DNA of 64,000 nt, taken from Phycisphaerales bacterium. Lineage in GTDB: Bacteria; Planctomycetota; Phycisphaerae; Phycisphaerales; UBA5793. A program made the position numbers and the translations under genes. Below the pieces are notes generated by a model. The model made no database searches. It had not been told where the DNA came from and saw nothing but the letters and a program-made list of their open reading frames with translations. The stretch lies in the NCBI GenBank assembly GCA_020852515.1, contig JADZAS010000030.1, forward strand, positions 62,001 through 126,000, written 5' to 3'. Positions 1 to 64,000 of the stretch are shown piece after piece; position 1 is the stretch's first letter, and each line of letters starts with the position of its first letter.

Positions 1-34
1 CCGCGATCGCGCGGCCTGACGCCTGCAGCGAAGC

Positions 35-799
35 TCACGCGTCCGGGTCAGGCTGTCGGATCCGCGCGAGAATCGGATCATCGCACGCATAGTCGCCCGG
101 ACCCGGAGCCGGGTAGCGCCCTCGTGACGCGACGCGAATCTCGTGGCGCAATTCGAGGCGCATCGCGTCGATGCGCGACTTGAGCAGATCGAGCATGCCC
201 GCAGCGCCCGCCGCCGCCAGTTCGTCATAAGGCACGACCGGTCCGAACCTGATGCGGATGTGGCCGCGCCACTTTGGCGCAGCGCCGCGCGGCCAGGCGT
301 CGTACGCGCCTTCAATCGCCATCGGCAGCACCGGCACCTTGGCGCGCCGGATGAGCAGCGCTGCGCCCGACTTGAACGGGTTCATGGCCCCGTCGTGCGT
401 GCGGCTGCCTTCGGGATAGATCAGGACCATCCGCCCCGCGCGAAGATGCTCGATCGTGGTCTTGATCGACGACGCATCGGGCTTGCTCTGGTCGATCGGA
501 ATGGCGTTGAAGGTGCGGATGACCCAGCCGAAGACCGGGTTCGTAAACAGCGGCACCTTGGCGACGAAGTGAAAGTGCCGGCGGCTGCCCACGGCCATCA
601 GCGGCGGGTCGAAGTTCGTCTGGTGGTTGCCCACCACCAGCACTCCGCCGCGCGGCGGGATGTGCTCGCGCCCCGATACGCGCATGCCATAGAGCAGCGT
701 GAAGAACGTGCGGATGCCGTACCAGCAGAAGTCGTATGCGACCACGCGCGGCAGCGGCACACCGGGGTCGCGCAAGCGGTACCTCTCAAGCAGCGACAT
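35..799 (-). CDS. plsC: 1-acyl-sn-glycerol-3-phosphate acyltransferase (PlsC family)
   Basis: This membrane-associated enzyme transfers an acyl chain to lysophosphatidate to make phosphatidate in phospholipid synthesis. In the 254-residue product the HX4D catalytic motif is NHQTNFD with His59 and Asp64, and the substrate-binding EGSR motif is at 130-133. A hydrophobic stretch near residues 25-38 could anchor it. The ATG shares its A with the stop of the upstream cytidylate kinase (TGATG), so the two are probably translationally coupled. The length is normal for the family. The acyl-acceptor specificity (lysophosphatidate or another lysolipid) cannot be read from the sequence. Confidence 0.9.
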   Translation of the reverse strand: MSLLERYRLRDPGVPLPRVVAYDFCWYGIRTFFTLLYGMRVSGREHIPPRGGVLVVGNHQTNFDPPLMAVGSRRHFHFVAKVPLFTNPVFGWVIRTFNAIPIDQSKPDASSIKTTIEHLRAGRMVLIYPEGSRTHDGAMNPFKSGAALLIRRAKVPVLPMAIEGAYDAWPRGAAPKWRGHIRIRFGPVVPYDELAAAGAAGMLDLLKSRIDAMRLELRHEIRVASRGRYPAPGPGDYACDDPILARIRQPDPDA

Positions 800-1515
800 C
801 AGCCTCCAACCCCCCGGCGCAATGCCGGCAGCCGCTGGCGCACATGGTGCTCAAGGTGCGCCAGCACCTGGTCGTGCGACAGGTCCGTCGTATCCACCAC
901 GATCGCATCATCGGGAATGATCAGCGGCCCGGTCTCGCGGTTGCGGTCGGCGGCGTCGCGCTCGATGATCTCCCGCAGCAGGCGCGCTTCATCGACTTGC
1001 TGGCCCGCCGAGCGGAGTTGATCCGCGCGGCGCTGGGCCCGCGCTTCGGGCGAAGCGTCGAGAAAGAACTTCACCGCCGCATCGGGAAAGACGACCGATC
1101 CCTGGTCGCGCCCTTCGCTCACCAGCCTCGGATGCGCCACCGCGATGCGCCGCTGCTGCTCGACGAGGACCGCGCGAACCTCGGTGCTGCGCGCCACGAT
1201 CGAAGAACCCAGCGTGATGTCAGCATCGCGCAGCCGCTCGGTGATGTCGCGCTCATGCGGGCTGGTGATGAGCAGGCGCGGCGGATCGGCGGTCCAGTCG
1301 AAGCGCAGCACCGCCTGCTGCACCGCACGGGCCACGCCCGGTCCGTCGCCGAAGTCCACGCCGCGATCCAGCGCCACCACCGCCGCGGCGCGGTACATGG
1401 CACCGGTGTCGAGAAACTCGAGGCCGAGTCGGCTGGCCAGCAGTCGCGCCGTCGTCGATTTGCCTGTCCCGGCCGGTCCGTCGATGGTGATGATGACGTG
1501 CTCGGGCTTTGACAT
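799..1515 (-). CDS. cmk: cytidylate kinase
   Basis: This cytosolic enzyme phosphorylates CMP and dCMP with ATP in pyrimidine nucleotide recycling. The N-terminus carries the P-loop GPAGTGKS at residues 13-20, followed by the FLDTGAMYRA substrate-site segment that is highly characteristic of Cmk. The C-terminal RDxxDxxR-type region is seen as ERDAADRNRE. I chose the ATG giving MSKPEHV; a GTG at 1524 and an ATG at 1521 lie just upstream, and a GAGG precedes all three. The product is about 238 residues, slightly longer than typical. It is the first gene of a pair with plsC, an arrangement seen in several bacteria. Confidence 0.93.
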   Translation of the reverse strand: MSKPEHVIITIDGPAGTGKSTTARLLASRLGLEFLDTGAMYRAAAVVALDRGVDFGDGPGVARAVQQAVLRFDWTADPPRLLITSPHERDITERLRDADITLGSSIVARSTEVRAVLVEQQRRIAVAHPRLVSEGRDQGSVVFPDAAVKFFLDASPEARAQRRADQLRSAGQQVDEARLLREIIERDAADRNRETGPLIIPDDAIVVDTTDLSHDQVLAHLEHHVRQRLPALRRGVGG

Positions 1516-1572
1516 GATCATCACGCCTCGCGGCGGTCTTCCATTGATATCCGCGCCGCCGCAGAAGGCGCC

Positions 1573-2511
1573 TCAGGCAGTCTCCAGCATGGCTTCGATA
1601 CCGCGGCGCGCCCCGTTGATGGCATGAACTGCATCGCCCGCGCCCTGGTAATCCAACGCAAGTATCTGCTCGTAGCCCACCGCTCGCAACGCAGCAATGC
1701 AGTCGGGCAGGCGGGAAGGCTCGCTCTCCACCGCCGGCTTCTTCTTCGACGTCTTCTTGCGGATGGTTTTCTTCGTCTTCTTCCTGGACGCGGGCGCCTC
1801 GTCGGGCTCCAGCTCTGCTTCCGGTGGCTCGGTCGGCGGCGGTTCGGGCTCATCGGCAAGGGGTCCGAGGGCCTCCACGTCGTGTTCGCCGAAACTCGCC
1901 AGCACCGCGCCGGCATAGGGCGCCGTCTGGCGAAGCGCCGCCACGCAGTCCTGCGTTCGGCAGGCAGCTTCAAAGGTCGGCAGCGTGCCAATGCGGAACC
2001 CGCCGACCTTCTTCACGAGTTCGATGAGCCATGACGGCTCGCCGATCCAGTCTCTGGACGGCTCGATCAGCACGTTGAGTTCGAGCCGGTCCACGCGTTC
2101 AAGCACGCGACGGAAAAACACCGTGTGCAGGTCGAATTCGCGCTCGTCGGCGGCGGCTTTGGTGCACCGGGGCTGGATGGACAGGGCGTTGCAGCCCAGC
2201 CGATTCGCCGCCCGCGCCACGAGATCGATGCGCTTCAGCGCCGCCGAAAACAAGGCTCCCTCGGGCACCCCCGTCAGCGTCGGCTCGGATTCGCGCAGCA
2301 GCAGGCACGGGCAGCCCGCCTGGTCGGCCTGGGTGCGCAGCGCATCAAGTTCGTCGAGCCCCCAACCCTTGAGCAGAGCAGTATCGAGCACCAGCCCCCG
2401 CAGGCCGGTCTGCTGAAATGCGAATCTCGGCAAGCCGCTCATCGGCAGCGCGGAGGCGCCGCGGGCTTTCAGACGGGCAGAGAGGGATCGGGCAGTGAGC
2501 GTCAGGAGCAT
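1573..2511 (-). CDS. TIM-barrel (xylose isomerase-like) protein with charged insert
   Basis: The 312-residue product resembles the sugar phosphate isomerase/epimerase TIM-barrel superfamily: alternating strand and helix segments, a LNVLIEPSRDW strand, and a final LALDYQG strand. Its substrate is not recognisable. A linker at about 225-275 is unusual. It is first rich in Pro and Glu, then strongly basic (KKTKKTIRKKTSKKK), and it interrupts the barrel before its last strand and helix. The gene lies about 57 bases upstream of cmk on the same strand, so they could share a transcript. The fold is fairly likely; enzyme activity is unproven because the usual metal-binding residues are not clearly conserved. 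Confidence 0.6.
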   Translation of the reverse strand: MLLTLTARSLSARLKARGASALPMSGLPRFAFQQTGLRGLVLDTALLKGWGLDELDALRTQADQAGCPCLLLRESEPTLTGVPEGALFSAALKRIDLVARAANRLGCNALSIQPRCTKAAADEREFDLHTVFFRRVLERVDRLELNVLIEPSRDWIGEPSWLIELVKKVGGFRIGTLPTFEAACRTQDCVAALRQTAPYAGAVLASFGEHDVEALGPLADEPEPPPTEPPEAELEPDEAPASRKKTKKTIRKKTSKKKPAVESEPSRLPDCIAALRAVGYEQILALDYQGAGDAVHAINGARRGIEAMLETA

Positions 2512-2618
2512 GAGTGCAACGGCTTTTGGGGCGGCAGTCTAGCCGCCTCCACCGCCCGAGCCACCGCGGCGGCCGGCATTGCCCAGGCACGATGGAAACC
2601 GCCCAACGCCGGTTTCGA

Positions 2619-2714
2619 ATAAAAAACGCGTAGCCAAACAGAGCCGGCTACGCGCGGAGGGGAGAAAGATCGAGTTGAGGAATACCGTCCCGCCGAGGGG
2701 CGGGCCTGAATTCG
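2619..2714 (-). ncRNA. candidate small RNA (or leader attenuator)
   Basis: The 469-base gap between two divergent genes holds a complete minus-strand transcription unit with no convincing ORF. A strong promoter is followed about 95 nt later by a perfect hairpin and six T. The predicted RNA begins near GGGACGAAUUC and forms a CCCGCC/GGCGGG hairpin. It then has a single-stranded pyrimidine stretch, CUUUCUCCCCUCC, complementary to Shine-Dalgarno sequences, before the terminator stem. This fits a trans-acting sRNA. It could instead be a 5' leader with an attenuator for the TIM-barrel gene, whose start lies about 107 bases beyond the T-tract. I recognise no known RNA family. The rest of the gap (2748-2980) shows nothing clear beyond the gcvH ribosome binding site. 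Confidence 0.5.
2621..2654 (-). terminator. intrinsic terminator of the candidate small RNA
   Basis: The arms CGCGTAGCC (2627-2635) and GGCTACGCG (2646-2654) form a perfect 9-bp stem with a 10-nt loop. On the minus strand they are followed by six T (2626-2621). The T-tract is on the minus side only, so it ends minus-strand transcription. Confidence 0.75.
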
Positions 2715-2719
2715 TCCCT

Positions 2720-2747
2720 AGTATACGGCAACCAAACGGATTGACAA
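2720..2747 (-). promoter_or_regulatory. sigma70-type promoter of the candidate small RNA
   Basis: On the minus strand TTGTCA (2747-2742) and TATACT (2725-2720) are separated by 16 bases. Each hexamer differs from consensus at one position. Transcription would start near 2714. This is one of the best consensus promoters in the window and it points at the ORF-free stretch. Confidence 0.6.
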
Positions 2748-2980
2748 CCGTTCTCACCGATTTTTCCCATCTTATCACATAACCTGAGGCCAAATCACCA
2801 CTTTCGGTAGTCAATTGTTGTGGAAAACCGGGTTTTTCGGTCCGCAGGCCCGCTCAACCCCGCCGCGCTACCATCAAATCCTTCGAACTCCCGCCGAACG
2901 GGCCATCGGTTCGACCCACGGCCAAACCCCCGATCCTGGTGAAAACCCGCGCCGACTCAGATTGAGGAGATCCGCCCGCC

Positions 2981-3361
2981 ATGCCCAGCCCCGCCGACCG
3001 CCGGTACAGCGAATCGCACGAGTGGCACAAACTCGAAGGCGACATCGTCACCCTCGGTATTTCGAAGTTCGCGGTCGATGAACTCACCGACGTCACCTAC
3101 GTCGAGGTCAAGCCCGTGGGCACGACCCTCAAGGCCGGCGACACGATCGGCGAGGTCGAATCCGTCAAAGCCACCAGCGAAATCTACTCCGCAGTCGGCG
3201 GCGAAATCGTTGACGTCAACGCGAACCTCGCCGACGATCCGGCGATTCTCAATCGCGACCCGTACGAAGCCGGCTGGCTCTGCCGCATCAAGGTCAGCGA
3301 CGCAGCGCCGCTCGAATCGCTCATGCAGCAGACTGAGTACGACAAGAAGAACCCCTCGTGA
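2981..3361 (+). CDS. gcvH: glycine cleavage system H protein
   Basis: The 126-residue lipoyl carrier shuttles the aminomethyl group between the P, T and L proteins of glycine cleavage. The lipoylation site is Lys63 in EVESVKATSEIYSAV. The N-terminal YSESHEWHKLEGD segment and the GWLCRIKV end segment are typical, and the length is normal. A GAGGAG lies 11 bases before the ATG. The other gcv genes are absent. Instead the stop overlaps the GTG of an ABC ATPase by four bases, an unusual partner. The H protein could also act in lipoate relay. Confidence 0.95.
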   Translation: MPSPADRRYSESHEWHKLEGDIVTLGISKFAVDELTDVTYVEVKPVGTTLKAGDTIGEVESVKATSEIYSAVGGEIVDVNANLADDPAILNRDPYEAGWLCRIKVSDAAPLESLMQQTEYDKKNPS

Positions 3362-4131
3362 ACCAGGCCGTGATCGAGGCCCCCGCGCTCATCGACGTGC
3401 GCGGCCTGCGCAAGGTTTACAACTCCGGCGCCGAGCGCGTCGAGGCCCTCGCGGACGTCAGCCTTTCAATTCGCGGCGGCGGCTTCGTGGGCATCATGGG
3501 GCCGAGCGGCTCGGGAAAGAGCACGCTGCTGCACCTGCTGGCCGGCCTCGATCGACCCACGGCGGGCGAGATCTTCATCGACGGGCAGGCGGTGCACGCC
3601 ATGTCCGAGGCCCAACTCACATCGTACCGCCGCCGGCGCATCGGCATCATCTTCCAGCAGTTCAATCTGCTGGGCACGATGACGGCGCTGGACAACGTCA
3701 TGCTGCCCGGCGTGCTCGACGGCCGGCCCGAGGCGTGGCTGCGCCAGCGGGCTGGTGAGCTGCTCGAGTCGCTGGGCCTGGGCGGGCGCGTGAACCACCG
3801 GCCCGATGCGCTCAGCGGCGGCGAGCAGCAGCGCGTCGCCATTGCGCGGGCTCTGCTCTTTCAGCCGCGCGTACTCTTCGCCGACGAGCCGACGGGCAAT
3901 CTCGACTCGACCTCCAGCCGCCGCATCTGGGAGATGCTCGCGAACATGGCTCGCGCGGACGATCTGACGATCCTGATGGTGACGCACGAACCGGCTGCGG
4001 CGGCGCATTGCCATCGCGTGTTCATCATCGGCGACGGGCGCGTCACCGACGAGATCGACGTCGGCCAGCACGACTCAACCTGGCTCGCGGCGCGCTACCA
4101 GCAGATCGTCGACCACAGCACGAGTCAATAA
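3358..4131 (+). CDS. ABC transporter ATP-binding protein (LolD/MacB type)
   Basis: This is the nucleotide-binding subunit for the permease encoded 30 bases downstream. In the 257 residues, Walker A is GPSGSGKS (48-55), the signature is LSGGEQQR (152-159) and Walker B is VLFADEPT (172-179), with a switch histidine in VTHEP. The spacing and the FQQFNLL Q-loop are typical of the LolD/MacB/YbbA group that drives mechanotransmission rather than classical import. Translation starts at a GTG overlapping the gcvH stop (GTGA), so it is probably translationally coupled to gcvH. The substrate is unknown; lipoprotein or lipid export is the family norm. Confidence 0.88.
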   Translation: MNQAVIEAPALIDVRGLRKVYNSGAERVEALADVSLSIRGGGFVGIMGPSGSGKSTLLHLLAGLDRPTAGEIFIDGQAVHAMSEAQLTSYRRRRIGIIFQQFNLLGTMTALDNVMLPGVLDGRPEAWLRQRAGELLESLGLGGRVNHRPDALSGGEQQRVAIARALLFQPRVLFADEPTGNLDSTSSRRIWEMLANMARADDLTILMVTHEPAAAAHCHRVFIIGDGRVTDEIDVGQHDSTWLAARYQQIVDHSTSQ

Positions 4132-4161
4132 ACGGGACAGGTACGTTATTCTGAGGCGATC

Positions 4162-6729
4162 ATGATCCGGGCCTCCTGGAAGATCGGCATCAACAGTCTC
4201 TGGGCCAGGCCCGGGCGCACCACGCTGCTGCTGCTGGCCGTCGCGCTGGCCACGAGCCTGGTCGTCGTCGTCTCCACGTCGCTCGACTCGCTCTCGGCTT
4301 CGTTGCGCGACGCCATGGAGGACATGCTCGGCAGCGCCGACATGTACGTCCGCCACCAGTCCGGCGGGCGGCTGCCGGAGAATCTCATCGAGCAGGCCGC
4401 GGCGTGGCCCGAGGTCGCCTTCGCCACGCCGCAACTCATCTCCACCGTCGCACTGCAGAATCAGCGCAACGAAATGGACGGCCTCTTCGAAGGCATCGGT
4501 ATCGATCTGCAGCGCGAGAACGACGTGCGGCCGCTCGAATTCGTCGCGGGGCGCATGGCGCAGTCGGCTGATGAAGTCATCTTCGACCCGCGCGTGGCCG
4601 ACCTGCTCGAGGCCGAAGTGGGCGACACCATTCGCATCGGCGACTGGGGCCGCGAGCGCGATCTCACGCTGGTGGGCATCCACAAGCGCGTCAATCTCGC
4701 CGTGCTGCAGAATCCGCAGTTTCGCCTGGACATCCACGCCTTTCAGGACATCGCCGGCTATCCGCAGCGCATCACTTCCGTGGACATCGTGCTCAATCCA
4801 GGCGAAGTGATCGACGACGTGATCCGCCTGCGCGGCGGCTCGATCAAGGCGCCGGCCGAACTCACGCCGTCGGACATCGCGCGGGCGGGGCTCGATCGCA
4901 ACCTGCGCGGCATGGAGATCCTGCGCTACATCGCCGTGCTCTTTGCGTTCCTGTGCTGCACGTTCATCGTGCTCACCGGCCTGACGACGGCCATCACGCA
5001 GCGCATCACCGAGCTGGCGACGCTGCGCTGCATCGGCGCCGCGCGGGGCACGATCTTCTGTTCGCAACTGCTCGTCGGCGCGGCCATCGGCGCCATCGGC
5101 GGGCTTCTCGGCCTGCCGCTGGGTTTGCTCTGGTCGCTGCTGTTTTCGCTGATCTTCAATTCGTATCTGCGCGCCGGGCTGGTGATCGGCGTGGGCCCAC
5201 TGGCCATTGCCCTGGCCGCCGCGATCCTCGCGGGCCTGGCGGGCGCGCTGCTGCCGGCGTGGTCGTGCGCCCGCATCACGCCGCTGGCGGCTTTGCGGGT
5301 GCGCTCGCGGCCGCACCGGCTCGGCCGCGTCTGGCTGGTCGTGCTCGGCGGCGCGGCGGCGCTGCTGATTCAGCAACTCAGCCTGCGCCTGCCTGAGAAC
5401 GAACAGGCGGCGTTCTGGGGGCACCTCTTCTTCGGTGCGCCCATCATGGTCGCCGCTTGGTTTGCGCTCAGCGTGCCCTCGCTGCTTCTTGTGACCTGGC
5501 TCGCCGCCGGCATGCTCTCGCGCCTGCTCGGTCTGCCTCGCGGTCTGCTGCACTCTTCTGTTCTCGCCACGCCCTATCGCAACGGATTCACCGCGGGCGC
5601 GCTGATGCTCGGGCTGGCGATCATGATCGCCGTGCGCGCCGCCGGCGGGGGATTGCTCGACAACTGGATCGATCCGATCCGCTTTCCCGACGCCTTCATC
5701 ACGAGACAGGGCGGCGTGCCCGAGGAACACCAGAAGTGGGTCGCCGAGCAGCCTTGGGTCGGGCACGTCTCGCCCATCGGCCTGTTCAAACTCGACGTCG
5801 AAGATCAGCACCTCTTTGGCGTCAAGGGCATCGCTCCGCAGAGCGTCTATTACATTTCCTTCGAGCCCGAACCATTCTTCGCGATGACGAACATCGAGTG
5901 GGTGCAGGGCAACGAGCAGGAGGCGCGAGAGCGCCTGGCCCAGGGCGACGCCATCCTCGTCGCGCGCGAGTTCCTCACGGCGCGCGGAATCGGCGTGGGC
6001 GACCGCCTCAAACTCAGCGCCGGCCCCACCGAGCATGAATTCGAGATCGTCGGCGTCGTCTCATCGCCCGGGCTCGACATCGCCACCGAGATCTTCGGCA
6101 TCGAAGGGCAGTTCCAGCAGCAGGCCGTCTCGAGCGTCTTCGGCACGCGCGCCGATGCTCTGCGCATCTTCGACAACGCTTCAGTGCGGCTGTTTCAGTT
6201 CGAAGTGCTCGACGACAGCCTGACCGACGAGCAGATCAGCGAGCGCCTCGAAGCGGGCCTGGGCCCGGTCTTCTTCGGTTCGGGCCGGCTCATCAAGGAA
6301 GCCCTGCGCTCGCTGGCCGAGCGCCTCATGCGGATGACCAACGTGATCGCGTTTGCCTCGCTGATGGTTGCGGCGCTGGGGATGGCCAACGTCATCGCAG
6401 CCAACGTTGCTGCTCGCAAGTTTGAGTTCGGCGTGCTGCGCTCCATCGGCGGCTCGGCTGGCGTCGTCGGGCGGCTTATCGTCGCCGAGGCGCTGCTCAT
6501 CGGCATGGCGTCGTGGATCACCGGCACGGGCCTGGGCCTGTGGGACGCCTCCAACGGCACCTACCTGCTGCGGCGCCTGGCGGGGGTGGATATCGACCTG
6601 GCCCTGCCCTGGCCGGCGATGTGGGGCTACGGCCTCGTGCTCGTCTTTGCCCTCGTCGCGGCCCTGCCCACGGCCATGCGCCTGGCCCGCCGCACCCCAT
6701 GCGAACTGCTGGCCCGCCGGGCGGAGTAG
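4162..6729 (+). CDS. ABC transporter permease with two FtsX domains
   Basis: The 855-residue inner-membrane protein has one N-terminal membrane segment (about 13-36), a large extracytoplasmic domain, and a first FtsX block of three segments (about 255-370). Further hydrophobic segments follow (about 390-500), then a second periplasmic domain and a final FtsX block of three segments (about 710-845). This is the YbbP/AttG-like two-FtsX layout, not the four-segment MacB layout. A GAGG lies five bases before the ATG. With the preceding ATPase it forms a complete exporter or lipid/lipoprotein extraction machine. No accessory fusion protein is nearby. Confidence 0.85.
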   Translation: MIRASWKIGINSLWARPGRTTLLLLAVALATSLVVVVSTSLDSLSASLRDAMEDMLGSADMYVRHQSGGRLPENLIEQAAAWPEVAFATPQLISTVALQNQRNEMDGLFEGIGIDLQRENDVRPLEFVAGRMAQSADEVIFDPRVADLLEAEVGDTIRIGDWGRERDLTLVGIHKRVNLAVLQNPQFRLDIHAFQDIAGYPQRITSVDIVLNPGEVIDDVIRLRGGSIKAPAELTPSDIARAGLDRNLRGMEILRYIAVLFAFLCCTFIVLTGLTTAITQRITELATLRCIGAARGTIFCSQLLVGAAIGAIGGLLGLPLGLLWSLLFSLIFNSYLRAGLVIGVGPLAIALAAAILAGLAGALLPAWSCARITPLAALRVRSRPHRLGRVWLVVLGGAAALLIQQLSLRLPENEQAAFWGHLFFGAPIMVAAWFALSVPSLLLVTWLAAGMLSRLLGLPRGLLHSSVLATPYRNGFTAGALMLGLAIMIAVRAAGGGLLDNWIDPIRFPDAFITRQGGVPEEHQKWVAEQPWVGHVSPIGLFKLDVEDQHLFGVKGIAPQSVYYISFEPEPFFAMTNIEWVQGNEQEARERLAQGDAILVAREFLTARGIGVGDRLKLSAGPTEHEFEIVGVVSSPGLDIATEIFGIEGQFQQQAVSSVFGTRADALRIFDNASVRLFQFEVLDDSLTDEQISERLEAGLGPVFFGSGRLIKEALRSLAERLMRMTNVIAFASLMVAALGMANVIAANVAARKFEFGVLRSIGGSAGVVGRLIVAEALLIGMASWITGTGLGLWDASNGTYLLRRLAGVDIDLALPWPAMWGYGLVLVFALVAALPTAMRLARRTPCELLARRAE

Positions 6730-6741
6730 AATGGTGGGCAG

Positions 6742-6769
6742 TTGCCCCGAGCAGGTTGGCTGCGATAAT
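6742..6769 (+). promoter_or_regulatory. candidate rpsT promoter
   Basis: TTGCCC (6742-6747) and GATAAT (6764-6769) are separated by 16 bases and lie about 75 bases before the rpsT start. The promoter sits just past the end of the permease gene and would allow independent expression of S20. Assigned by hexamer match only. Confidence 0.45.
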
Positions 6770-6842
6770 CAGCGTTCCCGATGGTCCGGCGCCGTCGCGC
6801 CGCCGCAGGGCATTCGCAAGCGACTTTAGAGGTTGATCCGAC

Positions 6843-7115
6843 ATGGCTCATACGATTTCGTCCCGCAAGCGCGTCCGCCAGACCCAGGCCCACAACGCCA
6901 GAAACCGGTGGCGCAAGCGCCGCATTCAGTCCGCCGTCAAGGCCTTTGACGACCTGATCGGCCACCGCGGCTCGTACGCCGACGCCGAGAAGGCCTATCG
7001 CGATGCCTCGGCCGTTCTGGATCGCGTGGCGGGCAAGGGCACGATTCACCGCAACAAGGCGGCCCGCAAGAAGAGCCGCATGGCGAAAAAGCTGGCAACG
7101 CTCAAGCAGGGCTGA
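6843..7115 (+). CDS. rpsT: 30S ribosomal protein S20
   Basis: This 90-residue basic protein binds 16S rRNA in the small subunit. The start MAHTISSRKRVRQTQAHNAR and the IHRNKAARKKSRMAKKL C-terminal helix are diagnostic for bS20. The length is normal. A GAGG lies 10 bases before the ATG. Downstream, arms CGGGCGCC (7137-7144) and GGCGCCCG (7161-7168) could form a hairpin but no T-tract follows, so I do not call a terminator there. Confidence 0.96.
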   Translation: MAHTISSRKRVRQTQAHNARNRWRKRRIQSAVKAFDDLIGHRGSYADAEKAYRDASAVLDRVAGKGTIHRNKAARKKSRMAKKLATLKQG

Positions 7116-7184
7116 ACGCAGGGCGCAGGCGCATCGCGGGCGCCCGCCAGCCTCAGCTGAGGCGCCCGGAGCCGGGGTGGACGG

Positions 7185-8111
7185 ATGGCTCGATCAAGCA
7201 GCACCAGCCGCCGCACCAAGGTGCCTTCCGCCAACGCTTCGCGACGCAGCACATCCAGGAGATCACGCACGCCGGGCGGATCTGATCCGACCGGCGCTTT
7301 GTTGCGCCATGCCCGCCGCGGCGGCGGCGGTCCCGGGCTGGGCTGGTACCTCGAACTCTCCCAGCGCCCCCTCCAGATTCTCATCTTCCTGCTGCCGCTC
7401 GTAGCCCTCTATGAGATCGGCACCTGGCTCTACGCCAGCGGCGCGGCGATCGGCGCCGGCGGCAACGAGTCCATCACCATCAGCGCCTACAAACTGCTCA
7501 ACGACTTCTTCGGCGCCTTCGGCGTCGGCGGGCTCTACCTTCCCGGCGCCGCGCTCGTCACCGTGCTGCTGCTCTGGCACGTCTTTGCGCGCGACCCGTG
7601 GGAAGTGCACCTCGGCGTGCCGCTGGTCATGCTGGTCGAGTCGCTGCTGCTGGCCCTTCCCCTGCTCGTGCTCGATCAACTCATCAATCGGCTCTTTGCG
7701 GGCGCGCCCGGGCCCGCGCTGGCGCTGCTCAGCGCGCCGCCCATCGAATCACTCTCGTGGCAGGCGCGGCTGACGCTCAGCGTCGGCGCGGGCATCTACG
7801 AAGAACTCGTGTTCCGCATGATCGTCATTGCGCTGGTGCACATGCTGCTGGTCGATTTTGGCAAGATGAAATCCGCGCAGGGCGCCGTCATCGCGCTGGT
7901 CATCTCCGCCGTCGCCTTCACGTTCTACCACGACGTATCCGTGGGCGGCGTCATGCAGGCTCAGCGCATCGCGTTCTACTTCGTCTCCGGCCTGTTCTTC
8001 GCCAGCGTCTACGTCATGCGCGGCTTCGGCGTGGTCGTCGGCACGCACGCAGCGTACGACGCGCTGGTGATCGTCATCCTGCCGCTCATGGCTACCAGCA
8101 ACAGCGCGTAA
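7185..8111 (+). CDS. CPBP family intramembrane glutamic endopeptidase
   Basis: The 308-residue product has a basic, low-complexity N-terminal tail (residues 1-50) and then about seven membrane segments. The CPBP (Abi/CAAX protease) motifs are in order: EELVFR with Glu206, Glu207 and Arg211; His249 in FTFYHD; and a third motif THAAYD with His288 and Asp292. These are the expected catalytic and metal/water-coordinating residues, so it is probably active. Its substrate is unknown. The gene is convergent with the EF-G-like gene. Confidence 0.82.
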   Translation: MARSSSTSRRTKVPSANASRRSTSRRSRTPGGSDPTGALLRHARRGGGGPGLGWYLELSQRPLQILIFLLPLVALYEIGTWLYASGAAIGAGGNESITISAYKLLNDFFGAFGVGGLYLPGAALVTVLLLWHVFARDPWEVHLGVPLVMLVESLLLALPLLVLDQLINRLFAGAPGPALALLSAPPIESLSWQARLTLSVGAGIYEELVFRMIVIALVHMLLVDFGKMKSAQGAVIALVISAVAFTFYHDVSVGGVMQAQRIAFYFVSGLFFASVYVMRGFGVVVGTHAAYDALVIVILPLMATSNSA

Positions 8112-8112
8112 G

Positions 8113-8141
8113 AAAACGCCCGCGTTCGGAAAGCGCGGGCG
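8113..8141 (-). terminator. intrinsic terminator of the EF-G-like gene
   Basis: CGCCCGCG (8117-8124) and CGCGGGCG (8134-8141) form a perfect 8-bp stem with a 9-nt loop. On the minus strand four T follow (8116-8113). The plus side has no T-tract, so it serves the minus-strand gene ending at 8170. Confidence 0.65.
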
Positions 8142-8169
8142 CTGATGGGGTTCGAGGCAACAGGATCGC

Positions 8170-10233
8170 TCAGTCTTCCTCTTCCCGCGGCTTGTAGGCG
8201 GCGACGACTTCGGCCTGGATGTGCGCCGGGGTCGGCTCGTCGTGGCTGTATTCCATCGTGTATGAGCCGGTGCCCTGCGTCATCGCCTTGAGCGATGCGG
8301 CGTAGGACATCACCTCCGCCAGCGGCGCTTCGGCGGTGATGATCGCCATGCCGCCCGTGAGCATGTCCGTGCCCTGGATGCGTCCGCGCCGGCCCATGAT
8401 GTCGCTGGTGATGTCGCCCATGTAGTCTGAAGGCGTGGCGATCTCGAGCGTGACGAAAGGCTCGAGCAGGCGGGGCTTGGCCTTGCTGACGGCGTCGGCG
8501 AAGGCGCGCTTGCCGGCGGTGATGAACGCGACTTCCTTCGAGTCCACCGGGTGATACTTGCCGTCGTAGACAGCCACGCGAATACCCTGCATCGGATAGC
8601 CGGCGACGCAGCCGATCTGGAGCATTTGGCGGACGCCCTTTTCGATCGCGGGCATGAACTGCTTGGGCACGGAGCCGCCGAAGGTGTCATCGACGAACTC
8701 GAACGACTCTTCAGCGTCTGCAGGGAGAGGTTCGACGCGGAGGTAGACCTCGCCGAATTGCCCGGCGCCGCCGGTCTGCTTCTTGTGCCGGTGGTGGCCA
8801 TCGGCCTTGACGCTGATGGTCTCCTTGTAGGCGATCTTGGGCGGCGCGGTGTGCACTTCGAGGTTGAAACGGCTCTTGAGGCGCTCGATGACGACGCGCA
8901 GGTGCAGTTCGCCGATGCCGCGCATCACCATCTCGTGGGTCGTCGCGTCGCGATCGAACTTGAACGTGGGGTCCTCCTCGGCAAGGCGGATGAGGGCCTG
9001 GCTGATCTTCCCTTCTTCGCCGCGCTTGGCGGCGGTGACGGCGAGGCCGAACATCGGCGTGGGCTGCGGGATGGACTTGGCGCGGATGCTGTCAAAGCCC
9101 AGTTCGCCGTGCACGACGGCGTCGTAGTGCATCTCGTCGATCTTGGCCACGGCCACGATGTCGCCGGGCACGGCCGAGTGGCACTCAAGGTGATCCTTGC
9201 CCTGCAGCTGGAAGATGTGCGCCAGGCGCACCGCCTTGCGATGTTCGCCAATTGTCACCGAGTCGCCGCTCTTGAGCGTGCCCTGTTGAATGCGGAACGC
9301 GGCGAGCTTGCCCACGAACGGGTCGGCGGCGATGCGGAAGACGTGACCCACCAGCGGCTTGTCGGGATCGGCCTGCGGGCGCCACTGCTCCTCCTCGCCA
9401 CCGTCGCTCTTGCGCACCAGAAACGGCCGCGGATCGGCTTCCGCCGGACTCGGGCACAGGCGCGTGATGACATCGAGCATGACATCGACGCCCGTTCCCT
9501 GCTTGGCGCTCGTAAACAGGATCGGCACGAGGTGGCCCTGGCACATGGCCTTCTTGAAGGCCGTGGCGAGTTCCTCGGGCGAGAGTTCCTCGCCGCCGAG
9601 GTAACGCTCCATGAGCTGCTCGTCGATTTCGACGACCTGGTCGATGAGCGCCTGGTGCGCGTCTTCGACGCTGCTGAAATCCGGCGCGGGTCCTTCAGCA
9701 GAACGGTAGAAACAGCGGGCGATGCCCGACGCGCCGCCGGCTGGAAGATTGATCGGCAGACATTCGCGGCCGAACGTCTCGCGCAACTGCTCGACGAGTT
9801 CTTCGAGGTTGTCCTTGCCCAGCTGCATCTTGTTGATGCAGATGAACCGGGGCAGGCCCTCGTCGGCGGCGAGGCGCATCATGCGGCGAGTCATGTTCTC
9901 GATGCCGCGCGACGCGTCGACGACCAGGCCGACCGCGTCGGCGGCGGCCAGCGCCGCGTTCGCCTGCCCGACGAAGTCGGGATAGCCCGGCGTATCGATG
10001 AGGTTGATGCGGCAGCCGTTGAAGCTGACGTGAACCACGGCCGAGTTCAGACTGTGCTGGTGTGCCTTCTCCTCGGGCTCGTAGTCGCACACGGTGTTGC
10101 CGTCCTCGACGCTGCCCATGCGCCCGATGGTCTTGGTCGATTCGAGAATCCGCTCGACGAGCGTGGTCTTGCCGGACGCGGCATGACCGACCAGCACAAT
10201 GTTGCGGATGTCCCGCGTCGTGTAGTCCGCCAT
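8170..10233 (-). CDS. elongation factor G-like GTPase (EF-G paralogue)
   Basis: The roughly 687-residue product has the EF-G layout: G domain, domain II, domain III, an IV-like domain and a C-terminal EF-G_C domain. P-loop GHAASGKT and DTPGYPDF (G3) are intact. The G4 motif reads NKMQ (134-137) instead of NKxD, so the aspartate that normally recognises guanine is replaced by Gln. With GHAASGKT in place of GHIDHGKT it looks like the EF-G2/FusA-like paralogue group rather than housekeeping EF-G, and no rpsL/rpsG/tuf genes are nearby. I chose the ATG at 10233, six bases after AAGGGAG; TTG and ATG codons lie just upstream. Its role may be ribosome recycling or a stress function. Confidence 0.82.
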   Translation of the reverse strand: MADYTTRDIRNIVLVGHAASGKTTLVERILESTKTIGRMGSVEDGNTVCDYEPEEKAHQHSLNSAVVHVSFNGCRINLIDTPGYPDFVGQANAALAAADAVGLVVDASRGIENMTRRMMRLAADEGLPRFICINKMQLGKDNLEELVEQLRETFGRECLPINLPAGGASGIARCFYRSAEGPAPDFSSVEDAHQALIDQVVEIDEQLMERYLGGEELSPEELATAFKKAMCQGHLVPILFTSAKQGTGVDVMLDVITRLCPSPAEADPRPFLVRKSDGGEEEQWRPQADPDKPLVGHVFRIAADPFVGKLAAFRIQQGTLKSGDSVTIGEHRKAVRLAHIFQLQGKDHLECHSAVPGDIVAVAKIDEMHYDAVVHGELGFDSIRAKSIPQPTPMFGLAVTAAKRGEEGKISQALIRLAEEDPTFKFDRDATTHEMVMRGIGELHLRVVIERLKSRFNLEVHTAPPKIAYKETISVKADGHHRHKKQTGGAGQFGEVYLRVEPLPADAEESFEFVDDTFGGSVPKQFMPAIEKGVRQMLQIGCVAGYPMQGIRVAVYDGKYHPVDSKEVAFITAGKRAFADAVSKAKPRLLEPFVTLEIATPSDYMGDITSDIMGRRGRIQGTDMLTGGMAIITAEAPLAEVMSYAASLKAMTQGTGSYTMEYSHDEPTPAHIQAEVVAAYKPREEED

Positions 10234-10408
10234 CATCAACTCCCTTGTGAGGATGTCGTTGCAATCAGATTCGGCCGCTCCGGAGGCAACCGAAGAGTCG
10301 GATAGTGTACCCGGCAGGCGTGGGGCCGGTCATCCCGACCGCATTCCTGAAAGCCCGACGCCAAGCGGACGGGCGGATTAAATCCGGTCGTTTTCTTCCA
10401 TCTTTTCT

Positions 10409-10436
10409 TTGGAATCTGGCGCAGCTGTGGTAGACT
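10409..10436 (+). promoter_or_regulatory. candidate promoter in the 345-base gap before the pseudopilin gene
   Basis: TTGGAA (10409-10414) and TAGACT (10431-10436) are separated by 16 bases in an AT-richer patch. They would give a leader of about 140 nt to the gene at 10586. The leader is GC-rich and may fold, but I recognise no riboswitch. The rest of 10234-10585 shows no gene on either strand that I can support. Confidence 0.4.
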
Positions 10437-10585
10437 TCTGACAGGGCGGAACGGGGAGTTGCCGTCCCCAGATCTTGGGGAGGCATCGTCGCTCCCGCCG
10501 CGTTCGCGGTTGCAGGGATCGCCGGTAGTCTCCGGTTCGACTGATTCTGCGGTGTGCCTGTCGCTCCGGGGGGGGAGTAGGGTTT

Positions 10586-11245
10586 ATGTGTGCATGGGTA
10601 GCGGGCGGCGCGAGCAGAGCGGATTCCAGTTCGACCGGAATGCCGCGCCGAGGCGGTTTTTCGCTCATCGAACTCATCGTCGCCATGTTGGTGCTTGCAG
10701 TGCTCGTATCCATCATGCTCCCGGCCCTGCACCGGACCATGCGCTACAGCGCTCCGCTGGTGCGCTGCTCGGCGAATATCAGGCAGTTGCACCAGGCGCT
10801 GGTGCTGTACCTGAACGCATCCAACGACGCCATGCCGCTGGCAGGCTACGACTGTCTGCGCGACGCCAATACCCCGCCTCTTAACAAGACGCTGGCCGAA
10901 TACGGCGTGGGCGACATCGCCTTCTGGACCTGCCCCGCCGACCCCAGGCCGCGTGTCGTCATCGACCGCTGGGGAAGCCGTGTCTACCCGCCCGGCCGCT
11001 ACATGCAGGTCGCCCGCCGGCGAATCCGGGTTGACGAACTCGGCCCCGAGTACCCGCTGCTGGCCGACCGCGGCCCGTTCCACCTCACGCTCCAGGAAAG
11101 TGAGCAGTCGCTCGGCCCCGCGGAGTCCACGCCCGATCCGAGCACCTCGCCCAACACATCCGGCTTCTACGAGGGGCACAACTCAGTGTGGGTCAGCGGG
11201 CGCATCACCTCCCACGCGCGCGAGAAGAGCGAAACGCGCAAGTAG
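10586..11245 (+). CDS. prepilin-type N-terminal cleavage/methylation protein (pseudopilin-like)
   Basis: The product (219 residues from this ATG) has a type IV prepilin/type II pseudopilin signal, MPRRGG followed by FSLIELIVAMLVLAVL, with Glu+5 and a 20-residue hydrophobic helix. A prepilin peptidase would cut after the Gly-Gly pair. The globular part has the RCSANIRQLHQALVLYLN segment common in planctomycete pseudopilins. I kept the ATG at 10586 because GGGGGAG lies eight bases upstream; the internal ATG at 10640 would give a shorter, more conventional leader. No secretion or pilus genes are adjacent, as is usual for these scattered planctomycete proteins. Confidence 0.8.
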   Translation: MCAWVAGGASRADSSSTGMPRRGGFSLIELIVAMLVLAVLVSIMLPALHRTMRYSAPLVRCSANIRQLHQALVLYLNASNDAMPLAGYDCLRDANTPPLNKTLAEYGVGDIAFWTCPADPRPRVVIDRWGSRVYPPGRYMQVARRRIRVDELGPEYPLLADRGPFHLTLQESEQSLGPAESTPDPSTSPNTSGFYEGHNSVWVSGRITSHAREKSETRK

Positions 11246-11250
11246 ACTCT

Positions 11251-12060
11251 TCAGTCGCGTCCTGGCCCATCGCGCAATGCTCCATCCGCCGCCGCCACCG
11301 CCGCCGCCAAATGCTGCGGATTCAGCGTGCCGACGATCGCGCTGTGCACGCCCGGAGAGCGCAGTACATACGAGAGACACGCGGCCACTGGATCACCGCC
11401 GAGCCGCGCATCGGCCAGGTGCCCGCTCACCAGCGCTTTCTTGACGAGAATCCCGGCGCCGCTGTGAAGCGCCGCCTGCGCCACGACGGCATCGGCCGGC
11501 ACGAAGGGATTGAGCGTGATCATCACCACATCGCACCGCTGCGCTGCGAGCAGCCCGCCGTCCACCGTCTTGGTCGAAATGCCCATGGCGCGGATGAGCC
11601 CGCGCTGCCGAAGATCTTCCAGCGCCTCTACGGCGCCGCTGTCGCGCAGGATTTCCTCATCGCGCCCGTCGGAGTGAATGAGCACAACGTCGAGATAGTC
11701 CGTGTGCAGGCGCGCCAGGCTGCGCTCCACGCTGCGGCGGATGCTCTCGGGCGAGAAGTCGAACGCGGACTGGCCGTTTGCAAACTCTTCGCCGCACTTG
11801 GTCACGATGACCCACTGCTCGCGCCGGCCCGGAAGCAGAGCGCCCAGCCGCTCCTCGCTCGTGCCGTACGCCGGCGCCGTGTCGATCACGTTGACGCCCA
11901 GATCAATCGCCGAAGCGAGGAGGTTTCGCACGTCATCGTCGCCGGGCAGATCGAACGGGCGCGGATAGCGCACGCCTTCATTGCGGCCGATCTTTACCGT
12001 CCCCAGCCCGATCGGCGAGACCTTCAGTCCTGTGCGCCCTAGCGATCGAACGTGTGCCAC
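11251..12060 (-). CDS. aldo/keto reductase
   Basis: This NAD(P)H-dependent oxidoreductase has an (alpha/beta)8 barrel of about 269 residues. The family features are visible: GRTGLKVSPIGLGT at the N-terminus, DTAPAYGTSEERLG with the catalytic Asp and Tyr, TKCGE with the catalytic Lys, VLIHSDG with the catalytic His, and a C-terminal IVGT cofactor-binding loop. I prefer the GTG at 12060, eight bases after AAGGAG; an ATG at 12078 without a ribosome binding site is the alternative. The 5' end overlaps the end of the FAD oxidoreductase, so the two are probably co-translated. The substrate is unknown. Confidence 0.83.
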   Translation of the reverse strand: MAHVRSLGRTGLKVSPIGLGTVKIGRNEGVRYPRPFDLPGDDDVRNLLASAIDLGVNVIDTAPAYGTSEERLGALLPGRREQWVIVTKCGEEFANGQSAFDFSPESIRRSVERSLARLHTDYLDVVLIHSDGRDEEILRDSGAVEALEDLRQRGLIRAMGISTKTVDGGLLAAQRCDVVMITLNPFVPADAVVAQAALHSGAGILVKKALVSGHLADARLGGDPVAACLSYVLRSPGVHSAIVGTLNPQHLAAAVAAADGALRDGPGRD

Positions 12061-13280
12061 TGGCGCTGCTCCTTCCATGGCGGCTGCGCGATCTCCGGCC
12101 GGGGCCAGGCGGCGAGTGACTCGAGTTCGCCTGGGGCAGGGTTCGGCGCCCGCTCATTGATACGCGCGATGAGCCGGTCGGCCAGCAGCGGTGCGAACGC
12201 GAGTTTCGTCGGCCAGGCGAACAGAGCGGCGGGCGTCTCGTGAATGACGGGCTCGTCCGGCCGCGCGCGCTTCGGCTGGGCGCCTTCGACGCGGTCGATG
12301 AGAAAAGCGTCCCACTCGAGCCTACTCAGATCGAGCCAGGGGAACAGCGTGGCGACCTCGCGCCGCGCGAATTCGATCTGCTCGAGGCGCGACCGGCGCA
12401 CGCCCTGCTCGGCCAGCTCGCCGCCGAGGTACCAGACGCGCCCGCCGGCGTCACCGTCCCAGTCGTGCGAACTGATGGTCAGGCGCGGCCGGGAGCCGGC
12501 TTCAAGGCAGTGGCCGTAGATGCGGTGTTCGAGCGGTCCGCGGACGAGGACCATGTGCAGCGGGCGGCGCTGCATTGCGTCCGGCTTCGCCCCGGCCTGC
12601 GCGAGCAGCGCCCCGTTGCCGGCTCCAGCGGTGCAGACGACGGCGCCGGTTCTGATCGCCGCCCGCCGCTCCGCCCCGTCGCCGATGTGCACCGTCACTC
12701 CACCACGCGGATCGCGCCCGCCGGCGCACTCGAGTTTGAGTTGCGTCTCGTCAATCCTGAGAACGGCAGCGCCCGGCGCGGAGGCCAGCGCCGCCAGAAG
12801 CGATGGCGCATCGAGCACCATTTCCTCCACGCGGTACACCGAACCCGAAAATGCTTCGTGCGCGAGAAGAGCCGGGTGCTGCGCGCGGTCGACCGTTCTC
12901 ACGCGAGTTTGCATGACCGACGCGGCAAAAAAAGTGGTCAATCGCGAAGGCAGGGAACGCTGTGACCAGAGGTACTGGTGGTCGGCGAGCACCCGCGCGC
13001 CGGAGAGATCAATCTCGCCCTGACCGCGCAGCGCTGCGCTCCACCAGGCCGGCATCTCGCGGATGGATTCCGATGCGCCGGTGAGTCGATTCGTGAGCGC
13101 GTACTTGGTTCCGCCGTGGATGATTCCCTGCGATGCAACCGTCTGTCCACGGCCGATTTTGCGTGATTCGAGCAGGATGGCGCTGCGCCCCTGCGCGGCG
13201 AGTCGGCGCATCAGCCAGAGTCCGGCAACGCCGGCGCCGATGATCACAACGTCCGCGGTTGCCTCGCAGGGAGATGACAT
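12039..13280 (-). CDS. FAD-dependent oxidoreductase (DAO family)
   Basis: The roughly 413-residue flavoprotein has a Rossmann dinucleotide motif VVIIGAGVAGLWLMRRL at the N-terminus, then LLESRKIGRGQTVASQGIIHGG, which resembles the glycerol-3-phosphate dehydrogenase/D-amino-acid oxidase fold. A VVCTAGAGNGAL segment contacts FAD. It starts at an ATG directly after an in-frame GTG; no ribosome binding site is obvious. It runs into the aldo/keto reductase, suggesting two sequential redox steps on one metabolite. The substrate cannot be named. Confidence 0.75.
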   Translation of the reverse strand: MSSPCEATADVVIIGAGVAGLWLMRRLAAQGRSAILLESRKIGRGQTVASQGIIHGGTKYALTNRLTGASESIREMPAWWSAALRGQGEIDLSGARVLADHQYLWSQRSLPSRLTTFFAASVMQTRVRTVDRAQHPALLAHEAFSGSVYRVEEMVLDAPSLLAALASAPGAAVLRIDETQLKLECAGGRDPRGGVTVHIGDGAERRAAIRTGAVVCTAGAGNGALLAQAGAKPDAMQRRPLHMVLVRGPLEHRIYGHCLEAGSRPRLTISSHDWDGDAGGRVWYLGGELAEQGVRRSRLEQIEFARREVATLFPWLDLSRLEWDAFLIDRVEGAQPKRARPDEPVIHETPAALFAWPTKLAFAPLLADRLIARINERAPNPAPGELESLAAWPRPEIAQPPWKEQRQWHTFDR

Positions 13281-13502
13281 CACAGCATCATTCGGAGCGG
13301 CGCGACAGCGGTCAACGCGGGTGCGCGCGCCGCCGCTCGACCGGTCCCGACAACCGCGCGGTTGAATTTTTGTTTCAAGGGGGTAGTAGAACGCGTCCGA
13401 TAGTGGTACAAATTATGCGGTGGCTCATCAACGTGCGAGCCCCAGGCACCGACCGATCTGATTCGCGTTCTGCTCCGACACCTCCATCCAAGGAGAACTC
13501 AG

Positions 13503-13658
13503 ATGGCGAAAAAGAGAACCAAGAAGAAGACCAAGAAGAAGACCGCTAAGAAGACTGGAAAGAAGCGAGCCAAGAAGAAGGCTGGCAAGAAGAAGACCGC
13601 CAAGAAGAAGACCAAGAAGAAGGCCCGTCGCAAGAAGGCCACCAAGAAGATGGGCTAA
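13503..13658 (+). CDS. 51-residue Lys-rich histone-H1-like small protein
   Basis: A perfect AAGGAG lies seven bases before this ATG, and an intrinsic terminator lies about 100 bases downstream, so this short frame is very probably a real gene. The product is 28 Lys and 4 Arg out of 51 residues, the rest only Thr, Ala, Gly and Met, with no acidic or aromatic residue. It is built of irregular KKKT, KKKA and AKK repeats, like histone-H1 C-terminal tails and the small Lys/Ala-rich nucleoid proteins of some bacteria. A role in DNA or RNA compaction is inference. Lys codons are almost all AAG, in line with the host. It sits alone between the FAD oxidoreductase and a ferredoxin gene. Confidence 0.8.
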   Translation: MAKKRTKKKTKKKTAKKTGKKRAKKKAGKKKTAKKKTKKKARRKKATKKMG

Positions 13659-13760
13659 AGCCCAACGCCTCTCACTCGCGGCTGCGACCTCGCCACTGTG
13701 CGACCTCCAGCCGCAAACGCTTGAACCGTCGGTGCCTCAACCAATTCGCGAATCACAGTC

Positions 13761-13794
13761 GAGGACGCCCGCTGAGGCGTCCTCGGTTGTTTTT
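13761..13794 (+). terminator. intrinsic terminator after the Lys-rich gene
   Basis: GAGGACGCC (13761-13769) and GGCGTCCTC (13776-13784) form a perfect 9-bp stem with a 6-nt loop, followed by GGTTGTTTTT. It ends the small-gene transcript and argues that the ferredoxin starts at the GTG at 13847, not further upstream. Confidence 0.85.
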
Positions 13795-13846
13795 CCGCCG
13801 CGTATCATCCTGCTCACCGCACCCGCCGCACAACCGGAAACGCCTC

Positions 13847-14116
13847 GTGACGCACATCATCGCCGAACCCTGCATCAACACCAAGGACACCGCCTGCGTG
13901 ACGGTCTGTCCCGTCGATTGCATCCACCCCACCAAGGACGAACCGGCCTTCGAAACCGAAGCCCAGTTGTACATCGACCCCGCCACCTGCATCGACTGCG
14001 GCCTTTGCGTCGTCGAGTGTCCCGTCCAGGCCATTTACCCGCAGGATGACCTGCCCGCCGAATGGCGAAAGTACATCGACCTCAACGTGGACTACTACCT
14101 GCGGTCGCAGCGCTGA
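13847..14116 (+). CDS. 7Fe ferredoxin ([3Fe-4S][4Fe-4S])
   Basis: The 89-residue electron carrier starts at GTG (THIIAEPC follows). Its cysteines match the Azotobacter FdI pattern. Cys9, Cys17 and Cys58 should hold a [3Fe-4S] cluster; Cys21, Cys48, Cys51 and Cys54 a [4Fe-4S] cluster; Cys25 would be the free cysteine next to it. The CIDCGLCVVECP motif is intact. An upstream in-frame ATG would run through the terminator at 13761-13794 and is rejected. The gene precedes prfA and mqnB; a link to menaquinone-dependent electron transfer is only a guess. Confidence 0.9.
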   Translation: MTHIIAEPCINTKDTACVTVCPVDCIHPTKDEPAFETEAQLYIDPATCIDCGLCVVECPVQAIYPQDDLPAEWRKYIDLNVDYYLRSQR

Positions 14117-14157
14117 CGCCCCGCCGACGCTCTCCAGCGCCCGCCCTACCCTTGCCC

Positions 14158-15258
14158 ATGCACGGCTCCGACATCGACGCCGCCCTGACCACCCGCCTCG
14201 ACGAGATGGTCAGCCGCGTCGCCCAACTCGACGCCCAGCTCGCGGACCCGGAAATCAACTCCGACTACCGCCGCGTGCGCGAACTCAGCGTCGAACGGGC
14301 CGCTCTGGCGCCGACGTGCGAGCGGTACCGCAGGTATCGCACGCTGCGCGCCCAGCACGACGAAGCCGCCGCGCTGGCCAAGGGTCAGGCCGATGATGAA
14401 CTCGCCGCACTCGCCCGCGAAGAAATGCCCCAGCTCGAGGAGCAACTCGAAGACCTCTGGCAGGCACTTCGTCGCGATCTCGTCTCCTCCGAAGATCGCT
14501 CGATCGGCTCGATCATTCTCGAACTCCGCGCGGGCGTGGGCGGTGACGAAGCGAGTCTGTGGGTCGGCGATCTGCTGGACATGTACCGCCGCTACGCGCA
14601 GACCAAAGGCTGGAGGGTCGATGACATGGACTTCTCGCCCGGCGATGCGGGCGGCTATCGCAACGCCGTGCTCAACATCTCCGGCGAAGGCGTCTGGGCC
14701 CACCTCGGATACGAAGGCGGCACGCACCAGGTCAAGCGCGTGCCCGCCACCGAAGCGCAGGGCCGCGTGCACACCTCCACCGCCACCGTCGCCGTGCTGC
14801 CCGAGCCCGAGGAGATCGAACTCGAAATCGATCCCGAAGAGGTCAAGGTGTCGATCACCACTGCGCAGGGGCCCGGCGGGCAGAACGTCAACAAGGTCGC
14901 CACCGCCGTGCACCTCATCCACCTGCCCACCGGCATCGAAGTGCGCATGCAGGAATCCAAGAGCCAGCAGCAGAACCGCGATAAGGCGTGGAAACTGCTT
15001 CGCGCCCGCCTCTACGACCGCAAGCTCGAAGAGGCCCGCAAGCAGCGCGACGAGCAGCGCGTGGCGATGATCGGCTCGGGCGGCCGTGCAGAGAAGATCC
15101 GGACCTACCGATACAAAGAGAACATGGTCGTCGATCATCGAATCAACGAGAGTTTCAACCTCGGCCGGGTGCTGCAGGGCGAACTCGAACCCGTCGTGGC
15201 GGCGCTGATTGAAAACGACATGGCCCAGCGGCTGGCCAGTCTGGGGAAAGCACGATGA
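14158..15258 (+). CDS. prfA: peptide chain release factor 1
   Basis: It recognises UAA and UAG stop codons and triggers peptide release. In the 366-residue product the GGQ motif that enters the peptidyl-transferase centre is at 240-242, inside TTAQGPGGQNVN, and the codon-recognition tripeptide is Pro196-Ala197-Thr198 (PxT), which separates RF1 from RF2 (SPF). I chose the ATG giving MHGSDIDAALTTRLDEM; the longer frame overlaps the ferredoxin. Its stop overlaps the ATG of mqnB (ATGA). Confidence 0.95.
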   Translation: MHGSDIDAALTTRLDEMVSRVAQLDAQLADPEINSDYRRVRELSVERAALAPTCERYRRYRTLRAQHDEAAALAKGQADDELAALAREEMPQLEEQLEDLWQALRRDLVSSEDRSIGSIILELRAGVGGDEASLWVGDLLDMYRRYAQTKGWRVDDMDFSPGDAGGYRNAVLNISGEGVWAHLGYEGGTHQVKRVPATEAQGRVHTSTATVAVLPEPEEIELEIDPEEVKVSITTAQGPGGQNVNKVATAVHLIHLPTGIEVRMQESKSQQQNRDKAWKLLRARLYDRKLEEARKQRDEQRVAMIGSGGRAEKIRTYRYKENMVVDHRINESFNLGRVLQGELEPVVAALIENDMAQRLASLGKAR

Positions 15259-15986
15259 CTTCAGACTCGCCTGGCGCGCTGGCTCCACTGCTCATTGTCG
15301 CGGCCGTGCGCGAAGAGGTGCGCTGCCTGCTGCCGGGTTCGACCGAGCAGCCCACGAGCGAAGCGCGCGTCGGCTGGCCGATCGTTTCCATCAGTCCAAA
15401 TGTCACCGTGGCGCTCAGCGGCATCGGCCGAAGCAACGCCGCGGGCGCGACCGTGCAGGCCCTGACGCTTCGGCGCTACGCGGCCGTGCTCAACGTCGGT
15501 GTGGCCGGGGCGCTGCACGGCAGCGGCCTGTCGGTCGGCGACGTCGTGCTCGCCACGGAGTCCGTCTTCGCTGAGGAAGGCATCGACCTGCCCGAAGGGC
15601 CGGCGGATGTCAATGCGCTCGGCTTCCCGCTCGGATCGCCGCCGTGGTGCGAGGGCAACCGCGTGCGGCCCGACGGGCAACTGCTCGATGTGCTCGCCGA
15701 TTCGATCGGCCACGGCGTGGAGCGCGGCGCGATCGCCACCGTGGCGCGCTGCAGCGGCGCCGATCGCGCCGCGGCCGCTGTCGCCAGTCAGACCGGCGCA
15801 CGGGCGGAGGCGATGGAAGGCGCCGCCGTGCTGCTGGCCGCCCACCGCATGGGCGTGCACCGCTGCGCCGAGGTCCGCGTGATCAGCAACACCTGCGGCG
15901 ACCGCCTCCGCCAGCACTGGGACTTGTCGGCCGCGTTCAACCGCATCGATCTGCTGCTCGACCGCATTGTCGCGCTGGCGAAGTGA
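15255..15986 (+). CDS. mqnB: futalosine hydrolase (MqnB-like nucleosidase)
   Basis: The 243-residue product belongs to the PNP/UDP phosphorylase fold of MTA/SAH nucleosidases. The acid/base and ribose-binding segments are visible: GIGRSNAAGAT, NVGVAGALHGSGLSVGDVV, an AEEGID segment typical of futalosine hydrolases, MEGAAV, and ISNTCGDR. MqnB removes hypoxanthine from futalosine in the alternative menaquinone pathway, which planctomycetes use. MTA/SAH nucleosidase is the other possibility. A four-base overlap couples it to prfA. Other mqn genes are not in the window. Confidence 0.78.
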   Translation: MTSDSPGALAPLLIVAAVREEVRCLLPGSTEQPTSEARVGWPIVSISPNVTVALSGIGRSNAAGATVQALTLRRYAAVLNVGVAGALHGSGLSVGDVVLATESVFAEEGIDLPEGPADVNALGFPLGSPPWCEGNRVRPDGQLLDVLADSIGHGVERGAIATVARCSGADRAAAAVASQTGARAEAMEGAAVLLAAHRMGVHRCAEVRVISNTCGDRLRQHWDLSAAFNRIDLLLDRIVALAK

Positions 15987-15998
15987 GCGAATTACCTC

Positions 15999-17291
15999 TT
16001 ACTCGATGATGATCGGGTTGCTCACCTCACAGGTGGTCACGTCCACCGCCGCCAGCCTTCCGCCGCACGCTTCGACCGGGACTATCCCAGTGAGATCGAC
16101 GACGCCTTCAGAATCAGCCGTCGGCGTGCCGACGAGCCGGATCGTGCCCGCGAGCGGCAGAATGACTCCCGGGCACGGTCCGCCAGGTATGCGCGTGTGG
16201 CGATCGCGCGTGCCGAACACGACGGCGACGCGCCCGTGCGGCGTGGCGCCTGTGATGCGCGCTTTCATCGGACCGGGACAGGCGCCGACGGGCGGCAGGA
16301 GCCGCAGCCGGCGTTCGCACGCGAGTTCCCAGGTGTCGCCAAGGTGGCCGGAAGGCGAGCGTCCGCCGAAGAGTACAATCGCGCCGCGGCGGGTGTCATA
16401 GCACATGGCGTGGTCGTACCGCGCGCCCGGATTGCCCGCATCGACAACGTTTTTCCACGTGTGGCCGTCCCATTCCCACATGTCGGCCCTGATAGTCGGG
16501 TAGTCTGTCCCCACACCTCCGAAGACAACGACGACTCCTCGATCGCGATCGTACGCCATGGCATGATTCCGGCGCGGCGGCGGGCCGCCCTCGCTGACCT
16601 TTGTCCACGTCGTGCCATCCCACTCCCAGGTGTCGTTCTGAGGAGTTCCGCCGACGTTGCCGCCGAAGAGCACGGTGACGCCGCGGAGCGAGTCGTAGGC
16701 CATGGCGTGATTGTGGCGCCGGTCGGGGCCGGAGTTGGCTCGGCCCGACCAGTACTGCCCATTCCACTCCCAAGTGTCGCGGAGACTGATTTCGCCGTTG
16801 TAGCCACCAAACAGCACCACGAGTTCCCGCGCTTCGTCGTAGGCGAGCGCATGGCTGCTTCGCTCTGGCGGGCCGAGCGCATCAAGCTGCATCCAGTCGA
16901 CGCCGTCCCACCCCCAAGTGTCATTCTGATAGGCGCCACGAGTTCCGCCGCCGAAGATCACGGATAAACCGCGCGCTCCGTCATACGCCATTGAGGATTT
17001 TTCGCGATTGGGCAGCAAGCCGGTTGCGACCAACTTCCATTGCTGGCCATCCCATTCCCAAGTTTCGTTTGGCGTGTACAAAGTTCCGCTGCTGCAAAGA
17101 ACCGACACGCCGCGTGCGCGGTCAAAGGACATCGCGTGGTCTACCCGCAGCCCTGGACCCACCCCTGGCGCAATCTGCAACCACCGGCAATCCTGTGCGG
17201 GTGCACTCGTCGCCACGAGCGCGCTGAGCAGTCCCGCAACTGCCAGCACCGATGCGTTCCTCATTCGACTGCCTGTGCGAATAGTTGTCAT
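15999..17291 (-). CDS. secreted Kelch-repeat beta-propeller protein
   Basis: The 430-residue product has a signal peptide (hydrophobic VLAVAGLLSALVATSA, probable cut after APA). Six Kelch repeats of about 48 residues follow, each with HAMAYD, a V-FGG core and DTWEWDG-W. Six repeats imply a six-bladed propeller. The last roughly 95 residues form a separate domain starting at GACPGPMKARITGATP and ending in paired cysteines. It is clearly similar to the C-terminus of the secreted protein at 21172-22113. The ATG at 17291 gives MTTIRTGSRMRNAS; the second Met may be the true start. The ligand is unknown. Confidence 0.82.
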   Translation of the reverse strand: MTTIRTGSRMRNASVLAVAGLLSALVATSAPAQDCRWLQIAPGVGPGLRVDHAMSFDRARGVSVLCSSGTLYTPNETWEWDGQQWKLVATGLLPNREKSSMAYDGARGLSVIFGGGTRGAYQNDTWGWDGVDWMQLDALGPPERSSHALAYDEARELVVLFGGYNGEISLRDTWEWNGQYWSGRANSGPDRRHNHAMAYDSLRGVTVLFGGNVGGTPQNDTWEWDGTTWTKVSEGGPPPRRNHAMAYDRDRGVVVVFGGVGTDYPTIRADMWEWDGHTWKNVVDAGNPGARYDHAMCYDTRRGAIVLFGGRSPSGHLGDTWELACERRLRLLPPVGACPGPMKARITGATPHGRVAVVFGTRDRHTRIPGGPCPGVILPLAGTIRLVGTPTADSEGVVDLTGIVPVEACGGRLAAVDVTTCEVSNPIIIE

Positions 17292-17414
17292 GTTCCCCTC
17301 CGCAGTTGGGATGACTCATTCTACAGGATGGTGGCTGACGTCAGACGCCCTGCCCCCGGCTGTCTGAACATTTCGAGAATCTCACCTCGAAACTGGCTCC
17401 GCATAGACTTCCAT

Positions 17415-17888
17415 ATGCCGTACCTCTGGACCAGGCCGCGGCGCCGATGCATCTACGGCGGGCTTATCTGGCTGCTGTATCTCTTCTTACTCGCCGGGCT
17501 CTGGGGCCCGTCGCGCCAGTCCTGGCTCGCCTACAGCGAGATTCCCCTGCTGAGCAGCACGCCGATGATGCAAGGCAACATCGGCCGCAAGACGACCGTC
17601 TATGGCGTGTTCGGCTACCTCACCATCGACCGCGACTCGGTCGATTCGACCGGCGCGCTCGCGGCCGGCGCCGAGCCTCACGTGCAGTGGCAGTGGGACC
17701 CGGCCGCACTCGCGTGGTCCAGCGTGTCCACGATTGCCGGCGCGCTGCTGGCATATGCATTCATTCGTCTGCTCATCGCGCGCGGCCGGCTCAAAGGCCG
17801 CTGCGACGAGTGCGGCTACGACCTGACCGCGCTGCAGTCGCAGCGCTGTCCCGAGTGCGGGACGGAGATCCCCGTGCGGAGCCGCTGA
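17415..17888 (+). CDS. membrane protein with C-terminal zinc ribbon (array copy 1)
   Basis: The 157-residue protein starts at MPYLWTRPRRRC. It has one hydrophobic segment at about 15-35, an extracytoplasmic part of about 60 residues, a second segment at about 105-125, and then a cytosolic zinc ribbon CDECGYDL...RCPECGTE with four cysteines as two CxxC knuckles. Function is unknown. Its stop abuts the ATG of the next gene with no gap. It is the first of four consecutive genes of this architecture and the most divergent of them. Confidence 0.75.
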   Translation: MPYLWTRPRRRCIYGGLIWLLYLFLLAGLWGPSRQSWLAYSEIPLLSSTPMMQGNIGRKTTVYGVFGYLTIDRDSVDSTGALAAGAEPHVQWQWDPAALAWSSVSTIAGALLAYAFIRLLIARGRLKGRCDECGYDLTALQSQRCPECGTEIPVRSR

Positions 17889-18446
17889 ATGAAAGAGCGC
17901 CCAAGAGCCTACTTCTGGTGCTACCTTGCGGCGATCGCGATGTTGCTGCTGGGCTTTGCTTCAATGGTCGGCATGGTGACGCGCACGGGCGAGATCATCC
18001 CGCCCAGCACGCTGGGCGGAGTTCTCATCCTCTTATCAGTCACCTTGCCGCTGTGTTTCATCCTGTTCGTCCTGCCGATCGTCGAGTCAGGTCACGGGAG
18101 CCTCACCGCGGGGCGATCGCCGCGCCGACTTCGAAACGGCATCACCGGCGCCGTCTGGCTGCCGCTGATCATTCTGGTGACCGTGGAAGGGCTGGTTCTC
18201 TCGGGCCGGCTCGCGCAGACCGGGCTCGTGCAAGATGAGCAGACCGAGCAGATGCTCCGCGCATGGTGGCTGCCGGCCGGCATACTGATGGCCGGCGCTT
18301 ACGCCGTGATCTACACCATCGTGGTGAACCGCCGCATTGAGGAAGTGGCCCAGCGCGAGGGCCTGTGCCTTCACTGCGGCTACAAGCTCGCCGAGATCCC
18401 GAATTGTCAGCGCTGTCCCGAGTGCGGGACGGAGGTCTCGGTGTGA
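17889..18446 (+). CDS. membrane protein with C-terminal zinc ribbon (array copy 2)
   Basis: The 185-residue protein has hydrophobic segments at about 9-29, 43-64, 84-105 and 126-146. The C-terminal ribbon is CLHCGYKLAEIPNCQRCPECGTE. The ATG follows the previous stop directly, and the stop overlaps the GTG of copy 3 (GTGA). The DNA encoding AEIPNC-RCPECGTE is nearly identical in copies 2, 3 and 4, which points to recent duplication or gene conversion. No enzymatic motif is visible. Confidence 0.75.
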   Translation: MKERPRAYFWCYLAAIAMLLLGFASMVGMVTRTGEIIPPSTLGGVLILLSVTLPLCFILFVLPIVESGHGSLTAGRSPRRLRNGITGAVWLPLIILVTVEGLVLSGRLAQTGLVQDEQTEQMLRAWWLPAGILMAGAYAVIYTIVVNRRIEEVAQREGLCLHCGYKLAEIPNCQRCPECGTEVSV

Positions 18447-19030
18447 AGCACGTGCGCCTCAGCGACATGCCGCTGTGGATGTCGGTCAGCAGCGTTGCGG
18501 TCGTGGCGACTCTACTGCTCATCGTTTCGCTTCCGTTTCTCGAAGTTCTGGAGTTGGAAGAGTTGACGCAAGCGGTCCTCTGGGCGATCGCCATCAGCGT
18601 TGGCTTCATCCTCTTCTGGGCCTTTTTCGTGCTGCCGTTTCTCTGGTCGGCCACGCCCGCTTCGACCGACGGCGTGCCGATGTGGCGCAAGCGGCTCTAC
18701 ATCGCGGTGCTGCTATGGCTGCCCGCAACGCTCATCACGGTCCTCCCCGGCACGCAATTTGTCGGGCCGCTCATCGACTGGCTGCGCGGGGCGCGGCTCG
18801 ACACGCGCTACTGGCCTGGCCTCTGGTGGCCGCCGAGCGTCATCATCTCCGTCGGCTACGCCTGGGTGAGCAGCCGAATCGTGCAGCACCGCCTGCGCAT
18901 CGCCGCCATCGAAGCGCAGGTCTGCTTCGCCTGCGGCTACAGTCTCGCCGAGATCCCCAACTGCACGCGCTGCCCGGAGTGTGGGACGGAGGTACCTGAA
19001 CTGAACCGTGAGTCTGGTGGCGCATCATGA
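18443..19030 (+). CDS. membrane protein with C-terminal zinc ribbon (array copy 3)
   Basis: The 195-residue protein starts at a GTG overlapping the previous stop. It has membrane segments at about 13-34, 42-66, 86-108 and 130-148, and a ribbon CFACGYSLAEIPNCTRCPECGTE. Its first 33 residues (KHVRLSDMPLW, then VSSVAVVATLL) closely match the broken copy at 19635-19742. Its stop overlaps the ATG of copy 4 (ATGA). Function is unknown. Confidence 0.75.
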   Translation: MKHVRLSDMPLWMSVSSVAVVATLLLIVSLPFLEVLELEELTQAVLWAIAISVGFILFWAFFVLPFLWSATPASTDGVPMWRKRLYIAVLLWLPATLITVLPGTQFVGPLIDWLRGARLDTRYWPGLWWPPSVIISVGYAWVSSRIVQHRLRIAAIEAQVCFACGYSLAEIPNCTRCPECGTEVPELNRESGGAS

Positions 19031-19638
19031 ACTGGCGTGAGTGGAAGAACACGTGGCCGTGGTGGCACAGGCTCACTCCTGTCATCCTGGTGGCGACGCC
19101 GCTGGTGTACTTTGCGCTGACGTACGCTGTTCTCATCCCCATGACCAACGTCGCTGCCGCGAATCCGACCGATGCCGCATTCGACAATGTCGGGCGAATG
19201 ATGCGCTTTACCTTTGCTGTGGCGATCGTGATGATCGCGGTGCTGTTCGTATGGGTCTTGCTTGTGTGTGCCTGGCTCGACGCGGGCAACGCGCGGTTCA
19301 GTGAGTCGATTCCGCCGGCGACGAGGGCGAAGCAACTCAGATTCACCGCGTGGACGCCGTTTTGCTTCGCGCTGTTTCTTGGCATTGTGCCATTTGTTGA
19401 AACGCTGGGCAACTGGCTCCTCAACAAGATGTGGGAGCCGCCCTTCATGCTCTCGTGGTGGCTCGCCATTCCCATCGTCTTACTCGCGGCGCATGGCTGG
19501 TGGTTTGGCCGGCTGCTTCAACGAAGATTACGAACAACCGTCTCTCGCGCCCGTCTCTGTTACCACTGCGCCTACAGCCTCGCGGAGATCCCCAACTGCA
19601 CGCGCTGCCCGGAGTGCGGGACGGAGGTCTCAGCGTGA
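19027..19638 (+). CDS. membrane protein with C-terminal zinc ribbon (array copy 4)
   Basis: The 203-residue protein has membrane segments at about 17-38, 59-81, 101-122 and 140-160, and a ribbon CYHCAYSLAEIPNCTRCPECGTE. It starts at an ATG overlapping the stop of copy 3. Its own stop overlaps a GTG that begins a frameshifted fifth copy. Copies 1-4 are locked together by overlaps or zero spacing, so they are one translation unit. Confidence 0.75.
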   Translation: MNWREWKNTWPWWHRLTPVILVATPLVYFALTYAVLIPMTNVAAANPTDAAFDNVGRMMRFTFAVAIVMIAVLFVWVLLVCAWLDAGNARFSESIPPATRAKQLRFTAWTPFCFALFLGIVPFVETLGNWLLNKMWEPPFMLSWWLAIPIVLLAAHGWWFGRLLQRRLRTTVSRARLCYHCAYSLAEIPNCTRCPECGTEVSA

Positions 19639-19742
19639 AGCAGGTGCGCGTCAGTGAGATGCCGCTGGGATGTCGATCAGCAGTGTCGCCGCGGTTGTGA
19701 CGGTGCTGCTCGCTCCAATGCTGCCGTTCATTGAAGTGACGA
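19635..19742 (+). pseudogene. frameshifted remnant of a fifth zinc-ribbon gene (copy 3 paralogue)
   Basis: The GTG overlaps the stop of copy 4 exactly as copy 3 overlaps copy 2. The first eleven codons read VKQVRVSEMPL against VKHVRLSDMPL in copy 3. One T is then missing after CTG (19667), so the codon for Trp is lost. In the original frame a TGA follows at 19698. In the +1-shifted frame the homology continues (MSISSVAAVVTVLL, PFIEV) to about 19742 and then stops. The remaining two thirds, including the ribbon, are gone. The rest, 19743-19939, holds nothing I can support except the ribosome binding site of the next gene. Confidence 0.75.
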
Positions 19743-19939
19743 ACAGCCGGGATTCCAGGCAATTCCGCATTCCGTCCGGGTCGGTGTGACCCCGGCAGCG
19801 TCTCCCGCATCCAAAGGTCATGCCGGTTGCCGTTTCCACTGCCGACTCATTCCGGATTGCTCGCTCCATTGAACCGATGCCGTGATCTTCAGGCGTCGAT
19901 CCTCGTAGCATTTCCGGCAAGGTGGCTGGAGCCAACGCC

Positions 19940-20875
19940 ATGGAAACGATGCAGTGCATGGAAGTCTGGGGCGGCAACGGCGTCGTGGACAGCGGCGTCA
20001 TCATGGCCGGCCTCGACGCGTGGATCTTCAGCCGGCCCTTCGGACACTCCGAGAGCGGCGGAGACGTGCACTACGTCTCATCGTGCGCCACGGGGCGCAT
20101 CACCCGGCTGCTCGTTGCCGATGTGAGCGGACACGGCGCTGACGTCGCGGAGGTGGCGACGAACCTGCGGCGACTCATGCGGCGGTTCATCAACTACATC
20201 GACCAGCAGGCGTTCGTCAGGGAAATGAACGGACAGTTCAGCGCCCTGTCGCGAAAGGGTCGATTTGCCACGGCACTGGTGACAACGTTCTTTGCGCCGA
20301 CGAACGAGCTGGCGCTGTGCAACGCAGGACATCCGCCGCCACTGCACTACAGTGCGAAAACGAAAAAGTGGTCGCTGCTGGAATCGTCAGGCCGCAACTC
20401 AACGGACATCGCCAACATCCCGCTGGGCATTCTCGACATCGGCGACTACGACCAGTTCGGCGTGCGCCTGGGCGTGGGCGATCTTGTCGTGTGCTACACC
20501 GATTCGCTCATCGAATCGCGCGATGAGCATGGCGCGCTGCTCGGCGTCAGCGGGCTGCTCGAAGTCGCGCGCGGGCTCGCCATGACCGAGCCGACCGAGT
20601 TCATCCACGCGCTGCTGCAGGCGGTACAGGATCTCTACCCCGGCAACCTCGAAGCCGACGACGTGACGGTACTGCTGTTTCGCCCCAACGGCCTGGCGCC
20701 CAGCGTGCCCGTGAAAGACCGCCTGCTCGCGCCGCTGCGCATCCTCAAGGCGTCCGCCCGGTCGCTGGTCTCGCGCGACGGCAGCGCGCCTTGGCCGGAG
20801 TGGAGCCTCACCGCCATCGGCGGAGCGCTGCTCAACCGTTTCAACCGCCGCACGGGAATTTTCAAAGACGGCTGA
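19940..20875 (+). CDS. SpoIIE/RsbU-type PP2C serine phosphatase, no sensor domain
   Basis: The 311-residue phosphatase probably dephosphorylates a serine-phosphorylated anti-sigma antagonist or similar partner. PP2C features are present: an SGGD segment near the N-terminus, LVADVSGHG with a metal-binding Asp, CNAGHPPPL, CYTDSLIE, and DDVTVLL near the end. No HAMP, PAS or receiver precedes the catalytic domain, only a conserved-looking METMQCMEVWGGN opening, so regulation must come from outside. After the domain is a basic tail of about 65 residues. I chose ATG 19940, eight bases after GGAG, over a GTG at 19922. Confidence 0.82.
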   Translation: METMQCMEVWGGNGVVDSGVIMAGLDAWIFSRPFGHSESGGDVHYVSSCATGRITRLLVADVSGHGADVAEVATNLRRLMRRFINYIDQQAFVREMNGQFSALSRKGRFATALVTTFFAPTNELALCNAGHPPPLHYSAKTKKWSLLESSGRNSTDIANIPLGILDIGDYDQFGVRLGVGDLVVCYTDSLIESRDEHGALLGVSGLLEVARGLAMTEPTEFIHALLQAVQDLYPGNLEADDVTVLLFRPNGLAPSVPVKDRLLAPLRILKASARSLVSRDGSAPWPEWSLTAIGGALLNRFNRRTGIFKDG

Positions 20876-21171
20876 GGCGTCGGGCGGGCTTTGCGACGGC
20901 ATCGTCTCGCGCAGGTCATTTCCACGCAGGCGGGAATTCGGAAACGGGCAAGGACGAACCTTGCTTCGGCGTAAAGGCCGAAGGCCTCATCGTCAGGAGC
21001 CAAGGGTCCAGGGAGCGCACCGCTGACATACCTACAAGACAGAGAAAATCCGCATCGCACGACTTTTTCATTGTCCACCTCCCGCGCCGATGACGAGACT
21101 CTCTGGCGGGGCCGGCGGCAGTTGGTCCAGTTCCAAACGGTCGGCTCATCTACCGCGAAAGAAGGATTGAA

Positions 21172-22113
21172 ATGAACAAGAGTGCACTCGTTGCCCTCGT
21201 CGTGGCGTCTGCGGCCTGCAGCGCCTCGACGCTGGCCCAGCAGATTCCCACCCGGCCTCAGCTCGACGCCATCCTCGGCTCGAATCAGATTCTTGAAGAC
21301 TTCGAGTCATTCGTGATCGCGCCCAACACGGCCGCCAACCTGAACGTCTCATCGCTCGACAGCACCTCGATTGCCAACACGCAGGGCCCCGGCCTCGTCG
21401 AACCCTGCTGCAAATACGTCGATCCGTCCGGCGTGCAGTTGCAGTGGAACGGCAACGGCTACCAGACGCTCAACACCAAGACGATCCTCGGCAACGGCAG
21501 CATCCCGATGATCGAGATCTATTACCCCTCGCCGGGTGTGCATGCCATGGGTGTGGATGTACTGGGCTTCAACGGTTTCGGCTACGCGGGCGCCGCCGCG
21601 TTCTGGGATACCAACGGCAACTTCCTCGGCAGTTTCCCATTCACCGTCGCCGGCGGACCCGTGCCGACCTTCATCGGCTGGCAGAGCCCCGGCCCGGTTG
21701 GCATCGGCATGGTGCAGATCCGCGGCAGCGCCGGCTGGACGTGGAGCCCCGTCATCGACAACCACGGCTACGGCCGCACCGGCGGGCAGCTGCGCATCAC
21801 CGGCACCTGCCCGGGCCCGATCCAGATCAGCTGGGCCGGCGCCACCCCCCTGCGCCCCATGGCGCTGCTGTTCTGCCCGACCACGGGCAACTGCACCGTG
21901 CCTTCCGGCCCCTGCACGGGAACGCGCCTCGGCCTCGGCCCGTGCGGCAGCGTCGTCAATGTCTTCAGCGGCAACACCGGCGCTCTGGGCTCAGGCAACC
22001 TCAACGCTAACGTCGGCCCCGCGGCGTGCCTGCGCTACCTGCAGATGATCGTGGTTGAACCGCCGGGCAACTGCCCGTCGTGCACGACCACCAACGTCGC
22101 GCAAATCCCCTGA
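21172..22113 (+). CDS. secreted protein with shared Cys-containing C-terminal domain
   Basis: The 313-residue product starts with a signal peptide (MNKSALVALVVASAACSAS, cut near LAQ). The middle part is rich in Gly, Asn and aromatic residues and looks like a beta-sandwich of the kind found in planctomycete exoproteins. The last roughly 100 residues begin GTCPGPIQISWAGATP and contain GPCTG and ACLR segments; they match the C-terminal domain of the Kelch protein at 15999. A strong plus-strand terminator follows. The 296-base gap upstream (20876-21171) shows only a GAAGGA ribosome binding site. Confidence 0.7.
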   Translation: MNKSALVALVVASAACSASTLAQQIPTRPQLDAILGSNQILEDFESFVIAPNTAANLNVSSLDSTSIANTQGPGLVEPCCKYVDPSGVQLQWNGNGYQTLNTKTILGNGSIPMIEIYYPSPGVHAMGVDVLGFNGFGYAGAAAFWDTNGNFLGSFPFTVAGGPVPTFIGWQSPGPVGIGMVQIRGSAGWTWSPVIDNHGYGRTGGQLRITGTCPGPIQISWAGATPLRPMALLFCPTTGNCTVPSGPCTGTRLGLGPCGSVVNVFSGNTGALGSGNLNANVGPAACLRYLQMIVVEPPGNCPSCTTTNVAQIP

Positions 22114-22145
22114 TCGAAGCGCGGGGAGGAGACGTGGCACGGTCA

Positions 22146-22180
22146 GCGCCTCTCCCACTGGGAGAGGCGCGATCGTTTTT
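22146..22180 (+). terminator. intrinsic terminator
   Basis: GCGCCTCTCCC (22146-22156) and GGGAGAGGCGC (22160-22170) form a perfect 11-bp stem with a 3-nt loop, followed by GATCGTTTTT. It ends the secreted-protein transcript; the convergent DUF3568 gene ends just beyond it. Confidence 0.9.
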
Positions 22181-22612
22181 CTACCGCCGGCTCTGAACTC
22201 CCGCCGCCGCGCTCTTGGGCAGCGCCGCTTCGATCTGGGCGAGCACCACGCGTGAGAGCGGCTCGTCGCCGAGGGTGTCCACGCGGATGCGCACCTTCGT
22301 GATCACCGTCGTCTCTTTGCTCAGGCGAATGCGCACCTCGCGGCCGCCCTGCGTCTTGGCGATCATGCGGCCTTCGAGATCGGTCAGATCTTCCTGAGTG
22401 ACGATGAACGCGAGCCGATCCATCGCCGTCTTGCACGCCTGCCACGTCTGCTCGAGCGACGCCTGCTCGTAGGCTTCGAGTTCGCCGGTGAGGCGTGTGA
22501 AGTCGGCCATGCGCGCGGCGGAATGATCGGCTTCGCAGCCAGGCATCACCAGCGCTGCCAGCAGCGCCAGAGTGAAAAGAAGTGCAGCCGGTTGGTGTCG
22601 GGCATTTGTCAT
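22181..22612 (-). CDS. DUF3568-like lipoprotein
   Basis: The 143-residue product has a lipoprotein signal with the cysteine in LVMPGC at about residue 26, so it is probably anchored in the periplasmic face of a membrane. After it comes LEQTWQACKTAMDRLAF and a beta-rich part with DLEGRMIAKTQGGREV and VRIRVDTLGDEPLSRVVLAQIEAAL. This is the pattern of the DUF3568 family of small, function-unknown lipoproteins. Confidence 0.65.
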   Translation of the reverse strand: MTNARHQPAALLFTLALLAALVMPGCEADHSAARMADFTRLTGELEAYEQASLEQTWQACKTAMDRLAFIVTQEDLTDLEGRMIAKTQGGREVRIRLSKETTVITKVRIRVDTLGDEPLSRVVLAQIEAALPKSAAAGVQSRR

Positions 22613-22651
22613 GACGTAAATGTACGGCGCCCAGCCCGGCGAGCAAACCCG

Positions 22652-23014
22652 TCAGGCCGGGCCTGGTGCATCCAGGGCCCGCAGCAGTTGGGGCAACTGT
22701 TCGGCAAAGCGGCCCCGGGGCATGACTTGGGTCGCGCCCGCCCGGTGCGCCGCTTCGAACGCATCAAGATTGACGTGCGGCCCGAACGCGAGCGTCCGCA
22801 GCGCCGGTTCGCGTGAAGCCGCCGCGGCGATGAGATCGATCGCGACCTCGCCCGCGTCGAGATCGACGATCAGCGCCCGCACCTCCGGCTCCTCCGTCAG
22901 CAGTTCGCGCAGCCGCTCGAACGTGCGGGCCGGCCGGGCTGGAACGCCGATCGCCTCGGCGGTGGAGCGAATGCGCGTGGCGAAGATGAGATCAGCCGTG
23001 CAGTAGAGAATCAC
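22652..23014 (-). CDS. receiver-like (CheY-fold) protein
   Basis: The 120-residue product has alternating strand and helix segments with an LIVDLDAGE strand and an [11 protein letters not shown] loop, as in response-regulator receivers. The phosphoacceptor position appears as VDLD but the N-terminal acidic pair is missing ([14 protein letters not shown]), so it may be a pseudo-receiver. I chose the GTG at 23014, six bases after AGGA; the longer GTG at 23059 overlaps the next gene's promoter space. It lies 48 bases after the BtuF-like gene on the same strand. Confidence 0.5.
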
Positions 23015-23062
23015 GCCGGATCCTACGCGCGGGCGGACGGCTTGAGCGAACCGGGCCACTCG

Positions 23063-23977
23063 TCATCGATCGCGTCCAGGACGCCACGGGAAGTCGCGCG
23101 GCATGAGCCGGTCGATACCGTGCAGCCAGCCCACCAGCCACTCGAACGCATCGACGAGCCTGGGGCCCGGGCGGTTGAACATCTGGCTGCCGTCCACGAT
23201 GGCGATTCGCCCGGTTCGCACCGCCGGCAGTTCGCGCCACCACGGCTGCGACTCGACCGTCGCCAGCTCGCGCTGCGTCCAGCCCAGATCCGCGCCGCAC
23301 GGGGCGATGATGAGGACGTCAGGCTCCAAAGCAACCAGTTCATCAGGCGATGCGACCCGGCTCGGCTGCCCCGGCTCGTTGAGCGGGTGCCGCGCCCCGG
23401 CCGCTTCGATCAGTTGCGGCGTCCAGTGCCCGCCCACGAAGATCGGATCGAGCCACTCGATGAAGACGACGCTTGGCCCGGGCTCGTACGCGTTCACATG
23501 GTCGCGCGCTGCAAAGTACCGCTCGCGCAGCGCCACCACGGCCCGCTCGGCCGCCCGCTCGCGATGCACCGCTCGGCCGACGCGCAGCAGATCGTCAAAC
23601 ACATCTTCGAGGCTTGCGGGGTTCAGGCTGACGATCGCCGGCCGCGGCTCGAGCGTGGCCGCGAGACGCTCCACGCTGCGCAGGTCGATCGAGCACACAG
23701 CGCACAGGTCCTGCGTGAGAATCACATCGGGCTCGAGCGCCTCCAGTTGCGGTTCATCGAGCACGTACAGCCCGGCGCCCGAGGCCAGATGCTCGCGCAC
23801 CGCCCGGTCGATTTCGGCGCTGCCCGCCGAGGAGTCCAGCCGCTGACTCGTCAGCGCCGGAAGCGACCGCACCCGGGGCGGCCAGTCGCATTCGTGGCTG
23901 CGGCCGACGAGCAGATCAAGCGCACCGATCGCGCCGAGCATTTCCGTCGCGGCCGGGAGCAGACTGATGATGCGCAT
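23063..23977 (-). CDS. cobalamin-binding-like periplasmic protein (BtuF family)
   Basis: The 304-residue product is a helical-backbone substrate-binding protein. [33 protein letters not shown] is the classic start of the BtuF-like group, and [38 protein letters not shown] and [10 protein letters not shown] follow. No signal peptide is visible, and no BtuCD or TonB receptor is nearby, so it may act in the cytosol, as many proteins of this subgroup seem to. I use the internal ATG at 23977; the longer frame reads through the acs promoter region. Confidence 0.78.
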
Positions 23978-24070
23978 GAAGCCGATGGTAGGAGCCGCCG
24001 GGGCTTGCACCGGCGCGGCGGTGCGGCTACAAACACCGTGCGAATAATCCAACGGCCCAAGGGAGAAGCC

Positions 24071-26068
<1,998 letters not shown>

Positions 26069-26189
26069 GCCAGCCAATTCGCGGCCGGGCCCATCAGCTG
26101 CAAGTGGTGCGCTATATTCGTGGGCATAGCGAACAAGACACCGCTCTGTGGTCGGAGAGGTTCGGGTTCGACTGGAGGTCGATCGATCG

Positions 26190-27050
26190 ATGAAGTTCGC
26201 GCTTGCCCTGATGATTGCATTGCTCACCGGCTGCCACGCCGGCGGGCCGCCGCTGCGCGTCATGTCCTTCAACATCCGCTATGACAACCCAGGTGATGGG
26301 CCCAACCGCTGGGAGGAGCGGCGCGACCTGGTCGTCGATGTCATCCGCCACGCCGATCCCGACCTGCTCGGCACGCAGGAAGTGCTCGCCCACCAGGCCG
26401 AGTTTCTGCGCGAGCAACTCCCCGGCTACGAGTACTTCGGCGCCGGGCGCGACGACGGCGAACTCAAGGGAGAAATGAGCGCCATCTTCTACCGCGCCGA
26501 CCGCTTCGAGCGCCTCGACGGCGGGCACTTCTGGCTCAGCGAAACACCCGATGTCCCCGGCAGCAAGTCGTGGGACGCGGCGCTGCCGCGCATGGTCACT
26601 TGGCTCAAACTGCGCGACTCGCGCGACGGCGCCGAGCTGTTCTTTCTCAACACCCACTTCGATCATCGGGGCGAGCAAGCCCGCGCGCTCTCGGCCATGC
26701 TGCTGCGCCGTCGCGCGCTCGAGCAGAGCGACGGCGCACCGCTCATCATCACCGGCGATTTCAACGCCTCGGGCGAGGGGCTCATCTCGGCGCTGCTCCG
26801 CGTCGGCGAAACCGGCGGCCGGCCCCTGCTCGACACCTATCGCGCGCAAGAGCCCGAGCGCGAGCCCGGCGAGGGCACGTTCAATGGCTTCACCGGCGAC
26901 ACGTCCAGCGCCCGCATCGACTGGATCGTCGTGAGTGAAGAGTTTAATGTGCGCGAAGCGTCGATCATCCGTACCAGCCGCGATGGCCGCTGGCCGTCGG
27001 ATCACTTCCCCGTTACGGCTGTCGTGCGAATGCGATCCCCGGGCGACTGA
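26190..27050 (+). CDS. endonuclease/exonuclease/phosphatase-family lipoprotein
   Basis: The 286-residue product starts with a lipoprotein signal, MKFALALMIALLTGC, so it probably acts outside the cytoplasm attached to a membrane. The EEP fold is clear: VMSFNIRYDN, LLGTQEV with the metal-binding Glu, NTHFDHRG, ITGDFNA with the catalytic Asp-Asn pair, and WPSDHFPV with the catalytic Asp-His. Such lipoproteins are often phosphodiesterases or sugar-phosphate phosphatases. A TATATT at 26113-26118 may be its -10 element. Confidence 0.82.
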   Translation: MKFALALMIALLTGCHAGGPPLRVMSFNIRYDNPGDGPNRWEERRDLVVDVIRHADPDLLGTQEVLAHQAEFLREQLPGYEYFGAGRDDGELKGEMSAIFYRADRFERLDGGHFWLSETPDVPGSKSWDAALPRMVTWLKLRDSRDGAELFFLNTHFDHRGEQARALSAMLLRRRALEQSDGAPLIITGDFNASGEGLISALLRVGETGGRPLLDTYRAQEPEREPGEGTFNGFTGDTSSARIDWIVVSEEFNVREASIIRTSRDGRWPSDHFPVTAVVRMRSPGD

Positions 27051-27051
27051 T

Positions 27052-27729
27052 TCAGCCGTGCGCGGCCAGGCGGCGCAACTGGGCCCGCTGGCACGCAACG
27101 CTGATCTGCTGGCAGCCTTTGACGAGCGTGTTGCCGCCGCCGCGATCTTCCATGCAGTGCAGGCCGTAGCGGAAGCGCTCGCCGGGCAGTTCTTTGATGC
27201 TCTGGACGACGGCGCGGCCGCGGAACTCGGTGCCCTCGTGCCGCAGCGCCGCCGCCACCACGTCGCTGATCTTGTATTTCGACTTGGCGATCATCGCAAA
27301 GCCGGTGGAACTCACATCCATGAGCGGGCAGTTCTTTTCGATGCCCAGGTCGCCGGCGATATTGGCGACCACGGTGCAGACGCGAAACGACTCGCGCCCT
27401 TCCGCCGAAACCGGCTGGCCGACGAGATTGCAGCCGAACACGACCCCGGCGTTCTTTGACGCGTCGACCGTCAGGATCTGCGTGTCGCCCTGGCCGTGGC
27501 CCGTGCGCGGATCGCTGACGGCCACGACCTCGGCGCTCTGCTTGTGGAACTTGCGATTGAGATCAAAGAACACCACCACGCGAGATCCCGCGTCGATGGC
27601 CAGTTCGCTGCCGTGCAGTTGCACGGCGTACGTTTCGCCGCTGATGGACAGAACCCGGGCCGGGTGGAGGATGCGCTTATCCGCATCGCGTCCGCAAGTG
27701 ACAAAAACTTCAGCGCCTTTCGAGAGCAT
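27052..27729 (-). CDS. PilZ-domain protein (probable cyclic-di-GMP receptor)
   Basis: The roughly 225-residue product has an N-terminal beta-rich part (a YcgR-N-like flexible domain) and a C-terminal PilZ domain. Both cyclic-di-GMP contact motifs are present: RESFR (RxxxR) and DVSSTG (DxSxxG). I chose the ATG giving MLSKGAEVF, nine bases after AGGGGG; an ATG at 27738 and a GTG at 27762 are also in frame. It is convergent with the EEP lipoprotein, their stops one base apart. No flagellar or cellulose genes are near, so the output is unknown. Confidence 0.75.
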   Translation of the reverse strand: MLSKGAEVFVTCGRDADKRILHPARVLSISGETYAVQLHGSELAIDAGSRVVVFFDLNRKFHKQSAEVVAVSDPRTGHGQGDTQILTVDASKNAGVVFGCNLVGQPVSAEGRESFRVCTVVANIAGDLGIEKNCPLMDVSSTGFAMIAKSKYKISDVVAAALRHEGTEFRGRAVVQSIKELPGERFRYGLHCMEDRGGGNTLVKGCQQISVACQRAQLRRLAAHG

Positions 27730-27868
27730 GGCCGCCATCCCCCTTGGTTCTTCTGGGAACACAATCGATTTCGGACCAAGACCCTATGTCGGCCCGATTC
27801 CGGTCGCTCTGAACCGCATTTTCGAAGAGCAGCGGGGTTTCACCCGCGACGGGGGGTGCACGCGCGCT

Positions 27869-28525
27869 TCATCGCTCGCTGCGCAGCGCCAGGATCAGTT
27901 CCACCTTGCCGACCTGCTCGTCAAGATATCGGGCGATCTCGACCGGGCTGCGACCGCGATCGGCCAGTTCGTAGACGTTGGCGAGGAGCGGATCGATCGT
28001 GCCGATCACGGCCGCCGCCACGCGCGTGTCCACTTCCACGCGCGGCTGCTCGGGCTCGTCGATTGGACCTTCACCCTCATCGCCGCGGCGCGAGCGGCCC
28101 GGCACAACGGTGCGTGTCGGGCTGATCGACGCTCCCACACGATCATCCAGCGCATCTTCGAGCTGGCGGATGCGATCATCCGCCTGCCGCAACAGCACTT
28201 CCAGCGTCTTGCAGCGGGTGTCCAGCGCGGCGATGAGTTGCCGCACCGACTCGTGCGCTTCAACCACGCGTGGATCATCGATCACCCCGCGGGTCGGCGC
28301 CCCGCTCCGCTGCGGCGCGTGCAGGTGCTCACCCGGCTCGAATCCACTGGTAGTACGTGCAGCGGGCCCGGAGGCAAACGCCGGACTCACATGGCGAGAG
28401 GCGGCGCGGCGCTGAAGTTTGAATCGCAGGTTCATGATCAGCAGAAACGACAGCAGCGAAACCCCGGCGGCCAGCAGCAGCCCGGGAAGGTGTTCAGTGA
28501 GCCCGAAGGTCGTTGAGGATGGCAT
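27869..28525 (-). CDS. single-pass membrane protein with coiled coil (DUF6115-like)
   Basis: The 218-residue product has one N-terminal membrane segment (about 14-31), a basic and flexible stretch, a coiled coil (about 85-130), an acidic linker, and a short C-terminal helical motif ANVYELADRGRSPVEIARYLDEQVGKVELILAL. That motif resembles the end of the DUF6115/DUF2802 group, which often lies near motility genes and may bind DNA or protein. A GGGAGG lies five bases before the ATG. Function is unknown. Confidence 0.55.
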   Translation of the reverse strand: MPSSTTFGLTEHLPGLLLAAGVSLLSFLLIMNLRFKLQRRAASRHVSPAFASGPAARTTSGFEPGEHLHAPQRSGAPTRGVIDDPRVVEAHESVRQLIAALDTRCKTLEVLLRQADDRIRQLEDALDDRVGASISPTRTVVPGRSRRGDEGEGPIDEPEQPRVEVDTRVAAAVIGTIDPLLANVYELADRGRSPVEIARYLDEQVGKVELILALRSER

Positions 28526-28619
28526 GGCAACCTCCCTCGATCAGTGTCGCTCGCCGAAGCGTCGCGGCCCCGGCCCATCCGCCTCCGCCCTCTTCATCCG
28601 TTATCGGTACTATTAAGGC

Positions 28620-29684
28620 GTGAACATCACTGAACCTGATCCAGCCCGCGCCGGCCGGCGCCGCTCGCACGCCCCGCCGGGCCTGCCCTCCACGCGCCTG
28701 CGCTTTGTCGCGGCGGTCGCCACCGCACTCGATCGGCGCTGCGGCGTGCGGGCGCGCGACCGGCTCGTGCTGGCGGTGAGCGGCGGCGCCGACTCTATGG
28801 CGCTGCTGCTGGCGATGGCGGCGCTGGCGGGTCGATCGCATCGCCGCTACAACCTCGCCGTCGCCCACGTGAACCACCACCTCCGCCCGGAAGCGGACGT
28901 CGAAGCGCAAAATGTGCGCGAAGCGTCCGCGCGGCTCGGCCTCGATTGCAATCTGCTCGACATTCACCCGCGGGCAGCAGCGGGCAACCTCGCAGAGGTC
29001 TGCCGCCGCCTGCGCTACGAGGCGCTGGCCGAGGTCGTGCGGGGGAGCCGCGCCGCCGGGCTGATCACCGCCCACCACGGCACGGACCAGTTGGAAACCC
29101 TACTGATGGCCCTGATGCGCGGCTCGGGGCTCGATGGCCTTTCCGCCCTCGCCTGGCGGGCCCCGCGCTGGGGCGTGGACATCATCCGCCCCCTTCTCGA
29201 CCAGAGCCATCAGGACTGCATCGACCTCTGCCGCCACTGCGGCTGGACTTGGGCCGAAGACCTCTCCAACCTCGACGAGAGCAAGCGGCGCAATGCCGTC
29301 CGCGCCCGCCTGCTGCCGACCGTGCTTGAACTGGCCCCGGACCTTGATCGCCGCATCCACCGCACGGCCGACCTCATGCGCCAGGCGGCCGCGCTCGTGC
29401 AGCGCGAGGCCGTGTCAGCCTTCACCGCTGACGAGGCCGGCGCCTTTGATCGAGCGAGACTGGCCACCTCCGGTGAACTTATCATCGGCGCCGGCTTGCG
29501 CGACGCCGCCGCGGCACTCGGCGCCCGACGCGATGATCTCACCCTTGAGGTGGTCCGGCCCGCAGTCGATGCGATCATGCAGACGCAGGTGCGGCGGCCG
29601 CGCCGCTTCGACTGGCCCGGCGGTGTGGTCGTCGAGGTCCGTTCCAGGAAGGTGCTCCTTCACATCGCCGCGGAGAACCGCTGA
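28620..29684 (+). CDS. tilS: tRNA(Ile)-lysidine synthase
   Basis: It modifies C34 of the AUA-reading tRNA-Ile with lysine using ATP. In the 354 residues the PP-loop is LAVSGGADSMALLL (about 51-64), followed by VAHVNHHLRPEADVE and TAHHGTDQLETLLM. The C-terminal TilS substrate domain of longer homologues is shortened. The start is a GTG with no strong ribosome binding site. A TACTAT at 28608-28613 lies just upstream, so the message may be almost leaderless. Confidence 0.88.
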   Translation: MNITEPDPARAGRRRSHAPPGLPSTRLRFVAAVATALDRRCGVRARDRLVLAVSGGADSMALLLAMAALAGRSHRRYNLAVAHVNHHLRPEADVEAQNVREASARLGLDCNLLDIHPRAAAGNLAEVCRRLRYEALAEVVRGSRAAGLITAHHGTDQLETLLMALMRGSGLDGLSALAWRAPRWGVDIIRPLLDQSHQDCIDLCRHCGWTWAEDLSNLDESKRRNAVRARLLPTVLELAPDLDRRIHRTADLMRQAAALVQREAVSAFTADEAGAFDRARLATSGELIIGAGLRDAAAALGARRDDLTLEVVRPAVDAIMQTQVRRPRRFDWPGGVVVEVRSRKVLLHIAAENR

Positions 29685-29739
29685 GCATCTCGCAGGTACC
29701 ACTCCGCACCCACGCACGCCGCACACACGGGGGATTCAA

Positions 29740-30435
29740 GTGGACGGCCACGTTCTCGCACTGGGCATTCGCGATCTCAAGTTCCGCTACGCCGCCTCCG
29801 GCCCGTGGATTATCGATGTCCCCGCTCTCGATCTCGAGCGCGGCGAACAGATGCTCCTCACCGGCGGATCGGGGCGCGGCAAGAGTACGCTGCTCAATCT
29901 CATCGCCGGCCTCATGGACCCTCTCGAAGGCCGCATCTTCGTCGGCGGCGCCGACGTGCACTCGATACATGGCGCCGCCCGCGACCTGCATCGCGGCCGC
30001 CACATCGGCGTGATCTTCCAGACCTTCAATCTCCTGCACGGGTTCAGCGCCGTCGAAAACGTCATGACCGCCATGATGTTCTCCACCATTCCCCCGCGCG
30101 AGCATCGACCCCGCGCCGAGCAACTGCTCGAACACCTCGGCATCGACCGGCCCAGCGCCGACCCCGACCGCATGAGCCTGGGCCAGCAGCAGCGCGTCGC
30201 CGTCGCCCGGGCCGTGGCGTGCGATCCCGTGCTGGTCCTGGCCGATGAACCGACCGCCAGCCTCGATCCGGAAAACGCCGTGGTGGCGATGGACCTCATC
30301 CAGGCCATCTGCGCCGAGAAGAACGCCGCGCTGCTGTGCGTCAGTCACGACCCCACGATGAAAGATCGCTTCGAGCGCCAGGCGTCGCTGGGCGAACTGG
30401 CCGCAGAGCCCGCCGCGGCGGAAGGCGGGTGCTGA
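29740..30435 (+). CDS. ABC transporter ATP-binding protein
   Basis: The 231-residue nucleotide-binding subunit pairs with the permease that starts two bases after its stop. Walker A is GGSGRGKST, Walker B VLVLADEPT, the switch is CVSHDP, and the Q-loop is IFQTFNLL. The signature reads MSLGQQQR, not LSGGQQR, a deviation found in some MacB/LolD relatives. Translation starts at GTG after GGGGGA. With the permease and DUF3299 protein it forms a three-gene export cassette. Confidence 0.87.
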   Translation: MDGHVLALGIRDLKFRYAASGPWIIDVPALDLERGEQMLLTGGSGRGKSTLLNLIAGLMDPLEGRIFVGGADVHSIHGAARDLHRGRHIGVIFQTFNLLHGFSAVENVMTAMMFSTIPPREHRPRAEQLLEHLGIDRPSADPDRMSLGQQQRVAVARAVACDPVLVLADEPTASLDPENAVVAMDLIQAICAEKNAALLCVSHDPTMKDRFERQASLGELAAEPAAAEGGC

Positions 30436-30436
30436 C

Positions 30437-31699
30437 GTGGCTATGACTGACTTCACCATCATCACGCGGAGCATGACGGCCCGGCTGTTTTCCACCATTA
30501 CGACGATCATCACCGTCTCCGTCGCGGTCGGGCTGATGCTCCTGCTGCTGAGCCTGCGCAGCGCGGGAGAAGAGGCGTTCAGCCGCGGCGCGGGCAACAT
30601 GCACCTGCTCATCAGCCGCGACAGCAGTCCGCTGGTCTCGGTGCTCAACGGCATCTTCTACGCCAAAGCCCCTCCGCGCTGGATTGAGTGGAGCAAGTAC
30701 GAGCAGATCGTCCAGACCTACCCCTTCGACTGGGCGGTGCCCACGCAGATGGGCGACAGTTACCGCGGCCACCCGGTGCTGGCCACAACGCCGGAGTTCT
30801 TCACGAAGTTCCAGCCCGACCCGGATGCGCCGTGGGAACTGCGGGAAGGGCGCTACTTCGCCGAGCCTCTCGAGGTCGTCGCCGGCGCCGCCGCGGCCAG
30901 GGCGACCGGCCTGCGCCTGGGCGATCACGTCGAACTCAAGCACGATGCGACAAACGAAGAGCATGCTCACTTCGAATACGTCGTGGTCGGCATCCTCGAA
31001 CCGACCGGCACGAGCCACGACCGAGCCCTCTTCACCAGCCTGGATGGCGCCTGGATCATCCACGCGCACGAGCGCCGCGAGAATGAGGATCACGAGGTGG
31101 AGCACACCGGCGGCGACGACCTGCTGCCTGCGGATCGGAAGATCACGGGCATCTACGTCGGCCTGCCCACGCGCGAAGGCTCCAAGGTATCTGCCGCACT
31201 GCAACAGGTCTTCAGCATGCTTCGCGCCGATCCGTCCATCACCGTGGCCCAGCCGGGTGACGAGACAAAAAAACTCTTCGAGATCATCGGCAACATGAAT
31301 CTCCTGTTCGTCGGCATGGCCGGCGTGGTCATGGTCTCCAGCGGCATCTCCATCATGCTCGCGCTCTACAACTCGATGGAGCAGCGCCGCCGCCAGATCG
31401 CCGTCCTCCGCGTGCTCGGCTGCAGCCGCGGCCGCATCTGCTCTCTTGTGCTCACCGAGTCGGCGATGATCGGCCTGCTCGGCGCCGCGGCAGGGATCGC
31501 CGTCTGGCTCATCGGTTCGCAGGTCGCCGCGAGCATCCTCAAGGACGTGCTGGGGCTGGTCGTGCATCCCCGGCTCGACGCCGCGACCACGCTGATCATC
31601 GTCATGGCCACCGTTGCCCTGGCCGCTCTTGCCGGCGTCGTGCCCTCGATCATGGCCTACCGCACCCCCGTGGCCCGCCACCTCAAACCCTTGGGGTAG
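30437..31699 (+). CDS. ABC transporter permease (MacB/FtsX type)
   Basis: The 420-residue protein has the four-segment MacB layout: one N-terminal segment (about 20-40), a periplasmic MacB_PCD domain of about 240 residues, and three C-terminal segments (about 290-315, 335-365, 375-400) forming the FtsX domain. The periplasmic part contains an Asp/Glu/His-rich patch (HERRENEDHEVEHTGGDD) that could bind metal. Start is GTG 30437, or ATG 30443. It works with the preceding ATPase. Confidence 0.85.
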   Translation: MAMTDFTIITRSMTARLFSTITTIITVSVAVGLMLLLLSLRSAGEEAFSRGAGNMHLLISRDSSPLVSVLNGIFYAKAPPRWIEWSKYEQIVQTYPFDWAVPTQMGDSYRGHPVLATTPEFFTKFQPDPDAPWELREGRYFAEPLEVVAGAAAARATGLRLGDHVELKHDATNEEHAHFEYVVVGILEPTGTSHDRALFTSLDGAWIIHAHERRENEDHEVEHTGGDDLLPADRKITGIYVGLPTREGSKVSAALQQVFSMLRADPSITVAQPGDETKKLFEIIGNMNLLFVGMAGVVMVSSGISIMLALYNSMEQRRRQIAVLRVLGCSRGRICSLVLTESAMIGLLGAAAGIAVWLIGSQVAASILKDVLGLVVHPRLDAATTLIIVMATVALAALAGVVPSIMAYRTPVARHLKPLG

Positions 31700-31813
31700 A
31701 CGAGCCCCCATGGAGCCGACCCCGGGGGCCAGTTCGTCTACCATTCGATCGGTTCCCGGTGGGGAACCGCTGTGATCGCCAGGGATGCGATCAAGCGGCA
31801 GGAAGGTTGAGTC

Positions 31814-33010
31814 ATGAAGATTTTCTGGGGCTTCATCGGGCTGCTGGCTGTGCTCACAGCGGGGTTGCTGATCAGCGGCCGCTCCGACCGCGAGCCATCG
31901 ACTGAGACACATGAGCCGGCCGCGTTGACCGAGGCGGCGGCGGACGAGCCGTCCTCCGCCCGGGAAGCGGCCCCCGGCGCATCGCGACCGCCGGCCATCA
32001 AGCCGGAATCGGCTGCGCCGCACCCAGAACTTGAGCCAACGAACGCCAACGCCGAACCGCAGATCGACCCGCACAAGATCGAACCGCCGCCTGGCGATTC
32101 TTCGAGCCCGGACGAAGCGATCGTGGGCGCGGGTCAAGATGCGCCCGGCGCCCGCGAGGCCGAAGACGGCGTCCTCACGCCCAACGCACCGGCGGAGATT
32201 GGCAAACTCGAACCACGAGTCGACAAACAGGACGAAGCCGAACTCGATGCGCTCGTCAACGAGTTGCTGCGGGCCGCGAATGAAGAGGATCAGCCGACGG
32301 AAACCCAGAGCGCCGCCGAGCCCGAAACGACGGGCGAATCTTCTGACGCGTCCGCCGATGCGTCTGAAGACACGACCGCTCCGGCCCCCGTCGAAGTCGA
32401 GGGTGCGACCGATTCAAGCAAGGGCGCGAGCGACTCTGCTGTCGGCGGCGGGCCTGAGGCGGCCCCCGGTAAAGGCGCGCCGATCGGCGAGCAGGTTAAA
32501 CCCGCGCCCAAAGCTGATCCGACCAAGCCCGAGATCGTGCCATCCACCTTTGAGACGCGCGAAGACGGGGCGATCCTCGCCGACAAACGGTTCGTCATCC
32601 GTGGCCAGGGCACGAAAGAGAAGCCCTACGTCGTCACGTGGGACATGCTCGTTTCGGCCAGCGAGTTGTACGACCCGCGCCGCGGCAAACTGAAGCTGCC
32701 CGAGCGCATCAAGATGCTCGACGGCAAGTACGTCAAGGTTGTCGGCTACGTGACGTTCCCGATTGTCGCTGAGGGGCCCAACGAGATGCTGGCGATGCTC
32801 AACGCGTGGGACGGCTGCTGCATCGGCGTGCCGCCGACGCCGTATGACGCCGTGGAAGTGCGGCTGGCGCAGCCGGCCAGCGCCGAGCAGATGCTCATGA
32901 GCTGGGGCAGCGTCACCGGGAAGTTCAAAGTCGAGCCGTACCTCGCCGCCGACTGGCTGCTGGGCCTGTACCTGATGCAAGACGCCGTCCTCGAGGCCGA
33001 GAGCATGTGA
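31814..33010 (+). CDS. membrane-anchored DUF3299 protein with long acidic linker
   Basis: The 398-residue product has an N-terminal membrane segment (about 4-20), then about 230 residues of Ala, Pro, Glu and Asp-rich low-complexity linker, and a folded C-terminal domain from about residue 250. That domain holds the DUF3299 pattern KYVKVVGYVTFP, then WDGCCIGVPPTPYDAV with a Cys-Cys pair. DUF3299 proteins are often next to MacB-like transporters, as here. The linker could span the periplasm. An AGGAAGG lies just before the ATG. Confidence 0.7.
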   Translation: MKIFWGFIGLLAVLTAGLLISGRSDREPSTETHEPAALTEAAADEPSSAREAAPGASRPPAIKPESAAPHPELEPTNANAEPQIDPHKIEPPPGDSSSPDEAIVGAGQDAPGAREAEDGVLTPNAPAEIGKLEPRVDKQDEAELDALVNELLRAANEEDQPTETQSAAEPETTGESSDASADASEDTTAPAPVEVEGATDSSKGASDSAVGGGPEAAPGKGAPIGEQVKPAPKADPTKPEIVPSTFETREDGAILADKRFVIRGQGTKEKPYVVTWDMLVSASELYDPRRGKLKLPERIKMLDGKYVKVVGYVTFPIVAEGPNEMLAMLNAWDGCCIGVPPTPYDAVEVRLAQPASAEQMLMSWGSVTGKFKVEPYLAADWLLGLYLMQDAVLEAESM

Positions 33011-33169
33011 ACGATTCGCGAGGAGGCTGAATCGCGCGATGAAACTCCAGAGCACTCCGCGGCGCAGAGCGTTCGCGTCGTCATTACTGCGTACCCTTGT
33101 TGCCTTGTTGCGTTGATCCCTTGATCCCTTGATCCCCGATGCCTTCCTCTTACGAAAGAACCCGCTCCC

Positions 33170-34381
33170 ATGGCTGAACGTCCATCGAACATGGACCGCG
33201 AACTGCAGGCCGAAATCGAAGCAGCGCTGGGCGACATGAGTCTCGAAGACCTCGTGAACGCCGGCGCCCCGGGCGCGGCGCCCCGAGCCACGCAGACCGG
33301 GCCGCGCCCGCGCCTTGAGCCGGGCGCCCGCATCACGGGCGTGGTCGCGCGCGTCGGCCGCGATGATGTCTTTGTCGAACTCGGCCCCAAGATGCAGGGC
33401 GTGTGCCCGTTGCAGCAGTTCGAAGAGAATCCGCAGGCCGGCGCCTCGATCGAGTTCATCGTCAACCGCGTCGATCGGCGCGAGGGGCTCGTGCACCTCG
33501 GCCGGGCCGGCGCGGTGCAGAAGGGCGAATGGGACACGCTGCAGAAGGGCCAGACCATCGAAGCCCAGTGCACGGGCGTGAACAAGGGCGGCCTCGAACT
33601 TCAGGTCGGGTCGATGCGAGCGTTCATGCCCGCGGGCCAGGTCGATCGCCAGCACATCGACGACCTCTCGACGATGGTCGGCCAGTCGCTGGTGTGTGAA
33701 GTCATGGACATCAACCGCGAGAAGCGCAACCTCGTCCTCTCACGCAAGGCCGTGCAGGAGCGCGAGGCGGCGGCGCTGCGCGAAAAGACGCTTGAGACTC
33801 TCGGGTTGGGTCAGGAGATCGAAGGCATCGTCCGCCGCATCATGCCCTTTGGCGCCTTCGTGGACTTCGGCGGCGTGGACGGCCTCGTGCACGTCAGCGA
33901 CCTCTCCTACGAACGCGTGCACAAGCCTGAAGACGTGGTCCACGAGGGCCAGACGGTGCGCGTCAAGGTGCTCCGGATCGAAGACGGCGGCAACAAGATC
34001 TCGCTGGGCATGAAGCAGTGCCAGGCCGACCCCTTCACCGCCACCGGCGCCACGCTCGCGCCCGGTTCCGAGGTCGTCGGCAAGGTCGTGCGCATCGCCG
34101 ACTTCGGCGCGTTCGTGCAGATCGCGCCCGGCGTCGATGGGCTCATTCACATCTCCGAGCTTTCGCACGATCGAGTCAACCGAGTGCAGCAGGTCGTGAA
34201 GATGGATGAGATCGTGCGCGTGAAGGTGCTCGACGTCGATCCGGCGAGCCGGCGCATCAGCCTCTCGCTCAAGGCGATGCGGGCGAAGGAAGAAGAGGAC
34301 GCGGGCCGCTCCGACGACAACGCCATGGCGAAACTGCGTGCCAAGTGGGGCAGCGACAAGTCCCTCAAGGGCGGCCTCTGA
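33170..34381 (+). CDS. four-S1-domain RNA-binding protein (ribosomal protein S1-like)
   Basis: The 403-residue product has an acidic N-terminus and four S1 OB-fold domains at about 48-115, 120-195, 210-285 and 297-375. The last two are the best conserved (GAFVDFGGVDGLVHVSDLS and GAFVQIAPGVDGLIHISELS). E. coli S1 has six such domains; four is usual for Gram-positive-type S1 and for planctomycete homologues. It probably binds mRNA on the ribosome, but a separate regulatory S1 protein cannot be excluded. The 158-base gap before it has a short TTGATCCC triple repeat. Confidence 0.78.
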   Translation: MAERPSNMDRELQAEIEAALGDMSLEDLVNAGAPGAAPRATQTGPRPRLEPGARITGVVARVGRDDVFVELGPKMQGVCPLQQFEENPQAGASIEFIVNRVDRREGLVHLGRAGAVQKGEWDTLQKGQTIEAQCTGVNKGGLELQVGSMRAFMPAGQVDRQHIDDLSTMVGQSLVCEVMDINREKRNLVLSRKAVQEREAAALREKTLETLGLGQEIEGIVRRIMPFGAFVDFGGVDGLVHVSDLSYERVHKPEDVVHEGQTVRVKVLRIEDGGNKISLGMKQCQADPFTATGATLAPGSEVVGKVVRIADFGAFVQIAPGVDGLIHISELSHDRVNRVQQVVKMDEIVRVKVLDVDPASRRISLSLKAMRAKEEEDAGRSDDNAMAKLRAKWGSDKSLKGGL

Positions 34382-34436
34382 GCCGCCTGCGTCTTCGCCA
34401 CGCTTCCTTTTCCTCCCGCCTCCGAGAACTCCGACC

Positions 34437-34964
34437 GTGAAACTCGCCGTCGTCAGTTGCAGTCTCGATCCCGACAGCCGCAGCCGCATCCTCGCGAGCC
34501 GCGCCCACGAACTGCTCAAGGCGAGTGGCGCCGACGTGGACTGGATCGACCTCGCCGACATCCCCCTGCCGCTGTGCGACGGCGGCGCGTGCTATGGCAA
34601 CCAGAATGCGCGGGCCGTCAAGGAGCGCCTCCGCGAAGCGCGGGGCATTCTCATGGGCGTGCCCATCTACAACTTTGACGTCAGCAGCGCGGCCAAGAAC
34701 CTCATCGAGCTAACGGGCCGCGACGTGTGGACGGGCAAGGTCGCCGGGTTCCTCTGCGCCGCCGGCGGGCGCGGCAGTTACATGTCGATCATGCAGATCG
34801 CCGGCAGCCTGATGCTCGACTTCCGCACCGTCATCATCCCGCGCTTCGTCTACGCCACGGGCAGCGATTTCGCCGGCGATCAGATCATCGGCGAAGACGT
34901 GCTCAAGCGCATCGACAGTTTGACCGCCGATCTCGTCCGGTTTACCGATGCGTTGTGCACGTAG
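34437..34964 (+). CDS. NADPH-dependent FMN reductase-like flavoprotein
   Basis: The 175-residue product has the flavodoxin-like fold of the FMN_red family: [16 protein letters not shown] at the FMN phosphate loop, [21 protein letters not shown] (the family's P-x-Y-N segment), and [16 protein letters not shown]. It starts at a GTG 55 bases after the S1-domain gene. It probably reduces FMN, quinones or an iron chelate with NAD(P)H; the substrate is unknown. Confidence 0.75.
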
Positions 34965-35104
34965 GTCGGGACAAGGCTCGGCGCAGGCCCGGCAGTTCAC
35001 CGCATCAACTCGGCACACTCTCAACTGCATCGCATCCGCAACTGCCGGGCAGCGCTCAGAGCAGCGCTCCAGACCTACGAAGACGTCATCGGATATCATG
35101 CCGC

Positions 35105-36034
35105 ATGAACTGGCCGACTCCTTCGGGGCGGATCGTCATTGCCGGCGGCAGCGGATTTCTCGGCACCCACCTGGCCAGCCATCTCGCCGGACTGGGCTGC
35201 GAAGTCATCATCCTCGCTCGCAGCGCCCGGCCGACCTCGGGCAACTGGCGCACGGTCAACTGGGATGCGCGCCGCATGGGCGAGTGGACCTCGCAACTCG
35301 ACGGCGCCGCGGCACTGGTCAACCTCGTCGGCCGCAGCGTGGACTGCATCAAGACGCCCGATCATTACGATGAGATCCTCCGCAGCCGCGTCGAGGCGAC
35401 GCGCGTGCTCGGCCAAGCCTGCCGCGCGGTCGATCGGCCGCCGCCGGTGTGGGTGCAGATGAGCACAGCGCACATCTACGGCGATCCGCCCGAAGTCATC
35501 TGCGATGAGTCGGCGGCTTTCGGCTATGGCATGGCGCCAATCGTCGGCCAGGCGTGGGAGGCCGAGTATGAGAAGGGCAAACTCGAATCGCAGCGCGGCG
35601 TCGTGCTGCGCACCAGCTTTGTCATCGGGCGCGGCGGCGGGGCGATGGCCCGCCTCGCGATGCTGACCCGCCTGGGCCTGGGCGGCACGGTGGCTTCGGG
35701 CACGCAGGGCATGAGTTGGCTGCACATCGAAGACATGTCGCGCCTGTTCGAACGCGCCATCGCCGACGAAAGCATGAGCGGCGTCTACATTGCCAGCGCG
35801 CCCAATCCCGTTTCCAATCGGGAGTTTATGAAGGCGCTCCGCCGCGCCATGCGCGTGCCCATCGGCCTGCCGGCGTTTGAGTGGATGGTGCGGCTCGGGG
35901 CGCCGCTGCTGCTGCGGACGGATCCCGAACTGGCGATCTACGGCCGCTACGTCGTGCCGCGCCGGCTGCTTGATGAAGGGTTCGAGTTCAGGTTTGCCGA
36001 TCTCGACGCCGCGCTGGCGGATCTGTCCACATAG
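35105..36034 (+). CDS. TIGR01777-family NAD-dependent epimerase-like protein (SDR39U1)
   Basis: The 309-residue product has an extended SDR Rossmann motif [18 protein letters not shown], then [20 protein letters not shown], a C-terminal DUF1731-like end and a [15 protein letters not shown] segment. Typical members have the YxxxK-less active site seen here. Some members are linked to cell-division or septum defects. The ATG is in the frame that fits the motif; there is no clear ribosome binding site. Confidence 0.8.
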
Positions 36035-36067
36035 ATCGGAGCCGGGAGCTGCCCTTCAGTTGCCGCC

Positions 36068-36976
36068 TTACCACCCCGCAGAAAATATCGCCAGCCTGAT
36101 GCCCATGTTGATCACGATCAGCACGACCCACAGCCCGAGCACATCGGTCCAGGTCATGTCCATGATCTCCGCAAAGACGCGAAGGAAGATGACGAAACTG
36201 ATCAGGTCGAGCACGAAGAACCCGCCCGCCAGGCTGTCGATGGCGTAGTCAGTCAGGTCCATCGCCGCAAAGATGCCGGCGATGCGCAGGGCGCTCAGAT
36301 GCCACGGCGCATCGAAGCCCATCCACAGCACGCTGCAGATGAACAGGCCGCCCAGCGCCAGCAGCACGCTCAGGCCGAAGACCATGACAAACACGCCCGC
36401 GGCCAACGGCCCGTTCATCACCGCCATCCACGGCAGCAGCACCGCCATCGACACGCCGAGCATCAGCAGCGGCGTGCGGTATGCTTCGCGCGTCGCCTCG
36501 TCTTTGAAGCGCCCCGCCTTGCGGTCGCCGCTCAAGCGCGGCCGAATGTGCTCGCCGCATTCCGGGCAGCGCATGACTTTGAGCCCGCGCAGGCTGTAGT
36601 CGCAGTTCACGCACTTCAGCCCCTCAGCGCCGAGCCGGGCGCGTCCGACCAGCGTATCTTCCGTCAGGCCGACGGCCGGATCGTAATTGCAGCGCGTACA
36701 GATCGAGCTTCCCGTGACGATCTGCTTCAGGCAGACAGCGCAGCGCAGCGGCTCCGCGGTGTCGGCCGGCGCCGGCTCTACGTCGAAGACCAGATCGGGA
36801 TCGGCCGTTGCCGCCAACGGGCCCTGCCGGCTCCAATCCTTCGATGCGTGCTCGGCGCACTCGCGGCAGGCGTAGCGGTTCCGCGGGTCGCGCACGCGCG
36901 GCCGATCGCTGCAGTCCTGCCCGCAGTAGATGCAGATCTTCGGTCCGGCGGCGCTTTCCAGATTCGCTTCGTGCAT
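36068..36976 (-). CDS. multi-zinc-ribbon membrane protein (tandem copy B)
   Basis: The 302-residue product has a cytosolic N-terminal half with cysteine pairs in order: CIYCGQDCSDRPRVRD with YACREC, CAVCLK with CTRCNYDP, and CVNCDYSL with CPECGEHI, so three ribbons may form. After a basic hinge (AGRFKDEATREAY) there are about five membrane segments (about 165-300). It is a close paralogue of the gene upstream at 37105. Function is unknown; ribbon-membrane fusions may bring partners to the membrane. Confidence 0.72.
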   Translation of the reverse strand: MHEANLESAAGPKICIYCGQDCSDRPRVRDPRNRYACRECAEHASKDWSRQGPLAATADPDLVFDVEPAPADTAEPLRCAVCLKQIVTGSSICTRCNYDPAVGLTEDTLVGRARLGAEGLKCVNCDYSLRGLKVMRCPECGEHIRPRLSGDRKAGRFKDEATREAYRTPLLMLGVSMAVLLPWMAVMNGPLAAGVFVMVFGLSVLLALGGLFICSVLWMGFDAPWHLSALRIAGIFAAMDLTDYAIDSLAGGFFVLDLISFVIFLRVFAEIMDMTWTDVLGLWVVLIVINMGIRLAIFSAGW

Positions 36977-37104
36977 GCGCTGGCCCCGGTGTGCCGTGTG
37001 GCAGTATCAAGATATCACGTATCCGCGATCACCGCATGCGCCTCATCCAGATTTTTCGAGTCGCACCCGGACGCCCGCAGCTGCGGATGGACAACCCCGA
37101 ATGC

Positions 37105-38025
37105 TCAAATCAACGTCATTCCAAAGGCTACCAACCCGACCACCAGCACCACGCGGAAGATGAACAGGGCAAAGCCCAGCCCGATCGCCTGCACGAGATC
37201 GAGTTCGAGAAACGACATCAGCATCTGGATGAAGACGAGCAGGACCACAACGTTGAGGATGATCGATCCGCCAACGACCACTGAAATGGCCAGGGAAGCG
37301 AGGTTCACGACGCAATAGATGCCCGTCAGCCGCAGGAAGGTCAGATGCCAGGGCGCGTCGAATCCGAACGCAATCACGCTGCACAGAAAGAACACGATCA
37401 CTCCCGTGATCACCTGGAACGCGAGGTACAACAGGACAGCCGGGATCGCCAGCGGTCCTCCCAAGGCGCCGGCCCAGAGCACGTAGACTGTGCCTGCGAT
37501 GCCGATCATCAGCAGTGGCGCGCGGTATGCCTGTCGCGTTGCTTCATCCTTGAATCGTCCGGCCTTCTTCACCTTGCTTGCGCGCGGGCGGATGCGCTCG
37601 CCGCACTCCGGGCAGCGCATCTGTTTGAGCCCGCGCAGATCGTACTTGCATTTCACGCAAATCAGCGCTTCGGGCCCGAGTTCGCGCAGCCCGACAAGCG
37701 TCTCGGGCGTCAGCCCCGTCTGCGAGTCGTAATTGCACCGCTCGCAGCGCGTCTCGGGGGGCCTGATTTCGCGCAGGCAGATCGGGCAATCCACCCGCAC
37801 CACCTCCGGCGGCAACTCCGGCTCAGGCGCCAGCAGGATCTCCGGGTTCACCTCGTGGCTCAGCGCGCCCTGGCTCTCCCACTGCCGCGACGCCGCCTTC
37901 ACGCAAGCGTGGCAGGCATAGCGCCCCTGCCGATCGCGCACGCGCGGCCGGTTCGAACAGTCCTCGCCGCAGTAGATGCAGGTCTTTCCTGCCGTCTCCG
38001 TCGCATTCGATGATCCACTGTGCAT
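37105..38025 (-). CDS. multi-zinc-ribbon membrane protein (tandem copy A)
   Basis: The 306-residue product parallels copy B over its whole length: CIYCGEDCSNRPRVRD, YACHAC, CPICLR with CERCNYDS, CVKCKYDL with CPECGERI, the hinge AGRFKDEATRQAY, then about five membrane segments. I chose the ATG giving MHSGSSNATE, preceded by AAGGGGGG; the longer frame is not supported. The two copies lie about 130 bases apart and face the same way, a clear tandem duplication. Confidence 0.72.
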   Translation of the reverse strand: MHSGSSNATETAGKTCIYCGEDCSNRPRVRDRQGRYACHACVKAASRQWESQGALSHEVNPEILLAPEPELPPEVVRVDCPICLREIRPPETRCERCNYDSQTGLTPETLVGLRELGPEALICVKCKYDLRGLKQMRCPECGERIRPRASKVKKAGRFKDEATRQAYRAPLLMIGIAGTVYVLWAGALGGPLAIPAVLLYLAFQVITGVIVFFLCSVIAFGFDAPWHLTFLRLTGIYCVVNLASLAISVVVGGSIILNVVVLLVFIQMLMSFLELDLVQAIGLGFALFIFRVVLVVGLVAFGMTLI

Positions 38026-38119
38026 CGCGCCCCCCTTCTGAGATCCCGGGACGATCACAATATAACCGATCATCGCCTGCCTGACATGTCCGTCCGCGTC
38101 AGAATCCGGACGCGCAGCG

Positions 38120-38148
38120 AAAAGCCCAGGCAAGGCTTGCCTGGGCTT
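38120..38148 (-). terminator. intrinsic terminator after atpA
   Basis: The palindrome AAGCCCAGGC...GCCTGGGCTT (38122-38148) gives a stem of at least 10 bp with a 7-nt loop. Four T follow on the minus strand (38123-38120). It lies 26 bases after the atpA stop, so transcription of the atp operon ends here. Confidence 0.75.
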
Positions 38149-38174
38149 CGGTTGAGCTTCGAGTTGACGCCGGC

Positions 38175-39704
38175 TTACTTCCAGTTCGCCTTGAAGTCGC
38201 GGATCGTCGTGTTGAGCTTCTGCGTCAGTTCGTCGTTGAAGGCCCGTTTGGCGGCGAGCTCATCGCGCACCGGCTTGCCCGGGCCCTGCATGTATTCAAT
38301 CAGGTCGCGCTCGAAGCGGGCCACGTCGTCCTTATCCACGTCGTCAAGGTAGCCCTTGGTGCCGGCAAAGATCGAAATGACCTGGTCGATGACATCCATC
38401 GGCACGAACTGCGGCTGCTTGAGCAGTTCCACCATCGCGGCCCCGCGGTCGAGCTGGCGCTGCGTGGCCTTGTCGAGTTCGGTGCCAAGCTGCGCGAACG
38501 CTTCGAGTTCGCGATACGCCGCGAGGTCGAGGCGCAGCGAGCCGGCGATCTGCTTCATCGCCTTGATCTGTGCGTTGCCGCCCACGCGGCTGACCGAGAT
38601 ACCCACGTTGATCGCGGGACGCACACCGGCGAAGAACAGATCGGGCTCGAGGTAGATCTGGCCGTCGGTGATCGAGATCACGTTCGTCGGGATGTAAGCC
38701 GACACGTCGCCTTCCTGCGTCTCGATGACGGGCAGCGCCGTCAGCGACCCGCCGCCGTTCTCGTCGGAGAGCTTGGTGGCGCGCTCGAGCAGGCGGCTGT
38801 GGAGGTAGAACACGTCGCCGGGATACGCCTCGCGGCCGGGCGGGCGACGGAGCAGCAGCGACAACTGGCGATACGCCGTCGCCTGCTTGCTCAGGTCGTC
38901 GTAGATGCACAGCACGTGCTGGCCCTTCCACATGAAGTACTCGCCCATGGCGCAGCCCGCGTACGGGGCGATGTACTGCAGCGGCGCCGGGTCCGACGCC
39001 GACGCGTTGACGACGATGGTGTAATCCATCGCGCCGTGCTTCTTGAGCGTGTCCACCACGCCCGCCACGGTCGACTCCTTCTGTCCGACCGCGACGTAGA
39101 TGCACACGACGGCGTCCGGCGTGCCCCAGAACTTCTTCTGATTGATGATCGTGTCGATGGCGACGGCGGTCTTGCCCGTCTTGCGGTCGCCGATGATCAG
39201 TTCGCGCTGGCCGCGTCCGATGGGGATCATCGAGTCGATCGCCTTGATGCCGGTCTGCAGCGGCTGCATGACGGGCTGGCGTTCGGCGATGCCCGGCGCG
39301 ACGATGTCGAGTTTGCGGGTTTCCGTGGCGTTGATCGCCGGCCCGCCGTCCAGCGGCTGGCCCAGCGGGTTGACCACGCGGCCGAGCAGCTCTTCACCCG
39401 CGGGCACTTCGAGCAGGCGGCCCGTGGAGCGGACGGTGTCGCCCTCGCGCACCTTGAGGTAGTCGCCGAAGATGACGGCGCCGACGGTGTCGGTTTCGAG
39501 GTTCATCGCCTGGGCCATCACGGGGCCTTCGCTCGTCTCGATCTCGAGCAGTTCGGCGGCCATGGCGGCGCCGAGCCCGTAGATTCGCGCGATGCCGTCG
39601 CCGACTTCGACGACCTGCCCCACGTCGCTCACTTCGAGCCGATCTGAAAACTGGGCGATCTCCTGCTTGATCACACTGGTGATTTCGTCGGTTCTGATCT
39701 TCAC
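38175..39704 (-). CDS. atpA: ATP synthase F1 subunit alpha
   Basis: This is the non-catalytic nucleotide-binding subunit of the F1 head, about 509 residues. The P-loop is GDRKTGKT (usually GDRQTGKT), and [29 protein letters not shown]-type, VGQKES and [11 protein letters not shown] segments match the family. I chose the GTG giving [10 protein letters not shown], six bases after GAGGA; the ATG at 39722 adds six residues. It is the last gene of the operon: a terminator follows and atpG, atpD and atpC are absent. Confidence 0.95.
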
Positions 39705-39802
39705 GTCTGGTCCTCGTTTCATTTTCGCCGGCTTTCCGGCTGCCGGTCGCCTTTCGACCGGCCGGTGTGTTGCTTGTCGGGGCGATCGCCCGCTTCGGTC
39801 GG

Positions 39803-40417
39803 TCAGTCCTGGATCAGCGCGGCCGTGCGGGAGCGAACCGCCTCAGCGCCGCTGGTGTTGAGCGTTTCACGGATGCGATTCAGCCTCGTCGCAACCGATG
39901 CGTCGATCATGCGGTCTCCCACGCGCAGTTTCAAGCCGCCGATGAGGTTTTCGTCGACGGTGTTGCGCAGAATCGCATCCTTGCCCAGCGCCTCGCCGAC
40001 GCGCTGACGCACGATTTCCGCGAGGCTCTCATCGAGTGGCTGGGCGCTGAACACTTCAACTTCGACGCGGCCGGTGCGCTCCCAGAGGAGCTGGGTGTAG
40101 GCCTCGCTGATGCCGACGAGTTGATCGAGCCGGCCTTTCTTGTTGAGCACGAGCAGGAAGCGAAGCAGCAGATCGGAGACGCGTCCGTCGCCGAAGATGC
40201 GCCGCAGCGACTGGTCCTTTTCGGTTGCACTGACGACGGGGCTGCGAAGGAACTCGCCGAAGCTCTTGTCCTGCTGGGCCGCCTGTGCGACTTCGGTCAG
40301 TTCGAGGCCGGTGGTTTCGCAGTTGGGCAGTCCGCCGTCAGCCTGCGCCAGTTCAAACAGGCTCGCGGCATAGACGCGGGCGAGCGCGTTCACTCGTGAT
40401 GTTCCAGTGCTGCTCAT
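39803..40417 (-). CDS. atpH: ATP synthase F1 subunit delta
   Basis: The 204-residue stator subunit links F1 alpha to the b-stalk. The OSCP/delta pattern is visible: [14 protein letters not shown] at the N-terminus, [16 protein letters not shown], and the C-terminal [25 protein letters not shown] chose the ATG giving [11 protein letters not shown], nine bases after GAGGA. It lies between atpF and atpA, with spacing of 39 and 98 bases. Confidence 0.92.
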
Positions 40418-40456
40418 GGAGCCGATTCCTCGATCGGGCGGGTGCACCGCCTCGCC

Positions 40457-41071
40457 TTACCCGCCGTTCTTTGAGCCCAGCGAGCCGATCTGCGCCAGCG
40501 ACTCTTCGACGAGCCGCGCGTGGTCGGAGGGCTTGATTTCGCGATGCAGGATGCGCCCGGCGATCTGCGTCGAGAGCAGGGCCGTCTCAGCGTACAACTC
40601 GTTGAGCGCCGCCCGCTTGGCCGCTTCGATTTCTTCCTTGGCCTTGTTCTTCATGGTTGACAGTTCCGCTTCGTTCTTTGAGCGGAGTTCATCGGCGACG
40701 CGCTGGGCGTCGGCCCGCGCCTGCTGGATCATCGCGCTCGCTTCGCCGCGCGCTTTGGCCAGTTCCTTCTGGTAGTCATCGAGGGCTTTGGTCGCCTGGG
40801 CTCTGGCGTTCTCGGCCGACTCGATCTCGGTGCGGATCTTCGTCTCGCGGTCGTTGAGCCCCTTGAGGATCGGCCCCCAGGCCAACTTGCGCAGCACGAA
40901 GAAGAGCGCGGCGAACATGATGATCGCCGCGACCATCGCCGGCACGGCCGTCTCGGGTTTGGCCAGAAGTTCGGCGTGAGCGCCCGTCTCGCCTTGGGCC
41001 GGTTCAGCCAGCGCGATGGTTGCCTGGAGAAGCGGAGTCGCGCTCACAACGATGTAGGTCAGTTTCTTCAT
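40457..41071 (-). CDS. atpF: ATP synthase F0 subunit b
   Basis: The 204-residue stalk subunit has an unusual extra N-terminal hydrophobic stretch (LTYIVVSATPLLQATIALA) that looks like a signal peptide. Then comes the membrane segment (about 44-62) and the long charged helix (about 70-165) that forms the peripheral stalk. The ending with IAGRILHREI is typical. A cleaved signal on subunit b is known in some other groups. Confidence 0.92.
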   Translation of the reverse strand: MKKLTYIVVSATPLLQATIALAEPAQGETGAHAELLAKPETAVPAMVAAIIMFAALFFVLRKLAWGPILKGLNDRETKIRTEIESAENARAQATKALDDYQKELAKARGEASAMIQQARADAQRVADELRSKNEAELSTMKNKAKEEIEAAKRAALNELYAETALLSTQIAGRILHREIKPSDHARLVEESLAQIGSLGSKNGG

Positions 41072-41146
41072 GAATCAGTTCCCAGAACGGGTCAGTCTTG
41101 CTCCACCTTTGACGACACCTGCAATCCACTGCTTTCACACGGGGCG

Positions 41147-41181
41147 GGGGATGAAGATCGGTCCGGCCGGTCCTCATCCCC
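41147..41181 (-). other. stem-loop between atpE and atpF
   Basis: GGGGATGA (41147-41154) and TCATCCCC (41174-41181) form a perfect 8-bp stem whose 19-nt loop holds a GC-rich palindrome, in the 158-base atpE-atpF spacer. No T-tract follows. It may protect the upstream atpE message and so help set the high c-subunit ratio; this is inference. Confidence 0.35.
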
Positions 41182-41229
41182 GACCCCGGCCGGCGGCCGA
41201 GGTCGGAATGACCATCCGACTCGCCGCCG

Positions 41230-41565
41230 TTACGGCTTGAGGAGGAACACGCCCAGCAGAAGCACGACCACGCCGAACAGCGTGGCGCCTTCGACGAAGG
41301 CCGCGGAGAGCACCATCGCTCCGTTGATGTCTTTGGCTGCCTCGGGCTGCCGGGCCATGGACTCGACCGCGGAAGAGCCGATGTTGCCGATGCCCTTGCC
41401 GCCGCCCATGATTACCAGTCCCAGTCCCAGGCCCAGACCCACGAATCGCAGGCCCGCGTCGGGAAACACCGTCATGCCCGCGGCGCCGAACGCCGTCGTC
41501 CCCGCCAGCAGGCAGGCCGCGATGATCGCGACGCCCGTGGCCACCATCAGTTTTCCAATCGTCAT
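41230..41565 (-). CDS. atpE: ATP synthase F0 subunit c
   Basis: The 111-residue rotor-ring proteolipid has an N-terminal hydrophobic extension (about 6-27) that may be a signal peptide. Helix 1 has the GxGxGxG run at 43-49, the polar loop is Arg72-Gln73-Pro74, and helix 2 carries the ion-binding Glu92. The Gln of sodium-type helix 1 is not seen, so proton use is more likely. I chose the ATG giving MTIGKLMVATG; the longer frame is a readthrough artefact. Confidence 0.93.
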   Translation of the reverse strand: MTIGKLMVATGVAIIAACLLAGTTAFGAAGMTVFPDAGLRFVGLGLGLGLVIMGGGKGIGNIGSSAVESMARQPEAAKDINGAMVLSAAFVEGATLFGVVVLLLGVFLLKP

Positions 41566-41688
41566 GTGACACACTCCATACGTCTTTGACACGGCAAGAT
41601 CGTGTCGCTCGTTCGGGTCTACCCTCGCAGGCACGGACCAGCCGCCTTGCTCGACCAGCCTCGACCCGTATTTCCTCTTTCGCGAGAC

Positions 41689-42882
41689 TTACGTCTCGAA
41701 TGACAACTCAGGCGTCACGCCCATTTCCGCGAAGTCGGGCGTGTGCTTGTGATCGTGGCCTTGGGCATGGTCGTGCTCATGCTCATGGTCGTGGTCGTGG
41801 TGCTGGAACATGCTGATGAACATGGTCGTCAGGAACGCAAACACGAACGCCTGGATGAACGCCACGAGCAGTTCGAGCATCCCGATGGCCGTGGCGAAGA
41901 TGATCGACGGAATCGAAATGAGCACGCCGCCCACCGGTCCGACGCCGTTCCACGCCATCGAGCAGAAGCCCAGCAGCGCCGACAGCATCACGTGACCCGC
42001 GGTCATGTTCGCAAACAGACGAACCATCAGCGCGAACGGCTTGGCCAGCAGGCCGATGATCTCAAGCAGAATCGTGAGCGGCCACAGCGCCATCGGCGCG
42101 CCCAGCGTTAGGTGGTGAACGAAGCCGCCGAATCCAAGAGTGCTGATTCCCGCGCCGATGACCACGAAGATCGCGATCACCGCCAGCGCGCAGGTGACGG
42201 CGATGTTGCCCGTTGCCGTGCCGCCGATGCCGTGGAAGTGCGACGCGGTGTCGTCCTTGGTCAGGTCCTGGAACAGTACGAACGGCCCGAGATGCATGGC
42301 GTGCGACTCGTGCCCCGCATCTTCGGGCAAGAGGCCCACCGCTTCGAGCGACTCGCCCCCGTGATCCGCGTCGCCGCCTGCGGCATGGGTGTCTTGCGTC
42401 CCGCCGTCGTGCGCTGCGACGGATTCGACGTGCCCCGTCGCCGTCTCGTGTGAGCCGTTGATCATCCCGTCAAAGAGCAGGCTGGTTGCATCCAGGAGCG
42501 GCACCATGCCCAGCAGGTTGTTGAAGAGGATAAAGAAGAAGACGGTCCAGATGAAAGGGATGAACCGGTCGGTGTTCTTGCCCAGAACCGGCCGCGCCAC
42601 GTCGTCGCGAAAGAACACGCAGAGCACTTCGATGAAGTGGGCCAGCACGCCCTTGGTCACGTAGTCATGGCTCGTGCCCGTCCTGCCCGTCGAGATTGCC
42701 CGCGCCGCACGCGGCAGCAGCCAGAACATCAGAGCCGTGACGATGAGCATCATCAGGATGTGATTCGTCAGAATCGCCACCCCGTTGGGCAGGCTCAGGA
42801 TCGGGTAGTCGTAGTTATGATGCAGCGGGTCGCCGCTCGCAAGCACGAGCGATGCGCCGGCCGCCATGGACTCAGGGATCAC
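41689..42882 (-). CDS. atpB: ATP synthase F0 subunit a with His/Asp-rich insert and tail
   Basis: The 397-residue channel subunit holds the essential Arg in ALMVRLFANMTAGH. It starts at a GTG seven bases after GGAGG and overlaps the preceding stop (GTGA). It is much longer than E. coli subunit a (271). Part of this is an insert of about 75 residues rich in His, Gly, Asp and Glu (GHVESVAAHDGGTQDTHAAG onwards) between membrane segments, and part is a C-terminal tail FQHHDHDHEHEHDHAQGHDH that could bind metal. The IGMLELLVAFIQAFVFAFL end segment is normal. Confidence 0.93.
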   Translation of the reverse strand: MIPESMAAGASLVLASGDPLHHNYDYPILSLPNGVAILTNHILMMLIVTALMFWLLPRAARAISTGRTGTSHDYVTKGVLAHFIEVLCVFFRDDVARPVLGKNTDRFIPFIWTVFFFILFNNLLGMVPLLDATSLLFDGMINGSHETATGHVESVAAHDGGTQDTHAAGGDADHGGESLEAVGLLPEDAGHESHAMHLGPFVLFQDLTKDDTASHFHGIGGTATGNIAVTCALAVIAIFVVIGAGISTLGFGGFVHHLTLGAPMALWPLTILLEIIGLLAKPFALMVRLFANMTAGHVMLSALLGFCSMAWNGVGPVGGVLISIPSIIFATAIGMLELLVAFIQAFVFAFLTTMFISMFQHHDHDHEHEHDHAQGHDHKHTPDFAEMGVTPELSFET

Positions 42883-43346
42883 GCCGAGGCCTCCGCGAAG
42901 GGGGTTCGTGTCGTATGAGTGCTTGATGCCGCGCGGACCCCGCCACCGTTGGACGCGAGAATCGTCCGGCGGATGGCGAGCGTGCTGATGGGCTGGCAGA
43001 TCGCGAATGCGGCGAGCACGGACAGCAGCGTCGCCAGCGGATCGAACCCCGCGGCGAGGATCAGTCCCAGCCCGCCGACCACCACCACGCCGAAGTGCAC
43101 GGCGATGCCCGACATGGTTACCGCCACCGCCGAAAGCGGGTTGCCCGCGACCTTGTGCAGCGCCCAGCGCGTGTGGAGGATGAAGATCACTCCAGCGGCC
43201 AGGCACGGCGCCGCCGCCTCGTACCACTCAACCGAAGTGATCGCCAAGGTCATCGCCGCACCGAGCAGCGACGCCCCTGCGACCAGCGCGGCCATGAGCG
43301 CCAGCGTTCGCGGGGCAGCAGGTTGATCAGTCGTTGCGTTTGTCAT
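42879..43346 (-). CDS. small membrane protein of the atp operon (AtpI-like position)
   Basis: The 155-residue product has four predicted membrane segments (about 15-35, 42-58, 72-101, 103-122) and a hydrophilic C-terminus. Its place between atpZ and atpB is that of AtpI/AtpR-type proteins, which help c-ring assembly or ion supply, but I see no firm sequence signature. It overlaps atpZ by 20 bases and atpB by four, so it is co-translated with both. Confidence 0.6.
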   Translation of the reverse strand: MTNATTDQPAAPRTLALMAALVAGASLLGAAMTLAITSVEWYEAAAPCLAAGVIFILHTRWALHKVAGNPLSAVAVTMSGIAVHFGVVVVGGLGLILAAGFDPLATLLSVLAAFAICQPISTLAIRRTILASNGGGVRAASSTHTTRTPFAEASA

Positions 43347-43605
43347 TTCTCTCGCGATTCGGAGGATTGGTGATCCCCATCGCCTTTTTCACCGCGTTGT
43401 ACAGGCCGCCAATCACTCCGAGCACCGTCCCGATGACCGTCAGCCACGGGAAGATGCCGATCCACCGATCGAGGCCGTATCCCAGAAGCCCCAGGCCCAG
43501 GATTGAGGCCAACATCTCCATCCACAGCCCGGAAAGTGCCCAAAGGCTGACCGTCGATCCGGACCGGCCTTTCGAGTCCTTCCGCGACGGGTTGGGCCTG
43601 TCCAT
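43327..43605 (-). CDS. AtpZ/AtpI-family protein, first gene of the atp operon
   Basis: The 92-residue product has two membrane segments with the family pattern MEMLASILGLGLLGYGLDRWIG and FPWLTVIGTVLGVIGGLYNAVKKAM. AtpZ/AtpI proteins are linked to c-ring assembly and Mg2+ or Ca2+ transport. I chose the ATG giving MDRPNPSRKD, ten bases after GGAG; the longer frame lacks support. No strong promoter could be picked in the roughly 290-base divergent gap (43606-43897) shared with the DUF444 gene. Confidence 0.75.
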   Translation of the reverse strand: MDRPNPSRKDSKGRSGSTVSLWALSGLWMEMLASILGLGLLGYGLDRWIGIFPWLTVIGTVLGVIGGLYNAVKKAMGITNPPNRERNDKRND

Positions 43606-43897
43606 CAATCCCGGCTCCGATCCCGGCCGCGATTCCGTACCATTTTTCACAATCCCACCGGAGTGGCGGAAACAATAGCCGACCGCCCCGCCATCCGCCA
43701 CTTGACTTTCCGGCCCCATTGCCATTGCCAAGCCCTGATTTTGCGGAACCGCGCCCGTCGGCGGCCCGATCTTAAGGCGGGGGCTCTATCCTCTTGAAGA
43801 GGGCGCTTTGCACTACCGCCCCGATCCGCCGGCAACTCACGGGCACGGTCGCCCAGACGTTGGACCGGCACAGCGCCCACGGCTGGCAAGGTCACGC

Positions 43898-45013
43898 ATG
43901 GTTCTCAAGATCGAACAAGATCATCAGCGCTTCCGAGGCATCGTCAAAGGCCGCATCCGCAAGGACCTGCGCAAGTTCCTCCAGCGCGGCGAACTCATCG
44001 GCAAGGAAGGGCGGCGCTTCGTCTCCATCCCTGTCTACGACATCGACATCCCCACCTTCCGCTACGGCGACAACTCCGAGGGCGTCGGAGCTGGGCCCGG
44101 CGAAGAGGGCGACGCCAGCGGCCAGCCCGGCAGCGGCGACAACGCCGGCGGCGAGAACGAAGGACGCCACATCCTCGAGGTCGAGGTCGGTCTCGACGAA
44201 CTGGCCGACATCCTCGGCGAGGAACTCAAACTCCCGCGCATCGAGCCGCGCGGCAAGCACAACATCACCGCCGTCAAGGACAAGTACTCGGGCATCCGCT
44301 CCACCGGCCCCGACTCGCTCCGCCACTTCAAGCGCACCTACCGCGAGGCGCTCAAGCGCCAACTCATGCTCGGCCTGTACGACCCGGAGGATCCGGTCGT
44401 CATCCCCATCCGCAAGGATGTGCGCTACCGCTCGTGGCGCGAGGTCAAAAGCCCGCAGAGCAACGCGCTGATCCTTTACATGATGGACGTCTCCGGCTCG
44501 ATGGGCGATGAACAGAAAGAACTCGTCCGACTCGAGTCATTCTGGATCGACACCTGGCTGCGCCGCAACTACGAAGGCATCGACAGCCGCTACATCGTGC
44601 ACGACGTGACGGCCCGGCAAGTCGATCGGGAGACGTTCTACCGCATCCGCGAGGACGGCGGCACGCGCATCAGCAGCGCCTACAAACTCGCCGACGAACT
44701 GCTCAGCGTCAAGTACAACCCCGCCGACTGGAACATCTACGTCTTCCACTTCTCCGACGGCGATAACTCTTCGGAAGTGGACAACCGGCTGTGCGTGCAG
44801 GTGCTCAACGAAAGACTGCTCCCCCGCTGCAACATGTTTGGCTACTGCCAGGTGGCCAGCGCGTATGGCTCGGGCAACTTTATCAACGTGCTGCACGAAG
44901 CCTTCCCGCGCACCGGCGACGACCACCGCGACGACAAACTCGTCACCAGCCGCGTCAACGACAAAGACGGCATCTACGACTCGCTCAAAACCTTCTTTGG
45001 CGCTGGGAAATAA
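43898..45013 (+). CDS. DUF444 family protein (YeaH/YhbH-like, vWA fold)
   Basis: The 371-residue product matches the YeaH/YhbH family: [24 protein letters not shown] at the N-terminus, then a Gly/Glu-rich stretch, and a von Willebrand A-type domain with the MIDAS motif [23 protein letters not shown] and HFSDGDN follow. In many bacteria it is co-transcribed with the PrkA kinase and SpoVR, a stress and sporulation module. Here neither is adjacent. The ATG follows AAGG by six bases. Confidence 0.88.
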
Positions 45014-45172
45014 CGCCTCGGGCGGCGCTGCACGCGGCATTGAGGCGGTGCGGCGCCCCTTCGGGGTGATTTGCCTGACGTCGGCGAGGTGGCGGCGCGT
45101 CTAGCCTTGCCCGTGGTGGTGTTCTTCTGGCGCGATCGGCGGAATGTCATTGCGTGTCGGAAGGAGCGAGCC

Positions 45173-45568
45173 ATGGGCGCGTGGGGCGTGAACAGCTTTG
45201 AAAACGACGATGCGGCCGACTGGGTCGCAGCGGTGAGCCAGGGAGGCGACTTCGAGCCGGTCGCCGAGGCGATCAAACGCGTGTCGGACTCCGTGGGATA
45301 TCTCGATTCGACGGTGTGCTGCCAGGCGATCGCGGCGGCGGAAGCAGTGGCCGCGATGAACGGACGCCCCGCAGCCGATCTGCCTGAGGATCTGGCGCTG
45401 TTCGTGGCGACGGTGCCCGTCTTCGGCACGCCCCCGCTGCAGAATGACGCCCGCCGCGCGATCGAGCGCATCAGCATTGACTCGCAGTTGCGCGAGCGGT
45501 GGGACGAATCGCACAAGACGGATCGCTGGCTTGAAGCGCTCGGCGAGTTGAAGTCGCGGCTGGTGTGA
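45173..45568 (+). CDS. DUF4259 protein
   Basis: The 131-residue product begins MGAWGVNSFENDDAADW, the defining start of DUF4259, and is mainly helical. An AAGGAG lies six bases before the ATG. Function is unknown; relatives are often next to immunity or toxin genes, but none is evident here. It looks monocistronic. Confidence 0.8.
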   Translation: MGAWGVNSFENDDAADWVAAVSQGGDFEPVAEAIKRVSDSVGYLDSTVCCQAIAAAEAVAAMNGRPAADLPEDLALFVATVPVFGTPPLQNDARRAIERISIDSQLRERWDESHKTDRWLEALGELKSRLV

Positions 45569-45646
45569 GATCCCGGCGAAATCCCGCGGCGGTCGTTCGG
45601 CAGACAGAGGCTAAAATATCCGCCAGCTGAGGGCGAAGGGAGAGGC

Positions 45647-46048
45647 GTGCGCACGACTGGGCAGCGGTTCTGGGTGAGGCTGGCTAGCGGCACGCTTTTG
45701 GTACCCGTGCTGCCGGTGCTCCTGCTGATCATCGTGCTCCTGATTGCCATCGCGATTCGCACTTCGAATGTGGCGGCATCACTGCTCGTGGTGCTGGCGA
45801 TGATGATCGGGCCGGCGCTTCTGATTGTCCAGCTCGTGGCGCGATCGCGACTGCGCGCGCACCTGCGGCGACATGACCTGGCGCTGTGTCCGAACTGCTG
45901 GTACGAACTGGATAATCCGAGGTCAAAGTGCTGCCCGGAGTGCGGCGCCCGCATCACGCGGTGTGACACGCAGACGTACTGGTTCGCGTGGCTTGACAGA
46001 CCGTTTGCAGACGTGGCGACCGACTGGCGGCGCTACGAGCAGGAGTGA
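45647..46048 (+). CDS. small membrane protein with zinc ribbon
   Basis: The 133-residue product has two hydrophobic segments (about 15-36 and 43-64) followed by a ribbon CPNCWYELDNPRSKCCPECGAR. It shares the layout of the array at 17415-19638 but its ribbon lies before a short aromatic C-terminal tail. Start is GTG after GGGAGAGG. TAAAAT at 45612-45617 may be its -10. Function is unknown. Confidence 0.65.
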   Translation: MRTTGQRFWVRLASGTLLVPVLPVLLLIIVLLIAIAIRTSNVAASLLVVLAMMIGPALLIVQLVARSRLRAHLRRHDLALCPNCWYELDNPRSKCCPECGARITRCDTQTYWFAWLDRPFADVATDWRRYEQE

Positions 46049-46064
46049 CGCCGGCACGCCTCGT

Positions 46065-46478
46065 TCAACGATCGAAATGCCGCTTGAGCAGGCGGACGTT
46101 GCGTTCGTTGGCTTTGAAGGCGAAGTCGAAGAGGTCGCCGAGGATCGGGATCGAGCCGACGAGCAGTTCGATGAGCACGTTGGCGCTCATGCGCAGGATC
46201 ACACCCGGCGATGCGCGCAGCGCGAGTCCTTCAAGGATGATGTAAGAGGAGATGGCCGCGGCGATGATGTCGCCGATGCCGGGAATGAGGCCGATGAGGC
46301 CGTCGAGGCCGATGCGATAGCCGCCCGGCAGGCGAATGGAACTGTCGAGCAGGCGGGCCAGGCGGCTGAGTCGCGCCAGGCGCCGGGCGACGTCGGGACT
46401 GGTGCCGGCGGAGCGGCGGCGCGAGGCGAAGCGGTCGGCCGGGATGTCGGCGTGTGGGGTCATTGGCGGTTCAATCAT
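46065..46478 (-). CDS. DUF4112 membrane protein
   Basis: The 137-residue product has the DUF4112 core: LARLLDSSIRLPGGYRIGLDGLIGLIPGIGDIIAAAISSYII, then RMSANVLIELLVGSIPILGDLFDFAFKANERNVRLL. It probably has two or three membrane segments with conserved Asp in GDIIAA and GDLFDF. Function is unknown. The start could also be the ATG at 46463. Its start lies 29 bases downstream of the lipoprotein gene's stop, same strand. Confidence 0.8.
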   Translation of the reverse strand: MIEPPMTPHADIPADRFASRRRSAGTSPDVARRLARLSRLARLLDSSIRLPGGYRIGLDGLIGLIPGIGDIIAAAISSYIILEGLALRASPGVILRMSANVLIELLVGSIPILGDLFDFAFKANERNVRLLKRHFDR

Positions 46479-46507
46479 GCAGTGGCGCGCGGATAGCGGC
46501 GCGCGGG

Positions 46508-47158
46508 CTACGGCTCATCGCGCTCATCGCTCGGCTCGTCGCCCTGCCCTTCTGCTTCCTGGCCCGGTTCGTTTGCCTCATCGCGCGCTTCGCCAGCGGC
46601 GCCGCGGCGAAAGTACGCCGCCGAGGCGCTGTAGCGGTCGATGGATACAGTGCGGCTGATCAGTCGCGTCTCCCAGCTCGTGCTCGTCACCGTCGTGGTC
46701 GAGCGCGACTTCGTGCCGTCGGGGTTGCGGCGGGTGGTGGTGATGTAACTCGTATCGGTGCGCGGCGTGTCCCACGTGTCGAGTTCGCGGGCGCGGTCGC
46801 TGCCGATGTACTGAATGCGGTAGAGGACCAGATCGGCGCCGATGGAGCGGGCGAACTGCTCGAGTTCGGGGACATATTCGGATTCGATCTTCGAGCCGTA
46901 GCCGCGCGTGCGATCGAAGGTGAAGTTGCTCGATCCGACAGGCGTGGCGGAGTCCTGGGCGTCGTGGACCTTGTCGAGGTAGAGTTCGTCGGCAAAAGTG
47001 GAGCAGTCCACGAGTTCGATACTCGCCTCGGGCGGCAGCGCGGCCCAGGTCTGCTCGCTGAGCGTGCGATACGACAGGCGCCACTCGTTTTCCGAGCCGC
47101 AGCCGGCGAGAAGGATGAGGGCGAGCAGCGGGGCGATGATGTGCAGGAGTCGATTCAT
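46508..47158 (-). CDS. lipoprotein of unknown function
   Basis: The 216-residue product has a lipoprotein signal, MNRLLHIIAPLLALILLAGC, with the lipidated Cys at residue 20. The body has a Ser/Thr-rich stretch (TTTRRNPDGTKSRSTTTVTS) and a strongly acidic, Glu/Gly/Asp-rich C-terminal tail. No domain is recognised. It precedes the DUF4112 gene. Confidence 0.6.
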   Translation of the reverse strand: MNRLLHIIAPLLALILLAGCGSENEWRLSYRTLSEQTWAALPPEASIELVDCSTFADELYLDKVHDAQDSATPVGSSNFTFDRTRGYGSKIESEYVPELEQFARSIGADLVLYRIQYIGSDRARELDTWDTPRTDTSYITTTRRNPDGTKSRSTTTVTSTSWETRLISRTVSIDRYSASAAYFRRGAAGEARDEANEPGQEAEGQGDEPSDERDEP

Positions 47159-47336
47159 GGTGTTCGAACAATTATAAGAGCGCCGCGCCGTGCGGCCGCG
47201 CGGCGAAACGACCGCAGCAGTGCGGAATTATCGCGGCGCCCGAGCATCCATCATCTGCCGGCGGGCTGGGGGATTGCCCGAGTCGGCGGAGCAGGTCGCG
47301 CATCTCGGGCGGAAGATCGCCGGGCTCTGAACGCGG

Positions 47337-48008
47337 CTACTTCACCACATCCACGCGGATGTTGAAGTAGGCGTCGGCGCGTTCGGCGGACGTCTCGGGG
47401 CTGGCGAAGATGGTGCGCGCCGCCACCTGCAGGTGATACAGGCCGCCTTCGAGCGTCAGGCGCTCTTCAAAGTGGATGGTGATGCGCTCGCCGTCATTCT
47501 CCGCGCGAGCCTGCTGGACGAACGTCGGATTGCCGTGCGTCAGACCGAAGAACAGAGAGGCGTCGGCGAGGTCGATGTTGGCGCTGGCGCGGGCCGAGAC
47601 CGTGCCGCTGATGATGATCTCGGTATCGGCGGGCGCCTGGAAGTCGAACGTTGCGGTCGAAACGTTGAAGGTGTTGACCAAGCCTTCGCCTCCGTCGCTG
47701 ATCGTGGTGTAGGCGGCGCCTTCGGCGGCAATCGCGCCCGAGTCGATCGTCGAGCGCTGGGCGACGGCGGCGATCGCGCGTCCCGCGGGACAGACATCAC
47801 GCACGATCAGGCGCGATTCGAACGGTTCCGTGCCGAAAGTCGAACTGGTCTTCTCGCGGTTGCCGTGGCCGCACCGCTCCATGTCGAGCATCGTGAATAC
47901 GGTGCGATGCTGCTGGAATGGGATCAACTGACCCGCCGCAGGCGAAGCCGGCGCGAGCGCGGCGGCAGCGAGAACGATGGCGGCAAAAGCCGGAGCGATT
48001 CGATGCAT
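47337..48008 (-). CDS. secreted beta-rich protein of unknown function
   Basis: The 223-residue product begins with a signal peptide (MHRIAPAFAAIVLAAAALAP, cut near AAG). The rest predicts as beta-strands, with TATFDFQAPADTEIIISGTVSA and a C-terminal LTLEGGLYHLQVAART segment resembling a carbohydrate- or ligand-binding beta-sandwich. The ATG is seven bases after GGAGGA; the longer frame upstream is not supported. No family could be named. It is divergent from the caspase-like gene; the 255-base gap shows no clear promoter. Confidence 0.6.
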   Translation of the reverse strand: MHRIAPAFAAIVLAAAALAPASPAAGQLIPFQQHRTVFTMLDMERCGHGNREKTSSTFGTEPFESRLIVRDVCPAGRAIAAVAQRSTIDSGAIAAEGAAYTTISDGGEGLVNTFNVSTATFDFQAPADTEIIISGTVSARASANIDLADASLFFGLTHGNPTFVQQARAENDGERITIHFEERLTLEGGLYHLQVAARTIFASPETSAERADAYFNIRVDVVK

Positions 48009-48263
48009 GGCGATGTCCTCCAACTCGACGTGACTGGCGGACGCGGAGCGAGCGCCCCTGGGGCGATGTCGCACTGATCGCAAGGGCTTGCACAAAAGCG
48101 GCACGAGGTTGTGCCTTGCCGCCACATCATTCGGTGCCCCACGCCCACCAGTACGGCCCCTGCATGCCTGCCTTCGCAGGCAGGACGGGTCCGCGCCACG
48201 GTCACTCAGCCGGTGCGGCTCGCGTATCGTCTCCGAGCGATCAGGCGTTGGGAGGCCCCTCCG

Positions 48264-49769
48264 ATGTTGACCTCACTGATGGTCCGGGCGGTGCTCGGTT
48301 CGGCGCTGGCGGCGCCGCCGGGCGGGTATCTCGTGCTCGTCGAGCCGGGTGCGGAAGATGCCTATCTGCCCGCGGCCAACGCGATGGCTCAACTGCACGG
48401 CGGACAGGTGGCGCGATGTAACATTGACGACGAGGCGGCCTTGCTCGCGATGCTGAAAGAGCGGCAGCCGCGCTGGGTCGTCTTCGTCCTGCCGCCCGAG
48501 CGCATCGACGTGCAGGTGGCGCATCGGCTGCTCGAAGTGGCGACGCAGGTGGATGACGATCCCTTCGTGGATTTCGAGTACGCGTTCATCACCGGGCGCG
48601 ACGGTGATGCGGCGCTGCGGTTCGTCGAGCGCATCAACGCGGCGAAGCAGCGCGAGTACGGGCGGCGGCTCGGGTTCTTCGGCTCGTGGGAAGGCCCGGT
48701 GGTGCCGCAGGTCCAGAGCGCCGGCGGCGCGACCAAGGCGCTGAAACTGGACGCAGCCGCGCACCTCGTCGGCGTGGGCGAGAGCGATGAAGCGCGCGCC
48801 GAAAAGGCGCGGGCCGCCTTCGCCGAATTCGCCGGGCGCGATGCGCTGCTCTTTTTTTCGCACGGCTATCCCGACCAGATGGTCTCGTGCTTCACGGCTC
48901 CGGACCTGCGGCAGTGGAAGGTCGACCTCGGCGGCGCGATCCTCATCAACTGCGCGTGTTACAACGGCGCGCCGGGCCGGTGGTGGGAGCCGAACTTCGC
49001 GAACGGAGAGTACGTCGATCGCGGCGTGATCGACCCACAGAAGTCGGTGGCGCTGGCGATCATCGACTCGGGCGTGGCGGGCTACTTCGGCGGGATCGAC
49101 CCGTGGCACGGCCCGCTGGCCAACCAGGTCTTCCTGCTGGTGATCGACGATGGCATGCGAGTCGGCGAGGCGGCCAAACGCATGCACGACCGGCTCGCCA
49201 TGGCCTTTGCGCCGCAGCGCATCGACTACGCGCCGATGAGCGAGCGCCAATGGACCGGCGAGGGCGTGAACAACCGCCTGGGCAACGGCGCGGGGATGAT
49301 TGTCTACGGCGACCCGGCGTTTGCGCCATTTGCAGAGACCGCCACGCGCCTCGTCTCAACGCAGACGGCTCTGGACGGCGATTCGAAACTGCAGTGCACC
49401 ATCACGATCAAGCCGCTGCTCGATGGAGCGATGAACGCCGTCGATGGCATGCTGCCTCAGGCGCGGCTGATGGATTACTACAGCGTGCGCACCCAGGACG
49501 TGCTCAAGGAACTCAAAATGGAGATCCACCGCGTCATTCCGCTGCCGGCGGATTGGACCGGCGTGGAATCCGTCGCCGTCGAGTCATGCGCGTCCCGCGG
49601 AAAAGACGTTCCGACGAGCGCGTGCCAGTGGATGATCGAAGACACGCTCGACGGCAGGCGGCTGCAGCTGCGAGTTCCCATCGATGCGCCGATGTTCGGC
49701 AGCACCTGGCAGAATTGGATCGCGCGGCACGGGTTGGAGGCGAAAGTCACCATCGCGCGCAAACAATAA
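48264..49769 (+). CDS. caspase/gingipain-fold protein (clan CD peptidase-like)
   Basis: The 501-residue product contains the block pair expected of clan CD cysteine peptidases: LLFFSHGYPDQ with His200 followed by Gly, and GAILINCACYNG with an Ala-Cys pair at Cys232. SGVAGYFGG and a helix GMRVGEAAKRMHDRL follow, as in gingipain- and CHAT-like proteins. N-terminal residues 20-190 form an alpha/beta domain of C25-like type. A short hydrophobic start (MVRAVLGSALAAPPGG) may be a weak signal peptide. The C-terminal roughly 130 residues look beta-rich. The ATG lies eight bases after GGGAGG. Peptidase activity is inferred from the dyad only. Confidence 0.62.
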   Translation: MLTSLMVRAVLGSALAAPPGGYLVLVEPGAEDAYLPAANAMAQLHGGQVARCNIDDEAALLAMLKERQPRWVVFVLPPERIDVQVAHRLLEVATQVDDDPFVDFEYAFITGRDGDAALRFVERINAAKQREYGRRLGFFGSWEGPVVPQVQSAGGATKALKLDAAAHLVGVGESDEARAEKARAAFAEFAGRDALLFFSHGYPDQMVSCFTAPDLRQWKVDLGGAILINCACYNGAPGRWWEPNFANGEYVDRGVIDPQKSVALAIIDSGVAGYFGGIDPWHGPLANQVFLLVIDDGMRVGEAAKRMHDRLAMAFAPQRIDYAPMSERQWTGEGVNNRLGNGAGMIVYGDPAFAPFAETATRLVSTQTALDGDSKLQCTITIKPLLDGAMNAVDGMLPQARLMDYYSVRTQDVLKELKMEIHRVIPLPADWTGVESVAVESCASRGKDVPTSACQWMIEDTLDGRRLQLRVPIDAPMFGSTWQNWIARHGLEAKVTIARKQ

Positions 49770-49797
49770 AGCCCAGGCATGGCTATGCCTGGGCTTT
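49768..49797. terminator. bidirectional terminator hairpin
   Basis: AAAGCCCAGGCAT (49768-49780) and ATGCCTGGGCTTT (49785-49797) form a perfect 13-bp stem with loop GGCT between two convergent genes. T-rich ends occur on both strands (TTT inside the right arm on plus; TTTATTGTTT on minus). The stem closely resembles the one after atpA at 38120-38148. Confidence 0.8.
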
Positions 49798-49824
49798 GAA
49801 AGCTCGCGTATCAGCAGTGCTGCT

Positions 49825-51012
49825 TTACCCGGCGCTCTGGGCCCACTTGATGAGCACGTCGGCGACTTCGGGCCGGCTGAACTCGGCGGGCGGGCGCTGG
49901 CCGGCCTTGAGCATGTCGCGCACCTTGGTGCCCGAGAGGTTGATGATGTCCCCCTCGGTCCATGGGAACGACTTCTGGCTCACCATGCCGCCGTACTTCT
50001 TGGACCAGGCGGAGTGTTCGAACTTGAGCGGGCGGATGGCGAGATTGTCGCCGTCCACTTCGTCGAAGATCGCCTGCGCGTCGTAGGTGCCGTAGTAGTT
50101 GCCCACGCCGGCGTGGTCGCGGCCGACGATGAAGTGCGAGCAGCCGTAGTTCTTGCGCATGATGGCGTGGTGGATCGCCTCGCGCGGCCCGGCATAGCGC
50201 ATCGCCGCGGGAAGCACGCTTACGAGCGTGTGCTCCGGGTGGAAGTAGTTCGCCACGAGAATGTTGATGCAGTCCATGCGGACGTCGGCGGGAATGTCGC
50301 CGGCCTTGGTCTCGCCCACCAGCGGGTGAATGAGCAGGCCATCGACGATCTCCTGGGCGCACTTGCACACGTACTCGTGGGCGCGGTGGATCGGGTTGCG
50401 GGTCTGGAAGGCGACGACGGTCTTCCAGCCGCGCTGCTTGAACTGCTCGCGGACCTGGATGGGCGTGAGGCGCATGTCGAGGAAGGCCTCGGGGCCCTCG
50501 GGATCGACGCAGAGTGTGACGACATCCACCGGGCCGGCGACGCAGGTGTCGCCCTCTTCGAGCACCTTCGCCGCGCCGGGGTGGGCGGGGTCTTCGGTGC
50601 GGAAGACGTTGGGAATCTCGAGCTTCTTATCGTGGGGGTAGACCTCGGTGACGCTCATGACGCCCTGGAGCACGCCGTTGGGCGCGTGCAGCGCGACGCG
50701 GTCGCCCACCTTGGGGGCCTTGGCCTTGTCGACGGACAGAAGGATGGGGATGGACCAGACATCGCCGCCGGCGAGGGTCATGTTCTTGCAGACGCTTTCG
50801 AAGTCGGCCTTGCCCATGAAGCCGGTCAGCGGGCTGTACCCGCCGTTGCCGATGAGTTCGAGGTCGCACGACTGCTTCGGGGTGAGGTTGATGCGGGCCA
50901 GCCCCTGGGCCTCGGACTTGAGTTTGGAAGCGGTGGCGGCGTCAACGAGGCGGTTGATGAGTTTCCCGCCGTGGGGGGCGATCAGTCCGTGAGTCATCTG
51001 AGCATTCTCCAT
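49825..51012 (-). CDS. sat: sulfate adenylyltransferase (ATP sulfurylase)
   Basis: It joins sulfate and ATP to make APS, the first step of sulfate activation. In the 395 residues are the catalytic QTRNPIHRAHE motif, the GRDHAGVG motif and FSGT-like NLSGTKVRDML. No APS kinase domain is fused. The start may be the ATG at 50997 (MTHGLIAPHGG), which has GGAG nine bases upstream, rather than the one at 51012. APS kinase and reductase genes are not in the window, but a sulfotransferase is (60220-61110). Confidence 0.94.
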   Translation of the reverse strand: MENAQMTHGLIAPHGGKLINRLVDAATASKLKSEAQGLARINLTPKQSCDLELIGNGGYSPLTGFMGKADFESVCKNMTLAGGDVWSIPILLSVDKAKAPKVGDRVALHAPNGVLQGVMSVTEVYPHDKKLEIPNVFRTEDPAHPGAAKVLEEGDTCVAGPVDVVTLCVDPEGPEAFLDMRLTPIQVREQFKQRGWKTVVAFQTRNPIHRAHEYVCKCAQEIVDGLLIHPLVGETKAGDIPADVRMDCINILVANYFHPEHTLVSVLPAAMRYAGPREAIHHAIMRKNYGCSHFIVGRDHAGVGNYYGTYDAQAIFDEVDGDNLAIRPLKFEHSAWSKKYGGMVSQKSFPWTEGDIINLSGTKVRDMLKAGQRPPAEFSRPEVADVLIKWAQSAG

Positions 51013-51101
51013 CTCGCAAAAAAGAGGGCAGCGCCAGGCGGCGCAGGGCGGCAGTATAGCGCAAGGCTCCGATTCCGCCAGTGAGGGAGATGCCTGAGGG
51101 C

Positions 51102-51166
51102 GTGATGGCGTGATGGGGTGAATGGGTGAATGGGCTGAATGGCTGAATGGGTGAATGGGTGAATGG
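51102..51166. repeat. tandem octamer repeat (GTGAATGG-type)
   Basis: Eight head-to-tail units of eight or nine bases fill this stretch: two of the GTGATGGN form, two GTGAATGG, a GCTGAATGG, a CTGAATGG, and two more GTGAATGG. It lies in the gap upstream of sat. Such a microsatellite can vary in copy number. The rest of the gap to 51261 holds no supported gene. Confidence 0.8.
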
Positions 51167-51261
51167 GCGCTGCGCGCCGTTGAGCCGCCCTTCGGCCGTG
51201 AGCTCAGGGCCGAACGGCGACCCGAAGGCTCCGCGCAGGGGAGCGAGGCGGCAAACTCCGC

Positions 51262-51378
51262 CTACTTCTCTGGCCGGGCCTTGTTGATCACGTGATCGAC
51301 GCCGGTCTTCTCAGGGTTGTACCAGTCGAACCACGAATCATCGCCGCCGCCGTCGTCCGCAGCATCCACGCCGAGCGA
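51262..51378 (-). other. in-frame tail after the premature stop
   Basis: Continuing the frame of the preceding CDS past TAA gives SLGVDAADDGGGDDSWFDW, then EKTGVDHVINKARPEK and TAG. The start matches both the paralogue's SFGEDGVDNN and the general pattern (L/Y)SLGxDxxDDGG of type II secretion pseudopilin ends, a calcium-binding loop. The TAA is therefore either a recent nonsense change or a readthrough site. Confidence 0.6.
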
Positions 51379-52758
51379 TTAGAGCAGGTACGTCCGGCCG
51401 ACGGCATCGCCGGTAAGGAGGCGATAGCCGTAGCCCTGACCGTTGGCCGGATCGAGCGGTGCAGTCTCGAGGATGTCGGACACGAGATCGTTCAGTGACG
51501 AGGGTGGACGGCCATGCCGGGCGCGATATTCCTCGATCGCGAGCATCACGATCGTCGCTTCCGTCTCGCACTCCGTCGCGGCGCTGTTGGCAATGAAGCG
51601 ATCGAAGTAACTGAAGCCATTCTCCCTGAGAAGAACCTGATTCATTGGGAGTTGTTCGACGTCAATGCTCAGTTTGCAGCGCGTCTTGATGCGCTCGGTC
51701 AGCGGTCGCCGGGCGAATTCGGTCACTTCATCGAAGACCTGATTTGTCAGCGCGATGGCGCGATCGTGGCCCGGAATGGCGATGGCCAGCGCATCAGCCA
51801 GTGCGCCTTCCGCTTCCCCTGAAGCGCGGCCGGGGAACAGGCCGCTCAGGTCGCCGCGGTGCTTGCCCCACTCGGAGACGGGCAGGCGGCCGGATGCAGT
51901 ATAGATGCGCTGGAGACCATCGAGCTGGTAGAGACGCTCGCCCTCGAGGTGCAGCGCAACGCCCGGCAATGGCAGGCGCGCTTCAAGAATCTCGCGCAGT
52001 TGCCGGCAGACCGATGCGGGCGCATCAAACTCAACAAGAGAGCAGCGAAGTTCGCGATCCACCATCGCGACGAGGGAAACGGCGATGAGTTGGCGCAGGA
52101 TCGTCGCCTGGCTCGACATGATGTTCGCCAGCGCCAGCGACTCATCGACGACCTGCGCAAACTCATCCCACCGGCCATCGTGCGCCGATAGGCGCATGCG
52201 GGCGGCGTTCAGCCGGCACACCGTCCGGAAATTGCTGAGTTGCGGGCCGGTGCGGTAGATCTCCTCAAGCGTCAGCGATGTATCGCGCGGCGGCGCAAAG
52301 CGCTGCATCGCGCACACGCGCCTCAGCGCTTCGAGTGAGCCCTCCGCCTGCAGCGAGTCGATGATCTGCAGATGAGGCTGCCACGCCGCGCGATCGAACG
52401 GACCGCGATTCACATCGTCAAACGATGGAAAGTAAACATTCTCGAACGTCGCAGCCGGCTCCTCTCCATCCTCGGATGCCGCCCGCTCGCTGTGCGCCTC
52501 CATGGCCGCCATGAACGCGGCCGAGCACGTCTCACCGATGTGATCAACCGTCTGCGTGTAGAGATCCCAGCCATTCTCGCCCTCACCCTGTACGCTGGCG
52601 ACGAGGTCATAGAACGGCGTGGCGTAGTCCACACTTGGCCGCGGCTTGCCGGTGAGGATGTCGTAGGCCTGCCAGGCGAGAAAGAGGGTGAGCAGCGCGA
52701 GCGCGGCCCAGATGATTCGGCGCCTGATGAGGCGGACTTTGCGCGGAGTATCGGGCAT
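51379..52758 (-). CDS. membrane-anchored protein, cut short by an in-frame TAA
   Basis: The 459-residue product has a basic start (MPDTPRKVRLIRRR), one membrane segment (about 14-33), and a mostly helical extracytoplasmic body ending in a pseudopilin-like C-terminus (SSLNDLVSDILETAPLDPANGQGYGYRLL). It is a clear paralogue of the next gene upstream (52785-54254). Translation stops at TAA (51381-51379) right after TYLL, where the paralogue continues with a Trp codon. The same frame stays open for 38 more codons to a TAG at 51264-51262. I chose the ATG giving MPDTP. Function is unknown. Confidence 0.65.
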   Translation of the reverse strand: MPDTPRKVRLIRRRIIWAALALLTLFLAWQAYDILTGKPRPSVDYATPFYDLVASVQGEGENGWDLYTQTVDHIGETCSAAFMAAMEAHSERAASEDGEEPAATFENVYFPSFDDVNRGPFDRAAWQPHLQIIDSLQAEGSLEALRRVCAMQRFAPPRDTSLTLEEIYRTGPQLSNFRTVCRLNAARMRLSAHDGRWDEFAQVVDESLALANIMSSQATILRQLIAVSLVAMVDRELRCSLVEFDAPASVCRQLREILEARLPLPGVALHLEGERLYQLDGLQRIYTASGRLPVSEWGKHRGDLSGLFPGRASGEAEGALADALAIAIPGHDRAIALTNQVFDEVTEFARRPLTERIKTRCKLSIDVEQLPMNQVLLRENGFSYFDRFIANSAATECETEATIVMLAIEEYRARHGRPPSSLNDLVSDILETAPLDPANGQGYGYRLLTGDAVGRTYLL

Positions 52759-52784
52759 CGGAGTATTCAAGGCGCGATGCGCCT

Positions 52785-54254
52785 CTACCGCTTCAGTCCT
52801 TCGGGGATGTACCGCGGCTTGTTGATCCAGCGGTCGGTCCCCGGCTCGCCGTATCTTCCTGTCTTCTCGTCGCCCTCGTAGCAGTTGTTGTCCACACCGT
52901 CTTCGCCGAAGGACCACAGCAGGTATGACGTTCCGTCCGAGGTCTGGCTCAGGCGGCAGTAGCCCCACGTCTGCCCGTTGAGCGGATCCAGCGGCACCTC
53001 CGGGAGAATGTCGGGCGCCAGATCGTCGAGCGAGGTCGGCGCGCGGCCCTCGCTCGCGATGTAGATCTCAATGGCGAGCATCAGGCGGGTGGATTCGATG
53101 TGGTGCTGGTGGCGCCGCCAGCCGAAGGCCACCAATTGCGGATTCAGAGTCATCGACTTGATGACCACCTGATGCAAAGGGAGTGGGCGTGTCCACCGGG
53201 CAATGGACGCGTCCGGATCACGCAGCTCGCGGCTCTCGACTTTCTCAACGACCTCGCGCGTGTACTCCGCGTCGAGGCGCTCGGCCGTCGCGCGCCCGGG
53301 AATGATGATGGCCGCGACATCGGCGGCCGTGTCTTTGAACGACCTTGCCGGCGCCGCTGTGCCCGGAAGCGTTGTGCCGGGATTGAGCATGCCGAACGAA
53401 CTGATCGGTAGCCGGCCGGACGTGGTGTACAGGTTCTGAATCTGATCCAGATGGAGCAAGTGCTCTCCCGCCATGGTGAATTCGGCCGTGGGCAGTTTGG
53501 CGCGATCTTCGACGATGCGCAAGAGGCTTCGCGCCGAGGCTTCGTCGAGCGGCCGTTCAACGAGTGTCGTGCGCAACTCGCCGAGAACGGAATCGACGCA
53601 GGAGACTGCAACGAGATGATTGATCAGCGAAGGCTGGTAGCCGACGAAACGAGACACGGCGAGGGATTCGTTCGTGATGTCCGCTAAATCCTGCCACTTC
53701 CCATTGCTGGCGGTCACCGCCATGCGACCGGCTTGAAGCCTGATCAACTGCCTGACCTTCGTGAGCACCGGCAGGTTGGCGGCGATGTAAGCGTTGTTGA
53801 ACGGCTCGCCGTCAACCCGCGGCCGCACGCAACGGCTCATGCTGGCCAACTGCCCGAGTTGGTCGAGTGTGCCGTCCGCCCGAAGATCGTCCAAGGCTCG
53901 GTAGTGCGGTTTGAGACTCGGATGCGTGAGGCGCTGGCAGGTGAGGTCAGAGAACATCCCGGGGATCATCGTGCCGTCGGTGTAGTACTGCGTAGCGACG
54001 GGGTCTTCACTCAGCGTCTTCGACGCCTCATCGACGCGCTCCAGCACCTCCATCAGCAGCGGCCAGGCGTTTTCGCCTTCGCCTTGCGCGCTGCTGCACA
54101 GTTCATAGAACTGGCTCGCATAGTCGATGCTCGGCTGCGGCTTGCCGGTGAAAATGTCGTACACCTGCCACGCGAGCCAGAGGGCGAGCAGCGTGGCGAT
54201 GGTCCAGAACGCACGCCGCCGGGTGAGCCAGCGAATTGGCCGGGTCCGGTGCAT
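52785..54254 (-). CDS. membrane-anchored protein with pseudopilin-like C-terminus
   Basis: The 489-residue product shares its whole layout with the downstream paralogue: basic start, membrane segment (about 14-33), then LAWQVYDIFTGKPQPSIDYA, QGEGEN, and the C-terminal APTSLDDLAPDILPEVPLDPLNGQTWGY, SYLLWSFGEDGVDNN and a Gly/Asp-rich end. That end resembles pseudopilin G calcium loops, but there is no prepilin cleavage site. The genes are 26 bases apart and co-oriented. Function is unknown; identity to the paralogue is moderate. Confidence 0.7.
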   Translation of the reverse strand: MHRTRPIRWLTRRRAFWTIATLLALWLAWQVYDIFTGKPQPSIDYASQFYELCSSAQGEGENAWPLLMEVLERVDEASKTLSEDPVATQYYTDGTMIPGMFSDLTCQRLTHPSLKPHYRALDDLRADGTLDQLGQLASMSRCVRPRVDGEPFNNAYIAANLPVLTKVRQLIRLQAGRMAVTASNGKWQDLADITNESLAVSRFVGYQPSLINHLVAVSCVDSVLGELRTTLVERPLDEASARSLLRIVEDRAKLPTAEFTMAGEHLLHLDQIQNLYTTSGRLPISSFGMLNPGTTLPGTAAPARSFKDTAADVAAIIIPGRATAERLDAEYTREVVEKVESRELRDPDASIARWTRPLPLHQVVIKSMTLNPQLVAFGWRRHQHHIESTRLMLAIEIYIASEGRAPTSLDDLAPDILPEVPLDPLNGQTWGYCRLSQTSDGTSYLLWSFGEDGVDNNCYEGDEKTGRYGEPGTDRWINKPRYIPEGLKR

Positions 54255-54529
54255 GCAATCATCCTACACGCCGCCGGCGAAGCGACCTGTCTCGATCGCG
54301 GGGTTTGGGGACGGGCGAAGTTGACGGCGGATCGGGCCTCTGGCCAGTTGGATCTGTACGGTCGGGTCGCCCGTGCCACCATACCCATTCCTCGCTCGAA
54401 CCTTCGTGCCCGCTTTGTGTCTTTGTGTCCTTGGTGGTAAACGTTGGACGATCATCGCGCTCGCGGGTGCGTCTGCACTTCGCCGCGCTCCGCTGCGCCG
54501 AGCGTTCGCGTTGCGGCTAACTGCGGGTC

Positions 54530-56209
54530 CTACGCCCCCTGCGCCTTCAACTTCGCATCGATCGCGGCATCCGTGTGCGCCACGCCGATCTGGAAGTCTG
54601 CCGCGATCCAGCGTTCGAGCGCCTTTTCATCCACACCCTTCAATGGGAACGCGTTAAGGTCGCGCTTCATCAGCTTCTCTGCAGCGCGCTTGCCGGACAG
54701 GATCGAGTGATCCATGTTGAGATACTCGAAGTCGCCGAAGCGGCCGCAGGCGTAGATGTCGTTGCTCTCAAGCCAGTCGTGGATCACTTTCGTCGCGGGC
54801 CGGTGATCCCAGGTGTAGATGACGTAGGCTGGGTCGAGGCGCACGACGCCGCAGTGCTGCGGCTTGATTTTGCTCGCCTGCTTGTGGGTGATCAGGCCGA
54901 TGGCGATGAGGCCCTCGATCGTCTTCTTGAGCAGCGTCTTGGCGTCAGTCGGGCCGACGTCTTTCCACTGGCTGACGGAAATCTCTGCGGCGACCGATGA
55001 ACAGTTCGCCGGCGCCATGCTCGGCGCAAAGTTCTTGGGCCAGCTCAGGCGGTGGAAGATGAGTTTGGGATCGGGGTAGTACGCCCAGTGCATCGGCGTG
55101 AGGTTGGGAATTTGCAAACCGATGTTGACGGTGTACACCGTGTTCCATTTCAATTTGCCAACCGCCGCATTCACCTCGGCGGGCACGCTATCGGCCAGTT
55201 GCGCCAGTTTGCTGATCGGCGCGGTGGAGATAAGCGAGTCGTATTTGCACATCGAGCCATCTTCGAACTCGAGCGTGTGCTTGGCGACGTGAATGGTCTT
55301 GACGCGCGTGAAGGTGTGCACACTGCCTTCGTTGAGGTGCTCGCCCATCGAGCGCGGCAGGCTCTCCATGCCGCCCTTCCTGGGATACCAGAACTTCGCG
55401 TTGGGGCCGTAGTCGCCTTTGCTCGGCGCGATCGCGCCTTCGATGGCCGTCTTGATCGGCGGTGTGAGCACGCGATCGGCGATCCAGTCGTAGCTCATCT
55501 GCTCCTGGTCGATCGCCCAGACCTTGTAATTGAATGGCAGGAAGAACTCTTCGGTAATGCCGGCGCCGAAGGTCGCGTAGGCCCACTCCTTGAAGTTGCG
55601 CGGCTCGCGCTCGGGCTTGGTGTACGTCGCTTCGATCAGGCCCATCAGGTTGCGCACGACGACATCATGCGGCAGGCCGAAGGTGTTGGATTGATACGGA
55701 TAGGCGGTGTAGACACCGTGGCTGTGGATGTAGGAGTACTTGGGTCGCAGGTCGAAGTTCTTGCCCAGCAGGCCGGTGATGAACTTCTTGGCGTAGGGCT
55801 GTTTCGTGTAGAGGATGTGGATCGAGCGATCGAAGAGGAAGCCGCCGAAGTTCTCCGTGCAGCACAGACCGCCGATGCGCTCGGCCTGTTCGAAGATGGC
55901 GTAGTCCTTCTTGATGTGCAGCGCGGCTGACATCCCGGCGATCCCAGCGCCGAGGATGGCGGTGCCGACCTGAGCCGGCTTGTCGTGGCCGATGAGCGGG
56001 CCGGTCGTCGGAATAGTGGCGAGGGACTGGTTGCCCATGACGCGCGCGTTGGGCGTGCGTTCGGCGGGCTCGATGCGGCCGACGACGGACGCCGCTCGCG
56101 GCTTCGCGGAGCTCCGGCTTGATCCTGCGGACGATGCACCGCGCTTCGTCCCCGCTTGTTTGGGCGATGCAGCGGGCTTGCTTTTACTCGTCGGGCGTTT
56201 TTTCGCCAT
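54530..56209 (-). CDS. UDP-galactopyranose mutase-like FAD/NAD(P) oxidoreductase
   Basis: The 559-residue product has a Lys/Ser/Ala/Pro-rich N-terminal tail of about 50 residues (MAKKRPTSKSKPAASPKQAG), then an FAD motif TAILGAGIAGMSAALHIKKDY. It continues with ERIGGLCCTENFGGFLFDRSIHIL, PYQSNTFGLP and FGDFEYLNMDHSILSGKRAAEKLM. This is the amine oxidase/UDP-galactopyranose mutase-like group, which makes or modifies sugars for cell-surface glycans; a phytoene-desaturase relative is the alternative. I chose the ATG giving MAKKRPT. It is divergent from the phosphodiesterase gene. Confidence 0.7.
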   Translation of the reverse strand: MAKKRPTSKSKPAASPKQAGTKRGASSAGSSRSSAKPRAASVVGRIEPAERTPNARVMGNQSLATIPTTGPLIGHDKPAQVGTAILGAGIAGMSAALHIKKDYAIFEQAERIGGLCCTENFGGFLFDRSIHILYTKQPYAKKFITGLLGKNFDLRPKYSYIHSHGVYTAYPYQSNTFGLPHDVVVRNLMGLIEATYTKPEREPRNFKEWAYATFGAGITEEFFLPFNYKVWAIDQEQMSYDWIADRVLTPPIKTAIEGAIAPSKGDYGPNAKFWYPRKGGMESLPRSMGEHLNEGSVHTFTRVKTIHVAKHTLEFEDGSMCKYDSLISTAPISKLAQLADSVPAEVNAAVGKLKWNTVYTVNIGLQIPNLTPMHWAYYPDPKLIFHRLSWPKNFAPSMAPANCSSVAAEISVSQWKDVGPTDAKTLLKKTIEGLIAIGLITHKQASKIKPQHCGVVRLDPAYVIYTWDHRPATKVIHDWLESNDIYACGRFGDFEYLNMDHSILSGKRAAEKLMKRDLNAFPLKGVDEKALERWIAADFQIGVAHTDAAIDAKLKAQGA

Positions 56210-56433
56210 GAGGGCTCTTGCGTGGTTCAGAAGGGTGTCGTGAAGTCCGAAAAAATCCAGCGGGTGGAGGTTAGGAACCATCGGCCGAGTCTCAAGTCGC
56301 CTTTCGCGCCGATTGCTGGATCAGTCCCCTCCTCCGGCTTTGCGGGGGAGGGACAGGGAGGGGGCGCTCTCGATTGACGATACATTGCGCGCTCGCGGCG
56401 GCGCGGCCAATTCAAGAAGAACCCCCACCCCGG

Positions 56434-56458
56434 CCCTCCCCCGGAAGCCGGGGGAGGG
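56434..56458. repeat. inverted repeat in the divergent gap
   Basis: CCCTCCCCCGG (56434-56444) and CCGGGGGAGGG (56448-56458) form a perfect 11-bp stem with a 3-nt loop, 30 bases before the phosphodiesterase start. A weaker relative lies at about 56331-56353. There is no T-tract, so a palindromic intergenic repeat is more likely than a terminator. Confidence 0.5.
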
Positions 56459-56488
56459 AGTGAGATTCACCCGTCTACGATTGTCCCC

Positions 56489-58207
56489 ATGCCACAAGGC
56501 CGCACGTACATTCTCGGCGCCGATGGCGCCACGTGGAGCGTTCTGTCGCGACTGCTGCGCGACGGCCGCGTGCCTCACTTCCAGCGCCTCGTCGACGAGG
56601 GAGTCTCCGGCCCGCTCGAGAGCGTCGAGAACATGCGATCCGCTTCGGCGTGGACGAGCATGTTCACCGGCTGCAATCCCGGCAAGCACGGCATCTACGA
56701 GTTCTACGAGTTCCTCCCCCAGACCTATTCGCTGCGCTACATCCACGGCGGCTACAAGCACGTGCCCGGCTTCTGGACCTACCTCGAGCAGGCGGGTCAG
56801 ACGGCCGGAGTGATCAACACGCCGATGACCTACCCCGCCGAGCCGATCAAGGGCGGCTACGTCATCGCGGGCCTGGATGGGCCGGGCAAGGCGTCGCCGC
56901 GTTTCTGTTCGCCGGATGACTTCATTGAGAAGCTCGAAGCAAGGATGGGCTGCGAGTACGTCATCGAGCCGGGGCTGACGGGCGCCATTGCGCGCGGCCG
57001 GCCCGACGAAGCCGTGCAACTGCTCGAAGAAGAACTCGACTCCAAGCACCGCGCCCTGGTGACGATGCTCGACTCGATGCCCGTCGATTGCCTGCTGTTC
57101 GTGTTTCGCAGTCTCGACGCGGCCCAGCACTGCTTCTGGAAATGGATGGACCCCACGCACCCCAAGCACGCACAGTGCAGCGCCGAAGAGGTCAGGCAGT
57201 TCGGCGGCGTGATCGACAGCGTGTACATCAAGCTCGATGCGGCCCTGGGAGACATGCTCGATCGCATCGGGCCGGATGATCATCTGATGGTCATCAGCGA
57301 CCACGGCTTCGGCCACAAGTGCCCCGTCTCCAGCCAGCTCAACCAGTGGCTCGCAGCGCACGGCTATCTCGTCTACGAACAGGGCGGCGGCAAGCCCAAC
57401 GCGGTGAGCAAGGCGCTCAAGTTCGTCGCTTCGCACACGAGTCGCGGCACCAAGGAGAAGCTCGCGCGGCTCATGCCGGGCGTGCGCAACTGGGCTCAGA
57501 GCAAGGCGCTGTTCTCCGGCGTGGACTGGTCCAGGACGCGCGTGTACAGCGATGCCCAGTTCCCGCGCCTGCGCCTGAACATCAGAGGGCGCGAGGGGCA
57601 GGGCATCGTCGACCAGGCCGAGGCGCCGCGGCTCATGGAAGAGCTGCGCGGCAAGCTCAAGGAGATGCGAGACAGCGTTACGGGCGAGCCGATCGTGCGC
57701 GATGTGTTCTTCTCAAGCGAGATCTACAAGGGCACCCACACCGGGCCCGGCGAAGACATCCTCGTGCGCTGGCGCGAAGACATCGTCATCCACGGCGTGC
57801 AGATGCCCGAAGGTTACGAGGCGCCGCAGGAGGAACTCTCCATCATGCCCGGCGAAGACCCGCGCGTCATCTCGGGCGATCACCAGATCCACGGCGTCTT
57901 TCTCGGCATCGGGCCGGCGTTCCGCAGGGGCGAGCGCATCGGCAGCGGCCTGCGCCTGCTCGACATGACGCCGACGATCCTGCACCTGCAGGACCAGCCG
58001 ATCCCCGCCCACATGGATGGCCGCGTGATGAAGGTGGCGATGGAGCCCGGCTGGCTCGCCGACCACCCCGTGCGCGCCGCCGACGAGCGGACCACCGAGG
58101 CGGCGGTCGCGGCAAGCGAAGCGAGCGCGGCCGAGCAAACCGAATACAGCGAGCAGGAACAGAAGGTCCTCGAAGACCGCCTGCGCAGCCTCGGCTACAT
58201 TGAATAA
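56489..58207 (+). CDS. type I phosphodiesterase/nucleotide pyrophosphatase-like protein
   Basis: The 572-residue product has the alkaline-phosphatase-superfamily core: LGADGATW with a metal-binding Asp, SAWTSMFTGCNPGKHGIYEF with the Ser/Thr nucleophile region, and ISDHGFGH with metal-binding Asp and His. An acidic tail ends at EYSEQEQKVLEDRLRSLGYIE, common in this family. No signal peptide is visible. It may cleave nucleotide- or lipid-linked sugars; the divergent UGM-like gene hints at glycan work. A T-run at 58260-58267 follows. Confidence 0.8.
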   Translation: MPQGRTYILGADGATWSVLSRLLRDGRVPHFQRLVDEGVSGPLESVENMRSASAWTSMFTGCNPGKHGIYEFYEFLPQTYSLRYIHGGYKHVPGFWTYLEQAGQTAGVINTPMTYPAEPIKGGYVIAGLDGPGKASPRFCSPDDFIEKLEARMGCEYVIEPGLTGAIARGRPDEAVQLLEEELDSKHRALVTMLDSMPVDCLLFVFRSLDAAQHCFWKWMDPTHPKHAQCSAEEVRQFGGVIDSVYIKLDAALGDMLDRIGPDDHLMVISDHGFGHKCPVSSQLNQWLAAHGYLVYEQGGGKPNAVSKALKFVASHTSRGTKEKLARLMPGVRNWAQSKALFSGVDWSRTRVYSDAQFPRLRLNIRGREGQGIVDQAEAPRLMEELRGKLKEMRDSVTGEPIVRDVFFSSEIYKGTHTGPGEDILVRWREDIVIHGVQMPEGYEAPQEELSIMPGEDPRVISGDHQIHGVFLGIGPAFRRGERIGSGLRLLDMTPTILHLQDQPIPAHMDGRVMKVAMEPGWLADHPVRAADERTTEAAVAASEASAAEQTEYSEQEQKVLEDRLRSLGYIE

Positions 58208-58291
58208 AAAACCTGGCACCTTTTGCTAACCTGGGCAAAGCTCGCCTGCTCGACTCCGCTCTTTTTTTGCCCGTTTTTCGACGGCGTTACC

Positions 58292-58319
58292 TTGACTGAC
58301 CGACCGGTCGGTCTACACT
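58292..58319 (+). promoter_or_regulatory. tetR promoter with operator filling the spacer
   Basis: TTGACT (58292-58297) and TACACT (58314-58319) are separated by exactly 16 bases. Those 16 bases (58298-58313) are the perfect palindrome GACCGACCGGTCGGTC. A bound TetR dimer would block RNA polymerase, giving autorepression. Transcription would start near 58326, only three bases before the ATG, so the message is probably leaderless. Confidence 0.8.
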
Positions 58320-58328
58320 TGCCCTCGG

Positions 58329-58925
58329 ATGACCGACTCCGAAACCAGATCCCGACTCATCGAGGCCGCGTACGCACTCATGCTCTCCAACGGATATTCC
58401 GCCACCGGAGTGGCCGACATCTGCTCGGCGGCCGGCGTGAGCAAGGGCAGCTTCTACCACTGCTTTGAGACCAAGGAGCAGTGCGCCCTGGCGGCCCTGC
58501 GCGACCACATGAGCCGGGCCCGCGAACAGGTCGAAGCCGGGCTCGATCTCACCGGCCTCTCTCCAGCCCAGGCGGCGGTAAAATACGTCGAGCACATTGA
58601 AAAAGGCGCCGAGGACATCTGGTGCGACGGCTGCCTCGTCGGTGCTTTTGCCTTGGAAATCAGCGAAACGCAGCCGGCGATTCGCGAAGAGGTTTCGCAG
58701 GTGCTGCGCGACCTGGCCGACTACATGGAGTCGATCTTCGCCCCGCTGGCCAAGGCGGTGCGCGGCCCCGGCTCGCCGTCGGCGCGGGAGCTGGCCGAGC
58801 AGTACATCGCCGTCATCGAAGGCGGCGTGGTTCTCAGCCGGGCCCACAGCGACATCCGCATGGTGCCTCAGGCCCTGCGCACCTTCCGCCGCTACCTCTC
58901 ATTGCTGCTGACCCACTCGAACTGA
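58329..58925 (+). CDS. TetR family transcriptional regulator
   Basis: The 198-residue repressor has an N-terminal helix-turn-helix (SRLIEAAYALMLSNGYSATGVADICSAAGVSKGSFYHCFETKE, DNA-binding helix SKGSFYHCF) and an all-helical ligand domain. Cys residues in the C-terminal domain (EDIWCDGCLVG) resemble the NemR-like group, which senses electrophiles. A palindromic operator sits in its promoter and again before the methyltransferase, so it probably controls both. The start is fixed by the HTH; there is almost no 5' leader and no ribosome binding site. Confidence 0.9.
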   Translation: MTDSETRSRLIEAAYALMLSNGYSATGVADICSAAGVSKGSFYHCFETKEQCALAALRDHMSRAREQVEAGLDLTGLSPAQAAVKYVEHIEKGAEDIWCDGCLVGAFALEISETQPAIREEVSQVLRDLADYMESIFAPLAKAVRGPGSPSARELAEQYIAVIEGGVVLSRAHSDIRMVPQALRTFRRYLSLLLTHSN

Positions 58926-58975
58926 AAGGACTTACGGCCGCTGCCGCGCCGTCAACTTCTTGCTTTCCAATGTGA

Positions 58976-58997
58976 TACCAACCGGTCGGTCTATTTT
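58976..58997 (+). promoter_or_regulatory. second TetR operator, before the methyltransferase
   Basis: TACCAACCGGTCGGTC (58976-58991) matches 14 of 16 bases of the tetR operator. A TATTTT (58992-58997) follows immediately and could be the -10 hexamer, as TACACT follows the first site. No good -35 is seen, so this operator is placed as at the tetR promoter but the promoter is weaker. Confidence 0.7.
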
Positions 58998-59032
58998 AGT
59001 ACTCCCGCTACTACTTTGAAAGGAAAGAGACC

Positions 59033-60100
59033 ATGCCCACACTCACTCCCGAACTCGAATCGCTCGTCGGTAAGGTCATCACCGACCTCGGCGGCACGGC
59101 CAACGCATTGCTCGTCATCGTCGGCGACCGCCTCGGCCTCTACGAAACGCTCGCGCGCATCGGTCCGCTCACTGCCGCCGAACTGGCCAAAGGCACCAAC
59201 ACGAGCGAGCGCTACATCCGCGAGTGGCTCTCGGCCCAGGCGGCGTCGGGTTACATCGAGTACGACGCGGCGACGGAGCGCTTCAGCATGACGCCCGAGC
59301 AGGCCATGCTCTTTGCCGACGAGAACAGCCCGCTCTACATGGCCGGCGGCTTCTTCTCGGCGGGCTCGCTCATCCGCAGCGATGAAGCGCTCGCCGAGGC
59401 CTTCCGCACCGGCCGCGGCATCGGCTGGGGCGATCACCACGAGTGCCTCTTCTGCGGCACCGAAAAGTTCTTCCGCCCTTCCTACGCGAGCAACCTCGTC
59501 CAGACGTGGATCCCCTCGCTCAATGGCGTGCGCGAAAAACTCGAGCGCGGCGCGAGCGTCGCCGACATCGGCTGCGGGCACGGCGCTTCGACCATCATCA
59601 TGGCCAAGGCGTTTCCCAACTCGCAGTTCATCGGCTTCGATCCACACGCGCCGTCGATCGAGCACGCGAAGCAGCACGCGCGGGAAGAGGGTCTGGACAA
59701 CGTGCGCTTCGAGATCGCCACGGCTCAGGACTTTCCCAAAAGGCTCGACGGCGCCGGCTACGACTTCGTGTGCGTCTTCGATGCGCTCCACGACATGGGC
59801 GACCCGCGCGGCGCCGCCCGGCACGTGCGCGAATCGCTCAAGCCCGGCGGCACGTGGATGATCGTCGAACCGGCGGCGGGCGATCGACTCGAGGAGAATC
59901 TCAATCCCATCGGCCGCGTGTACTACGCCTTCTCAGCCGCCGTGTGCGTGCCCTCGGCCCTGAGCCAGAGCGGCGGCGACTCGCTCGGCGCCCAGGCTGG
60001 GCCCGCGCGGCTCACCGAGATCGTCGGCAGCGGCGGCTTCAAGAGCACGCGCATCGCCGCTCAGTCTCCCTTCAACCTCGTGCTTGAGGCAACGGCCTAA
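59033..60100 (+). CDS. SAM-dependent methyltransferase with winged-helix N-terminus
   Basis: The 355-residue product has a winged-helix dimerisation domain (residues 1-110, LTAAELAKGTNTSERYIREWL) and a class I methyltransferase domain with the SAM motif VADIGCGHGAST (about 177-188), then FIGFDPHAPSIEHAK and VCVFDALHDMGD. It resembles the Rv2258c-like group; its substrate is unknown. A purine-rich AAAGGAAAGAG precedes the ATG. A TetR operator lies just upstream, so it is probably induced with the repressor by the same small molecule. Confidence 0.85.
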   Translation: MPTLTPELESLVGKVITDLGGTANALLVIVGDRLGLYETLARIGPLTAAELAKGTNTSERYIREWLSAQAASGYIEYDAATERFSMTPEQAMLFADENSPLYMAGGFFSAGSLIRSDEALAEAFRTGRGIGWGDHHECLFCGTEKFFRPSYASNLVQTWIPSLNGVREKLERGASVADIGCGHGASTIIMAKAFPNSQFIGFDPHAPSIEHAKQHAREEGLDNVRFEIATAQDFPKRLDGAGYDFVCVFDALHDMGDPRGAARHVRESLKPGGTWMIVEPAAGDRLEENLNPIGRVYYAFSAAVCVPSALSQSGGDSLGAQAGPARLTEIVGSGGFKSTRIAAQSPFNLVLEATA

Positions 60101-60123
60101 AAGACTCGACGCGAGGATCGACC

Positions 60124-60157
60124 CTGCGGCCCGGGCGCCAACGCGCCCGGGCCGCAG
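60124..60157. repeat. long perfect hairpin after the methyltransferase
   Basis: CTGCGGCCCGGGCGC (60124-60138) and GCGCCCGGGCCGCAG (60143-60157) form a perfect 15-bp stem with a 4-nt loop. No T-tract follows on either strand. It lies between convergent genes and may act as a Rho-independent-like block or an mRNA 3' end protector. Confidence 0.55.
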
Positions 60158-60219
60158 TTGCGCGCGGGCCGCTTTCGGTCAGAAATGGGACGTCGCGGCG
60201 ATTGGCGCCGGCGAATAGG

Positions 60220-61110
60220 CTAGCTCCACTGCCCGCGGGGGAAGCCGAGGCGCTCCATCGTGGGGCCGCAGACTTCGTCGAAGAATGCCTTTTCGGCGTC
60301 GGTCCAGTCGCGCCAGTGGGGAACGCGGTACTCCTCGGCCGAGTTGTTGCTCTTGCGCGCCTTGTGGGCCGTCCACGTTTCTTCGCTGATGTGCAGGCCG
60401 ATGGGATCGAGCACGTTGGTCTTGAGGTAGTCGTACTCTTTGAGCGTGCGATTGAACTGGATGATCGGCTGCTCCGGCAGGTCGCGCAGCAGGGTGCGGT
60501 AGGCGTCCATCCACCACCAGCAGACTTTCTCGAAGTGCGACATCGACGCCCACCGGCCGTGGAATGCATCCCCGGGCAGCGGGCGCACCGGATCGTGCGA
60601 CGCCTGGAAGCCGCGGCCCATCTGGCGGTTGAGCGCGCTGCGGACGGTGTCGCGGCCGTCGCGCGCGAGGACCATCATGTGCGCGTGGGGGAAGGCCCGG
60701 TGGAGCGCGCCGCCGAGGCAGCGCAGCGGCGATGAGACTTCGCCGTAGGTCTTCTTTCCCGTATCGACGATGTCGCGGTAGATGACGTACTTGCGGTAGT
60801 GCTGGATGTAGTAGTCGGCAAAGGCGGGTTCGCGCCGCGAGCGCGGCCGGGACTCCATGTCCGGATGGCCGCGCGGCTCGTGACGGACCGTGGCCTGCGG
60901 ATCTTTGGCCAGCAGCGAAGAGAGAAACAGCGTGCCGCAGCGCCCGCTGCCCAGCAGGAAAAAGAGATTGGTCGCGGCGAGGCGGGCGTTGACCTTCTTC
61001 TCGCCCAGCAGGATCGGTTCGAACCAGCCGCGCACGCGCCACGTCTTTCCCGCGGCGATGCGCAGCGATCGCGGCGACCTGGCCCAGATCCGTCGAAAGG
61101 CTCGTTTCAT
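60220..61110 (-). CDS. PAPS-dependent sulfotransferase
   Basis: The 296-residue product has the 5'-phosphosulfate loop LLGSGRCGTLFLSSLL near residue 53 and the 3'-phosphate motif LARDGRDTVRSALN near 148, both as expected for sulfotransferases using PAPS. The C-terminal TMERLGFPRG segment matches the family. A basic N-terminus suggests no signal peptide. The acceptor, a carbohydrate or lipid, is unknown. It fits with the sat gene in the window. Confidence 0.8.
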   Translation of the reverse strand: MKRAFRRIWARSPRSLRIAAGKTWRVRGWFEPILLGEKKVNARLAATNLFFLLGSGRCGTLFLSSLLAKDPQATVRHEPRGHPDMESRPRSRREPAFADYYIQHYRKYVIYRDIVDTGKKTYGEVSSPLRCLGGALHRAFPHAHMMVLARDGRDTVRSALNRQMGRGFQASHDPVRPLPGDAFHGRWASMSHFEKVCWWWMDAYRTLLRDLPEQPIIQFNRTLKEYDYLKTNVLDPIGLHISEETWTAHKARKSNNSAEEYRVPHWRDWTDAEKAFFDEVCGPTMERLGFPRGQWS

Positions 61111-61265
61111 CGCCGCCGCACCCTCAATTGGCCCCGTACCATGAACCGGCGCGGCGTCGCGTCGGCGCCGCCGGTGATGGGCAGAGATTGTAGACGGCTG
61201 ACCGTGTCGTCTCAGGCCGGTGATATCGCTTTGCTCCGTTCACACATCTGCAGGGAGGACGTGAA

Positions 61266-63188
61266 TTGACGACGCTGACCGCTTCGCTTGCCCGCCGGGG
61301 CCGATGCCTGCCGCTTCTGGCGATCATGCTGCTCGCCCTGCCGGCGTGTGCGGCGGACGGGCCGATTGAGTACACCGTCGCCCTGCCCGCCCCGCAGACG
61401 CAGATGGTCGAGATGTCCATCGTCGTGCCCGAGGTGGACGGCGAGACAGTCGAGTTCATCCTGCCCGTGTGGCGGCCGGGGCGCTACGCCGTGCTCGACC
61501 CGGCCGGCACGGTGCGCGAGGTGCGGGCCAGCGACGCCGCGACGGGCGAAGGCCTGCCCGTCGAGAAAGTCCGCAAGAATGCGTGGAGCGTGCGCACGCA
61601 AGGCGCGAAATCGGTCCGGCTGGATTATCGCGTCTACGCCAATTCGCTGGCCGACCGCACGCGGCACGTCGATGACACGCACGCGTTTCTCTCGCCTTCG
61701 TCAGTATTCGTGTACGTGCCGCAGCGGCGCGATGATCCGCTGGTGGTGCGCGTGCAGGCGCCGGAGGACTGGGACATCGCGACGGGGCTCGAAAGCGATC
61801 CGAACGATCCGCGCTCGCTCATCGCGCCCGATTACGACGTGCTCGTCGATTCGCCGCTGGAGATCGGCGTGCACAGGCGGCTGACGTTTGACGTCGATGG
61901 CGTGCCGCACGAGATCATCCTCTGGGGCGACGAGGACATCGAGTATGACGAGCAGAAGCTGACCGACGACTTCGCCGCCATCGTCCGCGTCCAGCGCGAC
62001 ATCTTCGGCGCGTTTCCCTACGAGCGCTACGTCTTCATCACCCACGTGGGCATGGGTGGCGGCGGGGGCACGGAACATCTCAATTCAACCGTCATGCAGA
62101 CCTCGCGCCGCTCGTTCGAAGATGACGGCGCCTACGACCGCTTCCTCGGCCTGGTCGCGCACGAGTTCTTTCACACGTGGAACGTCAAGCAGTTCCGCCC
62201 GGCGGGGATCAATCCGTATGACTACGAGCGCGAGAACTACACGAAACTGCTCTGGGTCGCGGAAGGCACGACGAGTTATTACGATGATCTCACGCTCGTG
62301 CGGACCGGACACACGAAACCGGCGAAGTATCTCCAGAGCATGGGCGACGCGATCGATGCGCTGCGCCGCCGGCCCGGCCGGCTGGTGCAGAGCGTCGAAG
62401 AGAGTTCGTTCGATGCGTGGATCAAGTTCAGCAAGTCGACGCCGGACGACGTGAACTCGAGCATCTCGTTCTACACCAGCGGCGCCATGGCGAGCCTCGC
62501 GCTCGACTGGTCCATTCGCAAGCGCAGCGGCGGCGCCGCCGACCTTGACGACGTCATGCGCACGCTGTACGAGCGCTTTCCGCTCAGCGGCGGCGGCTAC
62601 ACGCCCGAGGACCTGCTCGCCGTGATCAATGAGATCAGCGGCAGCGACTTCGGTGCGTTCTTCGCGCGGCACATCCGCGGCACGGAAGATTTCGACTTCG
62701 AATCGCTCGCCGATGCCTGCGGCCTCGAACTCGTCTTCGAGCCGGCGAAGCGCGAGGATGATGGCTCAACGAGCCGCACGGGTGAGGAAGCGGGTCCAGA
62801 GGATCAGGATGAAACCGCCGAAGAAACAAGCACGCCTTCTTCCGGCGAAATTCCGCTCAAGGCTTACCTGGGCTTGAATATCAGCGGCACGCGCGTGTCA
62901 TCGCTGCTGGCCGACAGCCCGGCGTATGCATCGGGCCTGCTGGTGGGCGATGAACTCGTGGCCGTGAATGGAAAGCGGATCGGTTCGCAGGGCGATCTTG
63001 ATGATCAGGTGAACGCGCTCGATCCGGGGCAGTCGATTCACATCACCTTCTTCCGCAGGGATCACCTGCGCGAAGTGGACATCGCGCTGACCGGCGTCCC
63101 CGATGGTTCGTGGACGCTGCGCAAGGTGGAGGAGCCGACGGACGAGCAGAAGGCCCAGTACGCCGACTGGCTCGGACAGGAGTGGTGA
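61266..63188 (+). CDS. M61-family metallopeptidase with PDZ domain
   Basis: The 640-residue product begins at a TTG seven bases after GGGAGG. It has a signal peptide (LPLLAIMLLALPAC, possibly lipidated), an N-terminal beta-rich domain, and a catalytic domain with HEFFH (His299, Glu300, His303) and the downstream third ligand in WVAEGTTSYY. A Glu/Thr-rich linker (about 495-535) leads to a PDZ domain with LADSPAYASGLLVGDELVAVNG. M61 enzymes release N-terminal Gly or Ala, acting here outside the cytoplasm. Confidence 0.88.
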   Translation: MTTLTASLARRGRCLPLLAIMLLALPACAADGPIEYTVALPAPQTQMVEMSIVVPEVDGETVEFILPVWRPGRYAVLDPAGTVREVRASDAATGEGLPVEKVRKNAWSVRTQGAKSVRLDYRVYANSLADRTRHVDDTHAFLSPSSVFVYVPQRRDDPLVVRVQAPEDWDIATGLESDPNDPRSLIAPDYDVLVDSPLEIGVHRRLTFDVDGVPHEIILWGDEDIEYDEQKLTDDFAAIVRVQRDIFGAFPYERYVFITHVGMGGGGGTEHLNSTVMQTSRRSFEDDGAYDRFLGLVAHEFFHTWNVKQFRPAGINPYDYERENYTKLLWVAEGTTSYYDDLTLVRTGHTKPAKYLQSMGDAIDALRRRPGRLVQSVEESSFDAWIKFSKSTPDDVNSSISFYTSGAMASLALDWSIRKRSGGAADLDDVMRTLYERFPLSGGGYTPEDLLAVINEISGSDFGAFFARHIRGTEDFDFESLADACGLELVFEPAKREDDGSTSRTGEEAGPEDQDETAEETSTPSSGEIPLKAYLGLNISGTRVSSLLADSPAYASGLLVGDELVAVNGKRIGSQGDLDDQVNALDPGQSIHITFFRRDHLREVDIALTGVPDGSWTLRKVEEPTDEQKAQYADWLGQEW

Positions 63189-63207
63189 AGCGAAAGGGAC
63201 GGGCTGC

Positions 63208-64000
63208 ATGGCTTCGAGTCAAGGCGATGAGTCCTCGCTGGTTGTTTCACCGGTGCCGCCCGACGTTGGCGGAAGTGTGACGCAGGCGCCGGCACAAGTG
63301 AGCCAGTCGCTCACGATGCCGTCCGAGAGCCAGGTCCTCGATGTGCTCTGGCCCGACGACTCGTCGCACCCGTACGTGTCGATGGAGGTCTCGACCATCG
63401 ACGCCTGGCCGGTGGCGGTGGAGCACTGGCCGGAGATCGGCGCCAGCGCGCTGAGCCTGATCCTGCTGATCGTTCTGGCTGCGATGCTCTGGCGGCGCTG
63501 GCGTCGCCGGCGGCTGGTGGCGCCCGGCGAGCCGTATTGCGCCAAGTGCGGCTATCGACTCACCGGCCGCAGCGACGCGAAACAATGCCCCGAGTGCGGG
63601 CGGGATCTTGCGGGCGGCGGAGTGATGTACGGCCGGAGACTGCGTCGGCGGCCGGTCGTGGTCGCAGCGGCTCTGCTGGTAGGTGTGTGCGGAGTCTACT
63701 ACGCGGCGCGCGGCCACCTGCCGCGCACCGGTCGCGCCGCGAACTGGTTCGACTGGCCTTCCGCCCGGCTGCACGCGTGGGCGACGGCGAACCAGCGCTG
63801 GTCGATGATGCGACACGCACTGCCGATGCTGCGCATCGCGCGGATCGACCCGGAAACGGGAGCAGTCGTGCGCACCGTGCGCTACGAGCCGATTCAGAAG
63901 CGCGATGGCACGAGGTGGAATGGGCGACTCGCCGGGCTGCGCGAGAATCACTTCTACCTGTACTGGCGCAGCGGTGTCGCCGAGATTGATGCCGGGTCAG
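63208..64000 (+). CDS. membrane protein with central zinc ribbon (3' end missing)
   Basis: The frame is open from this ATG to the window end (264 codons), so the gene is truncated by the edge. It has an N-terminal, extracytoplasmic stretch of about 75 residues, a membrane segment (about 77-96), a basic stretch, a ribbon CAKCGYRLTGRSDAKQCPECG (about 112-132), and a second membrane segment (about 148-166). The part after that is hydrophilic. This is the same membrane and ribbon theme seen elsewhere in the window. A weak AAAGGGA precedes the ATG. Confidence 0.72.
   Translation, partial: MASSQGDESSLVVSPVPPDVGGSVTQAPAQVSQSLTMPSESQVLDVLWPDDSSHPYVSMEVSTIDAWPVAVEHWPEIGASALSLILLIVLAAMLWRRWRRRRLVAPGEPYCAKCGYRLTGRSDAKQCPECGRDLAGGGVMYGRRLRRRPVVVAAALLVGVCGVYYAARGHLPRTGRAANWFDWPSARLHAWATANQRWSMMRHALPMLRIARIDPETGAVVRTVRYEPIQKRDGTRWNGRLAGLRENHFYLYWRSGVAEIDAGS

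Follow-up and report, generated by a model that had tools for sequence, protein, structure and literature searches.

A conserved RNA family of the Phycisphaerae with a putative anti-Shine-Dalgarno box

Among the small RNAs (sRNAs) of Alphaproteobacteria, alpha-r14 (NfeR1, SmelA075) and cuckoo/CcsR carry an ultraconserved, unpaired anti-Shine-Dalgarno (anti-SD) motif and are predicted to target broadly (PMC10746234, PMC3927594, PMC10253847). In Firmicutes, RsaE/RoxS and RNAIII bind G-rich Shine-Dalgarno (SD) sequences with UCCC or UCCCC seeds (PMC9217828). A survey from 2022 counts few annotated sRNA families in the whole PVC group, 8 distinct ones in total (PMC9029176). Here we analyze a minus-strand locus in a 64,000-nucleotide stretch of DNA from a Phycisphaerales bacterium (hereafter, the window) and its relatives throughout the class Phycisphaerae. 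Like alpha-r14, cuckoo and CcsR, the Phycisphaerae RNA keeps its anti-SD motif unpaired, is free in the sequence of its stems and occurs in several copies. However, whereas alpha-r14 RNAs present the motif CCUCCUCCC repeatedly, in several of their hairpin loops, the Phycisphaerae RNA has one CUUUCUCCCCUCC box in an unpaired linker before the terminator, and its hairpin loops do not carry CCUCCUCCC. Likewise, CcsR is cotranscribed with a DUF1127 gene, but no DUF1127 neighbor was found here: the locus adjoins genes for GcvH, a LolD-type ABC ATPase, a TIM-barrel-like protein, Cmk and an acyltransferase instead. The likeness to CcsR-type RNAs drawn in the original prediction may thus hold for function, and does not hold for structure. 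With RsaE/RoxS and RNAIII the RNA shares a C-rich stretch suited to SD binding, but it belongs to another phylum, its box is longer and single, and its anatomy is different.

As the original prediction had also reported, no known family matches: in Rfam 15, neither the window nor the distant homologues gave a family above the gathering threshold, and relaxed thresholds gave nothing credible. The best sub-threshold match, Esr41 (RF02676), likewise consists of two hairpins of which the second is the terminator, and its 13.1 bits (E=3.9; gathering score 102) are what chance would give. No planctomycete sRNA of such kind was found in the open literature searched. Because it lacks the alpha-r14/CcsR features tested, has no Rfam match and has no counterpart in that literature, we file the Phycisphaerae RNA as a new, apparently undescribed family, which on our best reading would work like alpha-r14/cuckoo/CcsR and RsaE without being a member of either group.

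The gene in the window

The unit runs from promoter to terminator at 2747-2620 on the minus strand (Table 1), and its anatomy bears out the original prediction closely. The near-consensus promoter is a TTGTCA-16-TATACT site with 10/12 consensus matches that is kept across the genus; an 8-kb scan holds 2 promoter-like sites this good against 0.5 expected from shuffles. The hairpin followed by six T is a predicted terminator whose homologous stem covaries, and the proposed non-coding transcript of about 95 nt stands as a prediction of about 90 nt (GAAUUCAGGCCCGCCCCUCGGCGGGACGGUAUUCCUCAACUCGAUCUUUCUCCCCUCCGCGCGUAGCCGGCUCUGUUUGGCUACGCGUUUUUU). Inspection of the sequence found no ATG/AUG in the transcript, and a 40-aa ORF overlapping the gene starts at 2770, upstream of the -35 element. 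The anti-SD stretch proposed to lie exposed between two hairpins has a mean unpaired probability of 0.94 across its 13-nt core in folding predictions, and it is mostly unpaired in the predicted RNAs of the homologues too. The gene does lie between divergent genes, the TIM-barrel-like gene and gcvH. Since the single-sequence folding energy of the window RNA is not unusual (z -0.81), the case is carried by conservation and covariation.

Table 1. Positions of the sRNA gene, its parts and its neighbors in the window
Feature	Positions	Strand	Basis or remark
-35 element TTGTCA	2742..2747	minus	sRNA promoter; sequence scan and conservation
-10 element TATACT	2720..2725	minus	sRNA promoter; sequence scan and conservation
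Predicted sRNA, ~93 nt	2621..2713	minus	start inferred 7 nt past the -10 element; end is the U-run
5' hairpin CCCGCC-CCUC-GGCGGG	2689..2704	minus	folding; structure recurs in homologues, sequence does not
Anti-SD box GAUCUUUCUCCCCUCC (GATCTTTCTCCCCTCC at 2671-2656)	2656..2671	minus	folding and conservation
Intrinsic terminator, 12-pair stem (2655-2626) and U6	2621..2655	minus	covariation at 11/11 modelled pairs of the homologous stem
Candidate operator or second promoter AAGATGGGAAAA	2762..2773	minus	12-bp element, conserved, ~55 bp before the predicted start
TAGACT, candidate -10 element by which the TIM-barrel-like gene would have its own promoter	2536..2541	minus	inferred; conserved in three genus genomes
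TIM-barrel-like gene	2511-1573	minus	name from the original prediction; no Pfam match
gcvH	2981-3361	plus	Pfam GCV_H, E=3e-41

Two further elements lie upstream. The AAGATGGGAAAA element recurs as AAGATRGGNAAR, with 0-1 mismatch, at all six locus-A copies (the window's locus; see below) of the family f1 and at four of the family f3; it does so too in 4/7 copies of f11, which belongs to another order, there near the predicted start site. A DnaA-box-like TTTTCCACA stands at 2819-2827 on the minus strand, about 150 bp upstream of the box, in 5/5 genus genomes, and the sister genus has a TTATCCACA-type match on the opposite strand.

Conservation, covariation and distribution

When 61 relatives were searched at the DNA level, each of the four remaining genus genomes proved to hold an orthologue, as did one sister genus. 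In the synteny alignment of these five genus genomes and the sister genus, the -35 and -10 elements, the box and the terminator are kept, while the 5' part of the transcript and the flanks diverge, with indels. The -35 element is TTGTCA in four genus genomes, TTGCCA in one and TTGCCG in the sister genus; the -10 element is TATACT in all five and TATGAT in the sister genus. Among 53 aligned members, 98.3% of the cells in the terminator stem are paired and double changes occur in 11/11 pairs. There are 106 double-change cells; shuffles give 24 and slid controls no more than 19. Wider sets behave similarly. These alignments were fitted to the model's own structure, but the slid and shuffled controls, together with compensations visible by eye, argue that the fitting is not the cause of the covariation. 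Covariance searches of relatives' genomes, as had been proposed with the original prediction, and the synteny within the genus show that this is a real RNA family.

In the 15 copies with a legible -10 element, the RNAs measure 82-94 nt and the box begins at nucleotide 38-47, its core having a mean unpaired probability of 0.43-1.00 (>0.7 in 12/15). The 5' segments vary in sequence and fold better than their dinucleotide shuffles (z<0) in 15/15 copies, with a mean z of -1.35, five of these copies coming from one genus and so not being independent. The consensus is a single-stranded (A/G)UCUUUCUCCCCUCCG box between a 5' hairpin of free sequence and the terminator. CTTTCTCCCCTCC is exact in 63/73 matches; the remaining variants, C/T exchanges or small indels, preserve CUCC or CCUCC (CCUCU in three of them) within a pyrimidine tract. 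Using the box in the search itself accounts for part of this invariance, and the synteny alignment is the less biased evidence. Nearly all core changes swap one pyrimidine for another, the pattern that purine-tract partners would predict.

Every genome of the genus has two copies, at loci A and B. The second copy in the window's genome (G000:C30:47340-47395) lies 17 kb away, outside the window; throughout the genus the second copy has an identical box (ATCTTTCTCCCCTCC), and its terminator stem differs by compensated changes. In the window's genome an RNase P RNA (RF00010; L009 2681-3043, on G000:C30) lies some 1.1 kb downstream of this second copy. Locus A sits between divergent ftsX/lolD/gcvH and TIM-barrel/cmk/plsC genes in the families f1, f2 and f3, and its cassette is inverted, toward gcvH, in two genomes of one genus (L252 and L258). 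The gene before locus B is glycosyltransferase-like in f1 and parts of f2, f3 and f4. In f5 and f6 locus B comes after gatCA, a ROK-type kinase gene usually intervening in f6; it often stands opposite a convergent gene. A and B are anciently duplicated loci that share one box and probably differ in promoter.

Beyond the genus, the pattern ATCTTTCTCCCCTCCG-N14..44-TTTT occurs in 90/301 Phycisphaerales genomes, with 0 matches in a backward-read control, and a first covariance model (R1, eight rows) found the RNA in 45/61 relatives. Among the complete genomes with a copy is that of Planctomycetales bacterium ZRK34 (CP050848.1), at G025:C1:2878369-2878424. The models R2 and R3 were refined on copies already found; at E<=1e-5, R3 reaches 113/298 genomes of the class, other orders included, some of the weakest of these 113 matches being due to chance. 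In those other orders R2 and R3 find the forms TTTTCTCCCCTCCGGAAAACATCG...CGATGTTTTC or ATTTTCTCCCCTCCGGAAGACACCG...CGGTGTCTTC, and most R2 matches from other planctomycete classes are weak or cover the stem only (e.g., L353, L354). In unrelated phyla the pattern was matched under about a dozen titles, including Clostridiaceae, Thermococcus and Pseudomonas, roughly the number that we estimate for chance in 257 Gb. A related box or hairpin also occurs in the window's genome at G000:C6, C7 and C17, where the copies resemble parts of a repeated element, and at G001:C49; all four were excluded from R2 and R3, and G001:C49 is among the R1 rows. Variants of the box or hairpin that have a GCGCACTGCCGGCCCAATCGCCGGCGGTGCGTTTT-type hairpin occur at L055 3278, L056 4019, L246 and L012 1505, in the window's genome within an apparent repeated element, and some f5 genomes (e.g., G013, G021; L346, L347, L211) hold further relatives with altered boxes.

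Pairing, targets and alternative readings

The window's genome has the usual 16S rRNA tail, GGATCACCTCCTTTCT, and can therefore use SD pairing. The box pairs more strongly at start regions than at internal ones, a difference that 4/100 shuffled boxes equal, and at start regions it exceeds the control by only a small margin. GGAGG precedes 4/62 start codons in the sampled DNA, which implies few strong anti-SD targets there. Complements of 12 nt before ATG are mostly the antisense strand of the sRNA genes themselves, and the rest are near chance level as roughly estimated from uniform composition; 9-nt complements in the genus form no ortholog set beyond the closest genome pair. Against the 16S rRNA loci and RNase P RNA, the box makes no run >10 even counting G-U pairs, which we take as chance. 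A missing excess of long targets is not unusual for sRNAs with 7-9 nt seeds. A model search for Hfq (PF17209) that detects the protein in five controls, E. coli and B. subtilis among them, found it in 0/61 Phycisphaerales genomes, from which we infer that the sRNA is Hfq-independent.

We consider it likely that the locus is a stand-alone gene for an Hfq-independent, trans-acting anti-SD sRNA. Judging by the conserved promoter and terminator, RNA polymerase would start at about 2713 on the minus strand and stop at about 2621, releasing an RNA of about 90 nt that, according to folding and covariation, consists of a free-sequence 5' hairpin, an open CUUUCUCCCCUCC box and a terminator hairpin. The box would pair with the purine-rich SD regions (GGAG, GGAGG, GGGGAG, AGAAAG) of a set of mRNAs and so block ribosome binding, presumably without Hfq. 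If loci A and B are under different promoters, one target set could answer two signals.

The box might instead be a site for a pyrimidine-specific RNA-binding protein, the RNA serving as a sponge or carrier of that protein rather than as an antisense regulator. The near-invariance of 13 nt across the class exceeds what short seed pairing needs, and full-length target enrichment is absent, but the box changes, insertions and shortened forms (CTTTCTCCTCCG or TCTCTCTCCTCC) retain SD complementarity rather than one fixed word and no candidate protein was identified, so we judge this reading unlikely.

Position suggests two further readings, both very improbable. The RNA is co-directional with the TIM-barrel-like gene, whose start lies about 110 nt past the terminator, and with gene order kept in f1, f2 and f3 it could be a terminated leader (attenuator) of the TIM-barrel/cmk/plsC genes. 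Yet locus A, kept in three families, is inverted in two genomes, and the same-box paralogues lie elsewhere, after gatCA or a glycosyltransferase-like gene and often opposite a convergent gene, which contradicts the simple TIM-barrel leader that the original prediction had named as its own refutation; moreover, no antiterminator fold is seen and a separate TAGACT site follows the sRNA terminator. The least probable reading is that the RNA is merely a conserved transcription terminator at the 3' end of longer transcripts. Between gatA or a glycosyltransferase-like gene and the locus B copy downstream there are 100-280 nt, and hence some copies may be 3' UTR-derived, but a terminator needs no invariant 13-nt unpaired box, the window copy is preceded by a conserved promoter of its own and by no co-directional gene, and many f6 copies have TTGATT-17-TAAAA-type promoters close upstream.

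A bolder and unlikely extension of the anti-SD sRNA reading makes the RNA a global Hfq-free tuner of SD-led translation, a core regulator of the whole class with two copies in several families. If it were so, masking the few SD sites, or purine tracts that pair with the 16S tail, could shift ribosomes to SD-less mRNAs under stress, in a class where SD use is sparse. More generally, an sRNA that is deeply conserved, shows an explicit seed and occurs where no Hfq is recognizable offers an entry to antisense regulation in planctomycetes, and its class-wide box predicts both the mutation to make and the pairing to test.

Follow-up and report, generated by a model that had tools for sequence, protein, structure and literature searches.

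A TetR-family gene of a planctomycete with a putative palindromic operator in its promoter spacer and a predicted near-leaderless message

Among described systems, the one most like that reported here is AcuR of Rhodobacter sphaeroides. It is a TetR-type autorepressor whose inverted repeat overlaps its own promoter, and mutations in this operator lead to constitutive expression (PMC3017554). Ten sequenced 5' RACE clones of the acuR message begin at the AUG, and by measurement the translation of acuR is weaker than that of the genes downstream of it (PMC3017554). The same paper names tetR of transposon Tn1721 as another gene with a leaderless message. In Burkholderia cenocepacia the operator core of PaaR, ACCGACCGGTCGGT, lies between the -35 and the -10, where its mutation relieves repression and where a dual overlapping repeat has been noted (PMC2770484). 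A survey of 953 bacterial genomes took a -10-like TANNNT, lying some 10-12 nt upstream of the start codon, as the mark of leaderless genes (PMC3160421); the main text of that paper contains no word beginning with "planctomyc". Leaderless and/or S1-linked signals have been inferred for a single planctomycete (PMC5397173), and a search of open-licence papers with a few word combinations found no planctomycete start-site map.

The gene considered here lies in a window of 64,000 nucleotides, the whole stretch of DNA that was analysed, from a Phycisphaerales bacterium. We think it probable, with good confidence, that this tetR encodes an autorepressor translated from a leaderless or nearly leaderless message, and that the predicted binding of its product also controls the methyltransferase gene that follows. 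The features of the locus are as follows, in positions of the window.

58292..58297, + strand: -35 element TTGACT, 5/6 to TTGACA, from the sequence and the promoter scan
58298..58313, + strand: operator GACCGACCGGTCGGTC, a perfect 16-bp palindrome whose core ACCRACCGGTCGGTCTA is conserved
58314..58319, + strand: -10 element TACACT, of the form TANNNT
58320-58328, + strand: 9-nt stretch TGCCCTCGG between the -10 and the ATG
58326..58329, + strand: predicted zone of transcription initiation, at the ATG or up to 3 nt upstream of it, placed from the position of the -10
58329..58925, + strand: TetR-family repressor P0001, 198 aa (PF00440), with no upstream in-frame start and no Shine-Dalgarno-like sequence
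58976..58991, + strand: second operator TACCAACCGGTCGGTC, differing from the first by 2 mismatches, before the methyltransferase gene, from sequence searches
58992..58997, + strand: TATTTT, directly adjoining the second operator, candidate -10 for the methyltransferase promoter, which has no clear -35
59020..59027, + strand: Shine-Dalgarno-like sequence AAGGAAAG of the methyltransferase gene
59033..60100, + strand: SAM-dependent methyltransferase P0002, 355 aa, with an Rv2258c-like winged HTH and a methyltransferase domain

Re-reading positions 58292-58328 gave TTGACT, the palindrome, TACACT and 9 nt followed by the ATG at 58329, so that the layout proposed by the sequence-only reading is correct to the base. 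The final TA of the operator core doubles as the start of the -10. In the promoter scan this site scores 9/12, and the 951 nt scanned held 2 promoter-like sites where 0.1 were expected from shuffles. The 4,724,080-base genome has a single exact copy of the 16-mer. When up to 3 mismatches were allowed, the window contained 4 matches versus 1.0 expected, namely the tetR site, its overlapping register, the second operator at 58976 and a site at 52824 that is probably due to chance. We also collected promoter-like pairs (-35 of at least 4/6, spacer of 15-19 nt, TANNNT) on both strands of 464 kb of the same genome; 2 of the 166 pairs have a perfect palindrome of at least 12 bp in the spacer, and the longest is the 16 bp of tetR. 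A chance origin of the palindrome was ruled out, since it is unique in the genome, is kept in two relatives and recurs, as the second operator, in front of the next gene. The operator at 58298-58313 can be read as GACC GACC GGTC GGTC, overlapping inverted repeats that could accommodate two dimers. The operator of Tn1721 tetR differs from this one, and that repressor controls a tetracycline pump gene divergently.

Comparison with the described systems places this tetR close to several of them. It resembles AcuR as an autorepressor with an operator over the -35/-10 region, a leaderless message, no Shine-Dalgarno sequence and a target downstream, all of which are read or predicted here. In contrast, the AcuR operator is TAATAGAC-n6-GTCTATTA, and AcuR acts on acuI and dddL within an acuR-acuI-dddL operon that has no internal promoters, whereas the methyltransferase gene here has an operator of its own (PMC3017554). 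With Tn1721 tetR the likeness is that of a TetR repressor with a leaderless message, which in our case is predicted (PMC3017554). The PaaR core ACCGACCGGTCGGT is identical to the inner 14 bp of the operator here and also lies inside a spacer, but PaaR acts on phenylacetate genes, whose putative ribosome-binding site is indicated in the figure legend, and paaR itself belongs to a two-gene unit whose own regulation was not settled (PMC2770484). The gene also shares the -10-like mark of the TANNNT-led genes (PMC3160421), its -10 ending 9 nt before the ATG. Because AcuR, PaaR and the TANNNT-led genes have already been described, the tetR switch is a further example of a known design.

P0001 matches TetR_N (PF00440) over residues 10-56 with 52.6 bits (cut-off 24), and its C-terminal domain is of the TetR type, with 45.5 bits to PF21993 and 37.1 bits to PF16925 (cut-off 27 for both). 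Its best NCBIfam match is AcuR (NF051457), at 72.8 bits versus an equivalog cut-off of 247 bits, a score that rules out AcuR orthology. An acuI-like oxidoreductase is absent from the adjoining positions, the next gene being the SAM methyltransferase and the preceding one a phosphodiesterase. The open frame has 209 codons for a 198-aa protein, the frame above the ATG is open for about 11 codons and contains no other start, and the first start is at 58329, which rules out an upstream in-frame start. By eye, GGAG, GAGG, AGGA and AAGG are all absent from the 20 nt before this ATG.

Orthologs of the repressor were found in two congeners, G004 (KLAP200 contig, 94% identity) and G001 (UBA5793 contig, 79%), while two other genomes of the genus, G002 and G003, contain distant TetR proteins and no ortholog of P0001. 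The N-terminus MTDSET is common to the repressors of the three species; a TTG overlapping the -35 in G001 opens a 209-codon frame that the other species do not share. The promoters read TTGACT-16-TACACT-9-ATG in the window, TTGACT-17-TAATGT-9-ATG in G004 and TTGCCT-17-TACGCT-7-ATG in G001. Both congeners keep the operator core within the spacer, a TANNNT -10 and the short distance from -10 to ATG, amid surrounding DNA that has diverged among all three, and the promoter/operator block therefore acts like a conserved unit. In all three species the TA of the -10 also serves as the operator edge (GGTCTA). G004 has a perfect palindrome of 14 bp, and one pair of the 16-mer is mismatched in G001. The earlier claim that the palindrome exactly fills the spacer holds in the window (16/16) but is not conserved, as the 17-nt spacers of G004 and G001 make this fit particular to the window genome.

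This conservation bears on the possibility that, with a genuine operator and autoregulation, the main start nevertheless lies further upstream, in which case the message would have a leader without a Shine-Dalgarno sequence, the operator would act as a roadblock and TTGACT/TACACT would not be a promoter. A T-rich tract upstream of the tetR promoter, at 58262-58268, could favor such a start. Against it, the TTG, the 16-17 nt spacer and the TANNNT are kept along with the operator, and DNA further upstream is not. Taken with the genome-wide data on start codons given below, this leaves an upstream main start improbable, at roughly one chance in eight. In G001 the neighbour upstream of tetR is another ORF, encoded on the opposite strand, and its transcription would not be expected to read through into tetR.

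The second operator and the methyltransferase target had no place in the sequence-only reading. A 21-nt sequence, ATACCAACCGGTCGGTCTATT, at the methyltransferase promoter is identical in all three species. No recognisable -35 was seen at this promoter despite the perfectly conserved operator, and in G001 the -10 is not an operator-abutting TANNNT, the best candidate being shifted by about 3 nt. Both the poor -35 and the different -10 of G001 count against a simple picture of the methyltransferase promoter. Activated promoters often lack a good -35, and this feature would fit a TetR protein that activates its own and the methyltransferase promoter instead of repressing them. For AcuR and PaaR, however, operators that overlap the core promoter act negatively, and expression rises when they are mutated (PMC3017554, PMC2770484), and we regard activation as very unlikely.

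We searched 61 genomes for the 17-mer ACCRACCGGTCGGTCTA with up to 1 mismatch. The exact core has 2 sites, at the repressor's own promoter and at that of the methyltransferase, in each of the 3 genomes that carry this repressor, and none in the other 58; the other returns were a single 1-mismatch site in G051 and the tetR site of G001 read once on the reverse strand. Operator and repressor therefore co-occur across the 61 genomes. TetR proteins can have similar operators in common and four TetR_N genes are present in the genome, so that another member of the family might bind both sites, with the adjoining tetR as a mere target. Since the exact operator is confined to the genomes that carry this repressor (3 of 61), and to positions next to it, such a protein is a very improbable binder. 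Co-occurrence and three-species conservation together give good support to the earlier proposal that the gene is autoregulated through its promoter operator, and the methyltransferase P0002 is likely a regulated target of the same repressor.

By sequence, the closest solved relative of P0002 is TnmJ. Outside the genus we found 11 loci with homologs of the methyltransferase (E < 1e-30), and the neighbourhoods of 10 were covered. A TetR gene adjoins the homolog in 5 of these 10 (4 divergent, 1 tandem) and is absent from the other 5. The four closest homologs (55-57% identity) have no TetR gene beside them, and the pairing of TetR and methyltransferase is therefore not fixed. The TetR-adjoining loci, L044, L046, L047, L048 and L049, belong to other families of the order. 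In L048 the TetR gene is tandem to the methyltransferase homolog and has a predicted leaderless promoter, TTGACA-17-TAGGAT-9-ATG (L130).

The elements themselves, their conservation in three species, the co-occurrence of operator and repressor and the genome-wide leaderless signal are seen in the sequence, and from them we infer binding, repression, a ligand, the start site and the level of translation. In the proposed mechanism one or two dimers of the 198-aa TetR protein would bind the palindrome in the spacer and keep RNA polymerase off the protein's own promoter. At the second operator, abutting the -10, the same repressor would block the methyltransferase promoter. A small ligand in the C-terminal pocket, perhaps the substrate of the methyltransferase, would release the repressor. 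The tetR message would start 0-3 nt before the AUG without a ribosome-binding site, which would keep the repressor scarce. Since the repressor message would be leaderless and lack such a site while that of the methyltransferase has a normal leader along with a ribosome-binding site, production of the enzyme would outstrip that of the repressor, and induction would yield much enzyme and little repressor. The locus offers a clean and testable case of leaderless autoregulation outside the groups where this has been demonstrated, with a likely target gene named.

The predicted start follows from the position of the -10. Its last base is at 58319, which would put the usual start at about 58326-58328 and give a leader of 1-3 nt, or 0 if transcription begins at the A of the ATG. 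The 9 nt from this -10 to the ATG is long for the genome, in which the commonest distance is 5-6 nt, and a leader of 1-3 nt is therefore likelier than exactly none. The start about three bases before the ATG that the earlier reading had given thus becomes a predicted zone of 0-3 nt, probably with a 1-3 nt leader. Its broader claim of a leaderless or nearly leaderless message is well supported by the short -10-to-ATG distance kept in the congeners and by leaderless starts that look common in the genome.

For this genome-wide comparison we sampled 464 kb, consisting of the window and 20 stretches of 20 kb (L067-L086). Genes were called by a simple codon-usage script that also chose the start codons, and 337 of 338 had enough upstream sequence. 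TANNNT ending 5-9 nt before the start was found 38 times, in 37 of the 337 genes, versus 8.0 expected from other distances (Poisson P ~1.5e-14), while internal in-frame ATGs have it in 12 of 2024 cases. About 1 gene in 10 of the sampled genome thus has a -10 at leaderless distance, which bears on how planctomycetes initiate translation. Shine-Dalgarno-like sequences precede 4 of the 37 TANNNT-led genes versus 129 of the other 300 (Fisher P 1.2e-4). In all, 133 of the 337 called genes have one and the majority do not, which would suit a main tetR start further upstream with a leader lacking this sequence; the position of the tetR -10, in contrast, fits the genome-wide peak of -10 elements before start codons. 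TANNNT at leaderless distance together with a -35 of at least 4/6 was present at only 7 starts of the 337 genes, and the -35 is therefore unreliable for calling promoters here.

The signal extends to other families. Four relatives, from four other families of the order, were sampled with five stretches of 20 kb each (L242-L261); in these, TANNNT at 5-9 nt was counted 13, 11, 6 and 9 times versus 1.5, 1.4, 1.9 and 2.0 expected, with P from 9e-9 to 0.012. The case of 6 versus 1.9 is weak (P 0.012), and in the family with 9 versus 2.0 the internal ATGs are also rather high (9 of 434). This suggests that leaderless genes are widespread in this planctomycete order, with a strength that varies by family. 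Given the enrichment of TANNNT before starts, messages whose first base lies at the AUG or just ahead of it look normal in this lineage.

To place tetR among its relatives, we surveyed all 148 TetR_N matches in 46 genomes of the order for a TANNNT 5-9 nt before a possible start with a -35 at 15-19 nt. Such a promoter precedes 22 of the 148 TetR genes, versus 5-13 (mean 8.6) in ten control distance bins, counts that are uncorrected for relatedness; perhaps 13 are therefore genuine. With AcuR a proven case of the same design (PMC3017554), this recurrence does not bear out the earlier description of the arrangement as unusually compact. Among the 21 spacers with a -35 of at least 4/6, 10 exceed their own shuffles in palindromy (P < 0.05), and 3 of these 10 are the tetR under study and its two orthologs. 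The 21 leaderless-distance spacers are more palindromic than 82 control spacers (Mann-Whitney P 1.5e-4, uncorrected for relatedness). A tentative generalization, which we hold to be possible but on balance doubtful, is that autorepressing TetR genes of this order recurrently use one module, with the operator in the -35/-10 spacer and the start at the AUG. Leaderless translation would then keep the repressor scarce while a target with its own operator and a leader is translated well, so that the type of leader would set the ratio of repressor to target across the lineage. Clear examples from the survey come from G045 (TTGAAA-16-TAGGAT-6-ATG) and from G022 (TTGACT-17-TAAGAT-6-ATG), where both spacers contain a palindrome of the CGATCGGT type.
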